Assembly: GCA_008729055.1 (NCBI GenBank)
Contig: SDUX01000006.1
Coordinates: 2,055,501 to 2,119,500, forward strand
DNA length: 64,000 nucleotides
Source of the DNA: Pyropia haitanensis
Lineage: Eukaryota; Rhodophyta; Bangiophyceae; Bangiales; Bangiaceae
Direction: 5' to 3'
The position numbers were made by a program, and so were the translations under genes. Below, in pieces: positions 1-64,000 of this stretch. Numbering within the stretch: position 1 is the stretch's first letter; each line of letters begins with the position of its first letter. A model generated the notes under the pieces. The model was given only the letters and a program-made list of their open reading frames with translations, was not told the DNA's origin and did no database searches.

Positions 1-3000
1 CGCCGCCCGCCGCGAGCGGGGGGGGGGGGGGGCCAACCGCGGCGGCGGCGGCGGCGCAGCGTCGGCGGCGCACGGGCGGGGAATGCGACGCGACGGCCGC
101 CGCCAGCCGCACGACGGCGGCGGGCGGCAGCCAGCCGGTGGCGGATCCCGTGGGTGGGAGCTGAGTCGAGTGGGGGGAAGCGGTGCTATGGGCGGGGGGG
201 GGGGGGGGGGGGGGGGGGGAGGGGGGGGGGTGGATCATCCTGCTGATCGTCCTCATCATTGGGGGACACCCACACGCCCGCGTCGTCGGCTGCCGAGTGT
301 CGCCTCGTCCACAACGCGGCCGAGTGTGTGTGGTCCCGCCCGCCCGCCCCCCCCGCCCGCCCGCCCGCCCCCCCGCCCGGTCGGCGTGCCCGCGCAGACG
401 CAGCCGGCCGCCGCAACGCGCGCGCCCCCACCCGCGGGCACGTGGGGCATGGCGGGCAACCATAGCGGGGACGCGCAGCAGCGGGGGCGCGCCCGCCGCT
501 GATCCAGACTGGGCGGGGGGTCCTGGGGTGCGGGTGTGGGTGTGTGGCGGGGCAGGGGGGGGGGGGGGAGGTGAGGCTGGGGGGAGGTGGGGGGGGATGT
601 GCTGCCACTGGCGGTCGTGACCGCGGGCGCGGCCACCACGACCGCGGCCCGGTGGTGGTGCCGGCGGTGGCGGGTGGTGTCGGCCATGACGTGGCTCGGG
701 AGGACGGGGGGACGCTTGAATACATACGTCGCGCGTCGAGGATGAAGTGTGCAACGGCAACGGCAGTGTGCGCGGCGGCAGCGCGTCGCTAAGGATGTCA
801 AGTACTACATAAAGTCAAGTATTCCCACACAACTTGTAGATAAAGTCAGGCAGAGGAAGCGCGACACCAACACGCACTGACACGGACTCTGTTTTAGCAT
901 TCCCACAGACTGCATGGAAAAAAGGAACCATCAAGACGAGGAGGGGCCCAGTCGGCTGGCAAGTCCAAACGCGCCGCCTTCCAAAAGACATGCTGCCGCG
1001 AGGCGACTTCCCTCAGACGGCTTTGAAAGACGGAACCATGGCGACCGCGCGGAACTGCGCACAGACATCGGCAGCTGGGCCTCTTGATTGGGTTGCGTTG
1101 TGGGCAGCGCGTCGGCCTCACAGACACAAGAGCGGTGGGCAGCGAGTCAGATGGCTTTGAGCACAGCCTCACGTTCTCGCGACAAAATGCAAAATATTTC
1201 GGCAGAAGTCTTGTGAGCATCTGATTGGCTATCAGCAACTGTCGTTTTCTTCTCGTGGCCACTTTCTTGATGAACGTGACCCTGTCTTTTTGTTGTGGAT
1301 TCGCACCAGAGACTTTTTTCGTCGCGCGCGCCGCGCTGTCGGCCGCGGCCCGTCGGGTCCGTCGCGGCCGCCCGCGCCGCGCGTCTGGCCGCCGCCCACG
1401 ACTGGCCCCTCGCCGCCGAGAGCCACCCCGGCGAGTATGCGCACTGGTCGGTCTCGTGACTGTCTCGCCGAACTGTGGGCTGTTTTCATTGGTCCGTCTT
1501 GGCACATCGGTGGTGCGGCCGAGTACATGATTGGTCACCGTGCGAGCCGTGCCGGGCTGCACTTGCTCTGTTGTCGGGCGAAAGTGTTGCTCCACCGCCA
1601 GGGACTCTTTGACGTTCGCAGATCAATCATTCCTCTGTGCGAACAGTTTGTGTTCGAACTGCACAGTAGTATCGAGGTGGTTCTTGATGGCCTTGTCTGT
1701 TGCTCGTCATCCCATAAATTGACCACGGGAACAGGATTGATTGGCTCTGGGCAGTGTGTAAGGTGCCCAATGCAATGTCTTTTCAGTCACATGTGGCAAA
1801 GAAGGCGACCAACATGCACAGGGAGGTGCACCCGCAGTAGACAAACCAGGCAATCTTCAATATTGACTCGAAGGTCACGATGAACGGTCGCACGCCAGGC
1901 GCCGGCCGTCCTGCGAGACCGCGTCCCGCCACTGCCATCCCCCAGCAGGTGTCCCAGCCCTCCCCCCTTGCTGATGGCTACCAGTAGGGGGTCATCTGGC
2001 AATCGTGCCACCCCTCCAGGTGCCGGGGAGGGGTACAGTCTGTAGCTCGGCCGTACCCCGCCGGCTTCCCCCCGACCCCCGCTCCGCCCTCCCTGCGCGC
2101 CACCCTCTCGTTGGCGTCCCAGAGTGCGACTGGCTGGCCAGGCGGCACCGACACCGGTCGGGCAGCGACGCTCGCGCCCCCCCGTGGATGGCCGGCCTCC
2201 TCACGGCCGTACCCAGGCGGAGCAGACAGGCCGGCCGCTCGCCAAAGTCTCTGACGCCGAGGCGGATGACACGCACGCGTCGCGGCGGGCGACGGCGCGC
2301 GCCCATCCACTGGTCGGTGCCTTGCGTTTGGCAGCGACGCTGCGGAGTTCGTGGGCGTTGCCTGCGCTGCCAACGTCTAGTCGGGCCTCTCCAAGCCCCC
2401 TCACGCTGCCCCCCCCACCCCTCCCCTCCCCTCCCCTCCCCTCGACCGTCGCCCCTCCGTCCTCCCGGCGACCTCCCCCCCCTTCCCTGTCCGCGTGGCC
2501 ACTGCCCGAGGCAGCAGCGTGCGCCACGGCCAGGCGGGGTGGCGCCCAACGGTGTGGCGCGCCCGTGCTGGGCACGTCTCCCCCCCTCCCCCACGCCCCC
2601 CCCCCAGCCTGGCCGTCTGCAGGGGGGGGAAGGTTCCCTTTATTTTGTGCGGGCCTCTCTTTGCCTTTGTCGCCGTCGCCGAGCCGGCCGTGACGCGGGC
2701 GGCCGACCAGCCCCCGCCGCGCCCCGTGTCGATCGTCCCGCCCGCGCCCCGCTGCCGGCCGCGGGTGTGGTGAGCGTGAATCGGCGGGGGCCGCCGCCCT
2801 CCCCCGACCCCCCAATCGCTTGCGCCGCCCTCGGCTCGAGGCGCTCAAAATTTGGGCGCCGTCCCTCCCCCCCCTCTTCCACCTCCGCCGCGCTCCCCCC
2901 CCCGCACAGACGCGGCGCATTGCCCCTCGTCCCCCCCCCGCTGCCGGCACACCCCTGGCTGGCTCCTCCCCCCCGTGCTCTTGGCCCCCTCCCCTGGGCA

Positions 3001-4123
3001 CGACTGATAACGCGCCCGACAGCCAGTGGGGGGGGGCGGGTTGCTGACTGGCGGTGTGCCCCGCGCCAACCGTCGGTCGGTCGAGCAGGCCGCCGTGCCC
3101 ACCGCCGCTCAGAGACGGGCAGAGAGGGTGAGTGTGGGCGGTTGGCACCGAGGGGGAGGGGGCGAGGCGCGGCGTGGCGAGCATCCGCGGCTCCGTGTGC
3201 CTGCCGCGTGCGCACTGCCCGCGCGACGTCCTGCCGACGCCTCCGCCCCCCCCCCCCCCCACCACGCCGCCGCGCCCCCCCCGCCGCGCGCGGCCGCGGC
3301 AGTCCCAGCGTGCGTGGGTGCTTCCCCGCAGTGTGCGCCTCGGCTGCCCGTTTTGGCCGGCCCCGCCAACCCCCCGCTTCGACCCCCCCCTCCCCCTCTG
3401 GCTACCTACCCATCCGGGCACGCTAGCGACCGCGCAGCCGGTTGGCTGCAGCGCCCTCCCCCCCTCCCTCGTACCGTCACCCTGTCCCTCCTGCCAACGC
3501 GGCGCTGTTTTGTCGACCTCACCGGGCCTCCAGACGCAGCTGTCGCGTCGGTCGCTCACCGGGAGGGGGGGGTGGGCTGGGGGGAAGTTTCTCCTCGGCC
3601 GGTCCCTACTTTCGCCACTCAGCAGCTGCACCCCGCGTCATCCCCTCTTCCGCAACGCTCTGCCGGTGCCCGCCGCGTCGCTGACGTCGGCCACGTCAGC
3701 GCCGCGGGGTGTGGTGCAGCGGCGGCGGCGGCGGCGGCGGTGGCGGTGGCGGCGGTGACGTCGGGGACCGGGGGGACGACTACGGTCAACGGTGTGACGC
3801 GCCGGCGAGTACGGGGGGGGGGCGGCGAAGGTGGCTGCCCGTGCGTTTGTGTGTTTGTGCGGAGGGGACGCGAGGCCGGCGGCGCGGGCGGGCACCCAGC
3901 GGGTGGTACCGCCGCGTCACGTTGGCGCAGTCGCTGTCTCTCATCTCGCGTTGGGGGCAACACGGCGTCCTTGTGCTGCTGCTGACGGCGGACGGTGAGG
4001 GGAGTGTGGTTAGGCAGCGGAGACTCCGCGTCTGCTGCTGCAAACCGCCGGGCCGGCTGCTGGCCGGGCGGGAGCGGCGTTGGGCAGTTGCCACTTTGGC
4101 ATCGTGCTGGCGGCTGGGTCGCC
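1..4123. other. Gene-free GC-rich leader region
   Basis: I see no gene I can support in the first 4.1 kb. Open frames here are Pro/Arg/Gly low-complexity sequence open in several frames at once. There is a very long G run at about 191-230 and many C runs between 2400 and 3500. Roughly 800-1900 is more balanced in base composition but has stops in all frames and no recognisable peptide. The last few hundred bases must hold the promoter and 5' UTR of the kinase gene starting at 4124. Confidence 0.5.
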
Positions 4124-7100
4124 ATGGGTGCCAACCAGTCGTCGGTGGTCGACAAAGTTCGGGGTATGTTTGAGGCACACTGGCCGCGATCGTGGGGTGG
4201 GAACAGGCGAGGGTGCCCCGTTTTGAGTTGGTGTGCAGGCGGGCAGACAGATGCGGGCGGTGGCTGGCTAGGGTGCTGGTGGCTTGACTTGGGTGGCGAT
4301 ACGCTACCGATGCATTTTTCGTGGTGCTGCAGCCTGCGCCCTGAGCACGCGTGCCTGAAGGAAGGGTGTGAAGCTGGCCGCGGGGTGTCGGCTACGGCTG
4401 CCCCTCGGTGCTGGTGGATTCTCGACGACCTACCTTGTGCTGTGATGGCGGGGATCTCTTGAATTGCATGCTGATCACAAGCGCTCGTACTGACTGGCGT
4501 CATCCTGCCCACCCGCTCTTGCTGCTACTCGGTCCACACGCCTTGTGCACGTTCTGGTCGTCTCGTCCGCATGCATTCTTGGGAGATGCAGATAAGCGCG
4601 TGAAGATTCGGTCGGAGCGGTCTAGCAGAAAAGCTGCTGCCGCAGCGGCCGCGTCGGATGCGACCGGCTCGAGCGTGTCGCCGGCGTCGTCTTCGCCTTC
4701 GTCCTCGCCTCCCTTATCTTCCCCAGACAGCAGCAGCACGGTGCCTCCGTCCTCGGCGGGCAGCGGCGTGAACGGCGCCGCGAGCAATGCGTCGGCCAGT
4801 GCTCCCACCAAGGGCCTCCTCCAGCGGGCCATATCTGGGCGGTCTGCGCGACGGGGCTCTGCAGGCACCATAGGTTCCGGCAAGGACGCGCCGCCGGCAG
4901 CCGGTGTTGCGGCCAAGGTGGCCGCGCCGCCTGTGGCGGACGCCGCAGGCGCCAGCGTTGCGGTTCCGCCCACGGCCACAGCTGCCAGCGAGGGCACCCT
5001 CTCGGGCAAGTATTCGCCACCAGAGAAGCTGGGTCTGAAGCGCCTCGACTTTATCAACGTCCACCGCAAGGACTTTACGGGCCGGATTGAGTTGATGCAG
5101 GGCTCGGTGGAGGGCCTCGCCCCCGAGGACGAGACGGACCTGATGGTCGTCTACCTGCGGGAGCGTGGAGTCTACAAGGGCAACCGCGATTCAGCTCTGG
5201 CGGCGCTGAACCGGTCTGGGCTCTCGTTGGCGCAGCTTGAGAAGGAGACCAAGCCGCAGCCCAGTTATCGTCGTCACTACCACTGCTGGTTGAGCCGACC
5301 GCTCCCGAAGCCCCGCCCCCGTGGCTTTGAGTTCAAGCGGCTGCTGGTCTATGAAGACCCGGGCGAGGAGCTGACCCGCGACGATAACATTGTGTTGGAC
5401 ATCATGAAGTGCTTGACGACGGTGCTGGGAGGTGACGTGCAGATCAGCTCCGTGCTTCTACCACTGTCGGGGGCTCTGCTGAGCCCTAGCCTCCGCAAGC
5501 ACTTTGTCAAGGCGGCGGTGGATGTGTCTGTGGGCTGGATGCAGATGGGCTTGCCGCTCAAGACGGTCAAGATCTTGCTGCCCGAGACAGACATTACGAA
5601 GGACATTGAGACGTTTGCCAAAGTCAAGTCCAAGACCGCGGCAGCAGCCGCGGCCGCGGCTGCGGCGTCGATGGAGATCCGCCACGACGTTTTCTTCTCG
5701 TACGCCGAGGCGGACCGGCCGTCGGCGCAGCAGATGATGGCGTACCTGCGCTCCAAGAACGAGAACATCCGTGTGTATGATGCCGAGCCGCGGGAGGTGT
5801 CGGTTCGTGCGCGGGGAGTGGTGAACGAGGCGGCCATGGGGGCTCTCAACACCTCGCGCATCTTCCTGTCACTGCTGTCAGATGACTATTTCCACTCGGT
5901 GGAGTGCACAGAAGCATTCTCCCTCGCTTACTGCCGGGACTTTGAGTCCCAAGGTAACTTCATCATCCCCCTGTTTTGGCGCAGCTGCGACCTGACGCCG
6001 CTCGCGCGTCGGCTGGTGGCCACCGAGGGCGTGGACTGCCGCGAGGCCGCCTTCGAGTCGGCTACCATGCTGCTGGACGAGATCCTGTCGGCTCTGTCGG
6101 GCCTGTCGGCCGGGCCGGCGGACGCGGCCGAGCCAGACGCTTTTGCAGAGGGCACCGACAGCTCAAGCGCCGGGCCTGGGGCGGCTGGGACAGCGGGTGG
6201 CGGCAAGCTGCTGCTGGCCGACAAGCTCCTGATGAAGAAGGAGAATGGCAACAACCGGACCATGTTCCGTGAGGAGGAAGATGAGGCGACTGTTGCGGCG
6301 GCGGCGGACGCGGCTGCTGCTGCTGCGCCGGCGGTACAGTCAGCTGAGGACTCGGTGGAGAACATGTTCTTTGACAAGACGTGGCGCGAGGAGTGGGCAA
6401 TGGGCTTTTCTTCCATCGTCTTTGGTCCCCGCATCGGCGCCGGCGGCTTTGGGGAGGTTTACAAGTGCAAGTGGGAGAATCAGATGGTGGCTGTCAAGAC
6501 GTTGCAGAAGGTGGAGGACGACGACCCGCAGGCCGTCATGGCCGAGTTTATGGTTGAGATGAAGCTGATGAGCAAGCTGAGCCACCCCAACGTGGTGTCC
6601 TTCCTGGGCGCCAGCATCCAGGCCCCCTCCCTGGCCATTATCCTCGAGTTCATGCCCGGTGGCTCGCTCTATCGCGCCATCCACCGTCGGCGGCGGAATA
6701 ACCTGGGCCCCTTCCCCCTGCTCAAGTCTCTGTGGATCGCCTTTGGGGTGGCCAAGGGTATGGAGTACCTGCACGCTCAGTACCCGGTGGTCATTCACAG
6801 GGACCTCAAGTCGCCCAACATCTTGCTTGGCACCAACGTGAGGGAGGTCAAGATTACGGACTTTGGTCTCTCCCGCCTGCGGGTGGCGACGTACGTCAAC
6901 ACAGGCCCAGGCGGCACGCCCGAGTGGATGGCACCGGAGCTGCTGCGCCAAGATCCGTTTGACGAGCAGAGCGACGTCTTCTCCTTTGGCGTCATCCTGT
7001 GGGAGCTGGTGATGTGCGAGAAGCCGTGGCGCGATGACCATCCGATGCAGGTGGTGTTCAAGGTGGGCAGCAGGAACGAGAAACTGGAGCTCCCACCGGC

Positions 7101-7236
7101 AGACCCGGGGTGCCCACCAGCGCTGCAACAGCTTCGCCAACTGATTGGCGTCTGCTTTGCTGACGTGCCGGACAAGCGGCCGCGGTTTTCTGAGCTGGTG
7201 CAGACCCTGGGCACCTTGTGTCACCAGGAGCGCTAG
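4124..7236 (+). CDS. N-myristoyl-motif protein with macro-like region, TIR domain and TKL protein kinase
   Basis: Two exons, 4124-4163 and 4592-7236, give 894 aa. Exon 1 encodes MGANQSS, a good N-myristoylation motif (Gly2, Ser6), so the protein is probably membrane-tethered. After a Ser/Ala-rich stretch, residues about 178-345 resemble a macro domain (start IELMQGSV, core SVLLPLSG at 299-307, final strand VKILLPE). An Ala linker leads to a TIR domain at about 374-525 (HDVFFSYAEADRP; DYFHSVECTEAF). Residues about 618-890 are a complete TKL kinase: Gly loop GAGGFGEV (629-636), Lys649, HRDLKSPN (749 onward), DFG at 770-772, GTPEWMAPE (788-796). All catalytic kinase residues are present, so it should be active on Ser/Thr. 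The TIR and kinase calls are firm. The macro-like call is inference from a weak pattern. The start is chosen because exon 1 joins exon 2 in frame through a perfect GTATGT donor. Confidence 0.93.
4164..4591 (+). other. Intron of the TIR-kinase gene
   Basis: Phase-1 intron of 428 bp. The donor is GTATGT and the acceptor is GATGCAG, followed by ATAAGCG. Splicing joins CGG G with AT AAG CGC and keeps one continuous frame. The intron is less GC-rich than the exons. Confidence 0.85.
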
Positions 7237-9658
7237 GGACTGTATTTATTTCTTTGGTGGCTCTGTCGCACAGCTTCTTTCTTGGGAGAGTGCTGATGGT
7301 CGTGGGTGTCTCTGTGGCCTTTGGAGGGGTCACCCCCACGGGAGTGTGCCTTGTTTTGCCTTGGCATGTCGCTTGTCTGTGACTAGGTCCTCTCGTCGCT
7401 ACGTTTTTGACCATTGTCGGTGGTTTTTCATCTGTTATTCTGTGCAGGACCGCCCGCCCGCTGTGTGATGTCACAGCCTCGGCCGTTGCATTCGGATCGA
7501 GCGGCGTCTGTCTGCCTGTCTGCACCGTTGCCCCGCTGACTGGACAAAGAAGGCAGGCGCTGCTGCGGTCCACAGCAACAACACAAGCGCAGCGCTTCTG
7601 CAACTGAGAGCTGTCGCAGCGGAGCCTTGAGCACTCGAGGCGCCCGCCAAAGAACAGTTGGGCACGCAGTCAACAGACCTTGCCGGCAAGGACTTCAGCG
7701 GCAAGCTGGCCTGGTGAATGCCCGCACGCACAAGCGGCCAACACCCCGTGACTTATCTGGAGAGCACACCAGGCCGCCCACGTTCAGCGCAATCCAATCG
7801 CTCAACGGGACACTGCCTGGCATCACCGGGCCAATGCCGTGGCGCACACGCGAGCGTCTCCTCAGCAAACCCTGCCCTGATGACAATGCCTTCGTACAGT
7901 CTGTAGGCGGACGGTTACAGCCAGCCACCAGGCCCGAGGGCAACTGATGTCCCAACCAGAACTGGGGCCAAGCCAGCCAGCGACATCAACGGCGCACCCC
8001 GATGGCGAGACAGGCCATAAGGAACTGTCGCAGGGGAGGCGAAAGGGTGTGGAAAAACGCTGGGACGGAACAGGGGATGAAGGGTGAGTGGATGCTGGGA
8101 AAGAAGACGCACCGAGACGTCACTGGGCAAACACGCACGAACTTAGCAGCTTTGGGCTGACGACAGATCGGCTCGGTCCAGTCTTTCTCCAGTATCGGGC
8201 ACCCTATGAGGCGAACGTAAGCCCGCAAACCTCAATACGATTACGCCTTCTCATTTGTTGGTAAGCACGATCGAATGCTGACGCATGCAATTATCGAACC
8301 GTAGATGTCGGTCGACAGTAAGTATATTGGTTCCTGGACACCGTGCCCGAGAATGGATGTCACGGCAATGGTGAAAGACTGTCCTCACACTTTGGGGTGC
8401 TACTCTTCAATCAATTTACTGCTTTGCTGCGCAACACCCGGCTCTTCATTGCTGTGCGCTCGTCTCTCTCCTCGAGCCGTCACGCGTGAGCGTCGCTGCC
8501 TCGCGTTGAATGCAGCAGCTCAACCGCCTGCTGCGCGGGCCATCGCTTTGCCCTGTGCGGTTGATGGAGGCGCGGGAGCGTCTGGCTAGGTCGCAGCCGT
8601 GCGTCTCTTTCCCCCTCCCCGCTCCTGCTGCACCTGTTCGGCCTGGCTGCCGCTGCATCAAGGGTCGGCGGGGGCCCTGATGGCCACCTGGTCGCCGCTG
8701 TCTGTTGACCTGCCCGCGTGCGTGGTGCCGGCGTGGGCTGCTCTTGAAGAGCATGTGGCTGGGACTTCCCCCCCTCTCCCCTCCAGTGCCCCCACTCCGC
8801 CGGCAAGGGCTGGGTGTTGGGCGTGTGCAATCCGTAATTCATGTGCCTGGGGGAGCGTGTCGCCATGTCCCGCTGGGGGTGACCGTTTCCTTGCTACCGC
8901 GCCTCGTGCCTCGCCCCCTCCCGCCCCCCCCCACCCCCCGCGCCCACACCTCACCCCCATTTCTTCTTTTTTCGTTGCCACTGCTGTCGCGCCGGGTTCA
9001 TTCGTGCAGGCGTGTGACGGCTCACTCTTGATGCTGCGTGGTGAGCGGTGTGCCGCGGCTGCTGGCGTGCAGGCGGCTGCTGGCGGGGTGGAGGGAGAGA
9101 GGGAGAGAGGCGGGGGGCGGTGGGGGTGGGGAGGCGGTGGGGTGGGGGGGGGGTGCGGCGTCTCCGTGTGTGACCCGCCGCGGTGCGCCTCGCCCATGGG
9201 CGTACTAGCGCGGGGGGGCGTTTGATTCTTTGCTGCCCTGGCGGCCGCGACGCGGTGCCGGCGTGCTGGTGGGGGGTAGCTGCGTGCACGGCTGCCGCTG
9301 GCCCGGTAGCCGTGGGTCGTGCGTCTGGCCCGGTAGCTGTTGGCCGTGCCTCTGGCCTGGTGGCCGTTGGTTGTGGCGGCCTGCGCCCCTCCTCCCCCGT
9401 GCCCGCGCTCGCAGTGTGACGCCCGGTGCGTGCTGCCACCGCTACGCTCCTGCCACCCGTGTTCTCCGGTGCTGCTGAGCTGCCGCTCTCTTGCCACTCG
9501 TCTGTTTGCGCTGTTGGGTGCGGAGGGGGGGGGGAAGGTGGGGCGTCTGGCCGCCGCGCTGGTGGGCCTCGCGGTGTGTGCTGTGCGTGCGCCGCGCACC
9601 CCGTGTGCGCGTGGGGGCGGCGCGCCCGCGCCGGCGCCACCGGCGGGGGCGAGTCACC
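7237..9658. other. Intergenic region, no gene seen
   Basis: About 2.4 kb of mixed composition with stops in every frame. The first part should hold the 3' UTR of the TIR-kinase gene (a T-rich stretch follows the stop) and the last part the promoter and 5' UTR of the NT-C2 gene. Around 9260-9370 there are imperfect repeats of a GGCC-GTAGC type motif. I found no tRNA, rRNA or snRNA. Confidence 0.5.
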
Positions 9659-11272
9659 ATGCCTTCGGCCATCAAGGGTGTCATCAAGCGGAGCTCGTCC
9701 AAGCTGGGCGCTGGCAAGGGCTCCATCGCCCACATTGGGAGCACCCCCACCAAGTTCCGGCTCGACTTCTTCATCCAGTTTGTGGACGGCGTCAAGAGCG
9801 ATGACGCGGTGTGTGTGGTGTGGGAGCGGCGGGACACGCTGCTGGCCACCAAGGCGGTCATGCCCAAAGACGCCAAGGCGGTCTTTCGGGAGAACCTGAC
9901 CATGCAGGTGACCCTGTTTCGGCGTGCCGATGGCGACGGGGACGGCCCGAAGTTTGACGAGAAGAAGGCCAAGTTTGCGGTCAAGAAGAACGATGTGGAC
10001 GGGAAGACGTTGGCCAAGATCCACCTCAACTTGGCCGACTATGTTCAAGGCACGTCTGGCACGACCTTTGCCGACATCAAGCTGTCGGGGGGGGTGGTGA
10101 TGGCGACCAAGATTGAGGCCACCTTCTTGTCATCGGGCAAGGGCAAGGGCGGTGGCGACGGTGCCAGCTCCAAGATGTCCGCCATGACCACCGGCTCGGG
10201 TGGGCTCAATGACGTGGACAGCTCCATTGGAGACGACGACTCCATCTTTGACGATGGCGACCTGGAAGACCTGGACGACTTGACGGAGACGGGTCGGGCG
10301 GCTGGCGGGAAGAGTGGCGACGTGCCGCCATCCCCATCGGCGTCTGCTGCCGGTGCTGCTTCTCCGTCCTTGTCATCCCTGACGTCTTCGTCGGCGCCAG
10401 ACACCCCATCCAAGAAGGAGGAGAAGAAAGAGAAGAAAGAGAAGAAGAAGGCCGCCAAGGAGTCATCCAAATTGGCGGCAAAGGATGCCAAGGAGTCGGG
10501 CGTCAAAGGCGACGGTCCGTCCAAGTCGTCTTCCAAGCGCATACTGTCCAAGATCTCCAAGAAGGTGGAGAGGAATGGCAGCACGGTTGGAATTGAGAAG
10601 AAGGCGAAGAAGGCGGCTGCTGCAGCGGCAGCGGCGGCTGCGACCGATGGCCAGTCGTCTGCCGGTGTCTCGTCGGACGGCTTGCGATCTGGTGCGGAGA
10701 AGGACTCGGCGCCCCTGGTGGCGGAGCTGCGCAAGCGGGTGGCTGCGCTGGAGAAGGCGAACGGGCGCCTACAGTTGGACCTCAAGGACGCCAACACTGA
10801 GATGGATGCGCTCCAGGCCGAGCTGGAAGCTGCGACCAACACGGAGCTGTCGGGGAGCAAGGCGGCCAGTGAGTCGAAGAAGCAAAAAGACCTCATCAAG
10901 TCGCTGCAACGGGAAGTACACACGCTCAAGCTGGAGAATGAAGGCTTGTTGGAGGAGCTCGATGAACGCGCCGGCGACGACGAGGAGGACTCGAGCTCGT
11001 CCTTGACACGGTTGAACCAAAAGAACGCGCAGCTGACGTCGGAGATCCAAGACCTGACCCAAAAGTTGGGAAGGGAACCCGAGTTTCTTAAGGTGGTGGA
11101 GCAGCTCAAGGTCATTAAGGTGCAGCTTGCGACGGCCATTGAGGACAAGGAGCAAGCACTGTTCCTGCTTAAGCAGAGCGGTCGCGGTACGAACAGCACG
11201 GCGAGCTTCAGTGCCATTGGCACACCCCTGTCTGGATCGAGCTCTCAGTACAGCATTGGCGGGGCGGTCTGA
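9659..11272 (+). CDS. NT-C2 domain (EEIG1/EHBP1 N-terminal type) coiled-coil protein
   Basis: Single exon, 537 aa. Residues about 30-160 match the NT-C2 fold found at the N terminus of EEIG1/EHBP1-type proteins: KFRLDFFIQFVDGV, then VVWERRD, the FRENLTMQVTLFRR strand, KKAKFAVKK, and the conserved HLNLADYV (Leu-Ala-x-Tyr) followed by a closing strand. Such domains bind membranes or adaptors and often link vesicles or organelles to the cytoskeleton. A Ser/Lys-rich linker (about 180-345) includes a strong basic stretch with repeated KKEEKKEK. Residues about 350-515 form heptad coiled coil (AELRKRVAALEKANGRLQ and onward). The ATG at 9659 has a favourable context (gtcaccATGc); upstream in-frame sequence is low complexity. 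The exact cellular role cannot be read from sequence. Confidence 0.88.
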   Translation: MPSAIKGVIKRSSSKLGAGKGSIAHIGSTPTKFRLDFFIQFVDGVKSDDAVCVVWERRDTLLATKAVMPKDAKAVFRENLTMQVTLFRRADGDGDGPKFDEKKAKFAVKKNDVDGKTLAKIHLNLADYVQGTSGTTFADIKLSGGVVMATKIEATFLSSGKGKGGGDGASSKMSAMTTGSGGLNDVDSSIGDDDSIFDDGDLEDLDDLTETGRAAGGKSGDVPPSPSASAAGAASPSLSSLTSSSAPDTPSKKEEKKEKKEKKKAAKESSKLAAKDAKESGVKGDGPSKSSSKRILSKISKKVERNGSTVGIEKKAKKAAAAAAAAAATDGQSSAGVSSDGLRSGAEKDSAPLVAELRKRVAALEKANGRLQLDLKDANTEMDALQAELEAATNTELSGSKAASESKKQKDLIKSLQREVHTLKLENEGLLEELDERAGDDEEDSSSSLTRLNQKNAQLTSEIQDLTQKLGREPEFLKVVEQLKVIKVQLATAIEDKEQALFLLKQSGRGTNSTASFSAIGTPLSGSSSQYSIGGAV

Positions 11273-11974
11273 TCGGCTTGGCAGCTGCTGTGTCTGACCA
11301 CTGCAGCGTCTGGCACGTTTGCTGTTGCTCTGGACCCCCCCCTGCACTCTCCCCCGCGTCTCTGGAAACCGCCTCTTCCCTCCCCTCGCGACCTACGTTG
11401 CGGCCCGTTTCGGGTGCCATTCCATCCGCGGTAGACGCTGCTTAGAAAGTTCGCTCTAGAGTCAAGAACGAACGTCGTTGCCCTCTTACCTGTGTGACCT
11501 TCGTCATGGCCTGCCACTCAGAACGGCTTGGCTGGTCCATCGCTTCCCACGAGCCGGGCGTGGCGGCTGCACTGGGGCATACGTTTGACCCGTGCGAGCA
11601 CCCAGCGAAGAAGGCACTGTATTGGGAGTCTTGGTGGGTCGATCAAGGTACGTCCCGCACACAACGGGAGCCAACCAGTATGTTGTGCGGGCCATCGAAG
11701 TCGTAGAGCGAGTCTGTGCCCGCACGCATGGGAAACCGCGCCGCCCGTTGGCACCCCTGGCGTGGACAGCTGCACCACGAAGACTATCAGTGCCAGGTTT
11801 GTCCGGGTTATTGCAAGAGGAACAGCAACTCTGATGGTCCACCTGGACAATGACTTGGTTTCCGCTGGCCTGTCTGCCCACGAGAGTGAACGAGAAAACA
11901 CCGCGCGCAACACACACCCAGTGGAAAACACAGGACAGGACTAAACACTGGACTTCCCATCCGGCCCCAAGCAT
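11273..11974. other. Convergent intergenic region
   Basis: About 700 bp between two convergent genes. It holds their 3' UTRs; nothing else is recognisable. Confidence 0.5.
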
Positions 11975-13339
11975 CTACGCATCCGGAAAGCCCGGCGGTG
12001 GCATCCCCGTTGGCGTGACGAAAGGAAACAGCGGCACCGGCGCCGGACCCTGCGGCGCGGGCGTCGCGGTCGCCGTCGGCGACGGTACCGCCGGGGAGGG
12101 CGTCGCCGACGGCATCGGCTCTACCGGCGTCGGCAGCCCAGAGAAGGCGGGCTGCGGCGAAAACGGTGGGAGGACGCCTGGCGACGGCACCGCCGGTGGG
12201 GGCGTCACCGTTGGTGCCTGCGGCAGCGGCTGCGGGCACGGCGGCTGCGGACCTGCCGGCGGCGGCCCCGCCGGTGGCGGCCTCACCGGCGGCATGTTAA
12301 TGGACGGGTCCGCCTCGCCGAGCTCGCACTCGAACCGATCCACCACCACCGCCGTCGCCATCAGCAGCCCCTCCTCCACAGTCAAGCGTGCCGTCGTGTG
12401 CTGGTTGGGGGCGGGCTCGCCCTCGACGACGCCCAGCTCGCACGCTGCCTCGGCCCCATAGGACGCCATGATCTTGCCCTCCTCCACCGTCACGGTCGCG
12501 TACGCACCTGCAGGCAGCCCGTCCTCAGGGGCATCCCCCAGCTCGCACGACGCGACCGAGCCGATGATGGCCGATGCCCACAGCTTCTCCTCCTTGTTCT
12601 CCAGGTGAGCAAATGGCGGCAGCGGCGGCTGGGGCGTCTCCGGGTCGGTGACGGTCAGCTCACACATTGCCTCGGGCCCGTACTTGGCAAACACCTTGTC
12701 CTCTTCCACCACAACCGCAGCAGTCTTGCGGCCAGCAGGCGGACCCGTCGGTGGCCCGGTGGTGGGATACGGTGGCGGAACCATTGGTGGGCTGGTCGGC
12801 GGCGGGTACACCGGGGGCCTGTTGATCGACGGGTCCGCCTCGCCGAGCTCGCACTCGAACCGATCCACCACCACCGCCGTCGCCATCAGCAGCCCCTCCT
12901 CCACAGTCAAGCGTGCCGTCGTGTGCTGGTTGGGGGCGGGCTCGCCCTCGACGACGCCCAGCTCGCACGCTGCCTCGGCCCCATAGGACGCCATGATCTT
13001 GCCCTCCTCCACCGTCACGGTCGCGTACGCACCCGCCGGCAGCCCGTCCTCAGGGGCATCCCCCAGCTCGCACGACGCGACCGAGCCGATGATGGCCGAT
13101 GCCCACAGCTTCTCCTCCTTGTTCTCCAGGTAAGCCCCCGCCGGCAGCGGCGGCTGGGGCGTCTCCGGGTCGGTGACCGTCAGCTCACACATTGCCTCGG
13201 GCCCGTACTTGGCAAACACCTTGTCCTCCTCCACGACAATCTGCGCCATTGGCGGCTGGAGGGGGGACACCGCGGCGGCGGCGCCCGCGAGGGTGACGCC
13301 CGCGACGCATGCCGCCGCGACGGCAGTGGAGAGCTTCAT
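11975..13339 (-). CDS. Secreted repeat protein with eight single-Cys 'CEL' modules and Pro-rich tail
   Basis: 454 aa, no family recognised. The start at 13339 gives a classical signal peptide (MKLSTAVAAAC, ending near residue 23 after a run of Ala/Val), so the product is secreted or a wall/matrix protein; longer upstream frames lack this. The mature protein has two blocks of four modules of about 36 residues. Each module has a charged start (VEEDKVFA, KEEKLWA, VEEGKIMA, VEEGLLMA) and one Cys in a CEL context (MCELTV, SCELGD, ACELGV, ECELGE), giving eight conserved Cys. Blocks are separated by a Pro-rich linker, and the last ~100 residues are Pro/Ala/Thr-rich like extensin-type wall proteins. 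The two blocks are almost identical in DNA (12303-12710 and 12828-13235, offset 525 bp). Function unknown; an extracellular structural or ligand-binding role is inference. Confidence 0.82.
   Translation of the reverse strand: MKLSTAVAAACVAGVTLAGAAAAVSPLQPPMAQIVVEEDKVFAKYGPEAMCELTVTDPETPQPPLPAGAYLENKEEKLWASAIIGSVASCELGDAPEDGLPAGAYATVTVEEGKIMASYGAEAACELGVVEGEPAPNQHTTARLTVEEGLLMATAVVVDRFECELGEADPSINRPPVYPPPTSPPMVPPPYPTTGPPTGPPAGRKTAAVVVEEDKVFAKYGPEAMCELTVTDPETPQPPLPPFAHLENKEEKLWASAIIGSVASCELGDAPEDGLPAGAYATVTVEEGKIMASYGAEAACELGVVEGEPAPNQHTTARLTVEEGLLMATAVVVDRFECELGEADPSINMPPVRPPPAGPPPAGPQPPCPQPLPQAPTVTPPPAVPSPGVLPPFSPQPAFSGLPTPVEPMPSATPSPAVPSPTATATPAPQGPAPVPLFPFVTPTGMPPPGFPDA
12303..13235. repeat. 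In-frame near-identical 408-bp direct repeats inside a gene
   Basis: Positions 12303-12710 and 12828-13235 are nearly identical, with an offset of 525 bp (exactly 175 codons). The main differences are a few bases near 12603-12620 versus 13128-13145. The repeat encodes four protein modules. The near identity at silent positions implies recent duplication or gene conversion. Confidence 0.9.
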
Positions 13340-15714
13340 CGTGGGGGGGGGGATGACACACGAGCGACCGCACGGGCGGGCGACACAGCGGCGGCGACGG
13401 TGCGTCGGTGTGATGCCTGCGGGTCGGGCACCCAAGCCGCGGGGCGATACCGGCGGGTGGGGATAAGAAGCCCGGCACCGCTTGCCCGTGCCACCTCGCG
13501 CATGCAAGGGCGGGGCCAGCGCCGCGCGCCGGGCCCCAAGCCCACCAAGGGACGGAAGGAACGGCGACCTGGACCGAGCGTACGACCCCGGGGGGGGCCA
13601 ACGTAGCGCAGGGCGGAGCGGCCGCGCGCAACTGGGGCGCTGGTGACGGCTTCAGCCTGGGGCCCCCCATCCACGCACGGACGCAGCCAAAACGGCCCAC
13701 AGCGACCACAGCCACGGCCACCGAGACGCTGCCGCCATCCAGAAAGAGGGGGCGAATCTGTGGCAGGGGCAAGCGCGGTGTCCGCCGCCGCGGCGGCGCA
13801 GCTGCCCGCGGGCTCCCCCCACCGCTGCGCTGACGCCCCGCGCCGTACACTCTGTCAGATGAGTGCCGGGGGCTGACGCCGCAACGTATCTACGCGGAGG
13901 CGGGGGATGCACCGCTCCCGGCGCGTCGGGCGCGGCGAGATGGAAGGATGAAACCGCAACGGGGTTGTCGCTCCAGCCCCTTTCACCCCCACTGCCGGGC
14001 GACAGAGAGAAACAAAACGCGCCGGACAGGGAGGCTGAGGAGGACAGGCGCCCGGCGCGACCGCTGCCCCACAGCGTCTGGGGCAGCGATATCCGCGATG
14101 ACATCGGTGGGGTGCGACGTCGCACGGCGGTCGATAGCACGCGCCACGGCAGCGACGCACCAACCCGGTCTGTACGGACGCGGCGTTGACACCTCTGCGC
14201 TGAACCCGTCCACAGAGTGACGAGATTTTCGGTGGACTGTCACGGCACGCCATTCATGGGCGGCTCCCCGCCGCGGACGGGGCGCCGCCGACACGCAGCA
14301 CAGCCAGCCACGGGCGCCATCCTCGCAACGACGTCAGCTACCGGCGGCCCAACGTAGGCGCATGCCGCTGCCATCCATAGACCGACTGGCCTGGCGGTGC
14401 TGATACGTGACGAGGCCGCCGCGACGGGGCGCGCCGCACCGCCCACCGCACCGCGCGCCGCTGGGGACAGGCGCCACATGGTTAAATTACCAGAATTAAT
14501 CGAATGTAATTCAGTAAATACGTACTGAAAAGCGCGCTGGCCACAAGCACCTTGGCCGTGCCCGCGCTCCGCGGAGCACGGCCGTGCGCGCAACTCGCTC
14601 GTGACGGGGGGGGCGGCTCGACGGCTGTGGTCGCGTCGCCCTTCCGCCGCTGATCGCTGCCGCGGGCTGTCGCGGCCGTGGCCGCTGCGGCAGCGGCGGC
14701 CGCAGCGGCGGCGTTGTCGTTGTCAGCTGCGTCGGGGGCGGGCACGCCGCCGGTCGGCCTGCCCCCCGTCGCGCGGCGCGCCCAGCCTTTCGTGCGGGGC
14801 GCGGGTGGTGGCGGCCGTCGCGAAGCGGGCGGGGGGGTGTGGCCGCCACGGCGGTCGCCGCCGCGACGGGCGTGGTGACGGCGGCCGCGGCGAACGGAGC
14901 CGCCGCGGCCGGCCGCGACGGCTCTGCTCGCGGGCAGCGGTCGGCGGCCGTCGCCGCCGCCGCCGCCGCCGCCCCCACCCGTCACCACCGCCCGGCGGCG
15001 CCCGTGTCGGGTGGTGGCCGCTGGCGCGCTCCCCTCCGCGGCGGGCGCTGGGGTTTTCAGTGTCGGCGGGCGGCCTGCCGCCCCCGTGGGGTGTGCCGGT
15101 GGAGACGGCGGCGGCGGTGCGGGCGGCCCCGCCTCGCATCACGCGCGCGCGCGCACGCCCGCGTGGGCAGCGCGAGTGGCGCCGGTGGCGCCGGCGGGGG
15201 GGGCGCGGGGGGGGTGCAGGGGGGGTGCTGTACGCACCGGCGGCCGCGCTGGTGGGGGGCTGCTCGCCGCCCATCTCCCCGCCCGGTGGCAGGTGGGGTG
15301 CGGCCGGCCGGCGCGCGCGGGCACAGGGAGAAGCCAGACCAGGGGGCGTCCGCAGGGGAAGAACGAAAAGAGAGGGAAAGACGCGGCTGGGGTACCCCAA
15401 CGGAGGCGGGCCGCACGCGGACCCACCGGCAGGTAGGATGCGGCCGGCCAGCCCGTGCGGGCGCACGGGGACACTAGACCAAGGGGCATCCGACGGGGGA
15501 AGAAGAAAAATAAGAGCAAGGTGCCCAGCGGGGAGCGCCGAACCCCGGCCACCGCCACGCCGACCGCACGCTACCGCCACCGGCACCAGCCGTCGCACCA
15601 CACCATCGTCTGCCCCTGCCGTTCCCACCGGGCGGCGCCCTGTCCCTCCCCCCCTTCCCCCGGCAGTCCCCCTCCCCCCCCCTCTCCACCGGCCACGTTT
15701 TCCCATCCCTGCCT
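13340..15714. other. GC-rich intergenic region, no supported gene
   Basis: About 2.4 kb between two minus-strand genes. The first few hundred bases should hold the promoter of the secreted repeat protein. Open frames at 14600-15700 are Arg/Ala/Gly low complexity in several frames. A short AT-rich patch at 14480-14530 stands out. A diverged direct repeat lies at 15290-15500. Confidence 0.5.
15285..15505. repeat. Diverged tandem direct repeat, unit ~140 bp
   Basis: Positions about 15285-15365 and 15425-15505 share the order: GGCAGGT, GGATGCGGCCGGCC or close variant, CGGGCGCAC, AGACCA-GGGGC, TCCG-GGGGAAGAA, AGAG-AAG. The copies have diverged by many substitutions. The repeat is probably non-coding. 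Confidence 0.6.
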
Positions 15715-16936
15715 TCACTTCTTCTGCCCCGCTGCCTGTTTCCGCTTGGCCTTGCCCAGCCGCTTCTTGGCCCACCCCGTCGGCTTCTTCTTGCCCAGCG
15801 GCCGCTTGACGCCCGGCCCGCGGACTCCCCCCCCCCCGTCCTCCCCCTCGTACTGGTAGCCCCGGTGGGTGCCACTCGTCGACCGCCCCGCAGTCCCAGA
15901 CCGCGACCCGCCCGCGCCGCCCGCGCCGCCCTTGCCGCCGCGCTTGGCGCCACCAGCGGGCACAAACTTGCGGTCCGTGCCGAGCTCCTCAAAGTCGAGC
16001 AGCTCCACGGGAAAGTCCTCGTCGACGCCGACGCCGTCCTCCATGCCTTCCCCCCAGCCCCCATATCGGATGCCCTTCTTCCGCGCCGCCCGCGCCTCCT
16101 TGGCCGCCGCCTTGGCCTTGGCAGCCGCCTTGCTGCCGTCGGGCGCCCTGCCGCCGCCCGCCGCCGCCGCCTCCGCCGCCCCCGCGGCGGCGTCCCCGCC
16201 CCCGCCGACCTTGCCCGCCAGTCGGCCCTTCCGCAGCGCCTCCACCGCCGCAATCGTGTCGCGGGCGCCCTTGGCGCGGGCCTGCTCCACCTCCACCTGC
16301 GCCGCCCGCGCCGCCCGCTTGTGCCGCCCCGCCTCCCGGTTGTGCCGCCGCTGCACCGCCGCGTCGATGCGCGCCTGCTCCGCCAGCATCCGGGACTTGA
16401 CCTTGGCCATGTGCCCGTCCGCCTTGACCATCTGTGCAAAGTAGTCGGCGGGGCGGCGGTAGCGGACGCCAGACGCGCGGAGCTTGGCGAGGCCCGACTC
16501 GGCCGCCGCCGTCGCGGTCGCGGCAAACGACGCCTCCCGCGCCACGTCATCGTCGACGAGCGCCGCGGCGGTCGTCACGGGGGGGGGTGGGGGGGGGGGG
16601 CACCACGGCGGGGAGCGGCCTCCGGGGGGGGGGAGAGGAGCGCCCGCCGCCGGGTGCAACTCCCGCGCGCGCATCAGCGAGGCGGCCGGCGAGCGTGGCG
16701 CCCGCGGGGACGTCCGTGACGAGGCTATCCAGAAACGTCCACGGCAGCGAAATGGCGGCGGTCTTGGCGGCGACCAGCTCCGCGTCGTGGATGGCCTCTT
16801 GGAGGACGCGGCCGGGGGGGAGGCGTCCAAGGGCGACCACCTCCAGCGCCGCCTCCTCATCGTCGGACGAGCTGGCCGACCGGGGGGCCCACGCGTCGGG
16901 GCCCATGAGCGCGTCCGAGTGGTCGTCCGAGTCCAT
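15715..16936 (-). CDS. EBP2: rRNA-processing protein EBP2 homologue, frame broken at a poly-C tract
   Basis: EBP2 is a nucleolar factor for 60S ribosomal subunit assembly (27S pre-rRNA processing). The core matches the family: a DDDVAREASF start, RRPADYFAQMVKADGHMAKVK (compare the family's RPTDYFAEMAKSD), a long basic helix (RRHNREAGRHKR), and the C-terminal signature GPGVKRPLGKKKPTGWAKKR (family: GLKRPGKK-RPGKR). The N-terminal region starts MDSDDHSDALMG at 16936 and includes the weaker conserved stretch SLPWTFLDSLVTDV. It lies in a different frame from the core. The switch falls in 16570-16660, where the coding strand has C runs at 16624-16633, 16589-16600 and 16579-16587. One extra or missing C joins the two parts into about 400 aa. 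A short intron is a less likely alternative. The C-terminal half is Gly/Ala-rich with insertions compared with yeast and human. Confidence 0.88.
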
Positions 16937-17312
16937 GGCTGCTGCGGAGGGGGCGGGGGGGGAGGTGGGCGAGGGGTAGGGAGTGAGGGGAGAGAGCTGG
17001 CTGAGGGGAACAGGGGAGCTGGTGGAAGAGGAGGAAGGGCGGCGGCGTGTCCGTGGCAGGCTCGCGATGGCGCACCAAGGACAAGACGCGCCCATGCGGA
17101 CTTGGCCTCCGTCGTGTTGAGCCGGCGCAGTGAAAAGCTATGCTTGCGGTCCGTCGGCGTCGCCGTCGGGGCGCGAAAAAAGGTGCTATTTTTCAGCACA
17201 AGAGCAACTTTTTTTTGCAAAGATGCATGACCTCAGCCGAATTACTCTCGGAAGTTACCGGCGGATGACTTGAGGAATAAGGCAGTACGAAGGACGCGGC
17301 ACGAGACGGGCC
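16937..17312. other. Upstream region of EBP2
   Basis: About 370 bp that should hold the EBP2 promoter and 5' UTR. It ends with A- and T-runs near 17177-17218, just before the inverted-repeat element. Confidence 0.45.
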
Positions 17313-17870
17313 ACTAGAGGGATTTTGTGAGATCGTTTGCGAGATCTTCGTGAGAACTAAGGCTCTAATTGCGGACACCATGGTCCATTTTAAGGTCAAA
17401 CTCAAGATTCGACATCTCACGTGAGATCGTTTGGTGACAACTCGGGGGTCTGTTCTCACATACTTGTGAGATCTCCACGCTCCCTGTAAGTCCCATGGTC
17501 CAGCTGTTGTGCAGGGAGTAGCAGCAAATTGATGGCGCAATGGAACTGTTGGCGCCGCACTGGTCCGCGCGCGCACGTCGTGTGCCGCCTGTGCCGCATC
17601 CCGACGTCGACTGTGCGACCGCAGCGCGATTGCAACGTCGTTTTCCCTCGCGGCCAAGAACACGATGGCATCCAAGGAGCAGCTTGATGAGGCCGCACGG
17701 TCTCTCGTATGTAAATATTGGGACCAACTACTAGAGCATTCTCCTTCTCACGCAGGAGGATCTCACAAAAACACTGGCGTCTCGTTGTGACAAGATCTGG
17801 CAAAGACCCTAAATATTGCTTAGTTGTTGTCACGAAGATCTCACGAACGATCTCACAAAAACTCTCTACT
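17313..17870. mobile_element. MITE-like element with ~47-bp terminal inverted repeats
   Basis: The left arm (17313-17359) and the reverse complement of the right arm (17821-17870) align with 35 of the first 40 bases identical, including TTTTGTGAGATCGTT and GATCTTCGTG. The element is 558 bp, AT-richer than its surroundings, and has no credible coding frame. The core motif GTGAGATC recurs inside at about 17406-17414 and 17465-17472, and in reverse at about 17759-17766. I see no clear target-site duplication, so the superfamily is not assigned. Confidence 0.7.
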
Positions 17871-18146
17871 GTCGAAGCGAACGCTGGCAGACGCGCGGCT
17901 GTGCCCAACGGAAAAAGCATGAACGACAGATAAGAGTAAAAGGATCCCACAAAATGAATTCTGGTTTCAAATGAAGAAACAAGTTATATAATGTATAATT
18001 ATTAAACTTATTCTCCCATTCCCCCCCCCCCACCCCCTCCCACCCCCTCCCAGAATCCCAAGGCGACCTTGGCGTTCTGACGCCCAGACTCCCAAGGCTG
18101 GTATTATCTCGCCTCGGCGGCGGCCGCCACCACGATGAGCGAAAGA
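17871..18146. other. AT-rich spacer
   Basis: Short AT-rich spacer with no coding signal. It includes a C-rich run at about 18020-18050. Confidence 0.4.
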
Positions 18147-18534
18147 CACGGTCCAGTATACACCCTCTCACGGGTGCCTGAGGGGGGCTTAGTGTATACC
18201 TGCGTCCAGGCTCTCAAATCGCCGGTTTAGTATACAGGCTCTCACGGCCTCTCTGGGGCACCCCTCCGAAATCACCTCGGGCACCCCCCCACCACCGTGA
18301 GGCAGGCCTCGTTGGCCGGCGCGCCTGGCTGGCAATTGCCCGGCTGGAAATTTTTTGCTGTCTCGCTCGTCGGGTAACCGTGTGTTCCCGCCAGTTTGTA
18401 CGTCTACGCGTCTACGCGCGCGATCTGGTGGCCCGCTCGTCGTGGTCGCCACGCATCGTCTCCCTATGGCGCGTCACCGGCGGGCGGGGCGGCACCGGCG
18501 GGGCGGCTGCGGTCCCCGCGGCCGCCCCGGTCGG

Positions 18535-18620
18535 CACGGTTGCCCCCGCCACCCCGGCCGCCCCCGCCACCCCGGCCGCCCCAGCTACCCCGGCCGCCCC
18601 CGCCACCCCTGCCTCCCCGG
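18535..18620. repeat. 18-bp minisatellite, unit CCCCGGCCGCCCCCGCCA
   Basis: About four to five imperfect tandem copies of an 18-bp unit, which would encode a Pro/Ala repeat if translated. It lies in the left GC-rich arm of the 5.5-kb block. Confidence 0.7.
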
Positions 18621-19309
18621 CAGCCGCAGGCTGCTCCGGCCGCCCCGCGCAGCATTGGTAGCCCCACCGGCTGCGGCGCTCGGCAGCAGCCGCTACCCTA
18701 GCCGCACTTTACGCCGCTGCTCCCGTGGTGGCAGTGGCCGCCGCCGCCTCGGCCGCTGCAGCCGTCGCGGTGGCCCCGGTGGCGGCCGCTGCCGTCCTCC
18801 GCCGCCTGTGTCTCCTACGCGGCCGCGACCGCCGCAACCCGTCACCGCTGCCCCCGCGGCTGCGGCTGCGGCCGCTGGGGCAATCACCGCCGCCGCCCAC
18901 CGCCACGGGTCTGGCGACGGCGGCAGCGGTGGAGGCGGCGGCGGCGGCGGCAGCCGCTTGCCAATGCTGCCCCTGCAGCCGCTGCCACGGCGGCAGCGGC
19001 CACCGCCGCTGCTGCGCACCACCGCTTGCATCGCGGTTGCGGCGGCGGCGGCTGCCGCCGCTCCCCCCCCGCGCGACCGTCGTGGCAGCGCCGTCTGCCG
19101 CCACTCCCACACTCCACCGCCACTGCCCCGGCCGGTGGGGGGGGCTGACGCCGCCGCCGCGCACTGCGGTCTCCCCCCTGACGCGACCGCGGCAGGCTGG
19201 CGCCCGCGCCGCGGCGAGCCGCCTCCCCTGACGCTGGTTGAGGCGGCCGGGCAGCAAGACGACTGTGGCGACCAGCTCCTCACATGGCAGGCAGAGATAT
19301 TTGATTAAA

Positions 19310-20059
19310 ATTACAATCCAAGCGATTATTCCATGGAGGTCAACAGTACATACAAATCCGACTTGACTCACATCTCCTGGCCTATCTGGCGAATCAGATG
19401 TCCAATTCATCCAACCTGATAGGCTGTTGCACAATCTGAACTGGGCGAGATGAAGATTGTAGTACTGAATCAATTGTTTCCGGAGATGGGATTACAATAT
19501 TTGACTCTGAACCCATCCTGGTCAGCGACTTGCGACTGCCAACGCCGAAGACTGAAGCGCCGGCGTCTGACGCCCCCCTCCACCCCGCCTCGGTCGCCCG
19601 CTTCGCCGTTTTACGCTCTCCGAGCAGACTTGGTGGATATGTATGCCTTGTCTCCGACTCCTATCAGTGTTGAGAGCGCGCCTGCACACACGTCTGTCAC
19701 GGCCGCGACCACAACGGTTTCATGGAGGGCCGAAGTGCATCACCCTCACACCACTGGTTCCGCCGCTCGGGCGCGCTCGTGACGGTGAAACGCCGTCAGT
19801 TGTGCCTTTTTGGCGTCCCCAATGGTCCACGCTCCATCAGCCATTAATTTTTTTTTCAGTAAATAGCGCTGACAAGCGCCGCCGGTCCGTTATGGTGTGA
19901 CCTGTTGCTCGGTATGTACGTGCCTGTGGAGTACATAGGACCCGCGGAGCTGGAGGGATCCTTCATTTCCGAGTAAACTGATGACGCTGCGACTGTTGAT
20001 GTATTTTTTTATTGCTCTGCACCATCATGGGGGACAGAAAAAGCCAGAAATTTATGGAG
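19310..20059. other. AT-rich core of the 5.5-kb block, left part
   Basis: AT-rich sequence without a gene I can support. Frames are short and unrecognised. Confidence 0.4.
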
Positions 20060-20540
20060 GGAAGCGCTTCATGCTATAAACGCCCCGCCTCCCAGAGCTT
20101 TTTGGTGGTTCACCGTCCTCTTTTCTTGCACAGACACTGAGGGTATGAGTACCTGGTGGCGTACAATTGCTCAAAGTGGTTGGACGGCTTGCCGGGGTCC
20201 GGACATTGTTGAACCTGTGCAAAGGGTGGCGCTTTGGGCAATGTCGCGCAGCTGGACGCGCCCATAGCGCCGATGAGAACCACAAATGTAGTGGAGGAGG
20301 TCTGCTGTACTGTTGGGATCTGAGAACTGTAGCTTCTAGTGCGCGAGACCACTGTGGGGCGTTAGACAGCCTGTCGAGGCTACCTGTCCAGAATGGTCAC
20401 TTTGGGGGTCTGTATGACCCACTTCCCGACGTTTGCGAAACATTTTGAGCACATAACCGTACTCAGCGACGTCGGTTTAGTCGATTGAGCATGCTTCAGA
20501 AAAGTTGGTGAACTAGTCCTTGGCTCGTGTTGCACGTCGT
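20060..20540 (-). pseudogene. Decayed coding-like copy A of an inverted pair
   Basis: Read on the minus strand, this copy encodes LSTVMCSKCFANVGKW, then VIQTPKVTILDR and a stop just after GGACAGGTAG, and further on VVLIGAMGASSCATL. The same peptide order occurs in copy B on the other strand with mostly conservative differences, which implies that the pair descends from a protein-coding ancestor. GGACAG/GTAG could be an old splice donor, since both copies keep it and both have a TCAG acceptor-like site about 75 bp later. No protein family recognised. Confidence 0.5.
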
Positions 20541-20604
20541 GACGCTGCCCCACACACACCTCGGTGCAATGCGTCACACGCCGCTACAACGCGTTTCAGA
20601 AAGT

Positions 20605-21050
20605 GAAGCAAAATTTTCTCAAGCTGTTCCCATCAGACTAATTCGATGACGCTGAGCACGAGTATGTGCTCAGAAAGTGTCGCAAACGTCGAGAAGTGGG
20701 TGATATGGGCCCCCAAAATGTCCATTCTGGACAGGTAGGCGTGATAGGCCTTCCAACGCCCCACAGCGCTCTCATCCTTCAAAAACTACATCTATCAGAT
20801 CTAGACAGTGTACTCAGCTACCTCCATAGCTTTTTGCACTCTCAACTGCGCTGTGGGCGCAACCAGCTGCGCCGCAATGCATACCACCGTATCAGCAGTG
20901 AGTCAGTCACCAATGAGTGAACTGCAGAGTGCTTTCTTTGCATGTTTACGGCTCAGTGGCCAACAGGTACCTCTGGTCTTAGCGTTCATTAATCAAGGTA
21001 GACCCATTACGCTCAAAAGCGCTCGGAGCGGGCGCCTATAGCGCTTCTGC
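20605..21050 (+). pseudogene. Decayed coding-like copy B of an inverted pair
   Basis: The plus-strand partner of copy A encodes LSTSMCSESVANVEKW, VIWAPKMSILDR, then stops, and then CTLNCAVGATSCAAM. Similarity to copy A runs across about 450 bp, from the upstream TTTTCT-AAGC patch to the downstream AAAAGC-CT-GGAG-GGGCG patch. Several stops lie between the conserved blocks, so the copy is either spliced or, more likely, dead. The two copies are head to head with a spacer of about 65-75 bp. Confidence 0.5.
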
Positions 21051-21835
21051 CACCCAGCCTCTCGACATTCCTGTCGGCCGTACGGGTGCACGACGCCAGA
21101 TGTGTGCACCAATAGATTCAGCGTGATCATTTTACCCAGATATGACTACCTCTTCCCGCGGTATGGCTCTCATGCTCTCTATATTCAGGCCCATACTGTA
21201 CAGCGGATGACAAAGAAACAGACGGGAGGCACTTTCTTGCACTGTCTGAACAAACGATTGCGTTCTGCAGGATTACAAATGTCAGGATGTCCAAAGAGCC
21301 ATAGCGAACAGTGTTTCACCATCGCAGACGCCGCTGAGCTACGGAACCCAGGGGGAATGGTGAAGACATGGCGCCCCTCCATGTGGTCGTTCGGGGCTGT
21401 GCTCTCGCAGATATCGGCAGACTCGCACTCAAGACTGGATAGAGCAAGTGAATAAGGCTTATGTATCCACCTGGCCTGCTGGGTGGCCAGGAAGTGGAGA
21501 AGCGGGCGACCAGGCGGGGTGGACGGGGGCGTCGGGCGCCGGCGCTTCAGCAGTTGGGAGTTGCCAGGTGCAAGTCGTTGATCAGGATAGGTGTTTTTCC
21601 TAAGTTGGTACTCTCATGTCAAGCAAGAATATGAGTAGTATTGATTGCTACAGAGTCGCAGTTCAGAAAGTGTGACAGCCTATCAGAACAGACGTACGAG
21701 ACACTTGATTCGCCAAACAGGCTGAGTGATGTTTGTTAAGTCTGAGGTGCGTGTACTTTTGTGTCCACATCGAATATTCGCGGTATATAAGTTTTCTCAA
21801 ATACCTCTGCGTGCAAGCAGCGTGGCCGGTCACCC
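21051..21835. other. AT-rich core of the 5.5-kb block, right part
   Basis: AT-rich sequence with short frames only. One frame of 117 codons starts at 21102, but its peptide has no recognisable feature. Confidence 0.4.
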
Positions 21836-21839
21836 CTCC

Positions 21840-22993
21840 CCCCGCACGGCGGCGGCCGCTGCTGCCACGGAGGCAGCGGCGGCAGGGGGCGGCGGCGACA
21901 GCCATTGCCGCCGCGGCGAGGGCGGGGGCGACGGCGCCAGCCGCCACTGCGGCGGCGGGGGCCGCGGCTGCGGCGATGGCGAGCGGTGGCGGCAGAGACA
22001 GCGGGGGCAGCGGTGGCGAAGGGCGACGGCGGCGGCCGGCGCTGCCGTGGCGGGCGGATCGGCGGCGGCCGGCAGCGACAGCGAAGGCGGCAGCGGCAGC
22101 CGGAGCTTTAGCCAACCGGCAGGGGCGGCGGCGATGGTGACGGCGGCCGGGGCGGCAGCCGGCGAGCGGCCGGCCGGGCAGCTGGCCGACAATGGTAGCC
22201 CGTGATTGGCGGCAAAAGGCACGCGGCGGCAGCCTGCTGGCGGCGGCAGCCTGCTGGCGGCTGCCGGCAGCAAAGGCGGCGGCGGCAGCGGCAGCCGGGC
22301 GGCAGCAACCCGGTGGGGGCGGCGGCGGCGGGGGCGGCGGCCGGGGCGGCAGCCCGGGCAGCAGGCGGCCGGCGGCCGGCCAGGCAGGCCGCCGGCGGCG
22401 GCACCCCGCCAGCGACGGCAGCATGCCGACGGCGGTAGCTGGCGGCTGCGGCGGCGGCCGGGGGACGGACCGGCAGCCGGCCGGCGGGGGCGGCCGCCCC
22501 CAGCCAGGGCGGCGACCGGCGGCAGCGGCGGTGGCGGCAGCGTCAGCCGCGACGGCAGCCAACCGGCGGATGCGGCGGCGGCGGCCGCGGCGGCGGCGGC
22601 CGGGGCGGCAGCCTGGGCGGCAGGCGGCCCGCGGCCGACCAGGCAGGCGGCCGGCGGCCGGCAGCAACGGCGGCGGCGGCAGCGGCAGCCCGGGCGGCAG
22701 CAGCCCGCAGCGGGGGGGGCAGAGGTGGCGGCGGCGGCGGCGGGCGGCCGCGGGGGCGGCGGCGGCGGTGGCGGCGGCCGTGGCGGCGGGCGGCGGCGGC
22801 GGCAGCGGCAGCGGCGGCGGCCACGGCGGCGGCGGTGGCGGGCGGCGGCGGTGGCGGGCGGCCGAGGCCGCCCGCCGCGGCAGCCGCGGCGGCCGCGGCG
22901 GCGGCGGTCGCGGGCGGCGGCGGGGGCGGCGACGGCCGCGGCGGGGGCGGCGGCGGCGGTGGCGGCGGGCGGCCGCGGCCGCCCGCCGCGGCA

Positions 22994-23027
<34 letters not shown>

Positions 23028-23290
23028 GCGGCGGGGGGCGGGCGGCCGCGGGGGCGGCGGCGGCGGTGGCGGCGGCGGCGGCGGCAGCGACGGCCGCGGC
23101 GGGGGCGGCGGCGACGGCGGCGGCGGAGGCCGTGGCCGCCCGCCGCAGCAGCCGTGGCGGCCGCGGCGGCGGCGGTCTCGGGCGGCGGCGGGGGCGGCGA
23201 CGGCCGCGGCGGGGGCGGCGGGCGGCGGGGTCGGCGGCGACGCCGGCGGGCGGCCGCGGGGGCGGCGGCGGCGGCGGCGGCGGCCGTGGC
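21840..23290. repeat. 1.45-kb GGC-type low-complexity tract
   Basis: Almost pure G/C with degenerate GGC/GCG trinucleotide periodicity. All frames are open and encode only Ala, Gly, Arg or Pro. It should not be annotated as protein coding. It is likely able to form stable secondary structure. Confidence 0.7.
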
Positions 23291-23660
23291 GGTACGTCGC
23301 ACGCCGCACCAGCATCGGAGGCGGCGGATGCCGACGGCCCACAATTAATTGCCCGCCCGAGGACAATCCGAGTGCACCCGCCCTCCGGGATCCCGACCTG
23401 TGTGCACCCGCCCCCAGCTGTCCAGTTGTCAGACGGATTGCCGGGGCAGAGGCCGCGACGGCCGTCGGGGCCGCCTGCGTCACGCCTCCCCGGCCCACGG
23501 GTCATGCCCAATTCGAAAATGTGTGGCTCACGGTGGGTCACTTCCAGGCCGTGGAGCAGGTATACACCTCTGGCACGACCGCCTCTGAGACCATCTGAGA
23601 GCGGTATACACCATCTGCGATTTCAGCCCGTGTGGGGGGTGTATACCTGATCCAAAACGG

Positions 23661-24487
23661 GACGTGTCTTTCTATATACCGAGACAGACAACACCGCTGC
23701 GGTCTGACTGCGAAACACACCCCTATCCAGTATCCTATATCTCGACACCGCGTCCGCCATTGGACGCCATCGGCACAGCCCCCTCTTTCATTGGTGAGGC
23801 GATGCATTGGATGGCCCGCCGTCGGCGTTGGCGACGCGCCCTCCTCCTCTCGTCGCCGTCGGCCGGCAGACCCCGCTGCGTCGTCGCCGCAGGCCCTCCG
23901 ACACCGCCCTCGGGGCGAGCGGCGAGGCGCGCGGGTGGGTAGGGGCCCCGTCCGCCTTGCTCCTCCCCGCTGGTTCCAGTCCACCCTGCCGCTATCATTG
24001 GAGGGGGCGGTGGGCAGGGGTCGAGCCCCTGCGTGCGCGGTCGTGGGGGGTCCACCCTGCCACCTCGGGCGCGCCTGGTGCCGCCTGCGTGCGCCGGGCA
24101 GCGACAGGCATGGGAGGAGCTGGTCAGCGGGGCGGCGCTGGCGGCCGCTTCTGGGGCCCCCGACCGTCGCGGTGTGGGGGGAGCGCGGGGTTTGGGGCGC
24201 CGCCGCTGTGGGGCACCACCGCGCGTTTGCCAGCGACGACGGTTGGCGGCGCCGCTGCACGCGCGCGGCGGTGACGGTTGCGCCGGGCGGGGCGGCGGCG
24301 GACAAGGCGGCGGCGTCGCGCGGACAAGGCGGCGGCACGTGGCTGGGGGTGGCAGCACCCGGCGACGCGGCGGCACCGGCTGGGCGCTGCATCCGGGATC
24401 GCCAGACCCCCCCCTACCCCAACCCCCCGACGCCCCCCCCGCGTCCGCTGCTGCTGCTACCGGTGCAGCGCCCGGGTACGCGGCGGT
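23661..24487. other. Upstream region of the PLP enzyme gene
   Basis: About 830 bp of GC-rich sequence between the right inverted repeat and the next gene. It probably holds the promoter and 5' UTR. No separate gene is visible. Confidence 0.4.
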
Positions 24488-26697
24488 ATGGCGCTCCACC
24501 CTGCCGCCCCTGCAGCGGCGGCCGCCCCCTGCGCCGCTGGGGAGATATCCCTGGACGCCACCGACGTGGCGTCTGCTGTTGCCGCCGCCGGCCCGCCCCT
24601 GGTCGTCGTGGCGCCGGCCGCGGCGGACGCGGGCGGGGGCGCGCCCCCCTCCCCCCCCTGGCTACCCTCGGCCTGGCCACGCCGACGCTGTCCCCCCCCC
24701 AGGGTGCGGGCGTCGCCGCCGCCGCGGAGCGGGGGTGGCGCAAGCGCGCCGCCGCCGCGGGCGCCGGCGCGGGCGTGCCCGACCTGGTGTGGGACCCGCG
24801 GTCGGCCACGTGGGCGGTCGCGCCCACCACCCCCGCCGGCGCGCCCGCGACGGCCGCCGGGCTGGCCGCCGCCGCCGCCGGCCTGGCCGCCGCCGCCGTC
24901 GACGCCGCCACGGCGGTGCACCTGACGACGGGCGGGGACGACCGCCTGCACCTGACCCCGGCCGTCAACAAGTACCACGTGCCGCCGGCGCCGGCGCCGG
25001 TGGGGGCGGTGCTGCGCTCCGCGTGCACGGCGTCGCCGGTGAGCGCGGGCGGCTTTGCCGCCGCCGCCGCCACCCTGCGGCGCCTATGGGCGGGGGCGGA
25101 CACGGTAGACGCGGTCGCCGCGGCGACGCGGCGCCGTATTGGGGCGGCGCTGGGCCTGCCCCGCGCGACCCCGCTGGTGCTGCACCCGAGCGGGAGCGAC
25201 GCGGAGCTGCTGCCGCTGGCGGCGGCGCTGGCGCTGGCCGACCCGGCGGCGGAGGTGGTGTCGCTGGTGACGGCGGCGGGGGAGGTGGGGTCGGGCACCG
25301 CCGACGCGGCGGGCGGCGCCCACTTTTCGGCCGTGCTGCCGACGGCGGCGGCGACGGCGCCGAACGGGACGCGCGCTGGCGGGGACGGCGGGGGTGGTGG
25401 CAGCGGTGGTGACGGCGGCGCCGTCAAGCCCGGCGACGGCGTGGCCGGCTTTGACGCGGCCCGCGTGCGGGTGGTGGCGCTGCCCGCGCGCGCCGCCGAC
25501 GGTACCCTGCGGTCGGCCACCGCGTACGACGCCGCGGTGGTCGCCGCGGTGGACGAGGCGGAGGCGGCGGCGGCGGCCGCCGGCCGCCCCCCGCCCTTCC
25601 TCGTTCTCCACGCGGTGGACGGCTCCAAGACCGGCCTCCGCGTGCCGTCGTTGGCGGCGACAGAGGCGCTGCTGGCCCGCCTGGGCGACCGCTGCCTGCT
25701 GGTGCTGGACGCGTGCCAGGGCCGCACCACCCCCGCGGGGCTGGCGTGGTACACCGCCCGCGGGGCGGTGGTGCTGTTTACGGGGTCCAAGTTTTGGGGG
25801 GCGCCCGCGTTTTGCGGGGCCGTCGCGCTGCCGCCGCGGGTGGCCGGCCTGTGGGCGGCGGCGGCGGCGGCAGGGGCCGCGGGGGGCGCGGCGGGGCGGG
25901 TGGCCCTGCCCGTAGGGCTGGCCGACTACCTCACCGCCGCGGACGTGGATGTGGGCTTGCCGGCGCTGCGGGCGGTGGCGTCGCCCGGCGGGAATGTGGG
26001 CCTGCTGCTGCGGTGGGCGGCGGGGCTGGTGGAGATGGACGCTCTGGGGCGGGCGGTGCCGGGCGGTCGGGGGCTGGCGGGGGTGGGGGCCGCCGCCGTC
26101 GCCGCCGCCGTCGCCGCTTGGGTGGACGGCGTCGCGGGGCTGGTAGCCGCCCGCCCGGGCATGGCCGTGCTGTGCGCCGCCGAGGGGGGGGTGCCCTCGT
26201 CGCCCGGCGGCGCCGACGCGGCCGACGCGGCCGACGCGGCTGACGTGGCCGGCGCGGCCGACGCGGCCGACGCGGGCGGCGCCACCCGCCTGGGCGGCGT
26301 CAACACCGTGGTGAGCGTGCGGCTGGCGGCGCCCGCCGGCGGTGGCGCCCCCGCCCCCGCCGCCGCCCGTACGCACGCGGGGACGCCCCCTGCTTGGCTG
26401 GCGGTCCCCGCCCTCAAGGCCATCCACCGGTGGATGTCGGTGGACGCGTCGGCGGCGCTGCCGCCTGGCGCGTCTGGGGCGGAGCGCGCCGCCGTCGCCC
26501 GCATCTGCTACGTTGGCCAGCCGGTGGCGCTGGGCGGGGCGGGGGGGGTGCTCCGCCTGGCCGCGTCGGCCGCGCTGGTTGCGCAGCTGCTGGGGGGGAC
26601 GGGGGCGGGGGGGGGGGTGGCCGCCGCCCTGGACGGGGACGCGGCGGCGCTGGACAAGATGGGCGTGCTGGCCAAGTATGTGGGCGTGCTCGCGTGA
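24488..26697 (+). CDS. PLP-dependent fold-type I enzyme (class V aminotransferase-like)
   Basis: The firm part runs from about 24703 to the stop at 26697. It reads as a PLP enzyme: DDRLHLTPAVNKYHVPP early, the SGSDAELLPL phosphate-binding type loop (about 25189-25218), EVGSGT with a following His (GAHFS), the cofactor aspartate in VLDACQG (Asp codon 25708-25710), and the Schiff-base lysine in FTGSKFWGAP (Lys codon 25789-25791). The substrate is unknown. The start is uncertain: the only upstream ATG in this frame (23632) lies in non-coding-looking sequence. The ATG at 24488 (MALHPAAPAAAAAP) gives a plausible N terminus in another frame, and the frames could join through the C runs at 24644-24658 or by splicing to the C9-AG acceptor-like site at 24692-24702. 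An Ala/Asp repeat at about 26210-26280 is an insertion. Confidence 0.8.
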
Positions 26698-29482
26698 GGG
26701 GGGGTGCTCGCGTGACACGTTGGGCGAGGGCTGATGCGGCGGGGACCGCAGGGGTTGGGGGGCGGGGGGGGGGGGGTCTCAGACGGGATGGCCTGCTGCA
26801 CGTTTGGTGACCTGGTCGCCCAGTCGTTGATGTCGGTGGCCGCGCCGACTTGCGAGGTTGGGTGCGTGTGTGAGAAGCGCGGTTGGGCGGGAGGGGCGGG
26901 TGGTGAGCGGTGCCGGGCGGGGAGGGCGACGAGAGAAGGGGACCTGGTATCGTCGTGCCCCGCGCCGGTGCCTTGTGTTTTCTGTGACTGGTGTTGGCCG
27001 ACCACCGTGGGGCGTGGCGGGGGGATTTGGTGGTGGGGGGTTTGGTGGTGGGGACTGCGAAGCGGCCGCCAGTGCCCAGGTGGACGGCGGCCGCCGCCGT
27101 TGTTGCAGCGGCCATCCCCCCACCGCTATCGCCCCCCCCGCTGGTTGGGGCGCGTCCTCCCACACGTGATGCCCTGTTGCTGTGGCCGCGATGGGCGCGC
27201 GCGTCCCCCCTTTGCCGTCCTCACCCTCGCCCTCGGCCGCCCCATCCGCGCGGACCACCCCCGTCCCCGCTCTCCGCCTACCGATTCTCTCCGAGTACCC
27301 GCCTCATGCCTCCCCTGCCGCTCCTCGCCGTAACCTGCAGCCCTTCTTGCCCCACCGCTGAAGCCGACTGCTCCTCGTATGGCAGCCCGCCGCGCCAAAG
27401 TGCTGCCGCTCGTGGCCCCTAGGGGGCCGACGAGTCACGGCGCGGCGGCGTCCCCCGCAGCGGCGCGGCGCCGTTGGCCCCTTCCGCCCTCGCTGTCGCG
27501 GGCAGAGAGGCGGTCGGCCACCCGCAGGTCGCGCCCCTGTCCGCGCCCGGGCGGCGGCCTGCCGGCTGGTGTGGTGGGCGCCGCCGCCCCGCTGTGGCGG
27601 TGGGCGTGGGCACGTGGTGAGCTCGTGTCGGGGTGCGGCCGCCGGGCCACTGCTGCACCCGTCCCCGTTGGTGTGTGCATCTTGGTGAGGCTGTCCCCGT
27701 CCCGCGTGCAGCTGTTCCGCTTGTACCCTCGTGGCAAAGTGCGGCCTTCCCCCCCTGTTGCTCCTGACTTCTTCCGCCCTGCTGTCCCCAACCACTCTGG
27801 CATTGCCTGCCCTGGTACGCGCGCAGTGGGGTAACCCTCCAGAGCGGGCGTGTCTGTTCCCTTCTCCACCCCCGCACACCACCCCCTGGTGCGAGGTACG
27901 GGATTTCCCCGAGGGGGAGTACAATGACCGGTCGGAGCTGGCCACTGAGTCTGAGCGGCGTCGGGGGCGCGGGCAGCCCCCGCGGGTCGGGGGTGGGTTG
28001 GGGGGAGAGGGCCGCACGTCCCTGCCGTCCCCATCCCCGCCCCCGGGGGTGCTTGTGGTGGTGCTGTCCCGTCACCCGCAGACGCTGTCAGTACTGGCGC
28101 GCTTCCTGGGCGGTGGCTGTGGTGGTGATGGCGTCAGTTGCGGCAGCGGTGGTGGTGGCGGCAGCAGCACCTGCAGCGATGGGGGCGGCGGTGGTGGTGG
28201 CAGTGGCGGTGGCGGCCGCGGCGGTGGCGGAGGTGGCGGGGGAGGGGTGGGGGCGCCGCCGCCGCGCGCCGGGGCCCTTACTTTGGGCGGGCGGCCCGCC
28301 CGGGGCGGTCTAGCCACCCCGCGTCCGGCAGGGGGGGTGCCCCGACCCGCCCCCTCGGTGGGTGCCCCCTTGGTGCCTCCACGGCGCACGACGGGGACGC
28401 GACGGGCGCGACGGCCGGCGCGACGTCGGGGGGGTGGTATGCACCGGGGGGGCGGCCGCCGCGCGGTGGGTGTGGACGCGTCTGGGGTTGTGTGTGGCGG
28501 CACGGGACGGCGTCCAGGCCGCGCGCGGCCGGTGCCGCGGCGGTGGAGGTGGCGGTGGCGGTGGTGGTGGCGGTGGTAGGTGGTGGTGGCGGGCTGTTGC
28601 GGTGGCGATGGGGCCCCCTCTGACGCCAAACCCCGGCCGTCGGTGGGGGTGGACGACGGTGCGGGCTCGGCTGGGGGCGGCGAGGGGGATTTGGCTGTCG
28701 AGCCGGCGCTGGCGCCGGCGCCGGCGCATGGGGTTGTGGGGGCGGCGGCGGCGGAGACTGGGGTAGCGGTGGCGGCTGCGGCAATGGCGGCAGCGGCGGC
28801 GGCGGTGCCGGCACCGCCGCCTCCCCCCGACAGCGGCTCCCCCCCCCCCCTCCGCCCCTGCCCGCCGCCCCCTTTCACCCCCCCCCCCCCCCCCCCCCCG
28901 CAACTTACCGGGTGGTGGTGGTCACAAAAAGTACGCCCGCACCACATCGACAGCGGTCCTGTCTGCGCTCGGGCCGTTGCAAGGGCAGCCGCCCATCGCG
29001 GGGAGCGCCGCCAAGAAGCGGCACTCCCCGTGTGTGTCGACAGCGGCGGTGGCCGCGATGGGCGTCGCGGCCGCGCTGTGAACATCTCTACCTGGGAGGG
29101 GCGGCGGACAATGGCGGGTTCGGTTCCCGGCTGCGCGAGCCCACCGCCTCCGCCCCGACGCCCGGGTGGGGGCGGCTGGGCGACAGGGAAGCGTCGAGCC
29201 CGTTTCCCCCACACCACGCGTGTCCGTCGTGGGACGCGCACGCACGCAGCTTGCGCGGCGGGTCCGTGCAGTCCCACAGCTGTCGCGGTCGCGGTCGACC
29301 CGCATGGAAGATAGTCAGCGCGCACCGCACCACTCCCGCCCCTCCCCTCCCCTCCGCCTCACCTCGTGCACCGCCGTCGCCGCCGACACCGCCGGCCAAA
29401 GCGGCCCGCGGCAAGCGGCGGCGGCGGCCAAGCCTCCCCACCCCCCCGTCCCCCCCCCCACCCCCGTCTCGCCCCTCCTCCC
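26698..29482. other. Intergenic region between PLP enzyme and membrane protein, no supported gene
   Basis: 2.8 kb of GC-rich sequence where the PLP gene and the minus-strand membrane-protein gene converge. Frames at 27731-28579 and 28580-29314 are open, but their peptides are Gly/Arg/Pro low complexity with no domain. A hydrophobic Ala/Val stretch occurs at 28100-28250 in one frame. I cannot decide whether a gene is present. Confidence 0.4.
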
Positions 29483-30660
29483 TCACACCCGCCCAGGCAC
29501 CCACCGCCGCCGCCGCCGCGCGTCCGCCGCACGAGACGCCCACGCCCCCCCCGCGACCGCCACCACCACCCCCCCCAGCGTCGCCACGTCGGCCGACCAC
29601 GCCGCCGCGGCCGCCGCCGTCGCCGTCACCACCGCCACGGCGGTGCCGCCCGCGCCGCCGCCGACGCCCGCGCCGCCGACACCGCGGCGGCCACAGCGGC
29701 ACCCGCCGGGGGGCAAGGCGGCGGCGGTGGCGGTGGCGGCGAGCGCCCGTACGGGCGCGGCCGCCGTGGCGAGCAGCACGCCGACGGCGGCGGCGACGCG
29801 CGCGGGGGAGGGGGCGTGACTCAGGGGGGGGGGCTCGACCGCCGCCGCCACCAGTGCCGCCGCCGCGGCGGTGGCGACCGCGACCGCCGCCGCGACCGCC
29901 GCCGCCGGCGGGTGCCGGCCCGCGGCGGCTGCCGCCGCGCCCCCCCCGCCGCCACCCCCATCGCCGCCGTCGCTACTGTCGCCGCCGCCGTCACCATTGC
30001 CGTCGTCGCCGCCGTCGTCGCCGGCCGCGGCGGCGGCGGCGGCCGCGACGGCCGCCACGCCCGCCACCGCGGCGGGCCCCGCGAGGACGGCCAGCACCCG
30101 CACCCCCCGCGGGAGGGCGCCGCGGGTGGCCGCGGCGGCCGCCGCGGCGGCCGCCCACGAGCCCGCCGACGTGGCCGCCGCCGACGCCGCGGTCGCCCGC
30201 AGCGCCGCCCGCCACCGCCGGCCGCCCGCCGTGGCGGCGCCAACAGACGGCTGGCGGTTGCACCGCTCCCAGTCCCCGCCGTCTGTCGCGCGTCGCACCG
30301 GCCGCGCGTGCCCGACGGGCGGCGGCGGTGGTGGCCCCGTGGCGGCCGCCACCGCACACACCCCCGCCGCCACGCCCGTGGCCACCCCGTGCGCGGCCGC
30401 CAGCCGCACCACCGTCGGTGCCGGGATGGCGGCCAGCGCCGCCGCCGCGGCCGCCACCAAGCCGCCGCCGCAGCGGCCGCCGCCGCAAGCGGCGGCGGCT
30501 GCCACCCACGTGGCGCCCACCGCGGGCGGCACCGCCGCCGCCAGCCGCACCCGCCCGCCCGACTGGCCGACCGCCGCCGCCACCCACTCGGCCACCGCCG
30601 CCGCCGCCGCCGCCACTGCAGCCACCACCACCGCCATCCTCCGGCGTGCGGCCGCCACAC

Positions 30661-30695
<35 letters not shown>

Positions 30696-31781
30696 GCCTT
30701 TGCTGCATGAGGGCCGGTCGGCAGCGGGCCACGCCCCCGCTCCCCGCCCACCCCCCCCCTCCCACAGGCGGCCCATGAAGGCAGGAGCCACCGCCAGCCG
30801 CCGCCGCCGCCGCCGCCGCCCCGGGCGGCCGGCCGCTGCCGGCCGGCCACCTCTGCCGTGGTTGGGTACCACGCGGCCGCGGCGGTGAGGGCAACGACCG
30901 CCGCCGACGCGGCGGCGGCGACAGCGGCGGCGGGGGCGTCCACCCCCCCCCCCTGCCCCGCCGCGGCAGTCACCGCGGCCGCGGCGGTGACGGCGGCAGC
31001 GTCACGGCCGGCACCGGCGCCCGCGGACCAGGCCACCAGCGCCAGGCGGGCGGCGAGGCACGCGCGGCGGGGAGCGCCTGGCGTGGCGGCGGCGGTGGGC
31101 GTCACGGCCGGCGGGGGGAGCGGCGGGGAGTGCCAGGCGGGCGCCGCGGCCGCGGGCGGCGGCGGCGACGCCAGCGGCGCCGACGGGGACGGCACCACCA
31201 CCGCCCACGCGCCGGCCGGTGGGCGTCCCGCCGGCGGCGGCGGCGCCGCGGCGGCCGCCGACAGCGCCCCCCCCACGCGACCCCCCCCCACGCGGCGGCC
31301 GCGACGGCCACCGCCAGGGACCCGGCGGCGGCGACCCCCCCGACCACCCCCCCCAGCACGGGCGCGCGCCACACGGCGGCGACCGCCGCGGCGACCGCCG
31401 CCGCCGCGACGCGGCGCGGCACGGCGCCCGCCGCGACGGCAGCGGCGGCGGTGACGGCGGTGACGGCGGTCGCCACGACCGCCGCGCCATCCCCCGGGGG
31501 GGGGAGCCGCGGCCGCGGCCGGCCGCCCGCGGCGGCACCCGCGTCGGTGAGGGCGCCCCACACGGACCCGACGGTCGGCGGCACCGCCGCCGCGGGCGGG
31601 GTCCGTGAGGGCGGCGGCGGGGAGCGAGCGTGACGGCCGCCGCCACGGCGGCGGCTGCGCGGCGCGGCGGCCTGCCGCGGTGATGGCCACGGGCGGGGTC
31701 GGCGGCGGCGGCGGCCGCCGCCGGCCGCCGCCGCCGCGGGCCCGCCGCGCCCGGCGACACCAGCCGCCGCGTCTGGTGGCA

Positions 31782-31854
<73 letters not shown>

Positions 31855-33229
31855 CGGCGGGGGGGCCACGCGCAGCCACACCGCGTCCGTGGCGCGCGCG
31901 GCGAGCCCCCCCACGGGGGCCGCCGCCCATACCGCGGCGGCCGGGTAGGCCGCGGCGGCGGCGGCGGCGGCGGCGAGCGCGAGCCGCCGCGCCCCCACCG
32001 CCGCCGCGTCGCCTCCCGTGGCGGCGGCGGCGGCGGCGGCCAGGCGGGCGGCGGCGACGCCCGCCGCGGCGGCCGCGACGCGGGCGGCCGCGGCGGCGGT
32101 GGTGGCGGCGGGGACCCCCCCCCCCAGCCGTCCCGGCGGCGGCGGCCACCGTCGGCGGCGGCGGCGGCGGCCACCGCCGCCGCCACCGCGGCGGGGTAGC
32201 CCACCGCCAGCGGTAGCGGGAGGAGGTAGCGGGGCGGCGGCCACGCCGCCGCCGCCGCACCGGCCGGCGGCGGCGGCGCCGGGCTCCCCCCCCCCCCGCG
32301 CTCGGCGACCACCGCGGCCAGCACCACCGCCGCGGCGGCGGCGACCCCCCCGGCGGCCACCGCCGTCACAGCCGCCGCACGCGCACGCAGCGGCGGCGCC
32401 AACAGCGCCGCGCCCAGCGCCGCCGCCGCGACCGTGGCGGCGACGCCCGTAGCGGCCACCCCCCCCCCACCACGGGCGCCGCCGCCACCGCCCGCGCGCC
32501 AACCGCGGCGCCCGCGGCGGCGGCGGCCACCGCCACGCCGCCACGGCCGCACCGGCCGCCCGCCGCGGGCGGCGCCACGCCCGCGGCGGCCGCGGCGGCC
32601 GCGGCGGCCACGACCGCCACGGCGCCGCGCGCGGCGCCCGCCGCGCCGGTGCTGCCGATACGGCAGACGGGCGCCGCGCCGGCGGTGGCGGCCGCCACCC
32701 AGCTGGCCACCGTCACAAGGGCGGCCGACCGCGGCGGCGGGCGCCAGCCGCCGCGGCGGCCGCCACCGCCGGCGCCCCCGTCGGCGCGGCGGCGGTGGCC
32801 ACCCCCCACCGCCGCCCGTGCCGCCACCGCCGTTACGACGGCGGCGACGGTGGCGGCGGCGGCGGTCGGCGCGCACCCCCCCTGCGCGCGGGGCGGCCAC
32901 CCCCACGTGGCCGCCGCGGCGGACGCCGCGACGCGCGTGGCGGCCGCCGCCAGCGGCGGCACGGCCGACTGGAGCGCCACCAGCCGCGGCGGCGGCGGCG
33001 GCGCACGCCCACCCCCACCACCTCTGCCGGCGGCTTCCCCGCCCGCGGCAACCGCCACCGCCGCCGACGTGGCAACCGCGACGGCGGCGGCGACGACCGC
33101 AACGCCCGCGGCGGCGGCGGCGCGGGCGGCGGCGGGGGTGCCGCCGAGGGCGGCCGCGTGGAGGAGGCCACCGCCCGCGGCGGCGGCGGCGGCGGCCGCC
33201 GCGGCGACCGCCGCGGGCGCCGGTGGTAG

Positions 33230-33275
<46 letters not shown>

Positions 33276-33375
33276 GGGAGGGGGACGGCGGCGGCGAGTA
33301 GGGTGGCGGGGGGGAGGAGGAGGGTGAGGAGGAGGGCGTGTTCGGGGAGGGGGGGGGGGAAGGGGCCGCGTCCAT
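29483..33375 (-). CDS. Large Ala/Val-rich polytopic membrane protein, frame broken at several G/C runs
   Basis: One minus-strand gene of about 1,300 codons is inferred by following hydrophobic segments from frame to frame. It starts MDAAPSPPP at 33375; after the run at 33349-33359 the frame reads HALLLTLLLPPATLLAAAVPL, a signal or first membrane helix. Further likely helices include ALVTVASWVAAATAGAAPV, TAVAAGGVAAAAAVVLAAVV, RYLLPLPLAVGYPAAVAAAV, GAAVVATAVTAVTAAAAVAA, MAVVVAAVAAAAAAVAEWV and, near the end, GGVVVAVAGGAWAS. Frame changes fall at homopolymers: 33349-33359 (11), 32459-32468 (10), 32115-32125 (11) and 31267-31289. Downstream of each, the new frame continues the same hydrophobic, Trp/Tyr-containing style. 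A (GGC)n tract at about 31783-31858 interrupts the middle. No family recognised; a transporter or receptor is possible but unproven. Confidence 0.55.
31783..31858. repeat. (GGC)n trinucleotide repeat
   Basis: About 25 uninterrupted GGC units on the plus strand inside the membrane-protein gene. On the coding strand they give a homopolymeric amino-acid run. Confidence 0.85.
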
Positions 33376-34009
33376 GGCGGCGGGGTGGGGAGGAAGCGAG
33401 GGGAACACGAGGGGGGAGGGAATGGGGAGTCACGGGGCGACCATGGGGGGGGGGGGGGGAGGGAGGGAGGACACGACGAGCGGGGGGACATTGGCACAGT
33501 AGGAAAAAGAGGAGGCGGAGAGTGTAGGGGGACGGCAGCGGGTCAGTACGGGGGGTGGACAGGACGGGGCCAAACAGGGGGTGGACGGCTCGCCGACAAC
33601 CAGCAGAGTGCCGTGTGCCGCACCCGACACCCACACTTTGTCGAGGTCGTGTTCCTCGTCCAGACCACCTCCTCCAACCTCATTGGCACTGCTGGCACCG
33701 CATGAATGACAGGGTGTAGAACAAGTATCATAAGTGGGGACTGGAAGTCCATCCTAGCAACCAATATCAACGGGAATTACGACACGTGTGTGAACACCTG
33801 TCGCCAACCGCTTCCCGTTGCTGTCGCCAAGAATATCCTGAATTTTACGTCTCGCAACCGCGCCGCCGCTTTGGCACCCACACCATTGCCGAACTGACGA
33901 TGCGACCAGTGGTGTGCGCTCGCCTCGCGACGGGCCCGTGCGCTGTACGCCAGCCGCCGCGGTGGCGCCACAGCCTCCCAATCCGGCCGCTGGAAGGGGG
34001 GCAGGGGCG
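33376..34009. other. Upstream region of the membrane-protein gene
   Basis: Contains the likely promoter of the minus-strand membrane protein and an AT-richer stretch from 33640. No gene seen. Confidence 0.4.
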
Positions 34010-34997
34010 CAGTGGGGTCTAAACCATGGCCAGTGCACGGCCCAAAATCGGGCCCAGTGCATTGCACAAACAGTGCACAGGGCCGCCCGAATCGCCGTTT
34101 TTGACCCCGTAGGAGGTGTTTTTTTTTGTCACTCGACGCAATGGCCGTATACACCCCCCTATGGATCGTTCCGGAGCATTTTTTTTTCTCGACGACGTGG
34201 TCCATGTACTGAGGCATCTCCTTGTTCTTGTCCTCGTCTTCGGAACTCACCTACATCGTCGTAGCGCGCTTGGACGCCGTAGGAGTGCAAAAGTACGTGC
34301 TCTTCGGTGCACGCATTGTCATTTTTATTGCACGCATTGTCATTCTGAGTGAACAGCAGTGCACGTCAACGGTGCCGACGACACACCCTCATGAGGCGCT
34401 CCACTCGGAGGGATCTCGCGGGACAGGATGCGAGGCAAGACTCTCGGAAATGCATGTGCATGACTTGCTATGAACGAGATACAATTGCAAAGCAGTATGT
34501 GTCGAACCAGACTTCCAATACCACACGACAACACTTGACGGACAAGAAATACACACTCTCGCATGTATACCGACGGCCGAAGGACTTCTCCGGACCGCTG
34601 CTGGCACAAGAACCCCCGTCCGCCGCAATGTACGTACATACGACCGGCCAACAGATGACTCACAACAGAAACACAGTTCAATGGTATTTCAAATACAATG
34701 CAATGACAATGAGTCCTCGTTTCAAGTGACAAGTGCGTCTACCTATTTGATTCCAAGTCCTATACAATTTTTTTCATGACCATCTCGGGCGACTGTGTCG
34801 TGCTCATGTGATGCGCTCATTGCGTCGCACAGGACGTTTGTTGTGCACCCTGTGCAGTGCACTCCGTGCAATCAAACTGACAAAGCTGTGCACTCGAAAT
34901 GACACTCGCACTGCCGTTTCGCGGTGTCACTCTGGTCAAAAACGGCTGATTTTGGGGTGTGCACTGCCCGCAGAGGTTCATGGGTTAGACCCCACTG
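34010..34997. mobile_element. 988-bp terminal-inverted-repeat element (hAT-like ends)
   Basis: The left end CAGTGGGGTCTAA (34010-34022) is mirrored exactly at the right end, and similarity continues inward through CCATG, AGTGCAC, CCCAAAATC and GCCGTTTTTGACC. The interior is AT-rich, has repeated GTGCAC words and a direct repeat GCACGCATTGTCATT near 34310 and 34331, and lacks any transposase-like frame. CAG...CTG termini are typical of hAT elements, but I see no clear 8-bp target duplication. It is most likely a non-autonomous copy. Confidence 0.7.
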
Positions 34998-36326
34998 CGG
35001 GGGGGGGGAACCGCCGCGCCGGCGAAGCCCCGGCCGGATCGCGCGCCGCGGACACAGCGCACACCCCCCCTCCCTCACGCTGTACGCTGCGCGTGAGCGA
35101 CCCGCCGTCACCCCACCCGTCGCGGCGGCGGCGGCCGCCGCCACCCACCCGACGCGTCACTCGGTGGAGGAGGGGGGGGGGGGGGGGGGGGGGTGGGCAG
35201 GCACAGCCGCCGGCGGGGGCGACGGGGCACGCCCCCACGCCGGCGCGCGTGTGTCGGCGCGCCCGGCGGGCGCCTCGGGATTGGGTGGCCCGGCCCGAGG
35301 CGTGGCGGCGGCGGGCGTGGCGCCGCCCATGCGCACGCCGTGGGCGGGGGGCCGCCGCCCGCACCGCCAGCGTGCGGGCGAACAAACGCCCCCACCCCCC
35401 CCCACCCACAACCCTATGCCTCCCACAGCCCAACCCACCCCTCCCCCCCCCCCCCCCCCCCTATCGCCGCCACGCTCTCATTCCTCTCACCCAACGCCCA
35501 CCCACTCCCCCCCCGTTGTCCCTTGCTGCCCGCTCCGCCGCAACGTGCACGCCGTGGACGCCGGCGGCGAGTGACGGGGCACGCCGGGCGGCGTCATCCT
35601 GCACGACGTGCGGGGGGTCTGACACCGCCGCTGCCACCGCGCCGCCCCTCCCCCGTTCCCGCCCCGCCCCTTTCCTCCGCTGCCACCACCCTCCCCCCTC
35701 CCGGCGGACGCGGTTTGCACACTGGACGGGCGCCACGGGGGCGTTGCGGTCTTTGGCGTGGTGTGCCGCCGCGGGGGGGTGGGGGTGTGCCGCCGCCCCT
35801 CTTCCACCTTGCTGCACGGCGTTTCTCTTCCTCCCCCCCCCCTCCGCCCCCCTCCCCCCCCCTGCCCCCCCCGCCGCTCCACCCTCCTCCCCACCGATTT
35901 CTCCCTCTCGCAGCACCTCTTTTTCGTTGACGTCTGCTTTGGGCGCCCGCGCCCGCCCGCCGGTGGCACGGCGGGTCGGGCTCGTTCCCCCGCGCGGTCG
36001 CGTCATCTACATCTTGGTGGGGAGGGGCGTGAGGGCGGGTGACGCGTCCGCGACCACGACTCCTTGCTACCGCGCTACACGACGTCGCGGCGCTCACCCA
36101 CTTATCCACCCGCCCACGCCGCCCCCACCCCCATTCCACCCATACCCCTCTGTACGGCCGTCTTGCACCGTCGCACCCGCGCCTGCGCGCCACCCTTGTG
36201 CGCGCTTGTTGTCTGGGTTGGGGAGGGGAGTGCTGCTGCCTATTGCCCCCGCGCGCCTCATTGCTCACCGCTGCTCCGCGGCACGTTGACCAGCCGGCGG
36301 AGAGGCACCCCCACTGTGGGCGACGC
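34998..36326. other. Upstream region of the PP2C-like gene
   Basis: 1.3 kb of GC-rich, C-run-rich sequence. Open frames are Pro/Arg low complexity. It likely holds the promoter and 5' UTR of the PP2C-like gene. Confidence 0.4.
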
Positions 36327-38189
36327 ATGGAGCCGTCGGAGGGGATGGAGGTGGTGGCCGAGGAAGCCACCCTCGGCGTCGTCACGTTGGTGGCGCGGAG
36401 GTCGGGGGTGGACGCGCCGGGCGCGGCGGCGGGTCCCCCCCGCCGGGGGCGCGTCACCCCTCACAGCCGACAGCTGAGCGCGGAGGATGGGCTCGTCGGC
36501 GACGGTGTCAGCGGCGGCGTCGGCGGCGGCGGCGGCGGCGTCGGCGGCGGTCTCAGCGACTGTGGGAGCAGCGTAAGTGGGGAGGAGCTCGAGGGCATTG
36601 CGCTCGGCCCGTCGTTTACGTCCGAGGCGGAGGCGGCGCGGCCGCTGGACGGGTCGGGGGAGGGGGGCTCCGCATGGGGTCGCCGCTCCTTCACATCCGC
36701 CTCGTCGACCGCGTCGGCCGCGTCTACCGCGGCGGCCGGCGGAGGCGCGGCGTCGGCGCCCGCGAGCGCCCCGCCCGCTCCCCTGCCCAACACGTGCGCG
36801 ACGTCGGTGGTGGTGGCGCGGCGGCGGCCACCGCCATTGAAGTTGCCCACGTTCTCTTCGCTCCCGTCGCTCGCGTCTCTGTCTGTGAGTGGCGGCAGCA
36901 GGGGCAGCAGCAGCGGTGGTGGCAGCAACGGCGGCGTCCGGTGCGGTGGCGACCCGTCGAGCGCGGGGAACAGCAGCAGCAGCAGCGGCAGCGGCAGCAG
37001 CGGCGAGCTGCGTCGCGCTGGCCAGTCCCCACCGGCCGTTGCCGGCGGCGGCCGCGGTGGTCGGTCACGGCCAGGCGCAGCGGGCAGTCACGCGGGCGTG
37101 CCGCCCGCCTCGCTCCCGCGGCGACAGGCGGCGGGCGTGGCGGTGCGGGCGGGGCTGCTCCACTCGCTGCGGCGGATTGGCTCCCTCGACCGCCACGCGG
37201 TGGTGCTGCGGCCGGCCGAAGACTTTGCCGCTGTCACGGTGACGCGGGGATACGGGCCTGGGGGGGCGGTCGCCGCCGCCACGGCCGCGGCGGTGCTCAT
37301 GGCGGCGGTGCAGCGGCACCTGCGGCTGCCGCCCAGACGGAACAATGCAGACGCGGGCGCGGCGGCGGGCCCCGCGTCGTCGCCGCGGCCCAGCGGGGGG
37401 TCCCCGCTGTCGCGGCGGCCCAGTGGTGGCACCCCAATGTCGCCGCGGGCTCGCGCTGCCGCGGCGGCCGGCCCGCCCTCCCCCACCTCGTCACCGGCGG
37501 ACGTGTCGACGGCCGTCCATTCTGCCTTTGTCGATGCCTCCCTGGCGGTCGATGCTCTCGCTGGGTCGGCTTCGTCGGGGGCGTCGGCCACCCTGGCGGT
37601 CATCCGCGGCGGCCACGTGACGGTGGGCAACGTTGGCGCGATCATGTGTTTCCTTGCCACCCCCCCGGCGTCGTCGGCGCCTGCTGGCACCCCCCACACG
37701 GTTCACACGCTGAGCACCTCCCACACGCCTCAGTGCCCTGTGGAGCGGGAGCGCATCGCTGCGGCGGGCGGGCGCACCCGGCGAGGCCACGTCCTCGCTG
37801 GCCACGGCGGGGCGGCGGTGGGCGTCAGCCGGCTGCTCGGCGCGGGGGGTCTCCGGCCGGGCGGGGTCATCCAGCTCCCCGACGTGGCGTCCGTGCCCAT
37901 CTCGCGTGCCGCGGCGGCCGCGGGGGGGGGCGTCCGGGTGGTGGTGGTCGCTGCTGACGTGGAGTGCTGGACGGGCGTGGCCGACGGCAACGTGACGGGG
38001 TGCCTCGGGCGGGTGCTGGCGGCCGCGGCGGCCGGCAAGGGCTGCGGGGTGGGAGGGGGGGGGGGTAGCGGGGGAGACCGCATCGCCGACGGCGTGCGCG
38101 CCGCGGCGGACGGGGTGGGCGGCCTCGTGTGGGGGGCGGGTGGTCAGGTCGACGACGCGACGGTGGCGGTGCTGCACTCTCGGTGGTAG
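36327..38189 (+). CDS. PP2C-like protein with degenerate metal-site motifs (probable pseudophosphatase)
   Basis: 620 aa, start MEPSEGMEVV at 36327. The first ~270 residues are Ser/Gly-rich and probably disordered. From about residue 270 the order of motifs follows the PPM/PP2C phosphatase fold: EDFAAVTVTRGYGPGG (300s) where PP2C has ...DGHGG; SGASATLAVIRGGHVTVGNVGAI (438) where PP2C has GSTA...ANVGDSR; LSTSHTPQCPVERERIAAAGG matching L(S)xDHxP...ExxRI...GG; VSRLLG matching SRAxGD; PDVASVPI; VVVVAADVE (542-546) where PP2C has ASDG; and DDATVAVL (609-616) where PP2C has DNxT. The aspartate of DGHGG and that of GDS are gone, while those of SDG and DN seem kept. Loss of the DGHGG aspartate should prevent normal two-metal catalysis, so a regulatory or binding role is likely. 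Confidence 0.75.
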   Translation: MEPSEGMEVVAEEATLGVVTLVARRSGVDAPGAAAGPPRRGRVTPHSRQLSAEDGLVGDGVSGGVGGGGGGVGGGLSDCGSSVSGEELEGIALGPSFTSEAEAARPLDGSGEGGSAWGRRSFTSASSTASAASTAAAGGGAASAPASAPPAPLPNTCATSVVVARRRPPPLKLPTFSSLPSLASLSVSGGSRGSSSGGGSNGGVRCGGDPSSAGNSSSSSGSGSSGELRRAGQSPPAVAGGGRGGRSRPGAAGSHAGVPPASLPRRQAAGVAVRAGLLHSLRRIGSLDRHAVVLRPAEDFAAVTVTRGYGPGGAVAAATAAAVLMAAVQRHLRLPPRRNNADAGAAAGPASSPRPSGGSPLSRRPSGGTPMSPRARAAAAAGPPSPTSSPADVSTAVHSAFVDASLAVDALAGSASSGASATLAVIRGGHVTVGNVGAIMCFLATPPASSAPAGTPHTVHTLSTSHTPQCPVERERIAAAGGRTRRGHVLAGHGGAAVGVSRLLGAGGLRPGGVIQLPDVASVPISRAAAAAGGGVRVVVVAADVECWTGVADGNVTGCLGRVLAAAAAGKGCGVGGGGGSGGDRIADGVRAAADGVGGLVWGAGGQVDDATVAVLHSRW

Positions 38190-39511
38190 CGGTCTTGGGG
38201 GGATAGGGAACTGGGGCGGGGGGGGTTAAGAAACACGTCAGCGCAGGGGATGGGGTCTCCTGCCTGGTCCCTTATTCGCGCACTCTGGTGGCCGGGAGGG
38301 CGGAGGAGGGGAGGCTGCCGGCGGCGGCGGTCCCTCCCGTGTTTCCCGTTCCTCGTCGTGCCCCTATGGAGGCTCCTACTCCAGCGCCGCCCCCGTGAGC
38401 ACCTGACAGTCGGGACTTTTCAGCCGGCGCACGACTGCGCGGGCGTCCGCGTCGCCGGTGGGACTCTGAAGGGGGGAGGATCGGACGGGGAAGAGGTCTT
38501 CCCCCCGGGGTGAAGAAGTTCTTCCCTCGGGGGGAAGAAGATGTCCCTCCGGGGGGAAGAAGTTTTTCCCCCGGGGGAGGCGGAGGTCTTCCTCCCATTC
38601 GTTGGTCGCACCGTCAGCCCGGATCATGTCATGGACGGCGCGGGCGCGGACACGGTCGCGGCCGCGCCACTGTATTCCCCCCCACTGCCGGCCGAGGCGC
38701 GCCCCTGCAACGCTCCGACCTTCCCTGAAAGAGATGTCACATTGGACTGTTTGGTGCACACTGTATTCATGAATGAAATGCCAACACCACAATTGTGACG
38801 GCGAATAAAAAATAACAGAAGAAACTTGCCATCGGGACCCACGGCGCGCGAGGAAGGGGGCGGCCGTCCACGGCAGACCCCTCGAGACGGACACACCGCC
38901 GCTGCCACGACGCGCGGGTCGTCCCCGGCCGGCGCCACCCGCGTTGGGTCTACCTCGCGCGCGTCGGCCGGCGGAGCGGCCGGCGGGGATGGCCCCGTCG
39001 CGTCCACCTCCTTGACCCGCACGCGAACGGCGCCATCGCCGCCGCTCAGCCGCTCTTAGGTACCACACCACGGTGGTGGTCGCGGCGACGGCTGCGGCGG
39101 CGCGCCAGCCACGGCACACCGAGGCGCGCCAGCAGCCGCGCCCGGTAGGACTAGCGGCCTCCCCAGGACGCGCCAGCCGCGACGCTGGCCGCCACGCCAA
39201 GGGGCGAGCTCGCCGACGCGGCAGCAGACCGCCGCGGGCGTGCCAGCACGGGCTCCCCCGCGGTTGCCATGCCCCGCTCGTCCATGTAGCGGGTGCGCGG
39301 CGCGCACGCCTCCGCCCTCCCCCTCGACACCCCATCAGATCAGAGTGAAGACAACACCAGCTCGCTGGGCGGATGGGAGCGGGCCACCAATCCACCCAGC
39401 TCCCGCACCCCTCCCCCAGCCCTTCCACGGCAGAGACCCAGTGGAAGCACTCCCTCCCTTTCGCGCACCATCCCGCGCGTACGCCGCGCCGCGCTGTCTG
39501 GTCGGCCGCCA
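38190..39511. other. Convergent intergenic region with minisatellite
   Basis: 1.3 kb between convergent genes. It contains a 23-bp minisatellite at 38490-38578 and an AT-richer patch at 38720-38820. No gene seen. Confidence 0.45.
38490..38578. repeat. Four-copy minisatellite, unit ~23 bp
   Basis: Four imperfect copies of GAAGAAGTTCTTCCCTCGGGG-type sequence in tandem. Each unit contains the near palindrome GAAGAAGTTCTTC, so the array could fold into hairpins. Confidence 0.85.
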
Positions 39512-41127
39512 TCAGCCCCCTCCCCCCGCCCCCGACGGCATCCCCCCACCCCCATCCCGATGTACTGTCGACCCCGCCGCGGCCGCCGCCGTCGCGGCGG
39601 CCGCCGCCGCGGCCTGGGCCTCGTTCAACACCCCCCGCGCCGCCATGACGCCCGCCGCCGACGACTCGACGACCGCCCGGCACGTGGCGAGCGCGGCGTT
39701 GGCCTTGGCGGCCGCCGCCTCCACCTGGTCGAGCACCCGCGTGTGAGCGGCGAGCTTGGCCATCGCCGCCGACAGGCCCGCGCCGGCCATCTCGACCGAT
39801 TGGGCGGCCGCCGCGGGGGAGCTCCCCGCCACGGCCGGCGGCGGGCCCAGGGACCCACCGGGCGGGTGGGGGGGGGCCGGCCCAGCCCACCATTGGCGGG
39901 GTGGTGGGGGGGGAGGCTCGCCACCACCACCCCACCGGGGGGGGGCAGGTGCGCCAGCGACCCTAGCCCCGCGCCGGTGGGGGGCACGCCGGCAGCCGCC
40001 GCCGCCGCCGCCGCCGCCGCCGCGTGCGCGTGCGCCGTAGCCGACGCGTGGGCGGCCGCGTGGCTGGCTGCCTGCGAGTGGTGAGGGAGCGACGACCGGT
40101 GGCCGCCGCCGCCGCTGCTGGCAGGGTAATGGAGGCTGCTGCCACCGCCGCCGCCGCCACCGCTGCTGCCGCCGCCACCGCCGCCGCCACCGACGCTATA
40201 CGGCCCTTGGCGGGGGCGCTTGGCGACGTGCGCAACGCCTGGCGGTGGCGCGTACGCGTTGCCGGATGGGAGGTGCCCCCTGCCACCACCCATGCCGCTG
40301 CCGCCGCCGCCGCCACCGCCACCCGCACTGCCGCTGCCGCTGCCGCCCCCGTTGCCCATGCCGAGGGAGGATGTGGGGCTCAGTGGCGGCAGCGCCGCGC
40401 CCCCACCCGCCTCTCCCGCTGCGGTTGTCGAGACGGCCGCGCCTGCCGCGGCGCCCTTGACCCCCCCCCGGATGAACATGCCGTACCGGTCAGCTCCTCC
40501 TCCATTGCCGGCAGCTGCCGCGCCGCCGGCCCGGCCCGGGGCCGCGTCCCACGGGGGCCCTCCCCCTCCCCCTCCCAGGCCATGGACACCGAGGTGGCCG
40601 CTCCCCCCTCCTCCCCCCCCATCCACCCCATCGCCCGTGCCGTCGTCCGCGCCCGCGCCCACTAGCGCATCCCCCTCATCCGCACCCCCTCCCCCGCCCC
40701 CCCCCTCTCCGTCCTCCGCCCCCGCTCCCCCCCCTCCTCCAGCCGCCGCCGCCCGTGACGCCGCCGCTGCGGCCGCCACCACCGCCGCGCGCTCGGTCAT
40801 GGGCAGCACCAGCACCGGCCGGGCGCCGCGGACGAGCCGCTTGCGTGGCACCCCCCGCCCGCTGATGGTGAGCGCCTTGTCCCCAAAGTGGCACCCACAC
40901 ACGCGGATGTCGAGCACCCCCCGCCGGGACTGCGGCACCTGCAGCGCATCGCACCAGGCGGCGCGCTCCGCAGCGGGGACGGGGACGTGGAAAAAGGCCG
41001 CGTTGGGGCACACGTGCGACGGGACGGCCGCGCCCGCCGGCGGCCGCCGCCCAGAGGGGGTGAGGTGAAAGGGGAGGGCGTGCGATCGGCAGCGGCAGCC
41101 CGCCGCGACGCATATGCACTTGACCAT
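39512..41127 (-). CDS. THAP-type zinc-finger protein with Gly-rich middle and helical C terminus
   Basis: The N terminus fits a THAP DNA-binding domain: the zinc pair C6-x4-C11 (CVAAGC), FFHVPVP (the F-x-F/P element), ERAAWCDAL with the invariant Trp58, the second zinc pair C77-x2-H80 in VCGCHF, then RKRLVRGARPVLVLP resembling the closing L-x-x-x-A-V-P-T box. The spacing between zinc pairs is longer than usual because of an insertion at residues about 12-40. Residues about 120-400 are Gly/Ala/Ser low complexity with GMFIRGGVKG and KRPRQGPYSV islands. The last ~100 residues (MAGAGLSAAMAKLAAHTRVL, then VEAAAAKANAALATCRAV) look like an Ala-rich helix or coiled coil, and lie in another frame after the G run at 39868-39876. 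THAP proteins bind DNA in transcription control or derive from P-element-type transposases. No transposase domain is seen here. Confidence 0.75.
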
Positions 41128-42663
41128 GGGGGCGGCGCCGCCACGGGCAGGGGGAGACTATGGTGGAGAGGGGAGATGGGAGGGGGGGGGCGAGGGAGGC
41201 GGGGAAGAAGGAAGCAGCGTGGGGGATAGGGGCGATAGGGAGGGGAGCGGGAGCGGACGGGGGGGAAGATAGGATGAGGGGAGACCCCGCGGTACGGCTG
41301 TGGACGCGTCAGACCCGCGGAAGCGGTCAAAGGGGCGGCCACCAGCGGATTCGTGAGGGGGCGCGCCGAAACGGGAGCGCGACGCGCTGGTGCGGCGCGG
41401 CGTGCCGGCGGCTGGGGGGGGGGGGAGGTGGGCGGAAGTGAGGGTCACCCACGGTGGGAGCTGGGGGGGGGGAGGAGGGAGCGGCGGGCGAGAGCGGCGG
41501 CGCGTCCCCCCGGCCGAGCGCGCGCGCGGCCGGCCGGGGTGCGCGGGGTGCGGGGCGCGGCAGTGGCCAGCCGCTGCGGGGGGGCCACGCTGGCCGCCGG
41601 CGTTGCGCTGGCGCGCCTCGCCCCCGCCGTTGAGGGGGGAGGGGGGGGGGGGGGAAGGAGGTCGGCGGCGGCGGCGGCGGGGGGGGGGTAGAGGGGGGGG
41701 GGTAGGCCGTCGGGGTGCGCGCGTGACAGTCGCTGCCTGCTGGGCGGTGGCGGCAGGCGGCCGCCGCGGCCGTGCGCTGGGCGGCGTGGGGGGTGCCTGC
41801 GCGCGGGCGCCGCGGATCGAGGGGCGGCGGCGGGCGCCACCGACGCGGCCAGCGGCCTCTGCGCGGGGGGTGTGGCTCTCGCGTGTACCTTTATTGTTTC
41901 ATTTTGTGCTCCTTTGTTTCTGTTTTCCGCTTGGGCAGCCGCGCTGCCCGCAGCGTGGTGACACCATGGCCAGTGGGCGCGCTGGAGGGGGGGGTGGGTC
42001 GACCCGGCCGGGGTCGGGGTCCCCAGCGTCAACACGGGATTGGGTGGGCCGCGCCCGTGGGAGCGGGGCGCGCATCTGCGGCAGCCAATGGGGTACGATC
42101 ATCGAGTCGAAGATCCGGTGGCCGCGTCTCGGATCCGTGGAGCGGTGCCCTGACGGGAGCCGCGGTTGTTGCAGCCACCGTTGTGCCGCAAACTTGGCGG
42201 CTTGTCTCGTTCCTCGTACTGTACAAACAGATTCTGTGGAATGGGTCAATTGAAATGCATCACGGACACAAACAATTGGATCTGCTGCGCGCACGCGCAG
42301 TCTGTAGGCGCGCGCATCGGTGTGGGTGTGTGCAAGCCTGCAAACCAACGTCTCGGTGCCGCAGCGTCCCACCGGGTTCGACCACAGCGACGGACGCCTC
42401 GCCGCGCCCGTGCACCGGCCGCCGAGCCGCCTCGGCTCGACTGCCGGCAGCCGCGTGGCCGGCGGGGGGGGGCGGTTGCCGCGTCTTGCGCCCCCCCCGA
42501 GACAGAACCGTCGCGGCGCTTGTCCCGGCCACGCCGGCCGCCGGTCGGCCAGACGGAGGCGGCCGCGCCGCGGGACGCCCCCCGCCCCGGCCGGCCGGCC
42601 GCCGTGACGGCCGCGCCGGCGCGGCCGCCCGCGCCGCGCCGCGCCGCTGCTGGCGCGGCGCCC
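41128..42663. other. Intergenic region between divergent THAP and ceramidase-like genes
   Basis: 1.5 kb likely to hold two divergent promoters. It is very G-rich on + between 41160 and 41720 and more balanced at 41880-42330. No gene seen. Confidence 0.45.
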
Positions 42664-42725
42664 ATGGCGGGCGGGCCCCCACCGCCGCCGCCCGTCGGCA
42701 GCCGCGCGCGACGGCCGCGGCCCGC

Positions 42726-42785
<60 letters not shown>

Positions 42786-43050
42786 ACCCCGCTTTGCTCC
42801 CGCCGCCGCCGCCGCCGCGGCCGGCCGCGGCGGCGGGCGCGTATCGGCTGCCGCCGCCGCCGCGGCGGCCGGCGGCCGCCGCGACGGCACGCCACGCCGC
42901 CGGTCGGCCGCCGCCGCCGCCGCGACCGCCGCGGCGGTGGCGGTGGCGGCGGTGGTGGCGGCGGCCGCGGCGGCCGCTGCGCTGCGCGCCGCCGCGGCGG
43001 CGGCCGCCGCCGCGGCGGTGCGGTCGCTGCGGTGGCGCCGCGCGGGCGCC

Positions 43051-43093
<43 letters not shown>

Positions 43094-43319
43094 GCCGCCG
43101 GCAGCCGCCGCCAGTGGCGTGGGCGGTGGGGACGGCCAAGGTGGACATCACCCCGGCCGCGCCCGTCTGGCTGGCAGGCTTTGCCGCCCGCACCGCGGCG
43201 GCCAACGTGTCGGCGGTGGGGAGCTCGCGGCTGTACGCGCGGGCGCTCGCCCTCCGCTCGCCGCTGCCGTGTGGGCGGCCCGCCGGGGGGGGGGGGGGGT
43301 GCCCCCAGAGGATGGCGAC

Positions 43320-43360
<41 letters not shown>

Positions 43361-44939
43361 CGGTGGTGGGGGTGGGGGTGGTGGCGACAACGTTGGCGGG
43401 CGCGCGCCGCCGTGCACGCTGCTGCTGCTGGCGGTTGACCTCATTGGCGGCGCGCCCGCCACGGCCGCCGGCGTGCGCGCCCGCCTCGCCGCCGGCGGCC
43501 ACCGCCTCCCCCGCCCCGCGGTGCACGTTGTCTACTCGCACACGCACTCGGGCCCCGCCGTCGGGTCGCACCTGGCCGCGCTGCGGCCCGCCGGCGGCGC
43601 CGTCGAGGCCGCCGTCGCCGCCGCCCACGAGGCGCTGATGGCCGGCGTCGCCGCCGCGGGCGCCGCCGCGCTCGACCGCCTCGGCGGCGGGGGGGGGGCG
43701 GCCCACACGCTGCACCACGCGGTGGGGGCGGTGGCGCTGGGCGTCAACCGGGGGCCCCCGGCCGCGGGGGGGGGTACCGCCGCCGCCGCCGCCACGGCCG
43801 GCGGCCGGGCGGCCGGCCACCGCGGCCGCGTCGACGACACGGTGCCGGTGCTGGTCGTCCGCGCGGCCGCCGCGGCGGCGCCGCCCGGCGGCGCCGCGGC
43901 GGCGGCGGGCCCGCCCGTGGCGGTCGTCTATGGCTACGCCGCCCACGCGACGGTGGTGACGCCGCCCCCGCCCGGCGCGCCCGCCGCCGGCTACGACGCC
44001 GACTACCCGGGCGTGGCGAGCGACGCGGTCGAGGCGGGCCTGGCGTCGCCGCGGGGCGGCGCGGGCCCGCCCGTCGCGCTCTACGTGCCGGGCGCGGGGG
44101 GGGACGTGAACGTCGCGCCCCGCGGGGGGGTGCCGCGGGCGGTCGCCGCGGGGCGGGCGCTCGCGGCGGCGGTGCTCGCGGCGGTCGCCACCACCGCCGC
44201 CGACGGCGGCGGTGGCGGCCGCGACAGTGGCAGCGGCAGCGGCGGCGGTACCGGCGGCGGCAATGGCAGCGGCGGTGGCGGCCGGGCTGGCATTGCCGGC
44301 GGCCGGCCGCTGCCCGCCACCGCCGCCGCCGCGTGGTCCACCATCCCGCTGCCGTACGCCGCGACCGTCCCCGCCGCGACGCTCCGCCGCCGCGCCCGCC
44401 GCGGCGGCGTCGACGGCGCGGGCGCGGCGGCGGCGGTGCGGGCGCTGCCGCCGGGCGCGGCGGCGAGCGCGGCGGCCTACCCGCTGGGCGTCGGCGTGTG
44501 GGTGCTGGGGGGGGTGCGGCTGGCGCTGCTGGGGGGGGAGCCCACCGTCGGCTACGCCCACATCCTGGCGGGCAAGGGAGGGGGGGCGGCGGGCGTGCCG
44601 GCGGCGGCAACGACGGCGGCGGCGGTGGACTGGGTGGTGGGCTACGTTGACGACGTGGTCGGCTACGTGGGCGACCCGGCGGTGCTCGCGGGGGGGGGGC
44701 GGGAGGGCAGCCTCCGCGCGGCGGTCTACTATGGCCTGCCCGAGCGGTGGGCGCCGACCGCGCCGGCGGTGCTCGTCGACGCGGTGCGGGCCATGGCCGC
44801 GGCGCTGGCAGAGGGGGCCACGGGTCCTGCCGGCGGTGCCGACGGCCGGCGGAGCACCGCCGGCCAGCAGGGGGCGACGCACCAAGACGCAAGCAAGGGA
44901 GAGAGAAAAGGGATGGGAGCGGTGGACAGGGAGCGCTAA
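42664..44939 (+). CDS. Neutral/alkaline ceramidase-like hydrolase, frame broken at a G15 run
   Basis: The N-terminal part (start ATG 42664, MAGGPPPPPP) is an Ala-rich stretch that may include a membrane anchor. The family domain opens with AVGTAKVDITPAAPVWLAGF and LYARALALRS, as in neutral/alkaline non-lysosomal ceramidase-type proteins. After the G run at 43285-43299 the frame shifts and continues TLLLLAVDLIGG, the zinc motif HTHSGP (43539-43556), VYGYAAHATVV with the next zinc histidine (codon 43944-43946), DYPGVASDAVEAGL, and PGAGGDVNVAP. At the position of the catalytic Ser in GDVSP of classical ceramidases there is Asn (codon 44109-44111). The C-terminal part has LLGGEPTVGYAHILAG, resembling the conserved Glu region. 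It probably hydrolyses an amide or ester of a lipid or related substrate, or is a diverged relative; ceramidase activity is not assured. Confidence 0.75.
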
Positions 44940-45025
44940 AAAAAAGACACACACACACACACAGAAAAAAAGAGGGAGGCAAAGGACGGCACGGAAAAGA
45001 GGCGAGCGCAGAGAGAGAGCAGAGA

Positions 45026-45071
<46 letters not shown>

Positions 45072-45545
45072 GAAAAAGCACCAGCGGCGGGGGCGGCAAG
45101 CCCCAGGCCAACCCACGGCGCGCGCCACCGGCGCGCCGTGCGGGTCCCGCCAACCGCCACGGCGACGGCGGCGCGTGCCGCCGCGGCGTCCGCGGGCGCC
45201 GCGGTGGCTTGACAAAAACGCGCACGGCGCCGGCGGTCTGGCCGCGCGGGCCCGCCAACGACCGCCAGTCCGCGCCCCGTGGGCGCGGCCGCCGCCCACG
45301 CCCGCGGCGGGCGGGTGCGGGTGGCCAGCGCAGCAGAGGCGGGGGGGGACGCCACGGCCCAGCCGCCAGCAGGGCGCACGCGCCAGCGGCAGCGGCGTTC
45401 CCCCTCCCGGGCCACGCCCCGCACTTGCTGCCCACACACACACACACAAAACAAAAAAAAAGGGAAAAATACCGAGAAAGGAGAAAAACAACGCAGCCAC
45501 GCGTGACCAGCGGCGGCGGCGTTGCGTACACCCCGTGCCCGCGCG
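44940..45545. repeat. Convergent spacer with (CA)n microsatellites
   Basis: Spacer between two convergent genes. It holds three (CA)n tracts at about 44947-44961, 45028-45065 and 45434-45448, each beside A-rich runs. These A/CA-rich patches probably lie in the 3' UTRs. The GC-rich middle (45085-45420) has no supported gene. Confidence 0.75.
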
Positions 45546-48500
45546 CTATGTGGACGGAACCGGCTGGGGCTGCCGGTGGGAGCCCGCCGCGGCGGCCGCG
45601 GAGGACGTTCCCCCCCCCCGGTTGCGCCCGTGCTTGGCCGCCGACGCCGACGCCTTGGCGTGGTGGCCCCCCCGGTCGCCGCCGCCCCCCCCGCCCTGTT
45701 GTTGCCTCGCGAGCGCCCGCTTGGCGCGCTTGGCGCGGATGCTCTTGACCGAAAAGACGTCGGGCAGGTAAAAGGGGCTGTTGGCCGCCGCCGCCGCGCC
45801 CGCGCCCGCGCCCGCGCCGCCGACGCCGCCGGCCGCACCAACCGGCGGGCCACCGCCAGCACCGCCGTCGCCACCGCCGCCGCCGCCGCCAAGCCCATTC
45901 GCGCCGATACCGCCGTGGAGGTGCCCCAGCGGGCGGGGCGCGCCGCCCGTGGCGCTGCTGACGACCGACCCCTGGTGGTCGAGCAGCCCGTCCCCGCCCC
46001 CCCCACCGGCATACGCCAGCGCCACGCTGTCCACGCTGCTGGCGGTGCTGTCGACGCGGACGCCGCCGACGGCACCGCTGGCGCGCCCACCGTCGACGCC
46101 ATTGCCAATGCTGGCGGCCGACGCGAGGCCGGAAAAGTCATACACGCCGGTGCCCCCCGTCGACGGGTAGCGCACGTGGTGGGTGACGGGCGCCGCGTCG
46201 GCGCCGTCGGTGGCCGCCGTGACGGGCGAGGCGGTGGGGAAGAAGGGGCCCCCGTCCGCGCCCGGCGGCGCCAGATCCGCCGCAGACGGGGCGCTGAGGG
46301 AGACGAGCGACGCCTCGGCGGCAACGGCGCTCGTCGACGTCGGCGACGCGGAGTGGTGCTTCCGCCGGTGGTGCCGCCCGCCACCCTCCCCGCCCCGGCC
46401 ACCCTGCGGTGCCGCCGGAAAGACCCCCGGCGCGGTGCCCGCCGTGGCGGCCGCCGCCGCGACGCCCGCCGGCGTGGCGCCCGTCGACGTTGTCCGGTGG
46501 GACCGTTCCCGCCCGCTCCGCCGGTGGTGCCGCCGCCCGTGGTGGCCCCCCGTCGACGACACGGGCTGCACAGCGGCGGTCGCGACCAGCGGAGAGGGGT
46601 GGTCAAAGACGCCCTCGGATAGGGACGACACGCCGTCCTGCAGCGCCGCGCCCGCGTCCGCCACCCCATAGTTGCTCGACACGGTCCGCGACGGCAGCAG
46701 CGGCTCGTCGCCGGCGGCGTGCGCTAATGGCGCCGCGCCTGGCATCAGCAGCGGCTCGGCGGGTGGGTGGTGCTGGTGTGGCAAATACTCGTCCCCGTAG
46801 GCCGCGCCATAGCCGGCGGCGGTGGCGGCGGCGGCCATGTCGCTGTCGTGCCGCCCCACCGGCTGCCGGCCGGCCGCCCCCGCCGCGCCTGGCAGGTGCG
46901 CCTCAAACACCGGCGCGTGCTGTACGTGCTGCACCGGCACGCCGTGGGGCATGGCCGGCGCGTGCGACGGCGGCGGCGCCGCTGGCGGCGGCACGTGGAA
47001 GCCCGCCTGCGCCTCGGCGGCGGCAAACTCGACCGACAGCTGCGCAGCGCCGTCCTCCCCATCGTCCGAGTCGTCGTCCAGGTCGAGCGCGCCCTTGACA
47101 TCGTCAATGGCCATCGACGACATGCGTGCGCGGCGCTGCTGGGTGCCCAGCGCGGATCGGTCGTTGCGGATGGGCCGCGTCGACAGCTCCGTCGACACGA
47201 TCCAGTTGTGCTGCAGCGCCGCGCGGGCGGTGAGGCGCTTCTTGGGGTCCAGCTCCAGGAGGCCCGCGACCAGGTCCTTGGCATCGTCCGAGATGTCCCG
47301 CCACTCGGCCTCGGGGAAGTCGTACTTGCCAGACCGCACCCGCCTGAGCACCTCCTTGATGTTGTTGCCATCAAACGGGAGCGCCCCCGACAGGATGTTG
47401 TACAGCAGCACCCCACACGACCAGCAGTCCACCGCGGGGCCGTACGTCTCGCCGCGGATGACCTCGGGGGCGACAAAGAAGGGCGTCCCGTACATGCCGT
47501 TGGTGCACTTGTCACCAAAGGAGGTCTCCAGCACAAAGTCGGCGAGCCCAAAGTCCGCCAGCTTCACCTTGAGTGGCCACTGCTTGTTCATGGCCAAGAT
47601 GTTCTCCGGCTTGATATCCCGGTGCACAATGTCGTGCTCGTGGAGGCACGCGACGCCCTGCAGGATGTCCTTCATGATGCTGCTCGCGTTGCGCTCCAGA
47701 AAGTACCCCTCGTTGGCCAGCAAGTCGTACAGCATCCCGCCCGGCATGTACTCCATCACCAGGAACATATTGTCGCGCGTGTCAAAGCAGTCGTACGTGC
47801 GGACAACGTTGACGTGGTCGATGCACTTGGACACAAAGTTCATCTCGCACTCGACGGAGCGCATCAGCTCCGTGTCCCGCTTGTTCTTCTTCATCACCTT
47901 GATGGCCACCTGCTCGCCGGTCGTCTTGTCGTAGCCGACGCGCACCTCGGCAAAGGAGCCCATGCCGATGAGGCCCGTCACGCGGTAAAAGTTGCCAATC
48001 TTTCGCCGCGACGCCCGCTGCAGCAGGTCCGCCCACTTGTCACAGTCGACGCGCGAGTGGGGGAAGAGCGCCAGCTTCTTGCCGTCAAACAGCTGCAGCA
48101 TGATGGCCTCGCCCTTGTGGCCGAGCGTGACGCGCGAGTCGATCAGGCTGATCCCCCAGGTGGGCAGCGAGTCCTGCACACCCACCCGACCACCAATCGC
48201 ACCCGGGATGCAATAAAAAAAAAAAAAAAAAAAAAAAAACCCACCAGCCACCAAAACCCCCAACAACGGCGTCAGAGACCAGCAAGAACACATCCTGAAA
48301 CGCAAGCGCAGCCGACCACGCGCGCGTGCGCGCACCCCCGGAACACTCCCGTCCTGCCCGACCCCCCCCCCCATCCCCCCACCCCCACCCACGCCCGAAT
48401 GGCGAGATGCCGACAGCACCCCCAGCGCACGCCGCCATTCCCGGCCAAACACCAGCCGGTTCCCCCCCCGCCCCCCCACCCCACCCCACCCCCACCCCCT

Positions 48501-48727
48501 GGCCGACAGCACGCACGACGGGGAGCACAGCCCACTCCCCCACCCCCCGCCCCCCGTCACCGTCAGCACCCCCCCCCCCCCAAAAAAAAACGCACCTTGC
48601 GGCGGTGGTTGAACAGCGCCGAGTCTTGGAGCTTAAAGTAGCGCGTCTTGCGGCCGTGGAGCTTGCGGCCCTCCTTGTCGAGGTAGCCGTGCAGCGCCAG
48701 CGGCGGGCCATGCCGCAGGCTGCTCAT
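45546..48727 (-). CDS. PH-domain Ser/Thr protein kinase (CAMK-like), two exons
   Basis: Exons 48727-48596 and 48173-45546 give 919 aa. Residues 1 to about 100 form a PH domain split by the intron: LHGYLDKEGRKLHGRKTRYF at the start, then VTLGHKGEAIMLQLFDGKKL and the C-terminal helix DKWADLLQRASRR with the invariant Trp91. Residues about 107-385 form a full Ser/Thr kinase: GMGSFAEV (114-121), Lys136 in VAIK, HRDIKPEN (228-235), DFG (251-253), GTPFFVAPE (273-281), and a standard C-lobe ending in an Ala-rich HNWIV helix. The sequence resembles CAMK-group kinases with a PH module that targets phosphoinositides. Residues 390-919 are low complexity (Ala/Gly/His/Ser) with an acidic patch DDDSDDGED and a basic RAKRAKRALARQQQ near the end; no domain seen. 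The start at 48727 is preferred because it opens directly into the PH domain; an in-frame ATG lies 34 codons upstream. Confidence 0.93.
48174..48595 (-). other. Intron of the PH-kinase gene, with a T25 tract
   Basis: Phase-0 intron of 422 bp: donor AAG/GTGCGT, acceptor GTGTGCAG/GAC. On the coding strand a run of 25 T (plus-strand A25 at 48215-48239) lies about 40 bases upstream of the acceptor, longer than a usual polypyrimidine tract. Splicing restores the PH domain. Confidence 0.85.
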
Positions 48728-49234
48728 CGTGGCGCCGCCCGGCGCGGGCGGGCGGGCGCGCACGCCGACGCGGCCGCCGCCGCCGCCGCCGCCGCCGACC
48801 GAGACCGTGGCCGCAACCGTGACCGTCACCGCGACCGCGACCGTGACCGCCGCGTGGGGGCGATGGCCGGCGTCGCCGCCGCCGGCGTGTGCACCGCCTG
48901 GCGGCGGGGCGGCCCGCGTGGTCGCTGCCGCGCTCTTGACGTCCTTCCCAATTCACCAAGCCAACCGCCCCCCTCCCCCCCCCCCCCCCCCCCCCCCCCA
49001 ACCCCTCACCCACCCCCCACCCCACCAAACAGTAATCCTCGCCCCGCTCCCCCTCCACCCACCGTCCGGCCCTCGCAACGCGGCCGCGTGCCCCCGCCAC
49101 CGCCGCCGGCGTCGTCACCCCGATCGTCCCCCCCGCTGCAGGCGGAATGCCCGCCCGCGGCGCCTGCGCCACACCCCCAGTGGGCCACCCGCCGCGGCGG
49201 CAGCAGCGGGCACGCCGCCGTCGGCGCCCGTCAC

Positions 49235-49277
<43 letters not shown>

Positions 49278-52200
49278 GCAGCGGCGGCAGCGGCGGCGGC
49301 GGCGGCAGCGGCGGCCGGCAGCGCGTCCTTGCCGCGCTGCCGCTCTGCCCACGCGCACCCCCCCAGGCGGCAGTGGCGCCCACACCCCGGCCTGCCAGCG
49401 GCTGCCGCCGCCCCCTCTCCCCGCTGCACCGGCGCCGCGGCGGATCCGGCACACCCCGTCAGCGGGGCGGCCGCGTCACGCACCACCCCCCCCCCCCCCC
49501 CCCCCCCCTCCCCAGCCGTCGGCGGCGCCCACCCCGCCGCGGGCGCGTGGCCGCGCGTGCGTGCCGCCGCGGCGTCACGGACAAGCGCGCGCGTCGAGCA
49601 CGCAAGGGGTGCGGGGCGGCGCGAGGGGGGTGAGCGGAAGGGGGGGGGGGGGGTAAGAGGTGCGCAAAGGGGCACCGCGCACCGCTGCCGCTGCCGACGG
49701 CGGCTGCCGTGCCTGCTGCCGCCGCGGCGGCCGGTCGCGACGCTCCCCAGTCCCGTGGGCCGAGGAGGGGGGCGGGGGTGGGCGGGGGGGGGGGGGGTGG
49801 CGCCGCCCGCGGCCGGCCCGCGGCCGCCGCCGCCGCACACCCGAGGCGGGTCGCCGACGCGGGCCAGGCTGTCGCCGCGGCGGGCGGCGGGCGGGCCCGC
49901 GGCTCGCCGGCCGGGCCGTCGGCAACGGGCACGTCAGGGGGGCGCCGCCGCGCGTGCGCGCACGTACGAGGCGCGCGGGGCGGGGGGCGGTGGTGGTGGG
50001 GGGGAGGGGCGGGGGGGGGGGCAGGTTGGTGGGCGGGTAGGGGGGGGGGGGTACGGGGGGGGGGGGGAGGTGTAGAGGTGTGGGAGGGTGAGAGGGCGGG
50101 AGGGGGAAGAAGGAAGCGCCTTCTGCGTGGGCAGAGGGTGGGGGTGGGTGGGGGGGGGGGGGAGGACAGAGGGCGGAAGGGGGGGGAGGGGGGGGCGGTC
50201 CCACCGCCGCGGCCGCCGACAGCCTGCCCCGCCCACCCGTCGCGGCCGCCGACGGCCGTCACCGCGGGCTGCCGGCGCGTCGCGGCGGCCACTGCCGCGG
50301 CCGTTGGCACGAGCGGCGGCGGCCGGGGCGGGGGCGCCGCGGGCGGGGAGGCGGCGCCGGGATCGGCCGGCGGCCAGCACGCACGGCCGCGGCGGCCGCT
50401 GCAGCCTCCCCGCGGGCGGCGCGGTTCCCCCCCCCTCTGCCCCCCCCCCCCCCGCCCCCCCGCGGACGGCCGCCGACGCACGCGGCCGGTCCGCCCGGCG
50501 TGGCACACCCCCCCGGCCACCGCCGCGGTGAGCACCCCGTCGTCGGGCGGGGGCGGGGGGGGGGGGGACGGCCAAAGCCAGACACGCACGCCGCGGCGGC
50601 GGCGCCAACGGACCCCCCCCGCCCAGACCCACACCTGGCGTGTCGGCGGCGCGCCGCCGGCCGCCGCGGCCGTGGGCCACCCCGTCTGTGACGCGAGTCG
50701 GGGGGGGGGGACGAGGGGGGGGGGGGGCGGCGGACAGGTAGGCTGCGGCCGCGGCGCGGCGGGCAGGGGGGGGGGGGATGAGTGGAGGGACGTGGGGGGG
50801 GCTGCGTGCGGCCCACCCGCGGCGGAGGCGGCGGCCGCTACCGCCGCCGCCCACCCGCGGGGGTGCGTGAGGCGGGAGAGGGGGGGGGGAGGGGGGGGGG
50901 GGCGCAGCCACTTGCAGGGCGCGGGGGTGTGGGGGGGGGGGGAGGGGGGAGGTCTGCGCGGCTGCCGCCGCCGTCGTCGACGCCGGCGCCGGCGGCGGCG
51001 CCGCCCCCCCCTGCCCGCGCGCGGCCCGCACACACTGGGCGGGAGGGGCGGCGGGCGGCGCCGCGGTGGGGCCCGCGGCTCGTCCACCCGCACCGCCGCG
51101 GCGGGTGCGGGGGGGGGGGCGTCGGCGGGCCCCCCCCACCCCCCCCCCCCTGCGCCCCTTGGGCGGTGCCCAAAGCACAGTGTCTGGCGGCGGGCGCCGC
51201 AGGGGCCGTCCGCTGCGGCGGCCGGTCACGTGCCGCGGCCGCCCACGCCCCCCCCCCTCCCCCCCCCTCCCTCACACACAGTCCGACAGGGAGGGGGTCA
51301 GAGTGGGGCACAGAGGCCACGACTCCCGCCGCCCCCCCCCCCTGTCCCCCCCCTCATTGGCCAAGTCACACGGGGTGCCGCTGCCGGCGGTGGCGCAGAC
51401 GCCGACAGGGGGCCCCCAGCGGGTGGTAGACAGCGAGGCCGCGTGGCTGACGGCACCTTGGGGTTGTTGGCTCTGGGGGCGTCACGGTGGGCCGCCGCCG
51501 GGCGGCGGCGGCCCGAGGTGTGCCACTCGCGTGCGGGACGTCGCGGTGGGTGGGCGGGACCGGGGGAGACCAAACGGGGGGCCACGCACGGCCGTGCATC
51601 AGGGCGGCCCGTGAGACCGCCGCGGGGGAGGCGGCCACGTAGCGGCCCGCGCTGGGCGGCCGACGGTCGGCGGCGGCGGTGAGCGGGAATTAACCGGGCG
51701 GGCGCAGGCAGTAGAGTGCGTCGGTGCGGGTTGCCCCTGTTTTTTTTTTTTTTTTTTCCGTCGCGGCTTTGGACGGCGGACTTGCCGCGGCTCTCTGCAG
51801 GCGTCGACACCGTCTGGCGCCGTCGGTGGCGCCGCGGCCGTCGTCATTGCCCGCCAGACCCGCGCACCGCCGGGGCTCGCGGCGGACGGTGCCCGCGGGC
51901 GGCGCCAGCGGCGACCGCCCGCCGACACAGCCACACGGCCTTTGACGTTTCGGTCTTGCAGCTGGGGCACTGGCGTGCGGCTGGCTGGCACGGCTTGGCG
52001 ACGCGGGGGCGACCGCCCCCCCCCCCCCCTCTTTGGGGCGGCGGCCGGCCACCGACGGGACCGCCCGCTCTGTTTTGCCTTTGGTAGGTTGTCGCTCTCT
52101 GGCGGTGGTGGTGATGGCGCACGGGCGGAACGCGGGCGGCGCATGGGGCAACCGCCGTGCCCGTCCTGACCGCCCGCGCGGGTCGGGACGTGCGCGCCGC

Positions 52201-54509
52201 CGCCGCCGCCAGCCGGCCTTGCCACCATGCGCGCGCGCGGGTGGCCGCCGCGGCGTGGGCGGGTGAGCAGCTGGGGGTCAAAGTCCAACGGGGCGTCGCC
52301 GGCACCTTGCCTGTGCTCCCGCGCTCGATGCCGGCTGACCGCGGCGGTTGCGTCGGGACGGGCTGTGCTGGCGGCGGCGGCCCCGCACCGGCGGGTGCGA
52401 CCGCCTGGCCGGGGAGGGCGGCTGTGCCAGCGGCGGTAGCTGCGGCGGCGGCGGCGGCTGCAACTGTGGTGGAAGCGGCAGCAGCGGCGGTGGCGGCTTT
52501 TTGGGGGGGGGGAGGCGCTCTGGTGCTTCCCCGCTGGGGGCTGCGGGCGGCAGCCGCCGACGGCGGGCGCGCCGCGGCGGGGGTGCGTACTACGCTGCGC
52601 CGTGCGGCCCGGGGTGGCGTGGCCCGCCGCGGATGCTGCCATCGCGGCACCCCACGTCGGGTGGTAGTGCGACGCACGCAAAAGGGGGGGGGGGGGCGGG
52701 TCGCTGGCCGCTCTTGCTTCGTCGCCAGCACCACGTCGACGGCGATAGCGCCGGCGGGGTGGCTGCCAGTAGCTGGGCGTCATTGAAGGTGAGGGCCGCC
52801 GTCTGCAGCTGGGGGGGGGCAGTTGTCGCTGCCGCTACCTCTGCTTCTGGCGCTGGCGCTGGCGTTGCGGCTGCCGCTATCTGCACAGCAGCCACTGCCG
52901 TCGCCACTGTCGCCGCTGTGACTGCCAAAATCCTCTTTGGTTGGGCTGCCCAGGCTGCGGCCGGCGGCGGCGGCGGTGCCGCCATCCACCACGGCCGACG
53001 GCACGCTTGGCCGACGGCACCTGTGAGCCGCTGTCGCTGGCGGCCGAGCTGCCGCCCGCCACTGCGCGTGGCCGCCAGCTGCGGCGAGCGCCAGACGTGG
53101 AGGCGGCGGCGGGGGGGGTTGAGCACGGTGCCACTCCCGTGGACATGGCTGGCGTCTTGGCGGACGGCACCACGACCGCCGCTACCGCTGTGCTGCGGCG
53201 ACAGCTGTCTTCCTGTAGGAAATTGCGGGGGGTGGTGCCACACCCCTTGTGCTCCACGTAGAGGACCTTTCCTGCCAGCCGTGACGACAGTTATGATGTC
53301 CACTGAGGCATGGTCACGCTTGCCGCTTCGGCCTTTGTCTTGCCGCGGTGCACGTCTGGTGGTCGTCTGGGCGGTGGCGGTGGCAGTGGTGGCGGCGGCG
53401 GTGAGCTTGACCGGGTTTGGAAACAGACAGGCCCTCTCATGACAGGCCCTCTCATGACGCTCGTGCAGCTCGGTGGATTGTATTGCAGGGGCGGCCAAGG
53501 TGCTTCCGTGTGGTTTGCTGTGACGGTACACTCCTCCCCATCAAACATGGCGAAGGAGAGTGAGCTGTGCAGACAAGGTGCTCGAATGTCTGGCGCTGCG
53601 TTCGTGCCTGTTCTCCACGGGCGGCGCCCGGTGGTGTTGCATGGAAGAAAATCAGCGGCCTGTACCCACTATCCCAGGCGGGTGCCGAGCCTGGTGCAGC
53701 CGACCTCCCTTTTGGGGAGCCCCCACGCCCGTGGGAGAGGCCCCAACCTCGGGCGCGCCATGCGCACCGAGGAGGCGTCGCTCGCCCCCGGAAGCGTCCT
53801 CTTTCCCGCGGGGTCGCGGCCAGTCCCGGGACTGGCCGGCCCCGTGCGAGCGCAGAGTGAGACGCAGCCGCCGCGCTGAGCCGCCTGCAGTTGGCGGCGC
53901 GGCCAGCCTCGAACCCGCGCCTGTGGGATGGGCACCGGCAACGCGCCGCGCGGGCCACTTTGCTGGACGGCCTAAACGTGCAAGGCGACGCCCGCGCGGA
54001 CCTGTTCATCAACTCGCACGCTACTGTGGGTACAGTACACCCGGCTGACACAGAATTTCGACTGACGTGTACATGAATTTGTTCGGCTGGGCCTCAAATT
54101 CGGATCGGTGTCTGCGCGTCCACCCGCACCGCTCTCGCCGCGGTCGCCGGCGCGGGGAGTGCAGACGCCAGAGCCGGCCGGCCGTGCGGCGCGGCGCTCT
54201 TGCGTCTGCACCCCCCGTGCGCCGCCCACCCGCGCAGGCCCGGCCCGCATCGCAGGCGTCGTTGGTCGCGGCGCGCGGCGGCAACGGCCCCATCCCTCGT
54301 GTGCACCGGCACGGCGGGCGGGCGGGCGGTCGGTTGGTCGGCCCCATTGCTCGCGCGCGGCGGCCGCAGTGGTCGGCTAGGTCCCGGTGGGCGCCCCCCC
54401 CCCCCCCCCCGCGCTTCCTATTTTTTTTTGCCGCTGGCGGCGGTCGCCCCCCGTGACCGCCACCGCCAATGCGCGGCGGCACCCCCACCAGTGGCAGGCG
54501 CGACGGACC
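48728..54509. other. 5.8-kb region without a supported gene
   Basis: Upstream of the divergent PH-kinase and apyrase genes. From 48950 to 51700 it is dominated by long C and G runs with all frames open, encoding only Pro/Gly/Arg/Ala. A T18 run lies at 51740-51757. From 51760 to 54500 some frames look less repetitive: a minus-strand frame near 51930-51965 reads CPSCKTETSKAVWLC, and a plus-strand frame at 51366-51480 reads VPLPAVAQTPTGG. None is enough to call a gene. A damaged gene hidden by homopolymer errors cannot be excluded. Confidence 0.4.
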
Positions 54510-56709
54510 ATGTCCCGCCGCTTCCGGCCGCTCCCCAACGGCAGCGCCATGGCGCCCGGCGGCGGCGGCGGCGGCTCCCTCTTTGCCCGCGTGCTGAGCG
54601 GCCGCCCCAAGGAGCGGGCCATCAAGGTGGCCGCCGTGCTGCTGCTCGCCGCGCTCGGCACCTACTCGCTGCTCCGGTCGTCGTCGCTGCTGCCGGCGAG
54701 CGGTGTCCCCGCCGGCCGCGTGTACGGCCTGATGATTGACGCGGGGAGTACGGGCAGCCGCGTGCACACGTTTGTGTTTGATCGGGTGGCCGACCCGGGC
54801 GCCGCGGCGGCGGCCGCGGCGGCCGCCACGTCGGCGGCGGCGGCCAAGGCGGCGGCCGCGGCGGCGGCCAAGCTGCAGCTGCGGAAGGAGGACTTTCTGG
54901 CCATCAAGCCGGGGCTGTCATCGTTCAAGACAGACCCGGCGGCGGCGGCGGCGAGCCTGCTGCCGCTGCTCGCGCGCGCGCGGGAGGTGGTGCCGGCGTC
55001 CCAGTGGGAGGAGACGCCCGTCTTTTTGCGTGCGACCGCGGGGCTGCGGATGGTGGGGGAGGAGGCGGCGGAGCGGATCTTGCGGGAGGTGCGGCAGACG
55101 CTGGCGGCGTCGGAGTTTCGGTTTGACGTGGACAAGGGCGCCGAGTGGGTACGTTGACCAGCAGAGTTGGGGTGGTGATGCCGGTGTGCTTTGCAGTTGG
55201 CTGGAGAGAGGGGGATGTGGCCCGGCAGGCCAGCACGCGTTTGACGGTGGGCCTTGGTCGGGGAGCAGCGCCGCCGCGGTGGTGTCACGGGTGTGACCTC
55301 TGGGTATGGGTCTCTAACCTCCTTCTGCTCCGTGTGTGCTCGTGGCATTCCCTATCCTCGCCGTCCTGACCGTTTGTCGTTGTGGGGGTGGTCGTGTGTT
55401 GCTGTTTCCATGGCGGGTTGCATGCCCTCTGGCTTGCGTTACTCGTGTCGTCCCTGTGATGCTGCTCCCGCTGGTGCCGTTGGTGTTGTGGTGGACGTAG
55501 GCCAAAATTTTGGGCGGCAGCGACGAGGGCATCTACTCTTGGATCACGGTCAACTACCTGCTGGACCGGCGGCCCGATGACACGGTGGGGACGCTCGAGA
55601 TGGGCGGCGGCTCGTCGCAGGTTGCGTTTGTCCCCCCGGCAGCGTCGAAACCACCGGCGGCGTGCACCACCCCCTCCCAGCCCGTGTCGTTCAAGGGGCG
55701 GCCGCTGCCGCTGTACACCACCTCCCACCTCGAGTACGGGCTCAAAAAGTCCAAGGCGGTGGCGCTCGCCGCGTTTGAGTCGACCAACAACCTCACCGGC
55801 AACCCGTGCTTCCACGCCGGCGCCCTGGACGTGGGCGTCCCGTTTGAGACCCGCTCCGTGCAGGTCGTTGGCACCGGCAACTTTGACGGCTGCGTCGCGG
55901 CGCTGCAGTCCCGCCTGCAGCCCGCCGTCAGCCCGTGCGAGTGTGAGCTGTGCACGTACGGGCGGGTGGCGCAGCCGCCGGCGGGGCCGTCCGAGTACGT
56001 GGCGTTTGCGTTTTACGCGGAGCGCACGACGGATATCGGGATGGCGTCGCCGCTGACGCTGGCCGACATCCGCGCCAAGGGGTCGGAGGTGTGCGCGATG
56101 GGCATTGAGGAGGTGCGGCAGGCGTACCCAGAGGGCACCGTCAAGAACGGGGTCGCCACCGACCTGTGCTACGATATGGCGTTTATCTACACCCACCTGG
56201 CGGTCGGGCACGGCCTGCACAACGCGCCGGGCACGCGGATATCGGTCGTCCACAAGATCAATGGGTACGTGTGGGGGGGGGGGGGGGCGGGGGGTCGTCG
56301 TTCAGTGTGGGATTGAATGGGCCCGCGAGGGGAGTGTGAAGACGGCCGTGCTGTGGCCTGTTGCCGCCCCGGGATGGAGCGCCACCCATGGGGTGGTGCG
56401 CCCCCGTTTGTGGCGTCGCGCGCGTGTGGGGCACCCCCCTCGATCACCGCATCTGCACGTCGTGTCGGTACACAGCCACCTCGTACAGCGTACTGACCTG
56501 GCCTGGTCCTCTCCCCCACCCCTCTTCGTGGGCCCCCGTGGTTTGCTCGTGACGCGTTGCACGCCGCCCTTTTGTTTTCCGCGCCTGAACGGTGGCCGTG
56601 TCCTTGGCACTATGTCCCCTCCCCCCCCTGCTCCTGGTCCCCGCCGCACAGCGTGGAGCTCGGCTGGTGTCTGGGCGCCATGTTTGCCGAGCTCAGCAGC
56701 CTCTCGTAG
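54510..56709 (+). CDS. GDA1/CD39-family nucleoside phosphatase (apyrase), three exons
   Basis: Exons 54510-55148, 55501-56264 and 56652-56709 give 486 aa. An N-terminal membrane helix (AIKVAAVLLLAALGTYSLL) after a basic start indicates a type II membrane protein of the Golgi/ER lumen or cell surface. Apyrase conserved regions appear in order: ACR1 GLMIDAGSTGSR; ACR2 FLRATAGLRMV; ACR3 ILGGSDEGIYSWITVNYLL; ACR4 TLEMGGGSSQVAF; the final region KING-VELGWCLGAMF, completed only by splicing exon 3. Several Cys in the C-terminal half (CTT, NPCFH, FDGC, CECELC) suit lumenal disulfides. It should hydrolyse nucleoside di- or triphosphates, for instance GDP/UDP in glycosylation or extracellular ATP. An Ala-rich insertion follows ACR1. 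There is no C-terminal membrane helix. All three exon joins keep frame and have good splice sites, so the model is firm. Confidence 0.95.
55149..55500 (+). other. Apyrase intron 1
   Basis: Phase-0 intron of 352 bp with donor GTACGT and acceptor GACGTAG. Splicing joins GAEW to AKILGG and completes ACR3. It is T-richer than the exons. Confidence 0.9.
56265..56651 (+). other. Apyrase intron 2
   Basis: Phase-2 intron of 387 bp with donor GTACGT and acceptor CGCACAG. Splicing makes KING-VELGWCLG, the last conserved region, and leads to a stop at 56707-56709. Confidence 0.88.
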
Positions 56710-57705
56710 CTGCCGCGCAACCCTTTTTCTATTTTTTCGCCCCCTGGCGGCAGCTCCCCCTACGAAAAACGCACGTGCGCGTCGTCGCCCCTACTCGCCG
56801 CCTGCCTTCCCACCTCCCCTCCCCGACCTGTTCCCAGTCGTCCACGTTGTCCGTTCCCGTCAGGCCGGTACTCTCTCCCACTCGAGCCGGTCGTGGCGAC
56901 GTGTGCCGCCGCACAGCGGCAGTGCGCTCGACCGCGGCTGGTGCCGACACCCTGCCCCCCCCCCCCCCCATCATCGTGCCCTCACCGGCAGCACGTGCCG
57001 CCGCGGCGACGGCGCCCGCTTTGCCCGGCCGTCGCAGCGGCGCCTCCACCCCAGCCAGACGTGGGCCCCGTACAGGCACGTAGCAGGCAGGTACCCACCC
57101 TCGAGGCGGCCGTGTGGCCCACCGCCGGCCCGCGGCGGCCGCCCTCCACGGGGATGGGCCCCAGCGGGCGGGCGGCCACACCCACTGGGAAGAGCCGCCG
57201 CGGCGAGGCCGGCGGACGGGCGGCCAACCGGCGCGGCGGCCGCTGTGCCCTCTTTTGAGTTTTGAAATTCAAAGGCGGGGCCACGGACGCGGGCCGCTGC
57301 TGGGGGTCGGTTCGGCGTGGCCGGCCCGCCGCTGCTCCCGCCACGCGCCTCGACTCCCCCCCCCTCCCCACCCCGCGGGCTGGCCGGGCGCCGCCAAACG
57401 CACCCGCGCGGTCTGTTTTCGCGGCGCGCGCGGCTCCATCGCGCAGCCCGTGCGCAGCTCCTTCCCGACCCGTCCCCTCCCGATCCCCGTCTCGACGGCC
57501 CCCACCTCCGCACTCTCATCCCTCCACCCCCCTCCCCCCCCCCCCACGCCCCTCTTCCTCTCTCTCCATCCCTTGCTCGGGTCTTTTTCCCACACCTCCC
57601 CCCCCCCTTCGCTGTCCACCTCCCCTCTCTCCGCCCCCAACCCTCTCTCCTCTTCCCACGCGCGTACTCCCCCCCCCCCCTCTCCTCGTCCGCCCTCCCG
57701 CCACG
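56710..57705. other. Region between apyrase and Mad3/BubR1-like gene
   Basis: About 1 kb with the apyrase 3' UTR and the promoter and 5' UTR of the checkpoint gene. Many C runs; no gene seen. Confidence 0.45.
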
Positions 57706-58704
57706 ATGCAACCCCCCCCCCGACGACGGCCACCCCCCCCTGGGAGTCGGCCAAGGAGAACGTGCAGCCGCTCCGCCGTGGCCGCGACGCGGCCGCCCTC
57801 GACGCGGCGCTCGGCGGCGGCAAGGCCGGCGGCAAGGCCGGCGGCACCCCCACGGCCGCCGCCGCCACCGCCGTGGCGGCTAGCCCCACCCCTGGTGGCA
57901 ACGCCGCCGCCGAGCGTGCCGCGCACGAGGCGGCGGTGACGGCCGCCGCGGCGGCGGCCGACGCGGCGCGTGCGCGCGGGGACCCCCCCGCCGCCATCAC
58001 CGCCGCGGACGACGCGGAGCTCGGCGCCTACACCGCCTACGTTGCGTGGACGACCGCGGCGTACCCCGCGGGCGCGTCCGCGGCGGCCGCGGTCGTCCCC
58101 CTCCTCAGCCGTGCCACCAGCCGGTGGGCGCCCACGCCCGGTCACCCCCCCCGCTCCGCGGCGGTCCTCGACGACCGCCGCTACCTGCGGCTGTGGGTGG
58201 CCCTCGCGGACGCCCGCGCCGACGCGGCCGACGTGTTTGCCTACCTCCACACCGCCCGCATCGGCCGCCGCCACGCGCTGCTGTACGAGGCGCACGCGGT
58301 GGCCCTCGAGTGGGGCGGCCGCTACGCGCCCGCCGACCGCGTGTACCGGGCGGGGCTGGCGGCGGGGGCGGCACCGGCCGGCCGGCTCCGCGCCCGCCAC
58401 GCCGCGTTCCTCGCCCGCCTCGCCGACCGGGTGCGGCGGCAGGCGGCGCGCGACGCGGTACGGGCGGGAGGGGGGGGGGCGGCCGCCGCCGCGGACGGCC
58501 GCCCCGCGGCAGTGTCATCTGCAGCGGCGGCGGCGGGGGTGGCGGCCGCGACGCCGGCCGCGGCGGCGGCCGCCGCGGCGGCCACCACCGTCGGCGCACC
58601 GCCGCCGGCGGCGGCGGCTGCCGCGGCCGCCCGCACCCGCCGCACCCTCGGCGGCCTCACCGCCGCACAGGCGGCGGGCGCCCACCGCCCGACGGTCGTT
58701 GTGG

Positions 58705-58736
<32 letters not shown>

Positions 58737-59854
58737 TCACGGACGGCACGGGGGGGACGGGCGCAGCGGGGGGGGGGTGGGGGGGGGGGGGCGCCGTCGC
58801 GCCCGCCGGGTTTACCATCTTTACCGACGGGGGCGCCGGTGGGGGTGGGGGTGGGCGTGGGCGTGGGGGTGTTGGGGGGGGGAGGCGCCACGGGGCGCCG
58901 CCGCCGCCGACGCGGCGCGCAAGCGCAAGGCCCCTCCCGGTGGCGGCGGCGGCGGCCGCCGCGGCGGCGGCGGTGGCGGCAGCAGCGGTGGCAGCAGCGG
59001 CGGCGGCGGCGGTGGCGGCGGCGGTGGCGGCGGCGGCGGCGGCGGCGGCGCGGCGCGGTTTCCGTTTCCGTTCCTCGCGCCGGCCGGGGCGGCGGCCAAG
59101 GAGAACCTGGGCGGCGTGCCCGAGCGCTGGCGCGGGGCGACGCTCGAGACCGGCGCGGCCGCCACGGCGGGCGGGCGGCTGGCCGTGGGGGGGGGGGGGG
59201 GGGGGGGGGTGCCGGCGTGCCGTTTACCGTGTACGTGGACCCAGAGGGGGGGGGGGGGGGGGGGGACGATGGGCGTGGCGGTGCCCCACCGCCGGCACCG
59301 CCCCCCCCGCCGCCGCCGCCGTCGCCGCCGCCACCACCACCCGCCACGCCGGCCGCGGCCGGCCTGACCGCCGCCCCCATAGCACCCCCCCCCCCCCGAC
59401 CACCACCACCACCACCCCGGCGGTGGCGGCGCCGCCGCCGCCCCCCCCCCCGGCGACGGCGACACCAACCTCTACGGGCACCCCCCCCCCCCCCCCCCCC
59501 GGCAGACACGGCCAGTGGCGGCGAGCGGGCGGCCTCGCCGGGCCCCCCCCGCCCATCCTCCCCGACGCTCCACACCCGCCTCGCCGAGGCGGACGTGGAG
59601 GCCTGGTTCAACGGCACCCTCGGCTTTGGGGAGGACGCCGTCGCCGCGCTCCGCCCGGGGGGGGGGGGGGGGGTTGGCCGCGTCGCCCGGCCGACGCGGC
59701 GCGGCCGCCCATCCGCTGCCGCCGCCGCCGCCGCCGTTTGCGGTTTTTGTGGACGACGCGGGGGGGGGGGGGGGGGGGGTGCCGCCACGGCCGTAGTTGC
59801 CGGCACGGTCGACCCGCCGTCCACGGCGGCGGCGGGCGCGGCCGCCCATCCGGT

Positions 59855-59889
<35 letters not shown>

Positions 59890-60416
59890 TGCCGTTTGCG
59901 GTTTTTGTGGACGACGCTGGGGGGGGGGGGGGCGGGGGTGCCGACACGACCGTCGCCGCCGGCAGTGTCGACCCGCCGTCCGCGGCGGCGGCGGGCGCGG
60001 CCGCCACGCCGGCGCCCGCGGCCGCCGCCGGCGCGCCGTTTGCCATCTTTGTGGATGCAGACGCCGCGGCGGCGGCCGCCGCGGCTGCACCGGCCGCTAC
60101 CACTGCCACCGCCCCGCCGGTTGCCATCTTTGTGGATGCAGACGCCGCGGCGGCGGCCGCCCCGGCTGCACCGGCCGCTGCCGCTGCCACCGCCTCGCCG
60201 TTTGCCATCTTTGTGGATGCGGACGCCGCGGCGACCGCCGCGGCTGCACCGCCCGCTGCCGTTGCTGCCGCCGCACCGTTTGCCATCTTTGTGGATGCGG
60301 ACGAGGCGGCGACCGCCGCGGCTGCACCGCCCGCTGCCGTTGCTGCCGCGACGCCGGCTGACATTGGCGGGGATGGTGGGGGGGGGAGGGAGGGGGGGGG
60401 GCGCCGCCGCCCGTGA
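57706..60416 (+). CDS. Mad3/BubR1-like spindle-checkpoint protein with ABBA-KEN2-ABBA cassette and extra ABBA-like motifs
   Basis: About 900 codons. The start ATG at 57706 (MQPP) joins the domain frame across the C run 57712-57721. Residues about 10-240 are the Mad3/BUB1 homology region: KEN box 1 in PWESAKENVQPLRRGRD, then AYVAWTTAAYP, LWVALADARADAADVFAYLH, ALEWGGRYAPADRVYRAG and RLRARHAAFLARLADRV, as in BubR1 TPR helices. Downstream, FTIFTD (58811-58828), KEN box 2 in AAKENLGGVPERW (about 59098) and FTVYVD (59223-59240) form the ABBA-KEN2-ABBA order known from checkpoint MCC proteins. Six more F/V-A-V/I-F-V-D motifs follow at 59737, 59895, 60039, 60120, 60201 and 60279. No kinase domain is visible, so it is Mad3-type. 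It should block APC/C-Cdc20 in mitosis. Frames change at the G runs 58768-58791, 58874-58882, 59187-59209, 59657-59673 and 59760-59779. The C-terminal end is uncertain. Confidence 0.85.
59737..60330 (+). repeat. Tandem protein-level repeats each holding an ABBA-like hexapeptide
   Basis: Two units of about 158 bp (FAVFVDDAGGGG followed by a VDPPS-AAAAGAA stretch) are followed by four units of 78-81 bp (FAIFVDADA or VAIFVDADA followed by Ala/Pro). Copies are similar but not identical in DNA. One copy (60120) has Val in place of the first Phe. Confidence 0.85.
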
Positions 60417-61668
60417 CGTGCGTGGCGTGGCGGTGTTGGGGGGTGGGCGGCCGCCACGGGTGGGGGTGGTGGGGGTGGGGGGGGGGGGAGGGGCGCGCCG
60501 CCTGTCCCGTTTGTGCCATCCGTGTCGATGGCGACGCGTGGGGCGTGCCGGCAGCGCCGGCGTGGACGGGGGGTGGCGTGGCGGCCCGCGGGAGGTGCAC
60601 CGGCGAGAGACGCCCGGCGGTGGGGGAGGGCGGCCTGCCCGCGGGAGGTGCACCGGGGGGAGACGCCCGGGGGTGGGGGAGGGGGGGGGGGGGGGGGGTG
60701 TGCCGCCGGTGTGGGTGACCGCACCCGTGGCGGCGGCGCGGCAGCGGCGTCGCGGCGGCGGCGGCCGGCCCGCCCCGCGCCGCCCTGTCCGTGGAGCGAC
60801 GACACGGCGCACCTGCGTGGACGGTACCGCGCCGAGAAATAGGTCACCATAGCGCACCCGCGGACCCGTCACCAAACCAAACCCGCCGCTGGGTACGGCG
60901 AGCAACGCGCGGCGGCCAGGCGGACGGGACCGCGCACCAACCGCCACGGGCGTCCGCAACGGCCACCCACACGAGCCACGCCACCCACGCACCGGCACGA
61001 CGCCACCCCCCCCACGCGGGGCCCCTCCCCCCCCCCCCCCCCCCCCCACCCGCCCCTCCCCAACCGCCCACCCCCCCCCACCACACCCGTCCCCCCCCCC
61101 CCCCCCCCCACCCACCACCGCCACCGCCCCCCCCCGCCTTTGACCCGCCACGCCCACCCGCAGCGGGCGGCGGCCCCGCCGCCGCCGCCGCCGCCGCCGC
61201 CACCGCGCAGCCCACCGCGGCAGACGCCCGCCGCGGTGGCCGCCGAGGGCGGTCGAGGAGGAGGGGGGGGGAGGTCCCGCGGGGGGGGGGGGGGGGGGAA
61301 CCACCGCCGCGGTAGCCCGCCGCCGCGCGAGACCGCCACCGGATCGCGGGAGGGGGGAGGAGGAGGAGGAGGCGGGGGGGTTGCCGCCGCTGTCGCCGCT
61401 GTCGCCCGTCGTTGCTGCTGCTGCTGCCGCTGCTGCCGCTGCTGCTGCTGCTGTCCGCGTTGTTGCAGCCGTGGCGGCCGTGACGGGGGGGGGGGGGGGG
61501 GGGGGGGGGACCGCAGCTGTCGCCGACGCTGCCGCCGCCGCCGGTGACGTTGCGACCGTGGCGGCGGGCGGTGGGGGTGGGGGTGGGGGTGCCGCCGGCG
61601 GGGTTGGCGGCGGCGGCGGTGGGGGTGGTGGCGGCGGCCGCGGCGGTGGCGCGGCCATGTCAAGACGA

Positions 61669-61699
<31 letters not shown>
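60417..61699. other. GC-rich spacer, no supported gene
   Basis: Mostly G and C runs with open low-complexity frames. It may contain the 3' ends of both flanking genes. A short CTG/GCTGCC-type repeat at 61400-61460 encodes Ala/Cys/Arg runs. Confidence 0.4.
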
Positions 61700-61701
<2 letters not shown>

Positions 61702-62076
61702 CCCTCCGTGCGCGGGCGGTGCCCAGCCGCCGCCGCGGCCGCCGCCACCGCCGCGTCGGTCGTCCAGCCGCTCCGCGTCGGACGTGGTGGACCAGCCGCC
61801 GCCACCCCCCCGCCCATCCCCGCCGTCACCGCCGCTGCTGCCACTACCGCCATCCCGTGCGTCACGCCCGCGGCGGCCCCCCCCCCCCCCGCCCCCCCCC
61901 CCCCCCCGCCAACCACCCCCCGCAGCCAGAGGAGGCCCACAACCGCCGTGGGCATCACCACCGCGTACGCGGTGGCCACCAGCGCCAGCACCGTCCCATC
62001 GTCCACGTCCACCCGCCCGTCGGTGCGGCGCCACTCACCCCGCCGGCCGCGCCGGCCGCGCCGGCCGCGCCGGCCA

Positions 62077-62115
<39 letters not shown>

Positions 62116-62306
62116 TGCCGCTGTCGCCGCCGCCGCTGTCGCTGCCGCCGCCGCTGCCGCGGCGGCTGGGGGTCTGCACGCACGGCCACCCCCCCCCCCG
62201 CCCCTCCGCCCCCCCGGCCTCCCCCGCTTCCGCCGCGCCGACGCCACACCCGCCCACCGTCGGGCACGTCCACACCGCCACGCCGGCGGCGGCCTTGGCC
62301 ACCGCC

Positions 62307-62344
<38 letters not shown>

Positions 62345-62844
62345 ACCGTCGGCGGCGGCCGCCGGTGGCCGCCCGCCGCTGCGCGCGCGGCGCACGCCGG
62401 CCGCCACGAGGTGGCCGCCGCCCCGCCACGGGGGGGGGGGAAGGCACGCCAGGGTGAGGACGGCGGAGATGGTGAGGGTGATGGCCACGCCGCGGAGGGT
62501 GACGGCGACGCGGTGGGGCGGGCGGCGTCGGGGAGGGGGGCGGGGGGGGGGGGGGTTGCTGCCGCCGCTACTGCCGCCGGTGCGGGCGTCGCGGCCGGTG
62601 CCGCGGCGGGTGGTGCCGCGGCGGTGATGGCGGGTGCCGCCGCCGCCGCCGCCGCTGCCGCCGGCGGTGCCGTGACGGCCGCCGCGCCGTGGTGGGCGTC
62701 GCGGCCGGGGGACGACGACCGCCCGCTGCGGCCGTCGCTGTCGCCGCGGTCGCCGCTGCCGCCGTCGTCGTGGCGGCCACGACGGCGGGCGGGCGGGCCG
62801 CCCCGGTCGGCCGGCGGAGGCGGCGGGGGGAGGCGGGGGTCCAT
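61700..62844 (-). CDS. Tentative two-transmembrane protein
   Basis: A candidate minus-strand gene. An ATG at 62844 begins MDPRLPPPP and a hydrophilic, Arg/Asp/Gly-rich N terminus (GRHDDGGSGDRGDSDG). After the G runs at 62535-62555 another frame continues HRVAVTLRGVAITLTISAVL, a convincing membrane helix, then a segment with spaced Cys (VWTCPTVGGCGV, WPCVQTP). A third frame has DDGTVLALVATAYAVVMPTA and VVGLLWLRGV, a second helix. The non-repetitive hydrophobic stretches contrast with the surrounding low complexity and point to real coding sequence, but frame joins, 3' end and family are unknown. Confidence 0.35.
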
Positions 62845-64000
62845 CGCCGGCGCGGGCGGCACGGCCGCCGCGGTCGGCGGCCAATCGGGAGGGGTGGTCG
62901 GGGTGGATGCGGGGGGAGGAGGAGGGGCGCGAGGCGGGGGCGCGGACAGGGCGGTGGCGGGGGATGAAATAGGGGCGGTGGGGGGGGGGAGAGTGAGGGG
63001 GTGGGGGGGTACGCAGGGGGCGCGGTAGGGACAATGGGGGGGCACGCGGCCGGCACGCGTTGGGGGACGCCACGGCGTTGGCCGCCGCCAAGGGTCGGCG
63101 GTCGGGCTCCCCCCTCCCGTGGGCGTCCACACGTGCATGCACGGTGGCGTCTCCGAGGCGGCGCGGCCTCTCGGCCGCCAGTCTTGTCGTCCCTGTTGCG
63201 GCGCTGCCGGTTGCCCCCCGGGGGGTGCCGACCGACACCCGCTACTCTACCATGACCGTATGTGTGTGCTCCCAGTCGGCCGACCGCCCGCGCATCACGT
63301 TGCAAAGGGCAGCCGTCGGGTAGGACCGGCCGCTCCCCCTATGCCATCACCAGAGACCCCGCGCTGACCCCGTACGTGGGACCCCGGCCCAGACCACCGC
63401 CGCCCCGCTCGGACCAACCGCCGGTGGCGGCACCCCTCCTACCCTGCGGGTGTCCGACCCCGTCCCGCCGCCGCCGTTGGCACGTGCCACCGCGGCCAGC
63501 TGCGCCCCTGCCCAGCCACGGCTGCCAAACCCCCCCCCCCCCCCCCCCCCCCTCCCCCCCCGGCAACTCTGGTGTGGCGTGGCGCCCCCTGCGGAACGCG
63601 CCGCGCGCGTCACCCCCACCCACCGGGCGGTCCTGGATCGCCCACGGAACGGGCGGGGCGGCAAAGGGGGGCGGGAGACCCCCGCCCGCGCCGGCGGCGC
63701 GCCGCCACCGCGGCGGCCGCCGCGGGCGTACCGGCGGCGGCGGCGGCGGCCGCCGCGGTGACGGCCGCCGTTGGCGGCTCGCGGCGACGCTGCCGCGGCG
63801 TAGCCGGCCGCCCGCGGCGGCGCGCACCCCACCCGCACGCCGCCACCGCGGCGGCGTGCCGCCGCCACAGCGGCGGCGTGCCGCCGCCGCCGCGTCGACC
63901 GGCCGGCGGCGGCGGCGGCTCGGGCCGCCGCGCCGTCGCGGCCGCACGGCACGGCGGCTCGACCGGCTGCGCGGTCGTTGGTCACGCCGAGGGGCGAGCG
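62845..64000. other. Right-end GC-rich region, no supported gene
   Basis: Upstream region of the tentative two-TM gene followed by Arg/Ala/Pro low-complexity frames. A C run of about 20 lies near 63533-63552. Nothing recognisable. Confidence 0.4.

Follow-up and report, generated by a model that had tools for sequence, protein, structure and literature searches.

The stretch of DNA that we analysed (the window, 64 kb in length) is part of contig C7 of an algal genome of 52.9 Mb in 136 contigs. It is GC-rich, the GC fraction of 2-kb windows ranging from 0.55 to 0.87. This composition, together with a partial phycobiliprotein-family match on another contig (PF00502, E 4.8e-17), points to a red alga. 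An open reading frame at 57084-60416 on the forward strand (frame 0, 1110 aa) holds a KEN1 box and a Mad3_BUB1_I domain. Judged by its sequence, the locus is the gene for the Mad3/BubR1-type (MadBub) checkpoint protein of the alga. Its features are listed below, with frames given as the coordinate modulo 3.

57741..57785, + strand: KEN1, WESAKENVQPLRRGR, frame 0; aligned with human BUBR1 KEN1 (5lcw chain) and S. pombe Mad3 (4aez)
58011..58358, + strand: TPR domain, Mad3_BUB1_I (PF08311), E 4.7e-20 (72.2 bits; cut-off 31.4)
58638..58658, + strand: D-box-like RRTLGGL between TPR and ABBA1, regex R..L..[LIVM], frame 0; a short motif and thus weak evidence
58811..58828, + strand: ABBA1, FTIFTD, strict regex match, frame 2; no codon-usage support in its own 84-nt segment
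59098..59106, + strand: KEN2, frame 1; codon usage backs frame 1 over 58882-59187
59223..59240, + strand: ABBA2, FTVYVD, strict regex match, frame 0; weak codon support (2.8 vs 1.8)
59559..59612, + strand: CMI/CD1-like motif, SPTLHTRLAEADVEAWFN, frame 0, codon-supported; rank 1 against human BUB1 CD1
59737..59754, + strand: array repeat 1, FAVFVD, strict match, frame 1; without codon support in its own 88-nt segment
59895..59912, + strand: array repeat 2, FAVFVD, strict match, frame 0; codon usage backs frame 0
60024..60356, + strand: tandem array, units of 78-81 bp separated by Ala-rich spacers (Tandem Repeats Finder, 4.2 copies, score 463)
60039..60056, + strand: array repeat 3, FAIFVD, strict match, frame 0; strong codon support over 59932-60378
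60120..60137, + strand: array repeat 4, VAIFVD, first residue changed from F to V; not a strict match
60201..60218, + strand: array repeat 5, FAIFVD, strict match, frame 0
60279..60296, + strand: array repeat 6, FAIFVD, strict match, frame 0
60414..60416, + strand: TGA stop closing the array frame, end of the ORF 57084-60416

PF08311 is the sole Pfam family matched in the 1110-aa ORF, with no kinase family among the matches. It was matched with E 4.7e-20 on 57708-58466 and with E 7.6e-19 on the whole ORF. Among PDB sequences the gene matches human BUBR1 (5lcw, E 3.8e-15) and S. pombe Mad3 (4aez_C, E 5.6e-14), human BUB1 being much weaker (E 0.028 and 0.033). KEN1 lies in a helix-turn-helix context, in which WESAKENVQPLRRGR is aligned with BUBR1 WELSKENVQPLRQGR. 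Together, the domain match, KEN1 and the BUBR1/Mad3 alignments bear out the first-pass annotation, which had called the product a Mad3/BubR1-like protein. The KEN1-TPR part is shared with S. pombe Mad3, which has no kinase and exists alongside a separate Bub1 in fission yeast. The longer order KEN1-TPR-ABBA-KEN2-ABBA is shared with human BUBR1, whereas human BUB1 and BUBR1 differ from the algal gene in being two genes, with GLEBS and a kinase or pseudokinase present. Around KEN2, which is flanked by two tryptophans in MAD-type proteins, inspection of the translation by eye places a W ten residues past the K of KEN (VPERW) and phenylalanines, not W, before it.

ABBA motifs bind the WD40 domain of Cdc20, in the groove that separates its blades 2 and 3. 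Their consensus has been given as Fx[ILV][FHY]x[DE] (PMC5179498). When the 64 kb are scanned in six frames, the strict regular expression F.[ILV][FY].[DE] has 7 matches, every one of them within this gene and on its + strand; outside the gene, the rest of the window has 0 matches in six frames. With VAIFVD included, there are eight ABBA-like hexapeptides, two flanking KEN2 and six in the tail (seven strict fits and one with V at position 1). The ABBA-KEN2-ABBA cassette noted in the first pass (FTIFTD, KEN, FTVYVD) is thus present in order at 58811, 59098 and 59223, though in three frames, and so are the six further ABBA-like motifs noted with it, five of them strict (59737, 59895, 60039, 60120 with VAIFVD, 60201 and 60279). 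Dinucleotide shuffles of the gene yielded a mean of 0.0 and a maximum of 0 strict matches (three frames, 500 shuffles), and those of the window a mean of 0.13 and a maximum of 1 (six frames, 30 shuffles). Genome-wide, the DNA pattern TTYGCNRTHTTYGTNGAN, which encodes FA[IV]FV[DE] with the Val codon GTG omitted at position 3, occurs at 6 places, five here and one on contig C8. A degenerate ABBA DNA pattern (832 forward and 1,238 reverse matches) was uninformative, nearly all of the matches listed belonging to one satellite.

The CMI/CD1-like motif directly 5' of the array aligns without gaps to CD1 of human BUB1 (7b1f_C), SPTVHTKEALGFIMNMFQ against SPTLHTRLAEADVEAWFN, with S-P-T-x-H-T and an F near the end kept. 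In a scan of all 104,528 stop-free 20-residue windows that the 64 kb yield in six frames, this site ranks first against human CD1 (30 vs 25 for the next). It is also first against human CD1 combined with the CMI of a metagenomic relative, P0001, described below (28.5 vs 15.5 for the next), and second against the P0001 CMI alone (27 vs 28). As PDB queries, pieces of the window's CMI did not return BUB1 (the 43-aa piece matched two other proteins and the 26-aa piece none), and the CMI of P0001 found BUB1 CD1 at E 0.058. A Pfam scan of the CMI, ABBA2 and array pieces found 0 families in the 3 pieces. The residue equivalent to Thr461 is kept in the algal motif. In Bub1, pThr461 contacts Arg617 of the Mad1 RLK motif, according to PMC7614552; the C-terminus of a Mad1 is encoded in the algal genome, its R-I-K aligned to the human R-L-K. 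Human BUB1 shares the order of CD1 (458-476) followed by an ABBA that recruits Cdc20, there a single one (PMC5472792). Because the CMI-like motif stands just before the array, the repeats correspond more to the BUB1-type ABBA than to the pair around KEN2, and by its position the array occupies the place of the Cdc20-recruiting ABBA of BUB1.

A first protein search returned nothing at E 0.01 among 7,995 scored sequences. The search on the TPR region gave a single match among 7,995 scored, P0001 (39% identity over 80% of the region). This is a metagenomic MadBub (JGI) of 1569 aa that starts inside the TPR domain and has a kinase. Its order is LEIYCD, KEN, LEVYED, the GLEBS-like YEQRRA, CMI (574), FAIYED (661 and 823), FEIYQD (863), FEVYAD (944), the non-strict FEVYAN (1053) and the kinase. 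The kinase is BUB1-type, matching human BUB1 in PDB at E 1.2e-34 and another BUB1 chain (6jkk) at 9.4e-28. P0001 shares with the algal gene the TPR, the ABBA-KEN-ABBA order and a CMI followed by four strict ABBAs; in contrast to the algal gene, where neither was found, it has the GLEBS-like YEQRRA and the BUB1-type kinase. It is the only relative found with several ABBAs after a CMI, and the arrangement is therefore not private to this alga.

Nor is the array a first of its kind; it is an unusual variant of a described design. The first-pass annotation had presumed such an expansion to be undescribed, a view contradicted by Tromer et al. (2016), who name moss, basidiomycetes and stramenopiles as examples of groups whose MAD proteins carry ABBA motifs in repeat arrays (PMC5204127). 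The same paper describes ABBA motifs near the CMI in many species; the words red alga, rhodophyt, Chondrus and Cyanidioschyzon do not appear in its main text. Those MAD-type proteins share with the algal one KEN1, ABBA1-KEN2-ABBA2 and further ABBA motifs in arrays. Compared with them by description, the algal array differs in following a CMI-like motif and in lying in what is apparently the sole Mad3/BUB1-family member apart from Mps1.

The composition of the rest of the checkpoint bears on what this protein may do. In a PF08311 profile search of the genome, this gene is the only member of the Mad3/BUB1 family besides an Mps1/TTK. The second PF08311 match (C11:7399306-7399554) was considered as a BUB1 paralogue and rejected: the kinase encoded downstream of it matches TTK/Mps1 (E 7e-34), so a MadBub duplication is rejected as well. 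The TPR and the TTK/Mps1-type kinase there lie in different frames and presumably form one gene. A genome search with the P0001 kinase as probe found no Bub1-type kinase, although one interrupted by introns, by broken frames or by assembly gaps could escape such a search. The probe had 3 matches (E 2.5e-6, 5.3e-4 and 8.2e-4), of which only the best was inspected. This candidate (E 2.5e-6), in which the stretches HRDIKPEN and GTDEYMAPE and a PF00069 match were found, was rejected as an ordinary kinase. For GLEBS, a single regular expression has no match in the three frames of 57706-60500, where a divergent GLEBS or one broken by an intron, frame change or assembly gap is possible; the same expression matches P0001 once. 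Recruitment through Bub3 thus finds no support in the sequence. The CMI/CD1-like motif before the array, the lack of a GLEBS match and the lack of a Bub1-type kinase among the genome matches all go beyond the first-pass annotation.

The putative partners of the protein are encoded in the genome. The Cdc20 gene lies on C11 (PF24807, E 3.5e-128; human CDC20, E 1.2e-138), and its WD40 domain is close to the human one. It includes a KILAF stretch, which we take to be the Mad2-binding motif. At the ABBA-pocket positions, assigned by hand count on the human alignment, R262 is kept, I280 is replaced by V and Y279 by P; the human positions are those of PMC5179498, whose text prints Y179, taken here as Y279. 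By eye, a further gene appears to encode Cdh1, and a HORMA protein was read as Mad2-like.

We propose a division of labour along the protein. The N-terminal half, KEN1-TPR-ABBA1-KEN2-ABBA2, would bind and inhibit Cdc20 and APC/C-Cdc20, as is standard for this part of the MCC. In the C-terminal half, where the CMI/CD1-like motif is followed by the six ABBA-like hexapeptides, the CMI, if phosphorylated by Mps1 as in human BUB1, could hold Mad1-Mad2, and the array could hold several Cdc20 molecules beside it, possibly at kinetochores. The raised local Cdc20 would then favour Mad2 loading and MCC assembly. For Bub1, CD1 and ABBA are each reported to help catalyse C-Mad2:Cdc20 formation in vitro (PMC7614552), and with Mad1 bound to CD1 and Cdc20 to the ABBA, the two would be neighbours on Bub1 (PMC5472792), which would also bring Mad2 into the vicinity of Cdc20. 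Since CD1 of human Bub1 holds Mad1 and its neighbouring ABBA holds Cdc20, and the algal tail repeats this arrangement with six ABBA-like copies for the single human one, multivalent Cdc20 docking beside Mad1-Mad2 is the reading that we prefer, at about even chances of being right. It builds on the observed motifs and their order, on codon usage backing the frame of the CMI and of repeats 2-6, and on the partner genes present in the genome. Speaking against it are the two replaced positions among the three named ones of the Cdc20 ABBA pocket, the PDB queries with the window's CMI that did not return BUB1, the second rank of this CMI against that of P0001, the missing GLEBS match and the frames of ABBA1 and repeat 1, which codon usage does not back.

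A more far-reaching version, which we regard as speculative and rather unlikely, is that a single kinase-free and GLEBS-free MadBub acts as both MCC effector and Mad1-Cdc20 platform, the multivalent array offsetting a lost Bub1 branch. If the array does bind Cdc20 severalfold beside Mad1, it would offer a natural dose series on whether checkpoint strength is limited by the Cdc20 concentration at the Mad1-Mad2 site, in a lineage where the Bub1 kinase may be gone. The place of the array after the CMI, seen also in the kinase-bearing metagenomic MadBub, suggests that it is the BUB1-type ABBA that undergoes expansion.

Alternatively, the array may serve as a set of additional ABBA1/ABBA2 motifs, which in the cytosol would give the MCC, once assembled, greater avidity for Cdc20 on the APC/C, independently of Mad1 and kinetochores. 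The missing GLEBS match and Bub1-type kinase would suit such a soluble MAD-type protein, and in BUBR1 it is ABBA272 and ABBA340 that help the MCC to bind APC/C (PMC5179498). However, the array lies outside the KEN2 cassette, the spacing of which matters in human cells according to the same source, and it follows the CMI, which is the place of a BUB1-type ABBA. We consider this explanation improbable, if worth keeping in view.

A neutral expansion is conceivable, albeit with a similarly low probability: in a genome rich in GC and prone to repeats, a single functional BUB1-type ABBA would have been multiplied by slippage, and the additional copies would do nothing by themselves. Tandem Repeats Finder reports 39 tandem-repeat rows in 56-62.5 kb, a setting that fits this explanation, as does the nature of units 3-6, which are recent tandem copies of 78-81 bp. 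One of them, copy 4, has lost its leading F (VAIFVD). The linkers between the tail hexapeptides are rich in Ala, Gly and Pro. Within repeats 3-6, 2 of 24 motif columns are variable vs 16 of 57 in the spacers, gap columns being scored as variable (Fisher p 0.078, not significant), and the replacement/silent rates are 0.027/0.129 in the motif and 0.153/0.421 in the spacer. Given that this contrast is not significant and that replacement changes are few in the spacers too, recent copying alone could explain the likeness of repeats 3-6.

Three observations speak against neutrality. The spacings among copies 3-6 (81, 81 and 78) are all multiples of three, so that the length changes between them keep the frame. 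Repeats 1 and 2, more diverged and spaced more widely (158 and 144 bp), are older relatives of repeats 3-6; leaving aside the F to V change of copy 4, the old hexapeptides are distinguished from the new ones by 4 of their 18 bases, with three silent differences and one V/I exchange (about 0.03 in a binomial calculated by hand on this small sample). In the 8 old-new pairs, we counted 24 silent differences (31.3 silent sites) and 10 replacement differences (112.7 replacement sites), and in all 15 pairs of the six copies 24 (58.3 sites) and 13 (211.7 sites), respectively. The third observation is that P0001, too, has several ABBAs after its CMI.

We also considered a degradation or timing device, in which the ABBA copies would expose the protein to APC/C-Cdc20 or APC/C-Cdh1 as a substrate. 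The motif takes its name from cyclin A, Bub1, BubR1 and Acm1 (PMC5179498), and the Cdc20 and Cdh1 genes both appear in the genome; yet this explanation, which leaves the place of the array beside the CMI unexplained, seems very unlikely.

The last alternative concerns the integrity of the locus itself. KEN1, TPR, ABBA2, CMI and repeats 2-6 lie in one frame (coordinate mod 3 = 0), ABBA1 lies in frame 2, and KEN2 and repeat 1 lie in frame 1. Five frame changes are needed between the motifs, and each of them passes one or more G runs of 9-23. Between the ATG at 57706 and KEN1, which are likewise out of frame with each other, lies a run of ten C. We scored codon usage with log-odds trained on the Cdc20, Cdh1 and GDA1/CD39 genes of the same genome, with motif codons excluded, in 13 segments (those shorter than 20 nt excluded), 8 of them motif-bearing. 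In 6 of these 8, the codon-best frame is the motif frame: KEN1/TPR, KEN2, ABBA2 (weakly), CMI, repeat 2 and repeats 3-6. The two short segments that go against it are those of ABBA1 (84 nt, +3.7 for frame 0 vs -10.4 for frame 2) and repeat 1 (88 nt, -0.7 for frame 0 vs -3.8 for frame 1). No frame is clearly favoured in the Pro-rich stretch between ABBA2 and CMI, and in a codon window around the stop (60341-60461) the score is negative in all three frames. The first-pass annotation had named repeats lying outside the translated frame as the outcome that would overturn it; codon usage contradicts this outcome for repeats 2-6 and does not do so for repeat 1. Thus, that the repeats are not part of the protein, or that the locus is misassembled or a pseudogene, is the least probable of the explanations and a most improbable one, despite the at least five frame changes and the unsupported frames of ABBA1 and repeat 1, in view of the family motifs kept on both sides of every break, the intact TPR part, and codon usage that backs the motif frame over the CMI segment (+16.5 vs -21.4 and -27.7) and over 59,932-60,378 with repeats 3-6 (+22.4 vs -70.6 and -89.1).

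Breaks of reading frame are not peculiar to the Mad3/BubR1-like checkpoint gene, because the neighbouring GDA1/CD39 gene is likewise split, its coding sequence being divided over two frames; the cause of this division may be either an intron or a homopolymer. The features considered here are as follows.

Window 54381-56313, + strand: GDA1/CD39 nucleoside phosphatase gene, immediately upstream of the checkpoint gene
Window 60506-60538, + strand: CCCGTTTGTGCCATCCGTGTCGATGGCGACGCG, array-unit-like DNA read by eye, 3' of the checkpoint gene stop
Window 4372-7233, + strand: TIR and protein kinase (PF13676, PF07714) in a single frame of 954 aa
G000:C11:7397801-7407800 (locus L006, same genome, another contig): TTK/Mps1-like kinase

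Judged by its sequence, CCCGTTTGTGCCATCCGTGTCGATGGCGACGCG resembles a decayed additional copy of the unit that makes up the ABBA-like array. At L006, a TPR of the Mad3_BUB1_I type lies ~2.4 kb upstream of the TTK/Mps1-like kinase domain, the two being in different frames. The 954-aa frame carries a TIR domain (E 9.3e-11) and, at its C-terminus, a protein kinase domain (E 2e-57), to our knowledge an uncommon combination for algae.

Using a degenerate DNA pattern, we also detected a satellite with a unit of ~689 bp. Among the matches listed, from which its extent is taken, it runs for tens of kb at the start of contig C2 (G000:C2:379-64174) and is also present at the start of contig C3. At both starts the satellite is perhaps subtelomeric.
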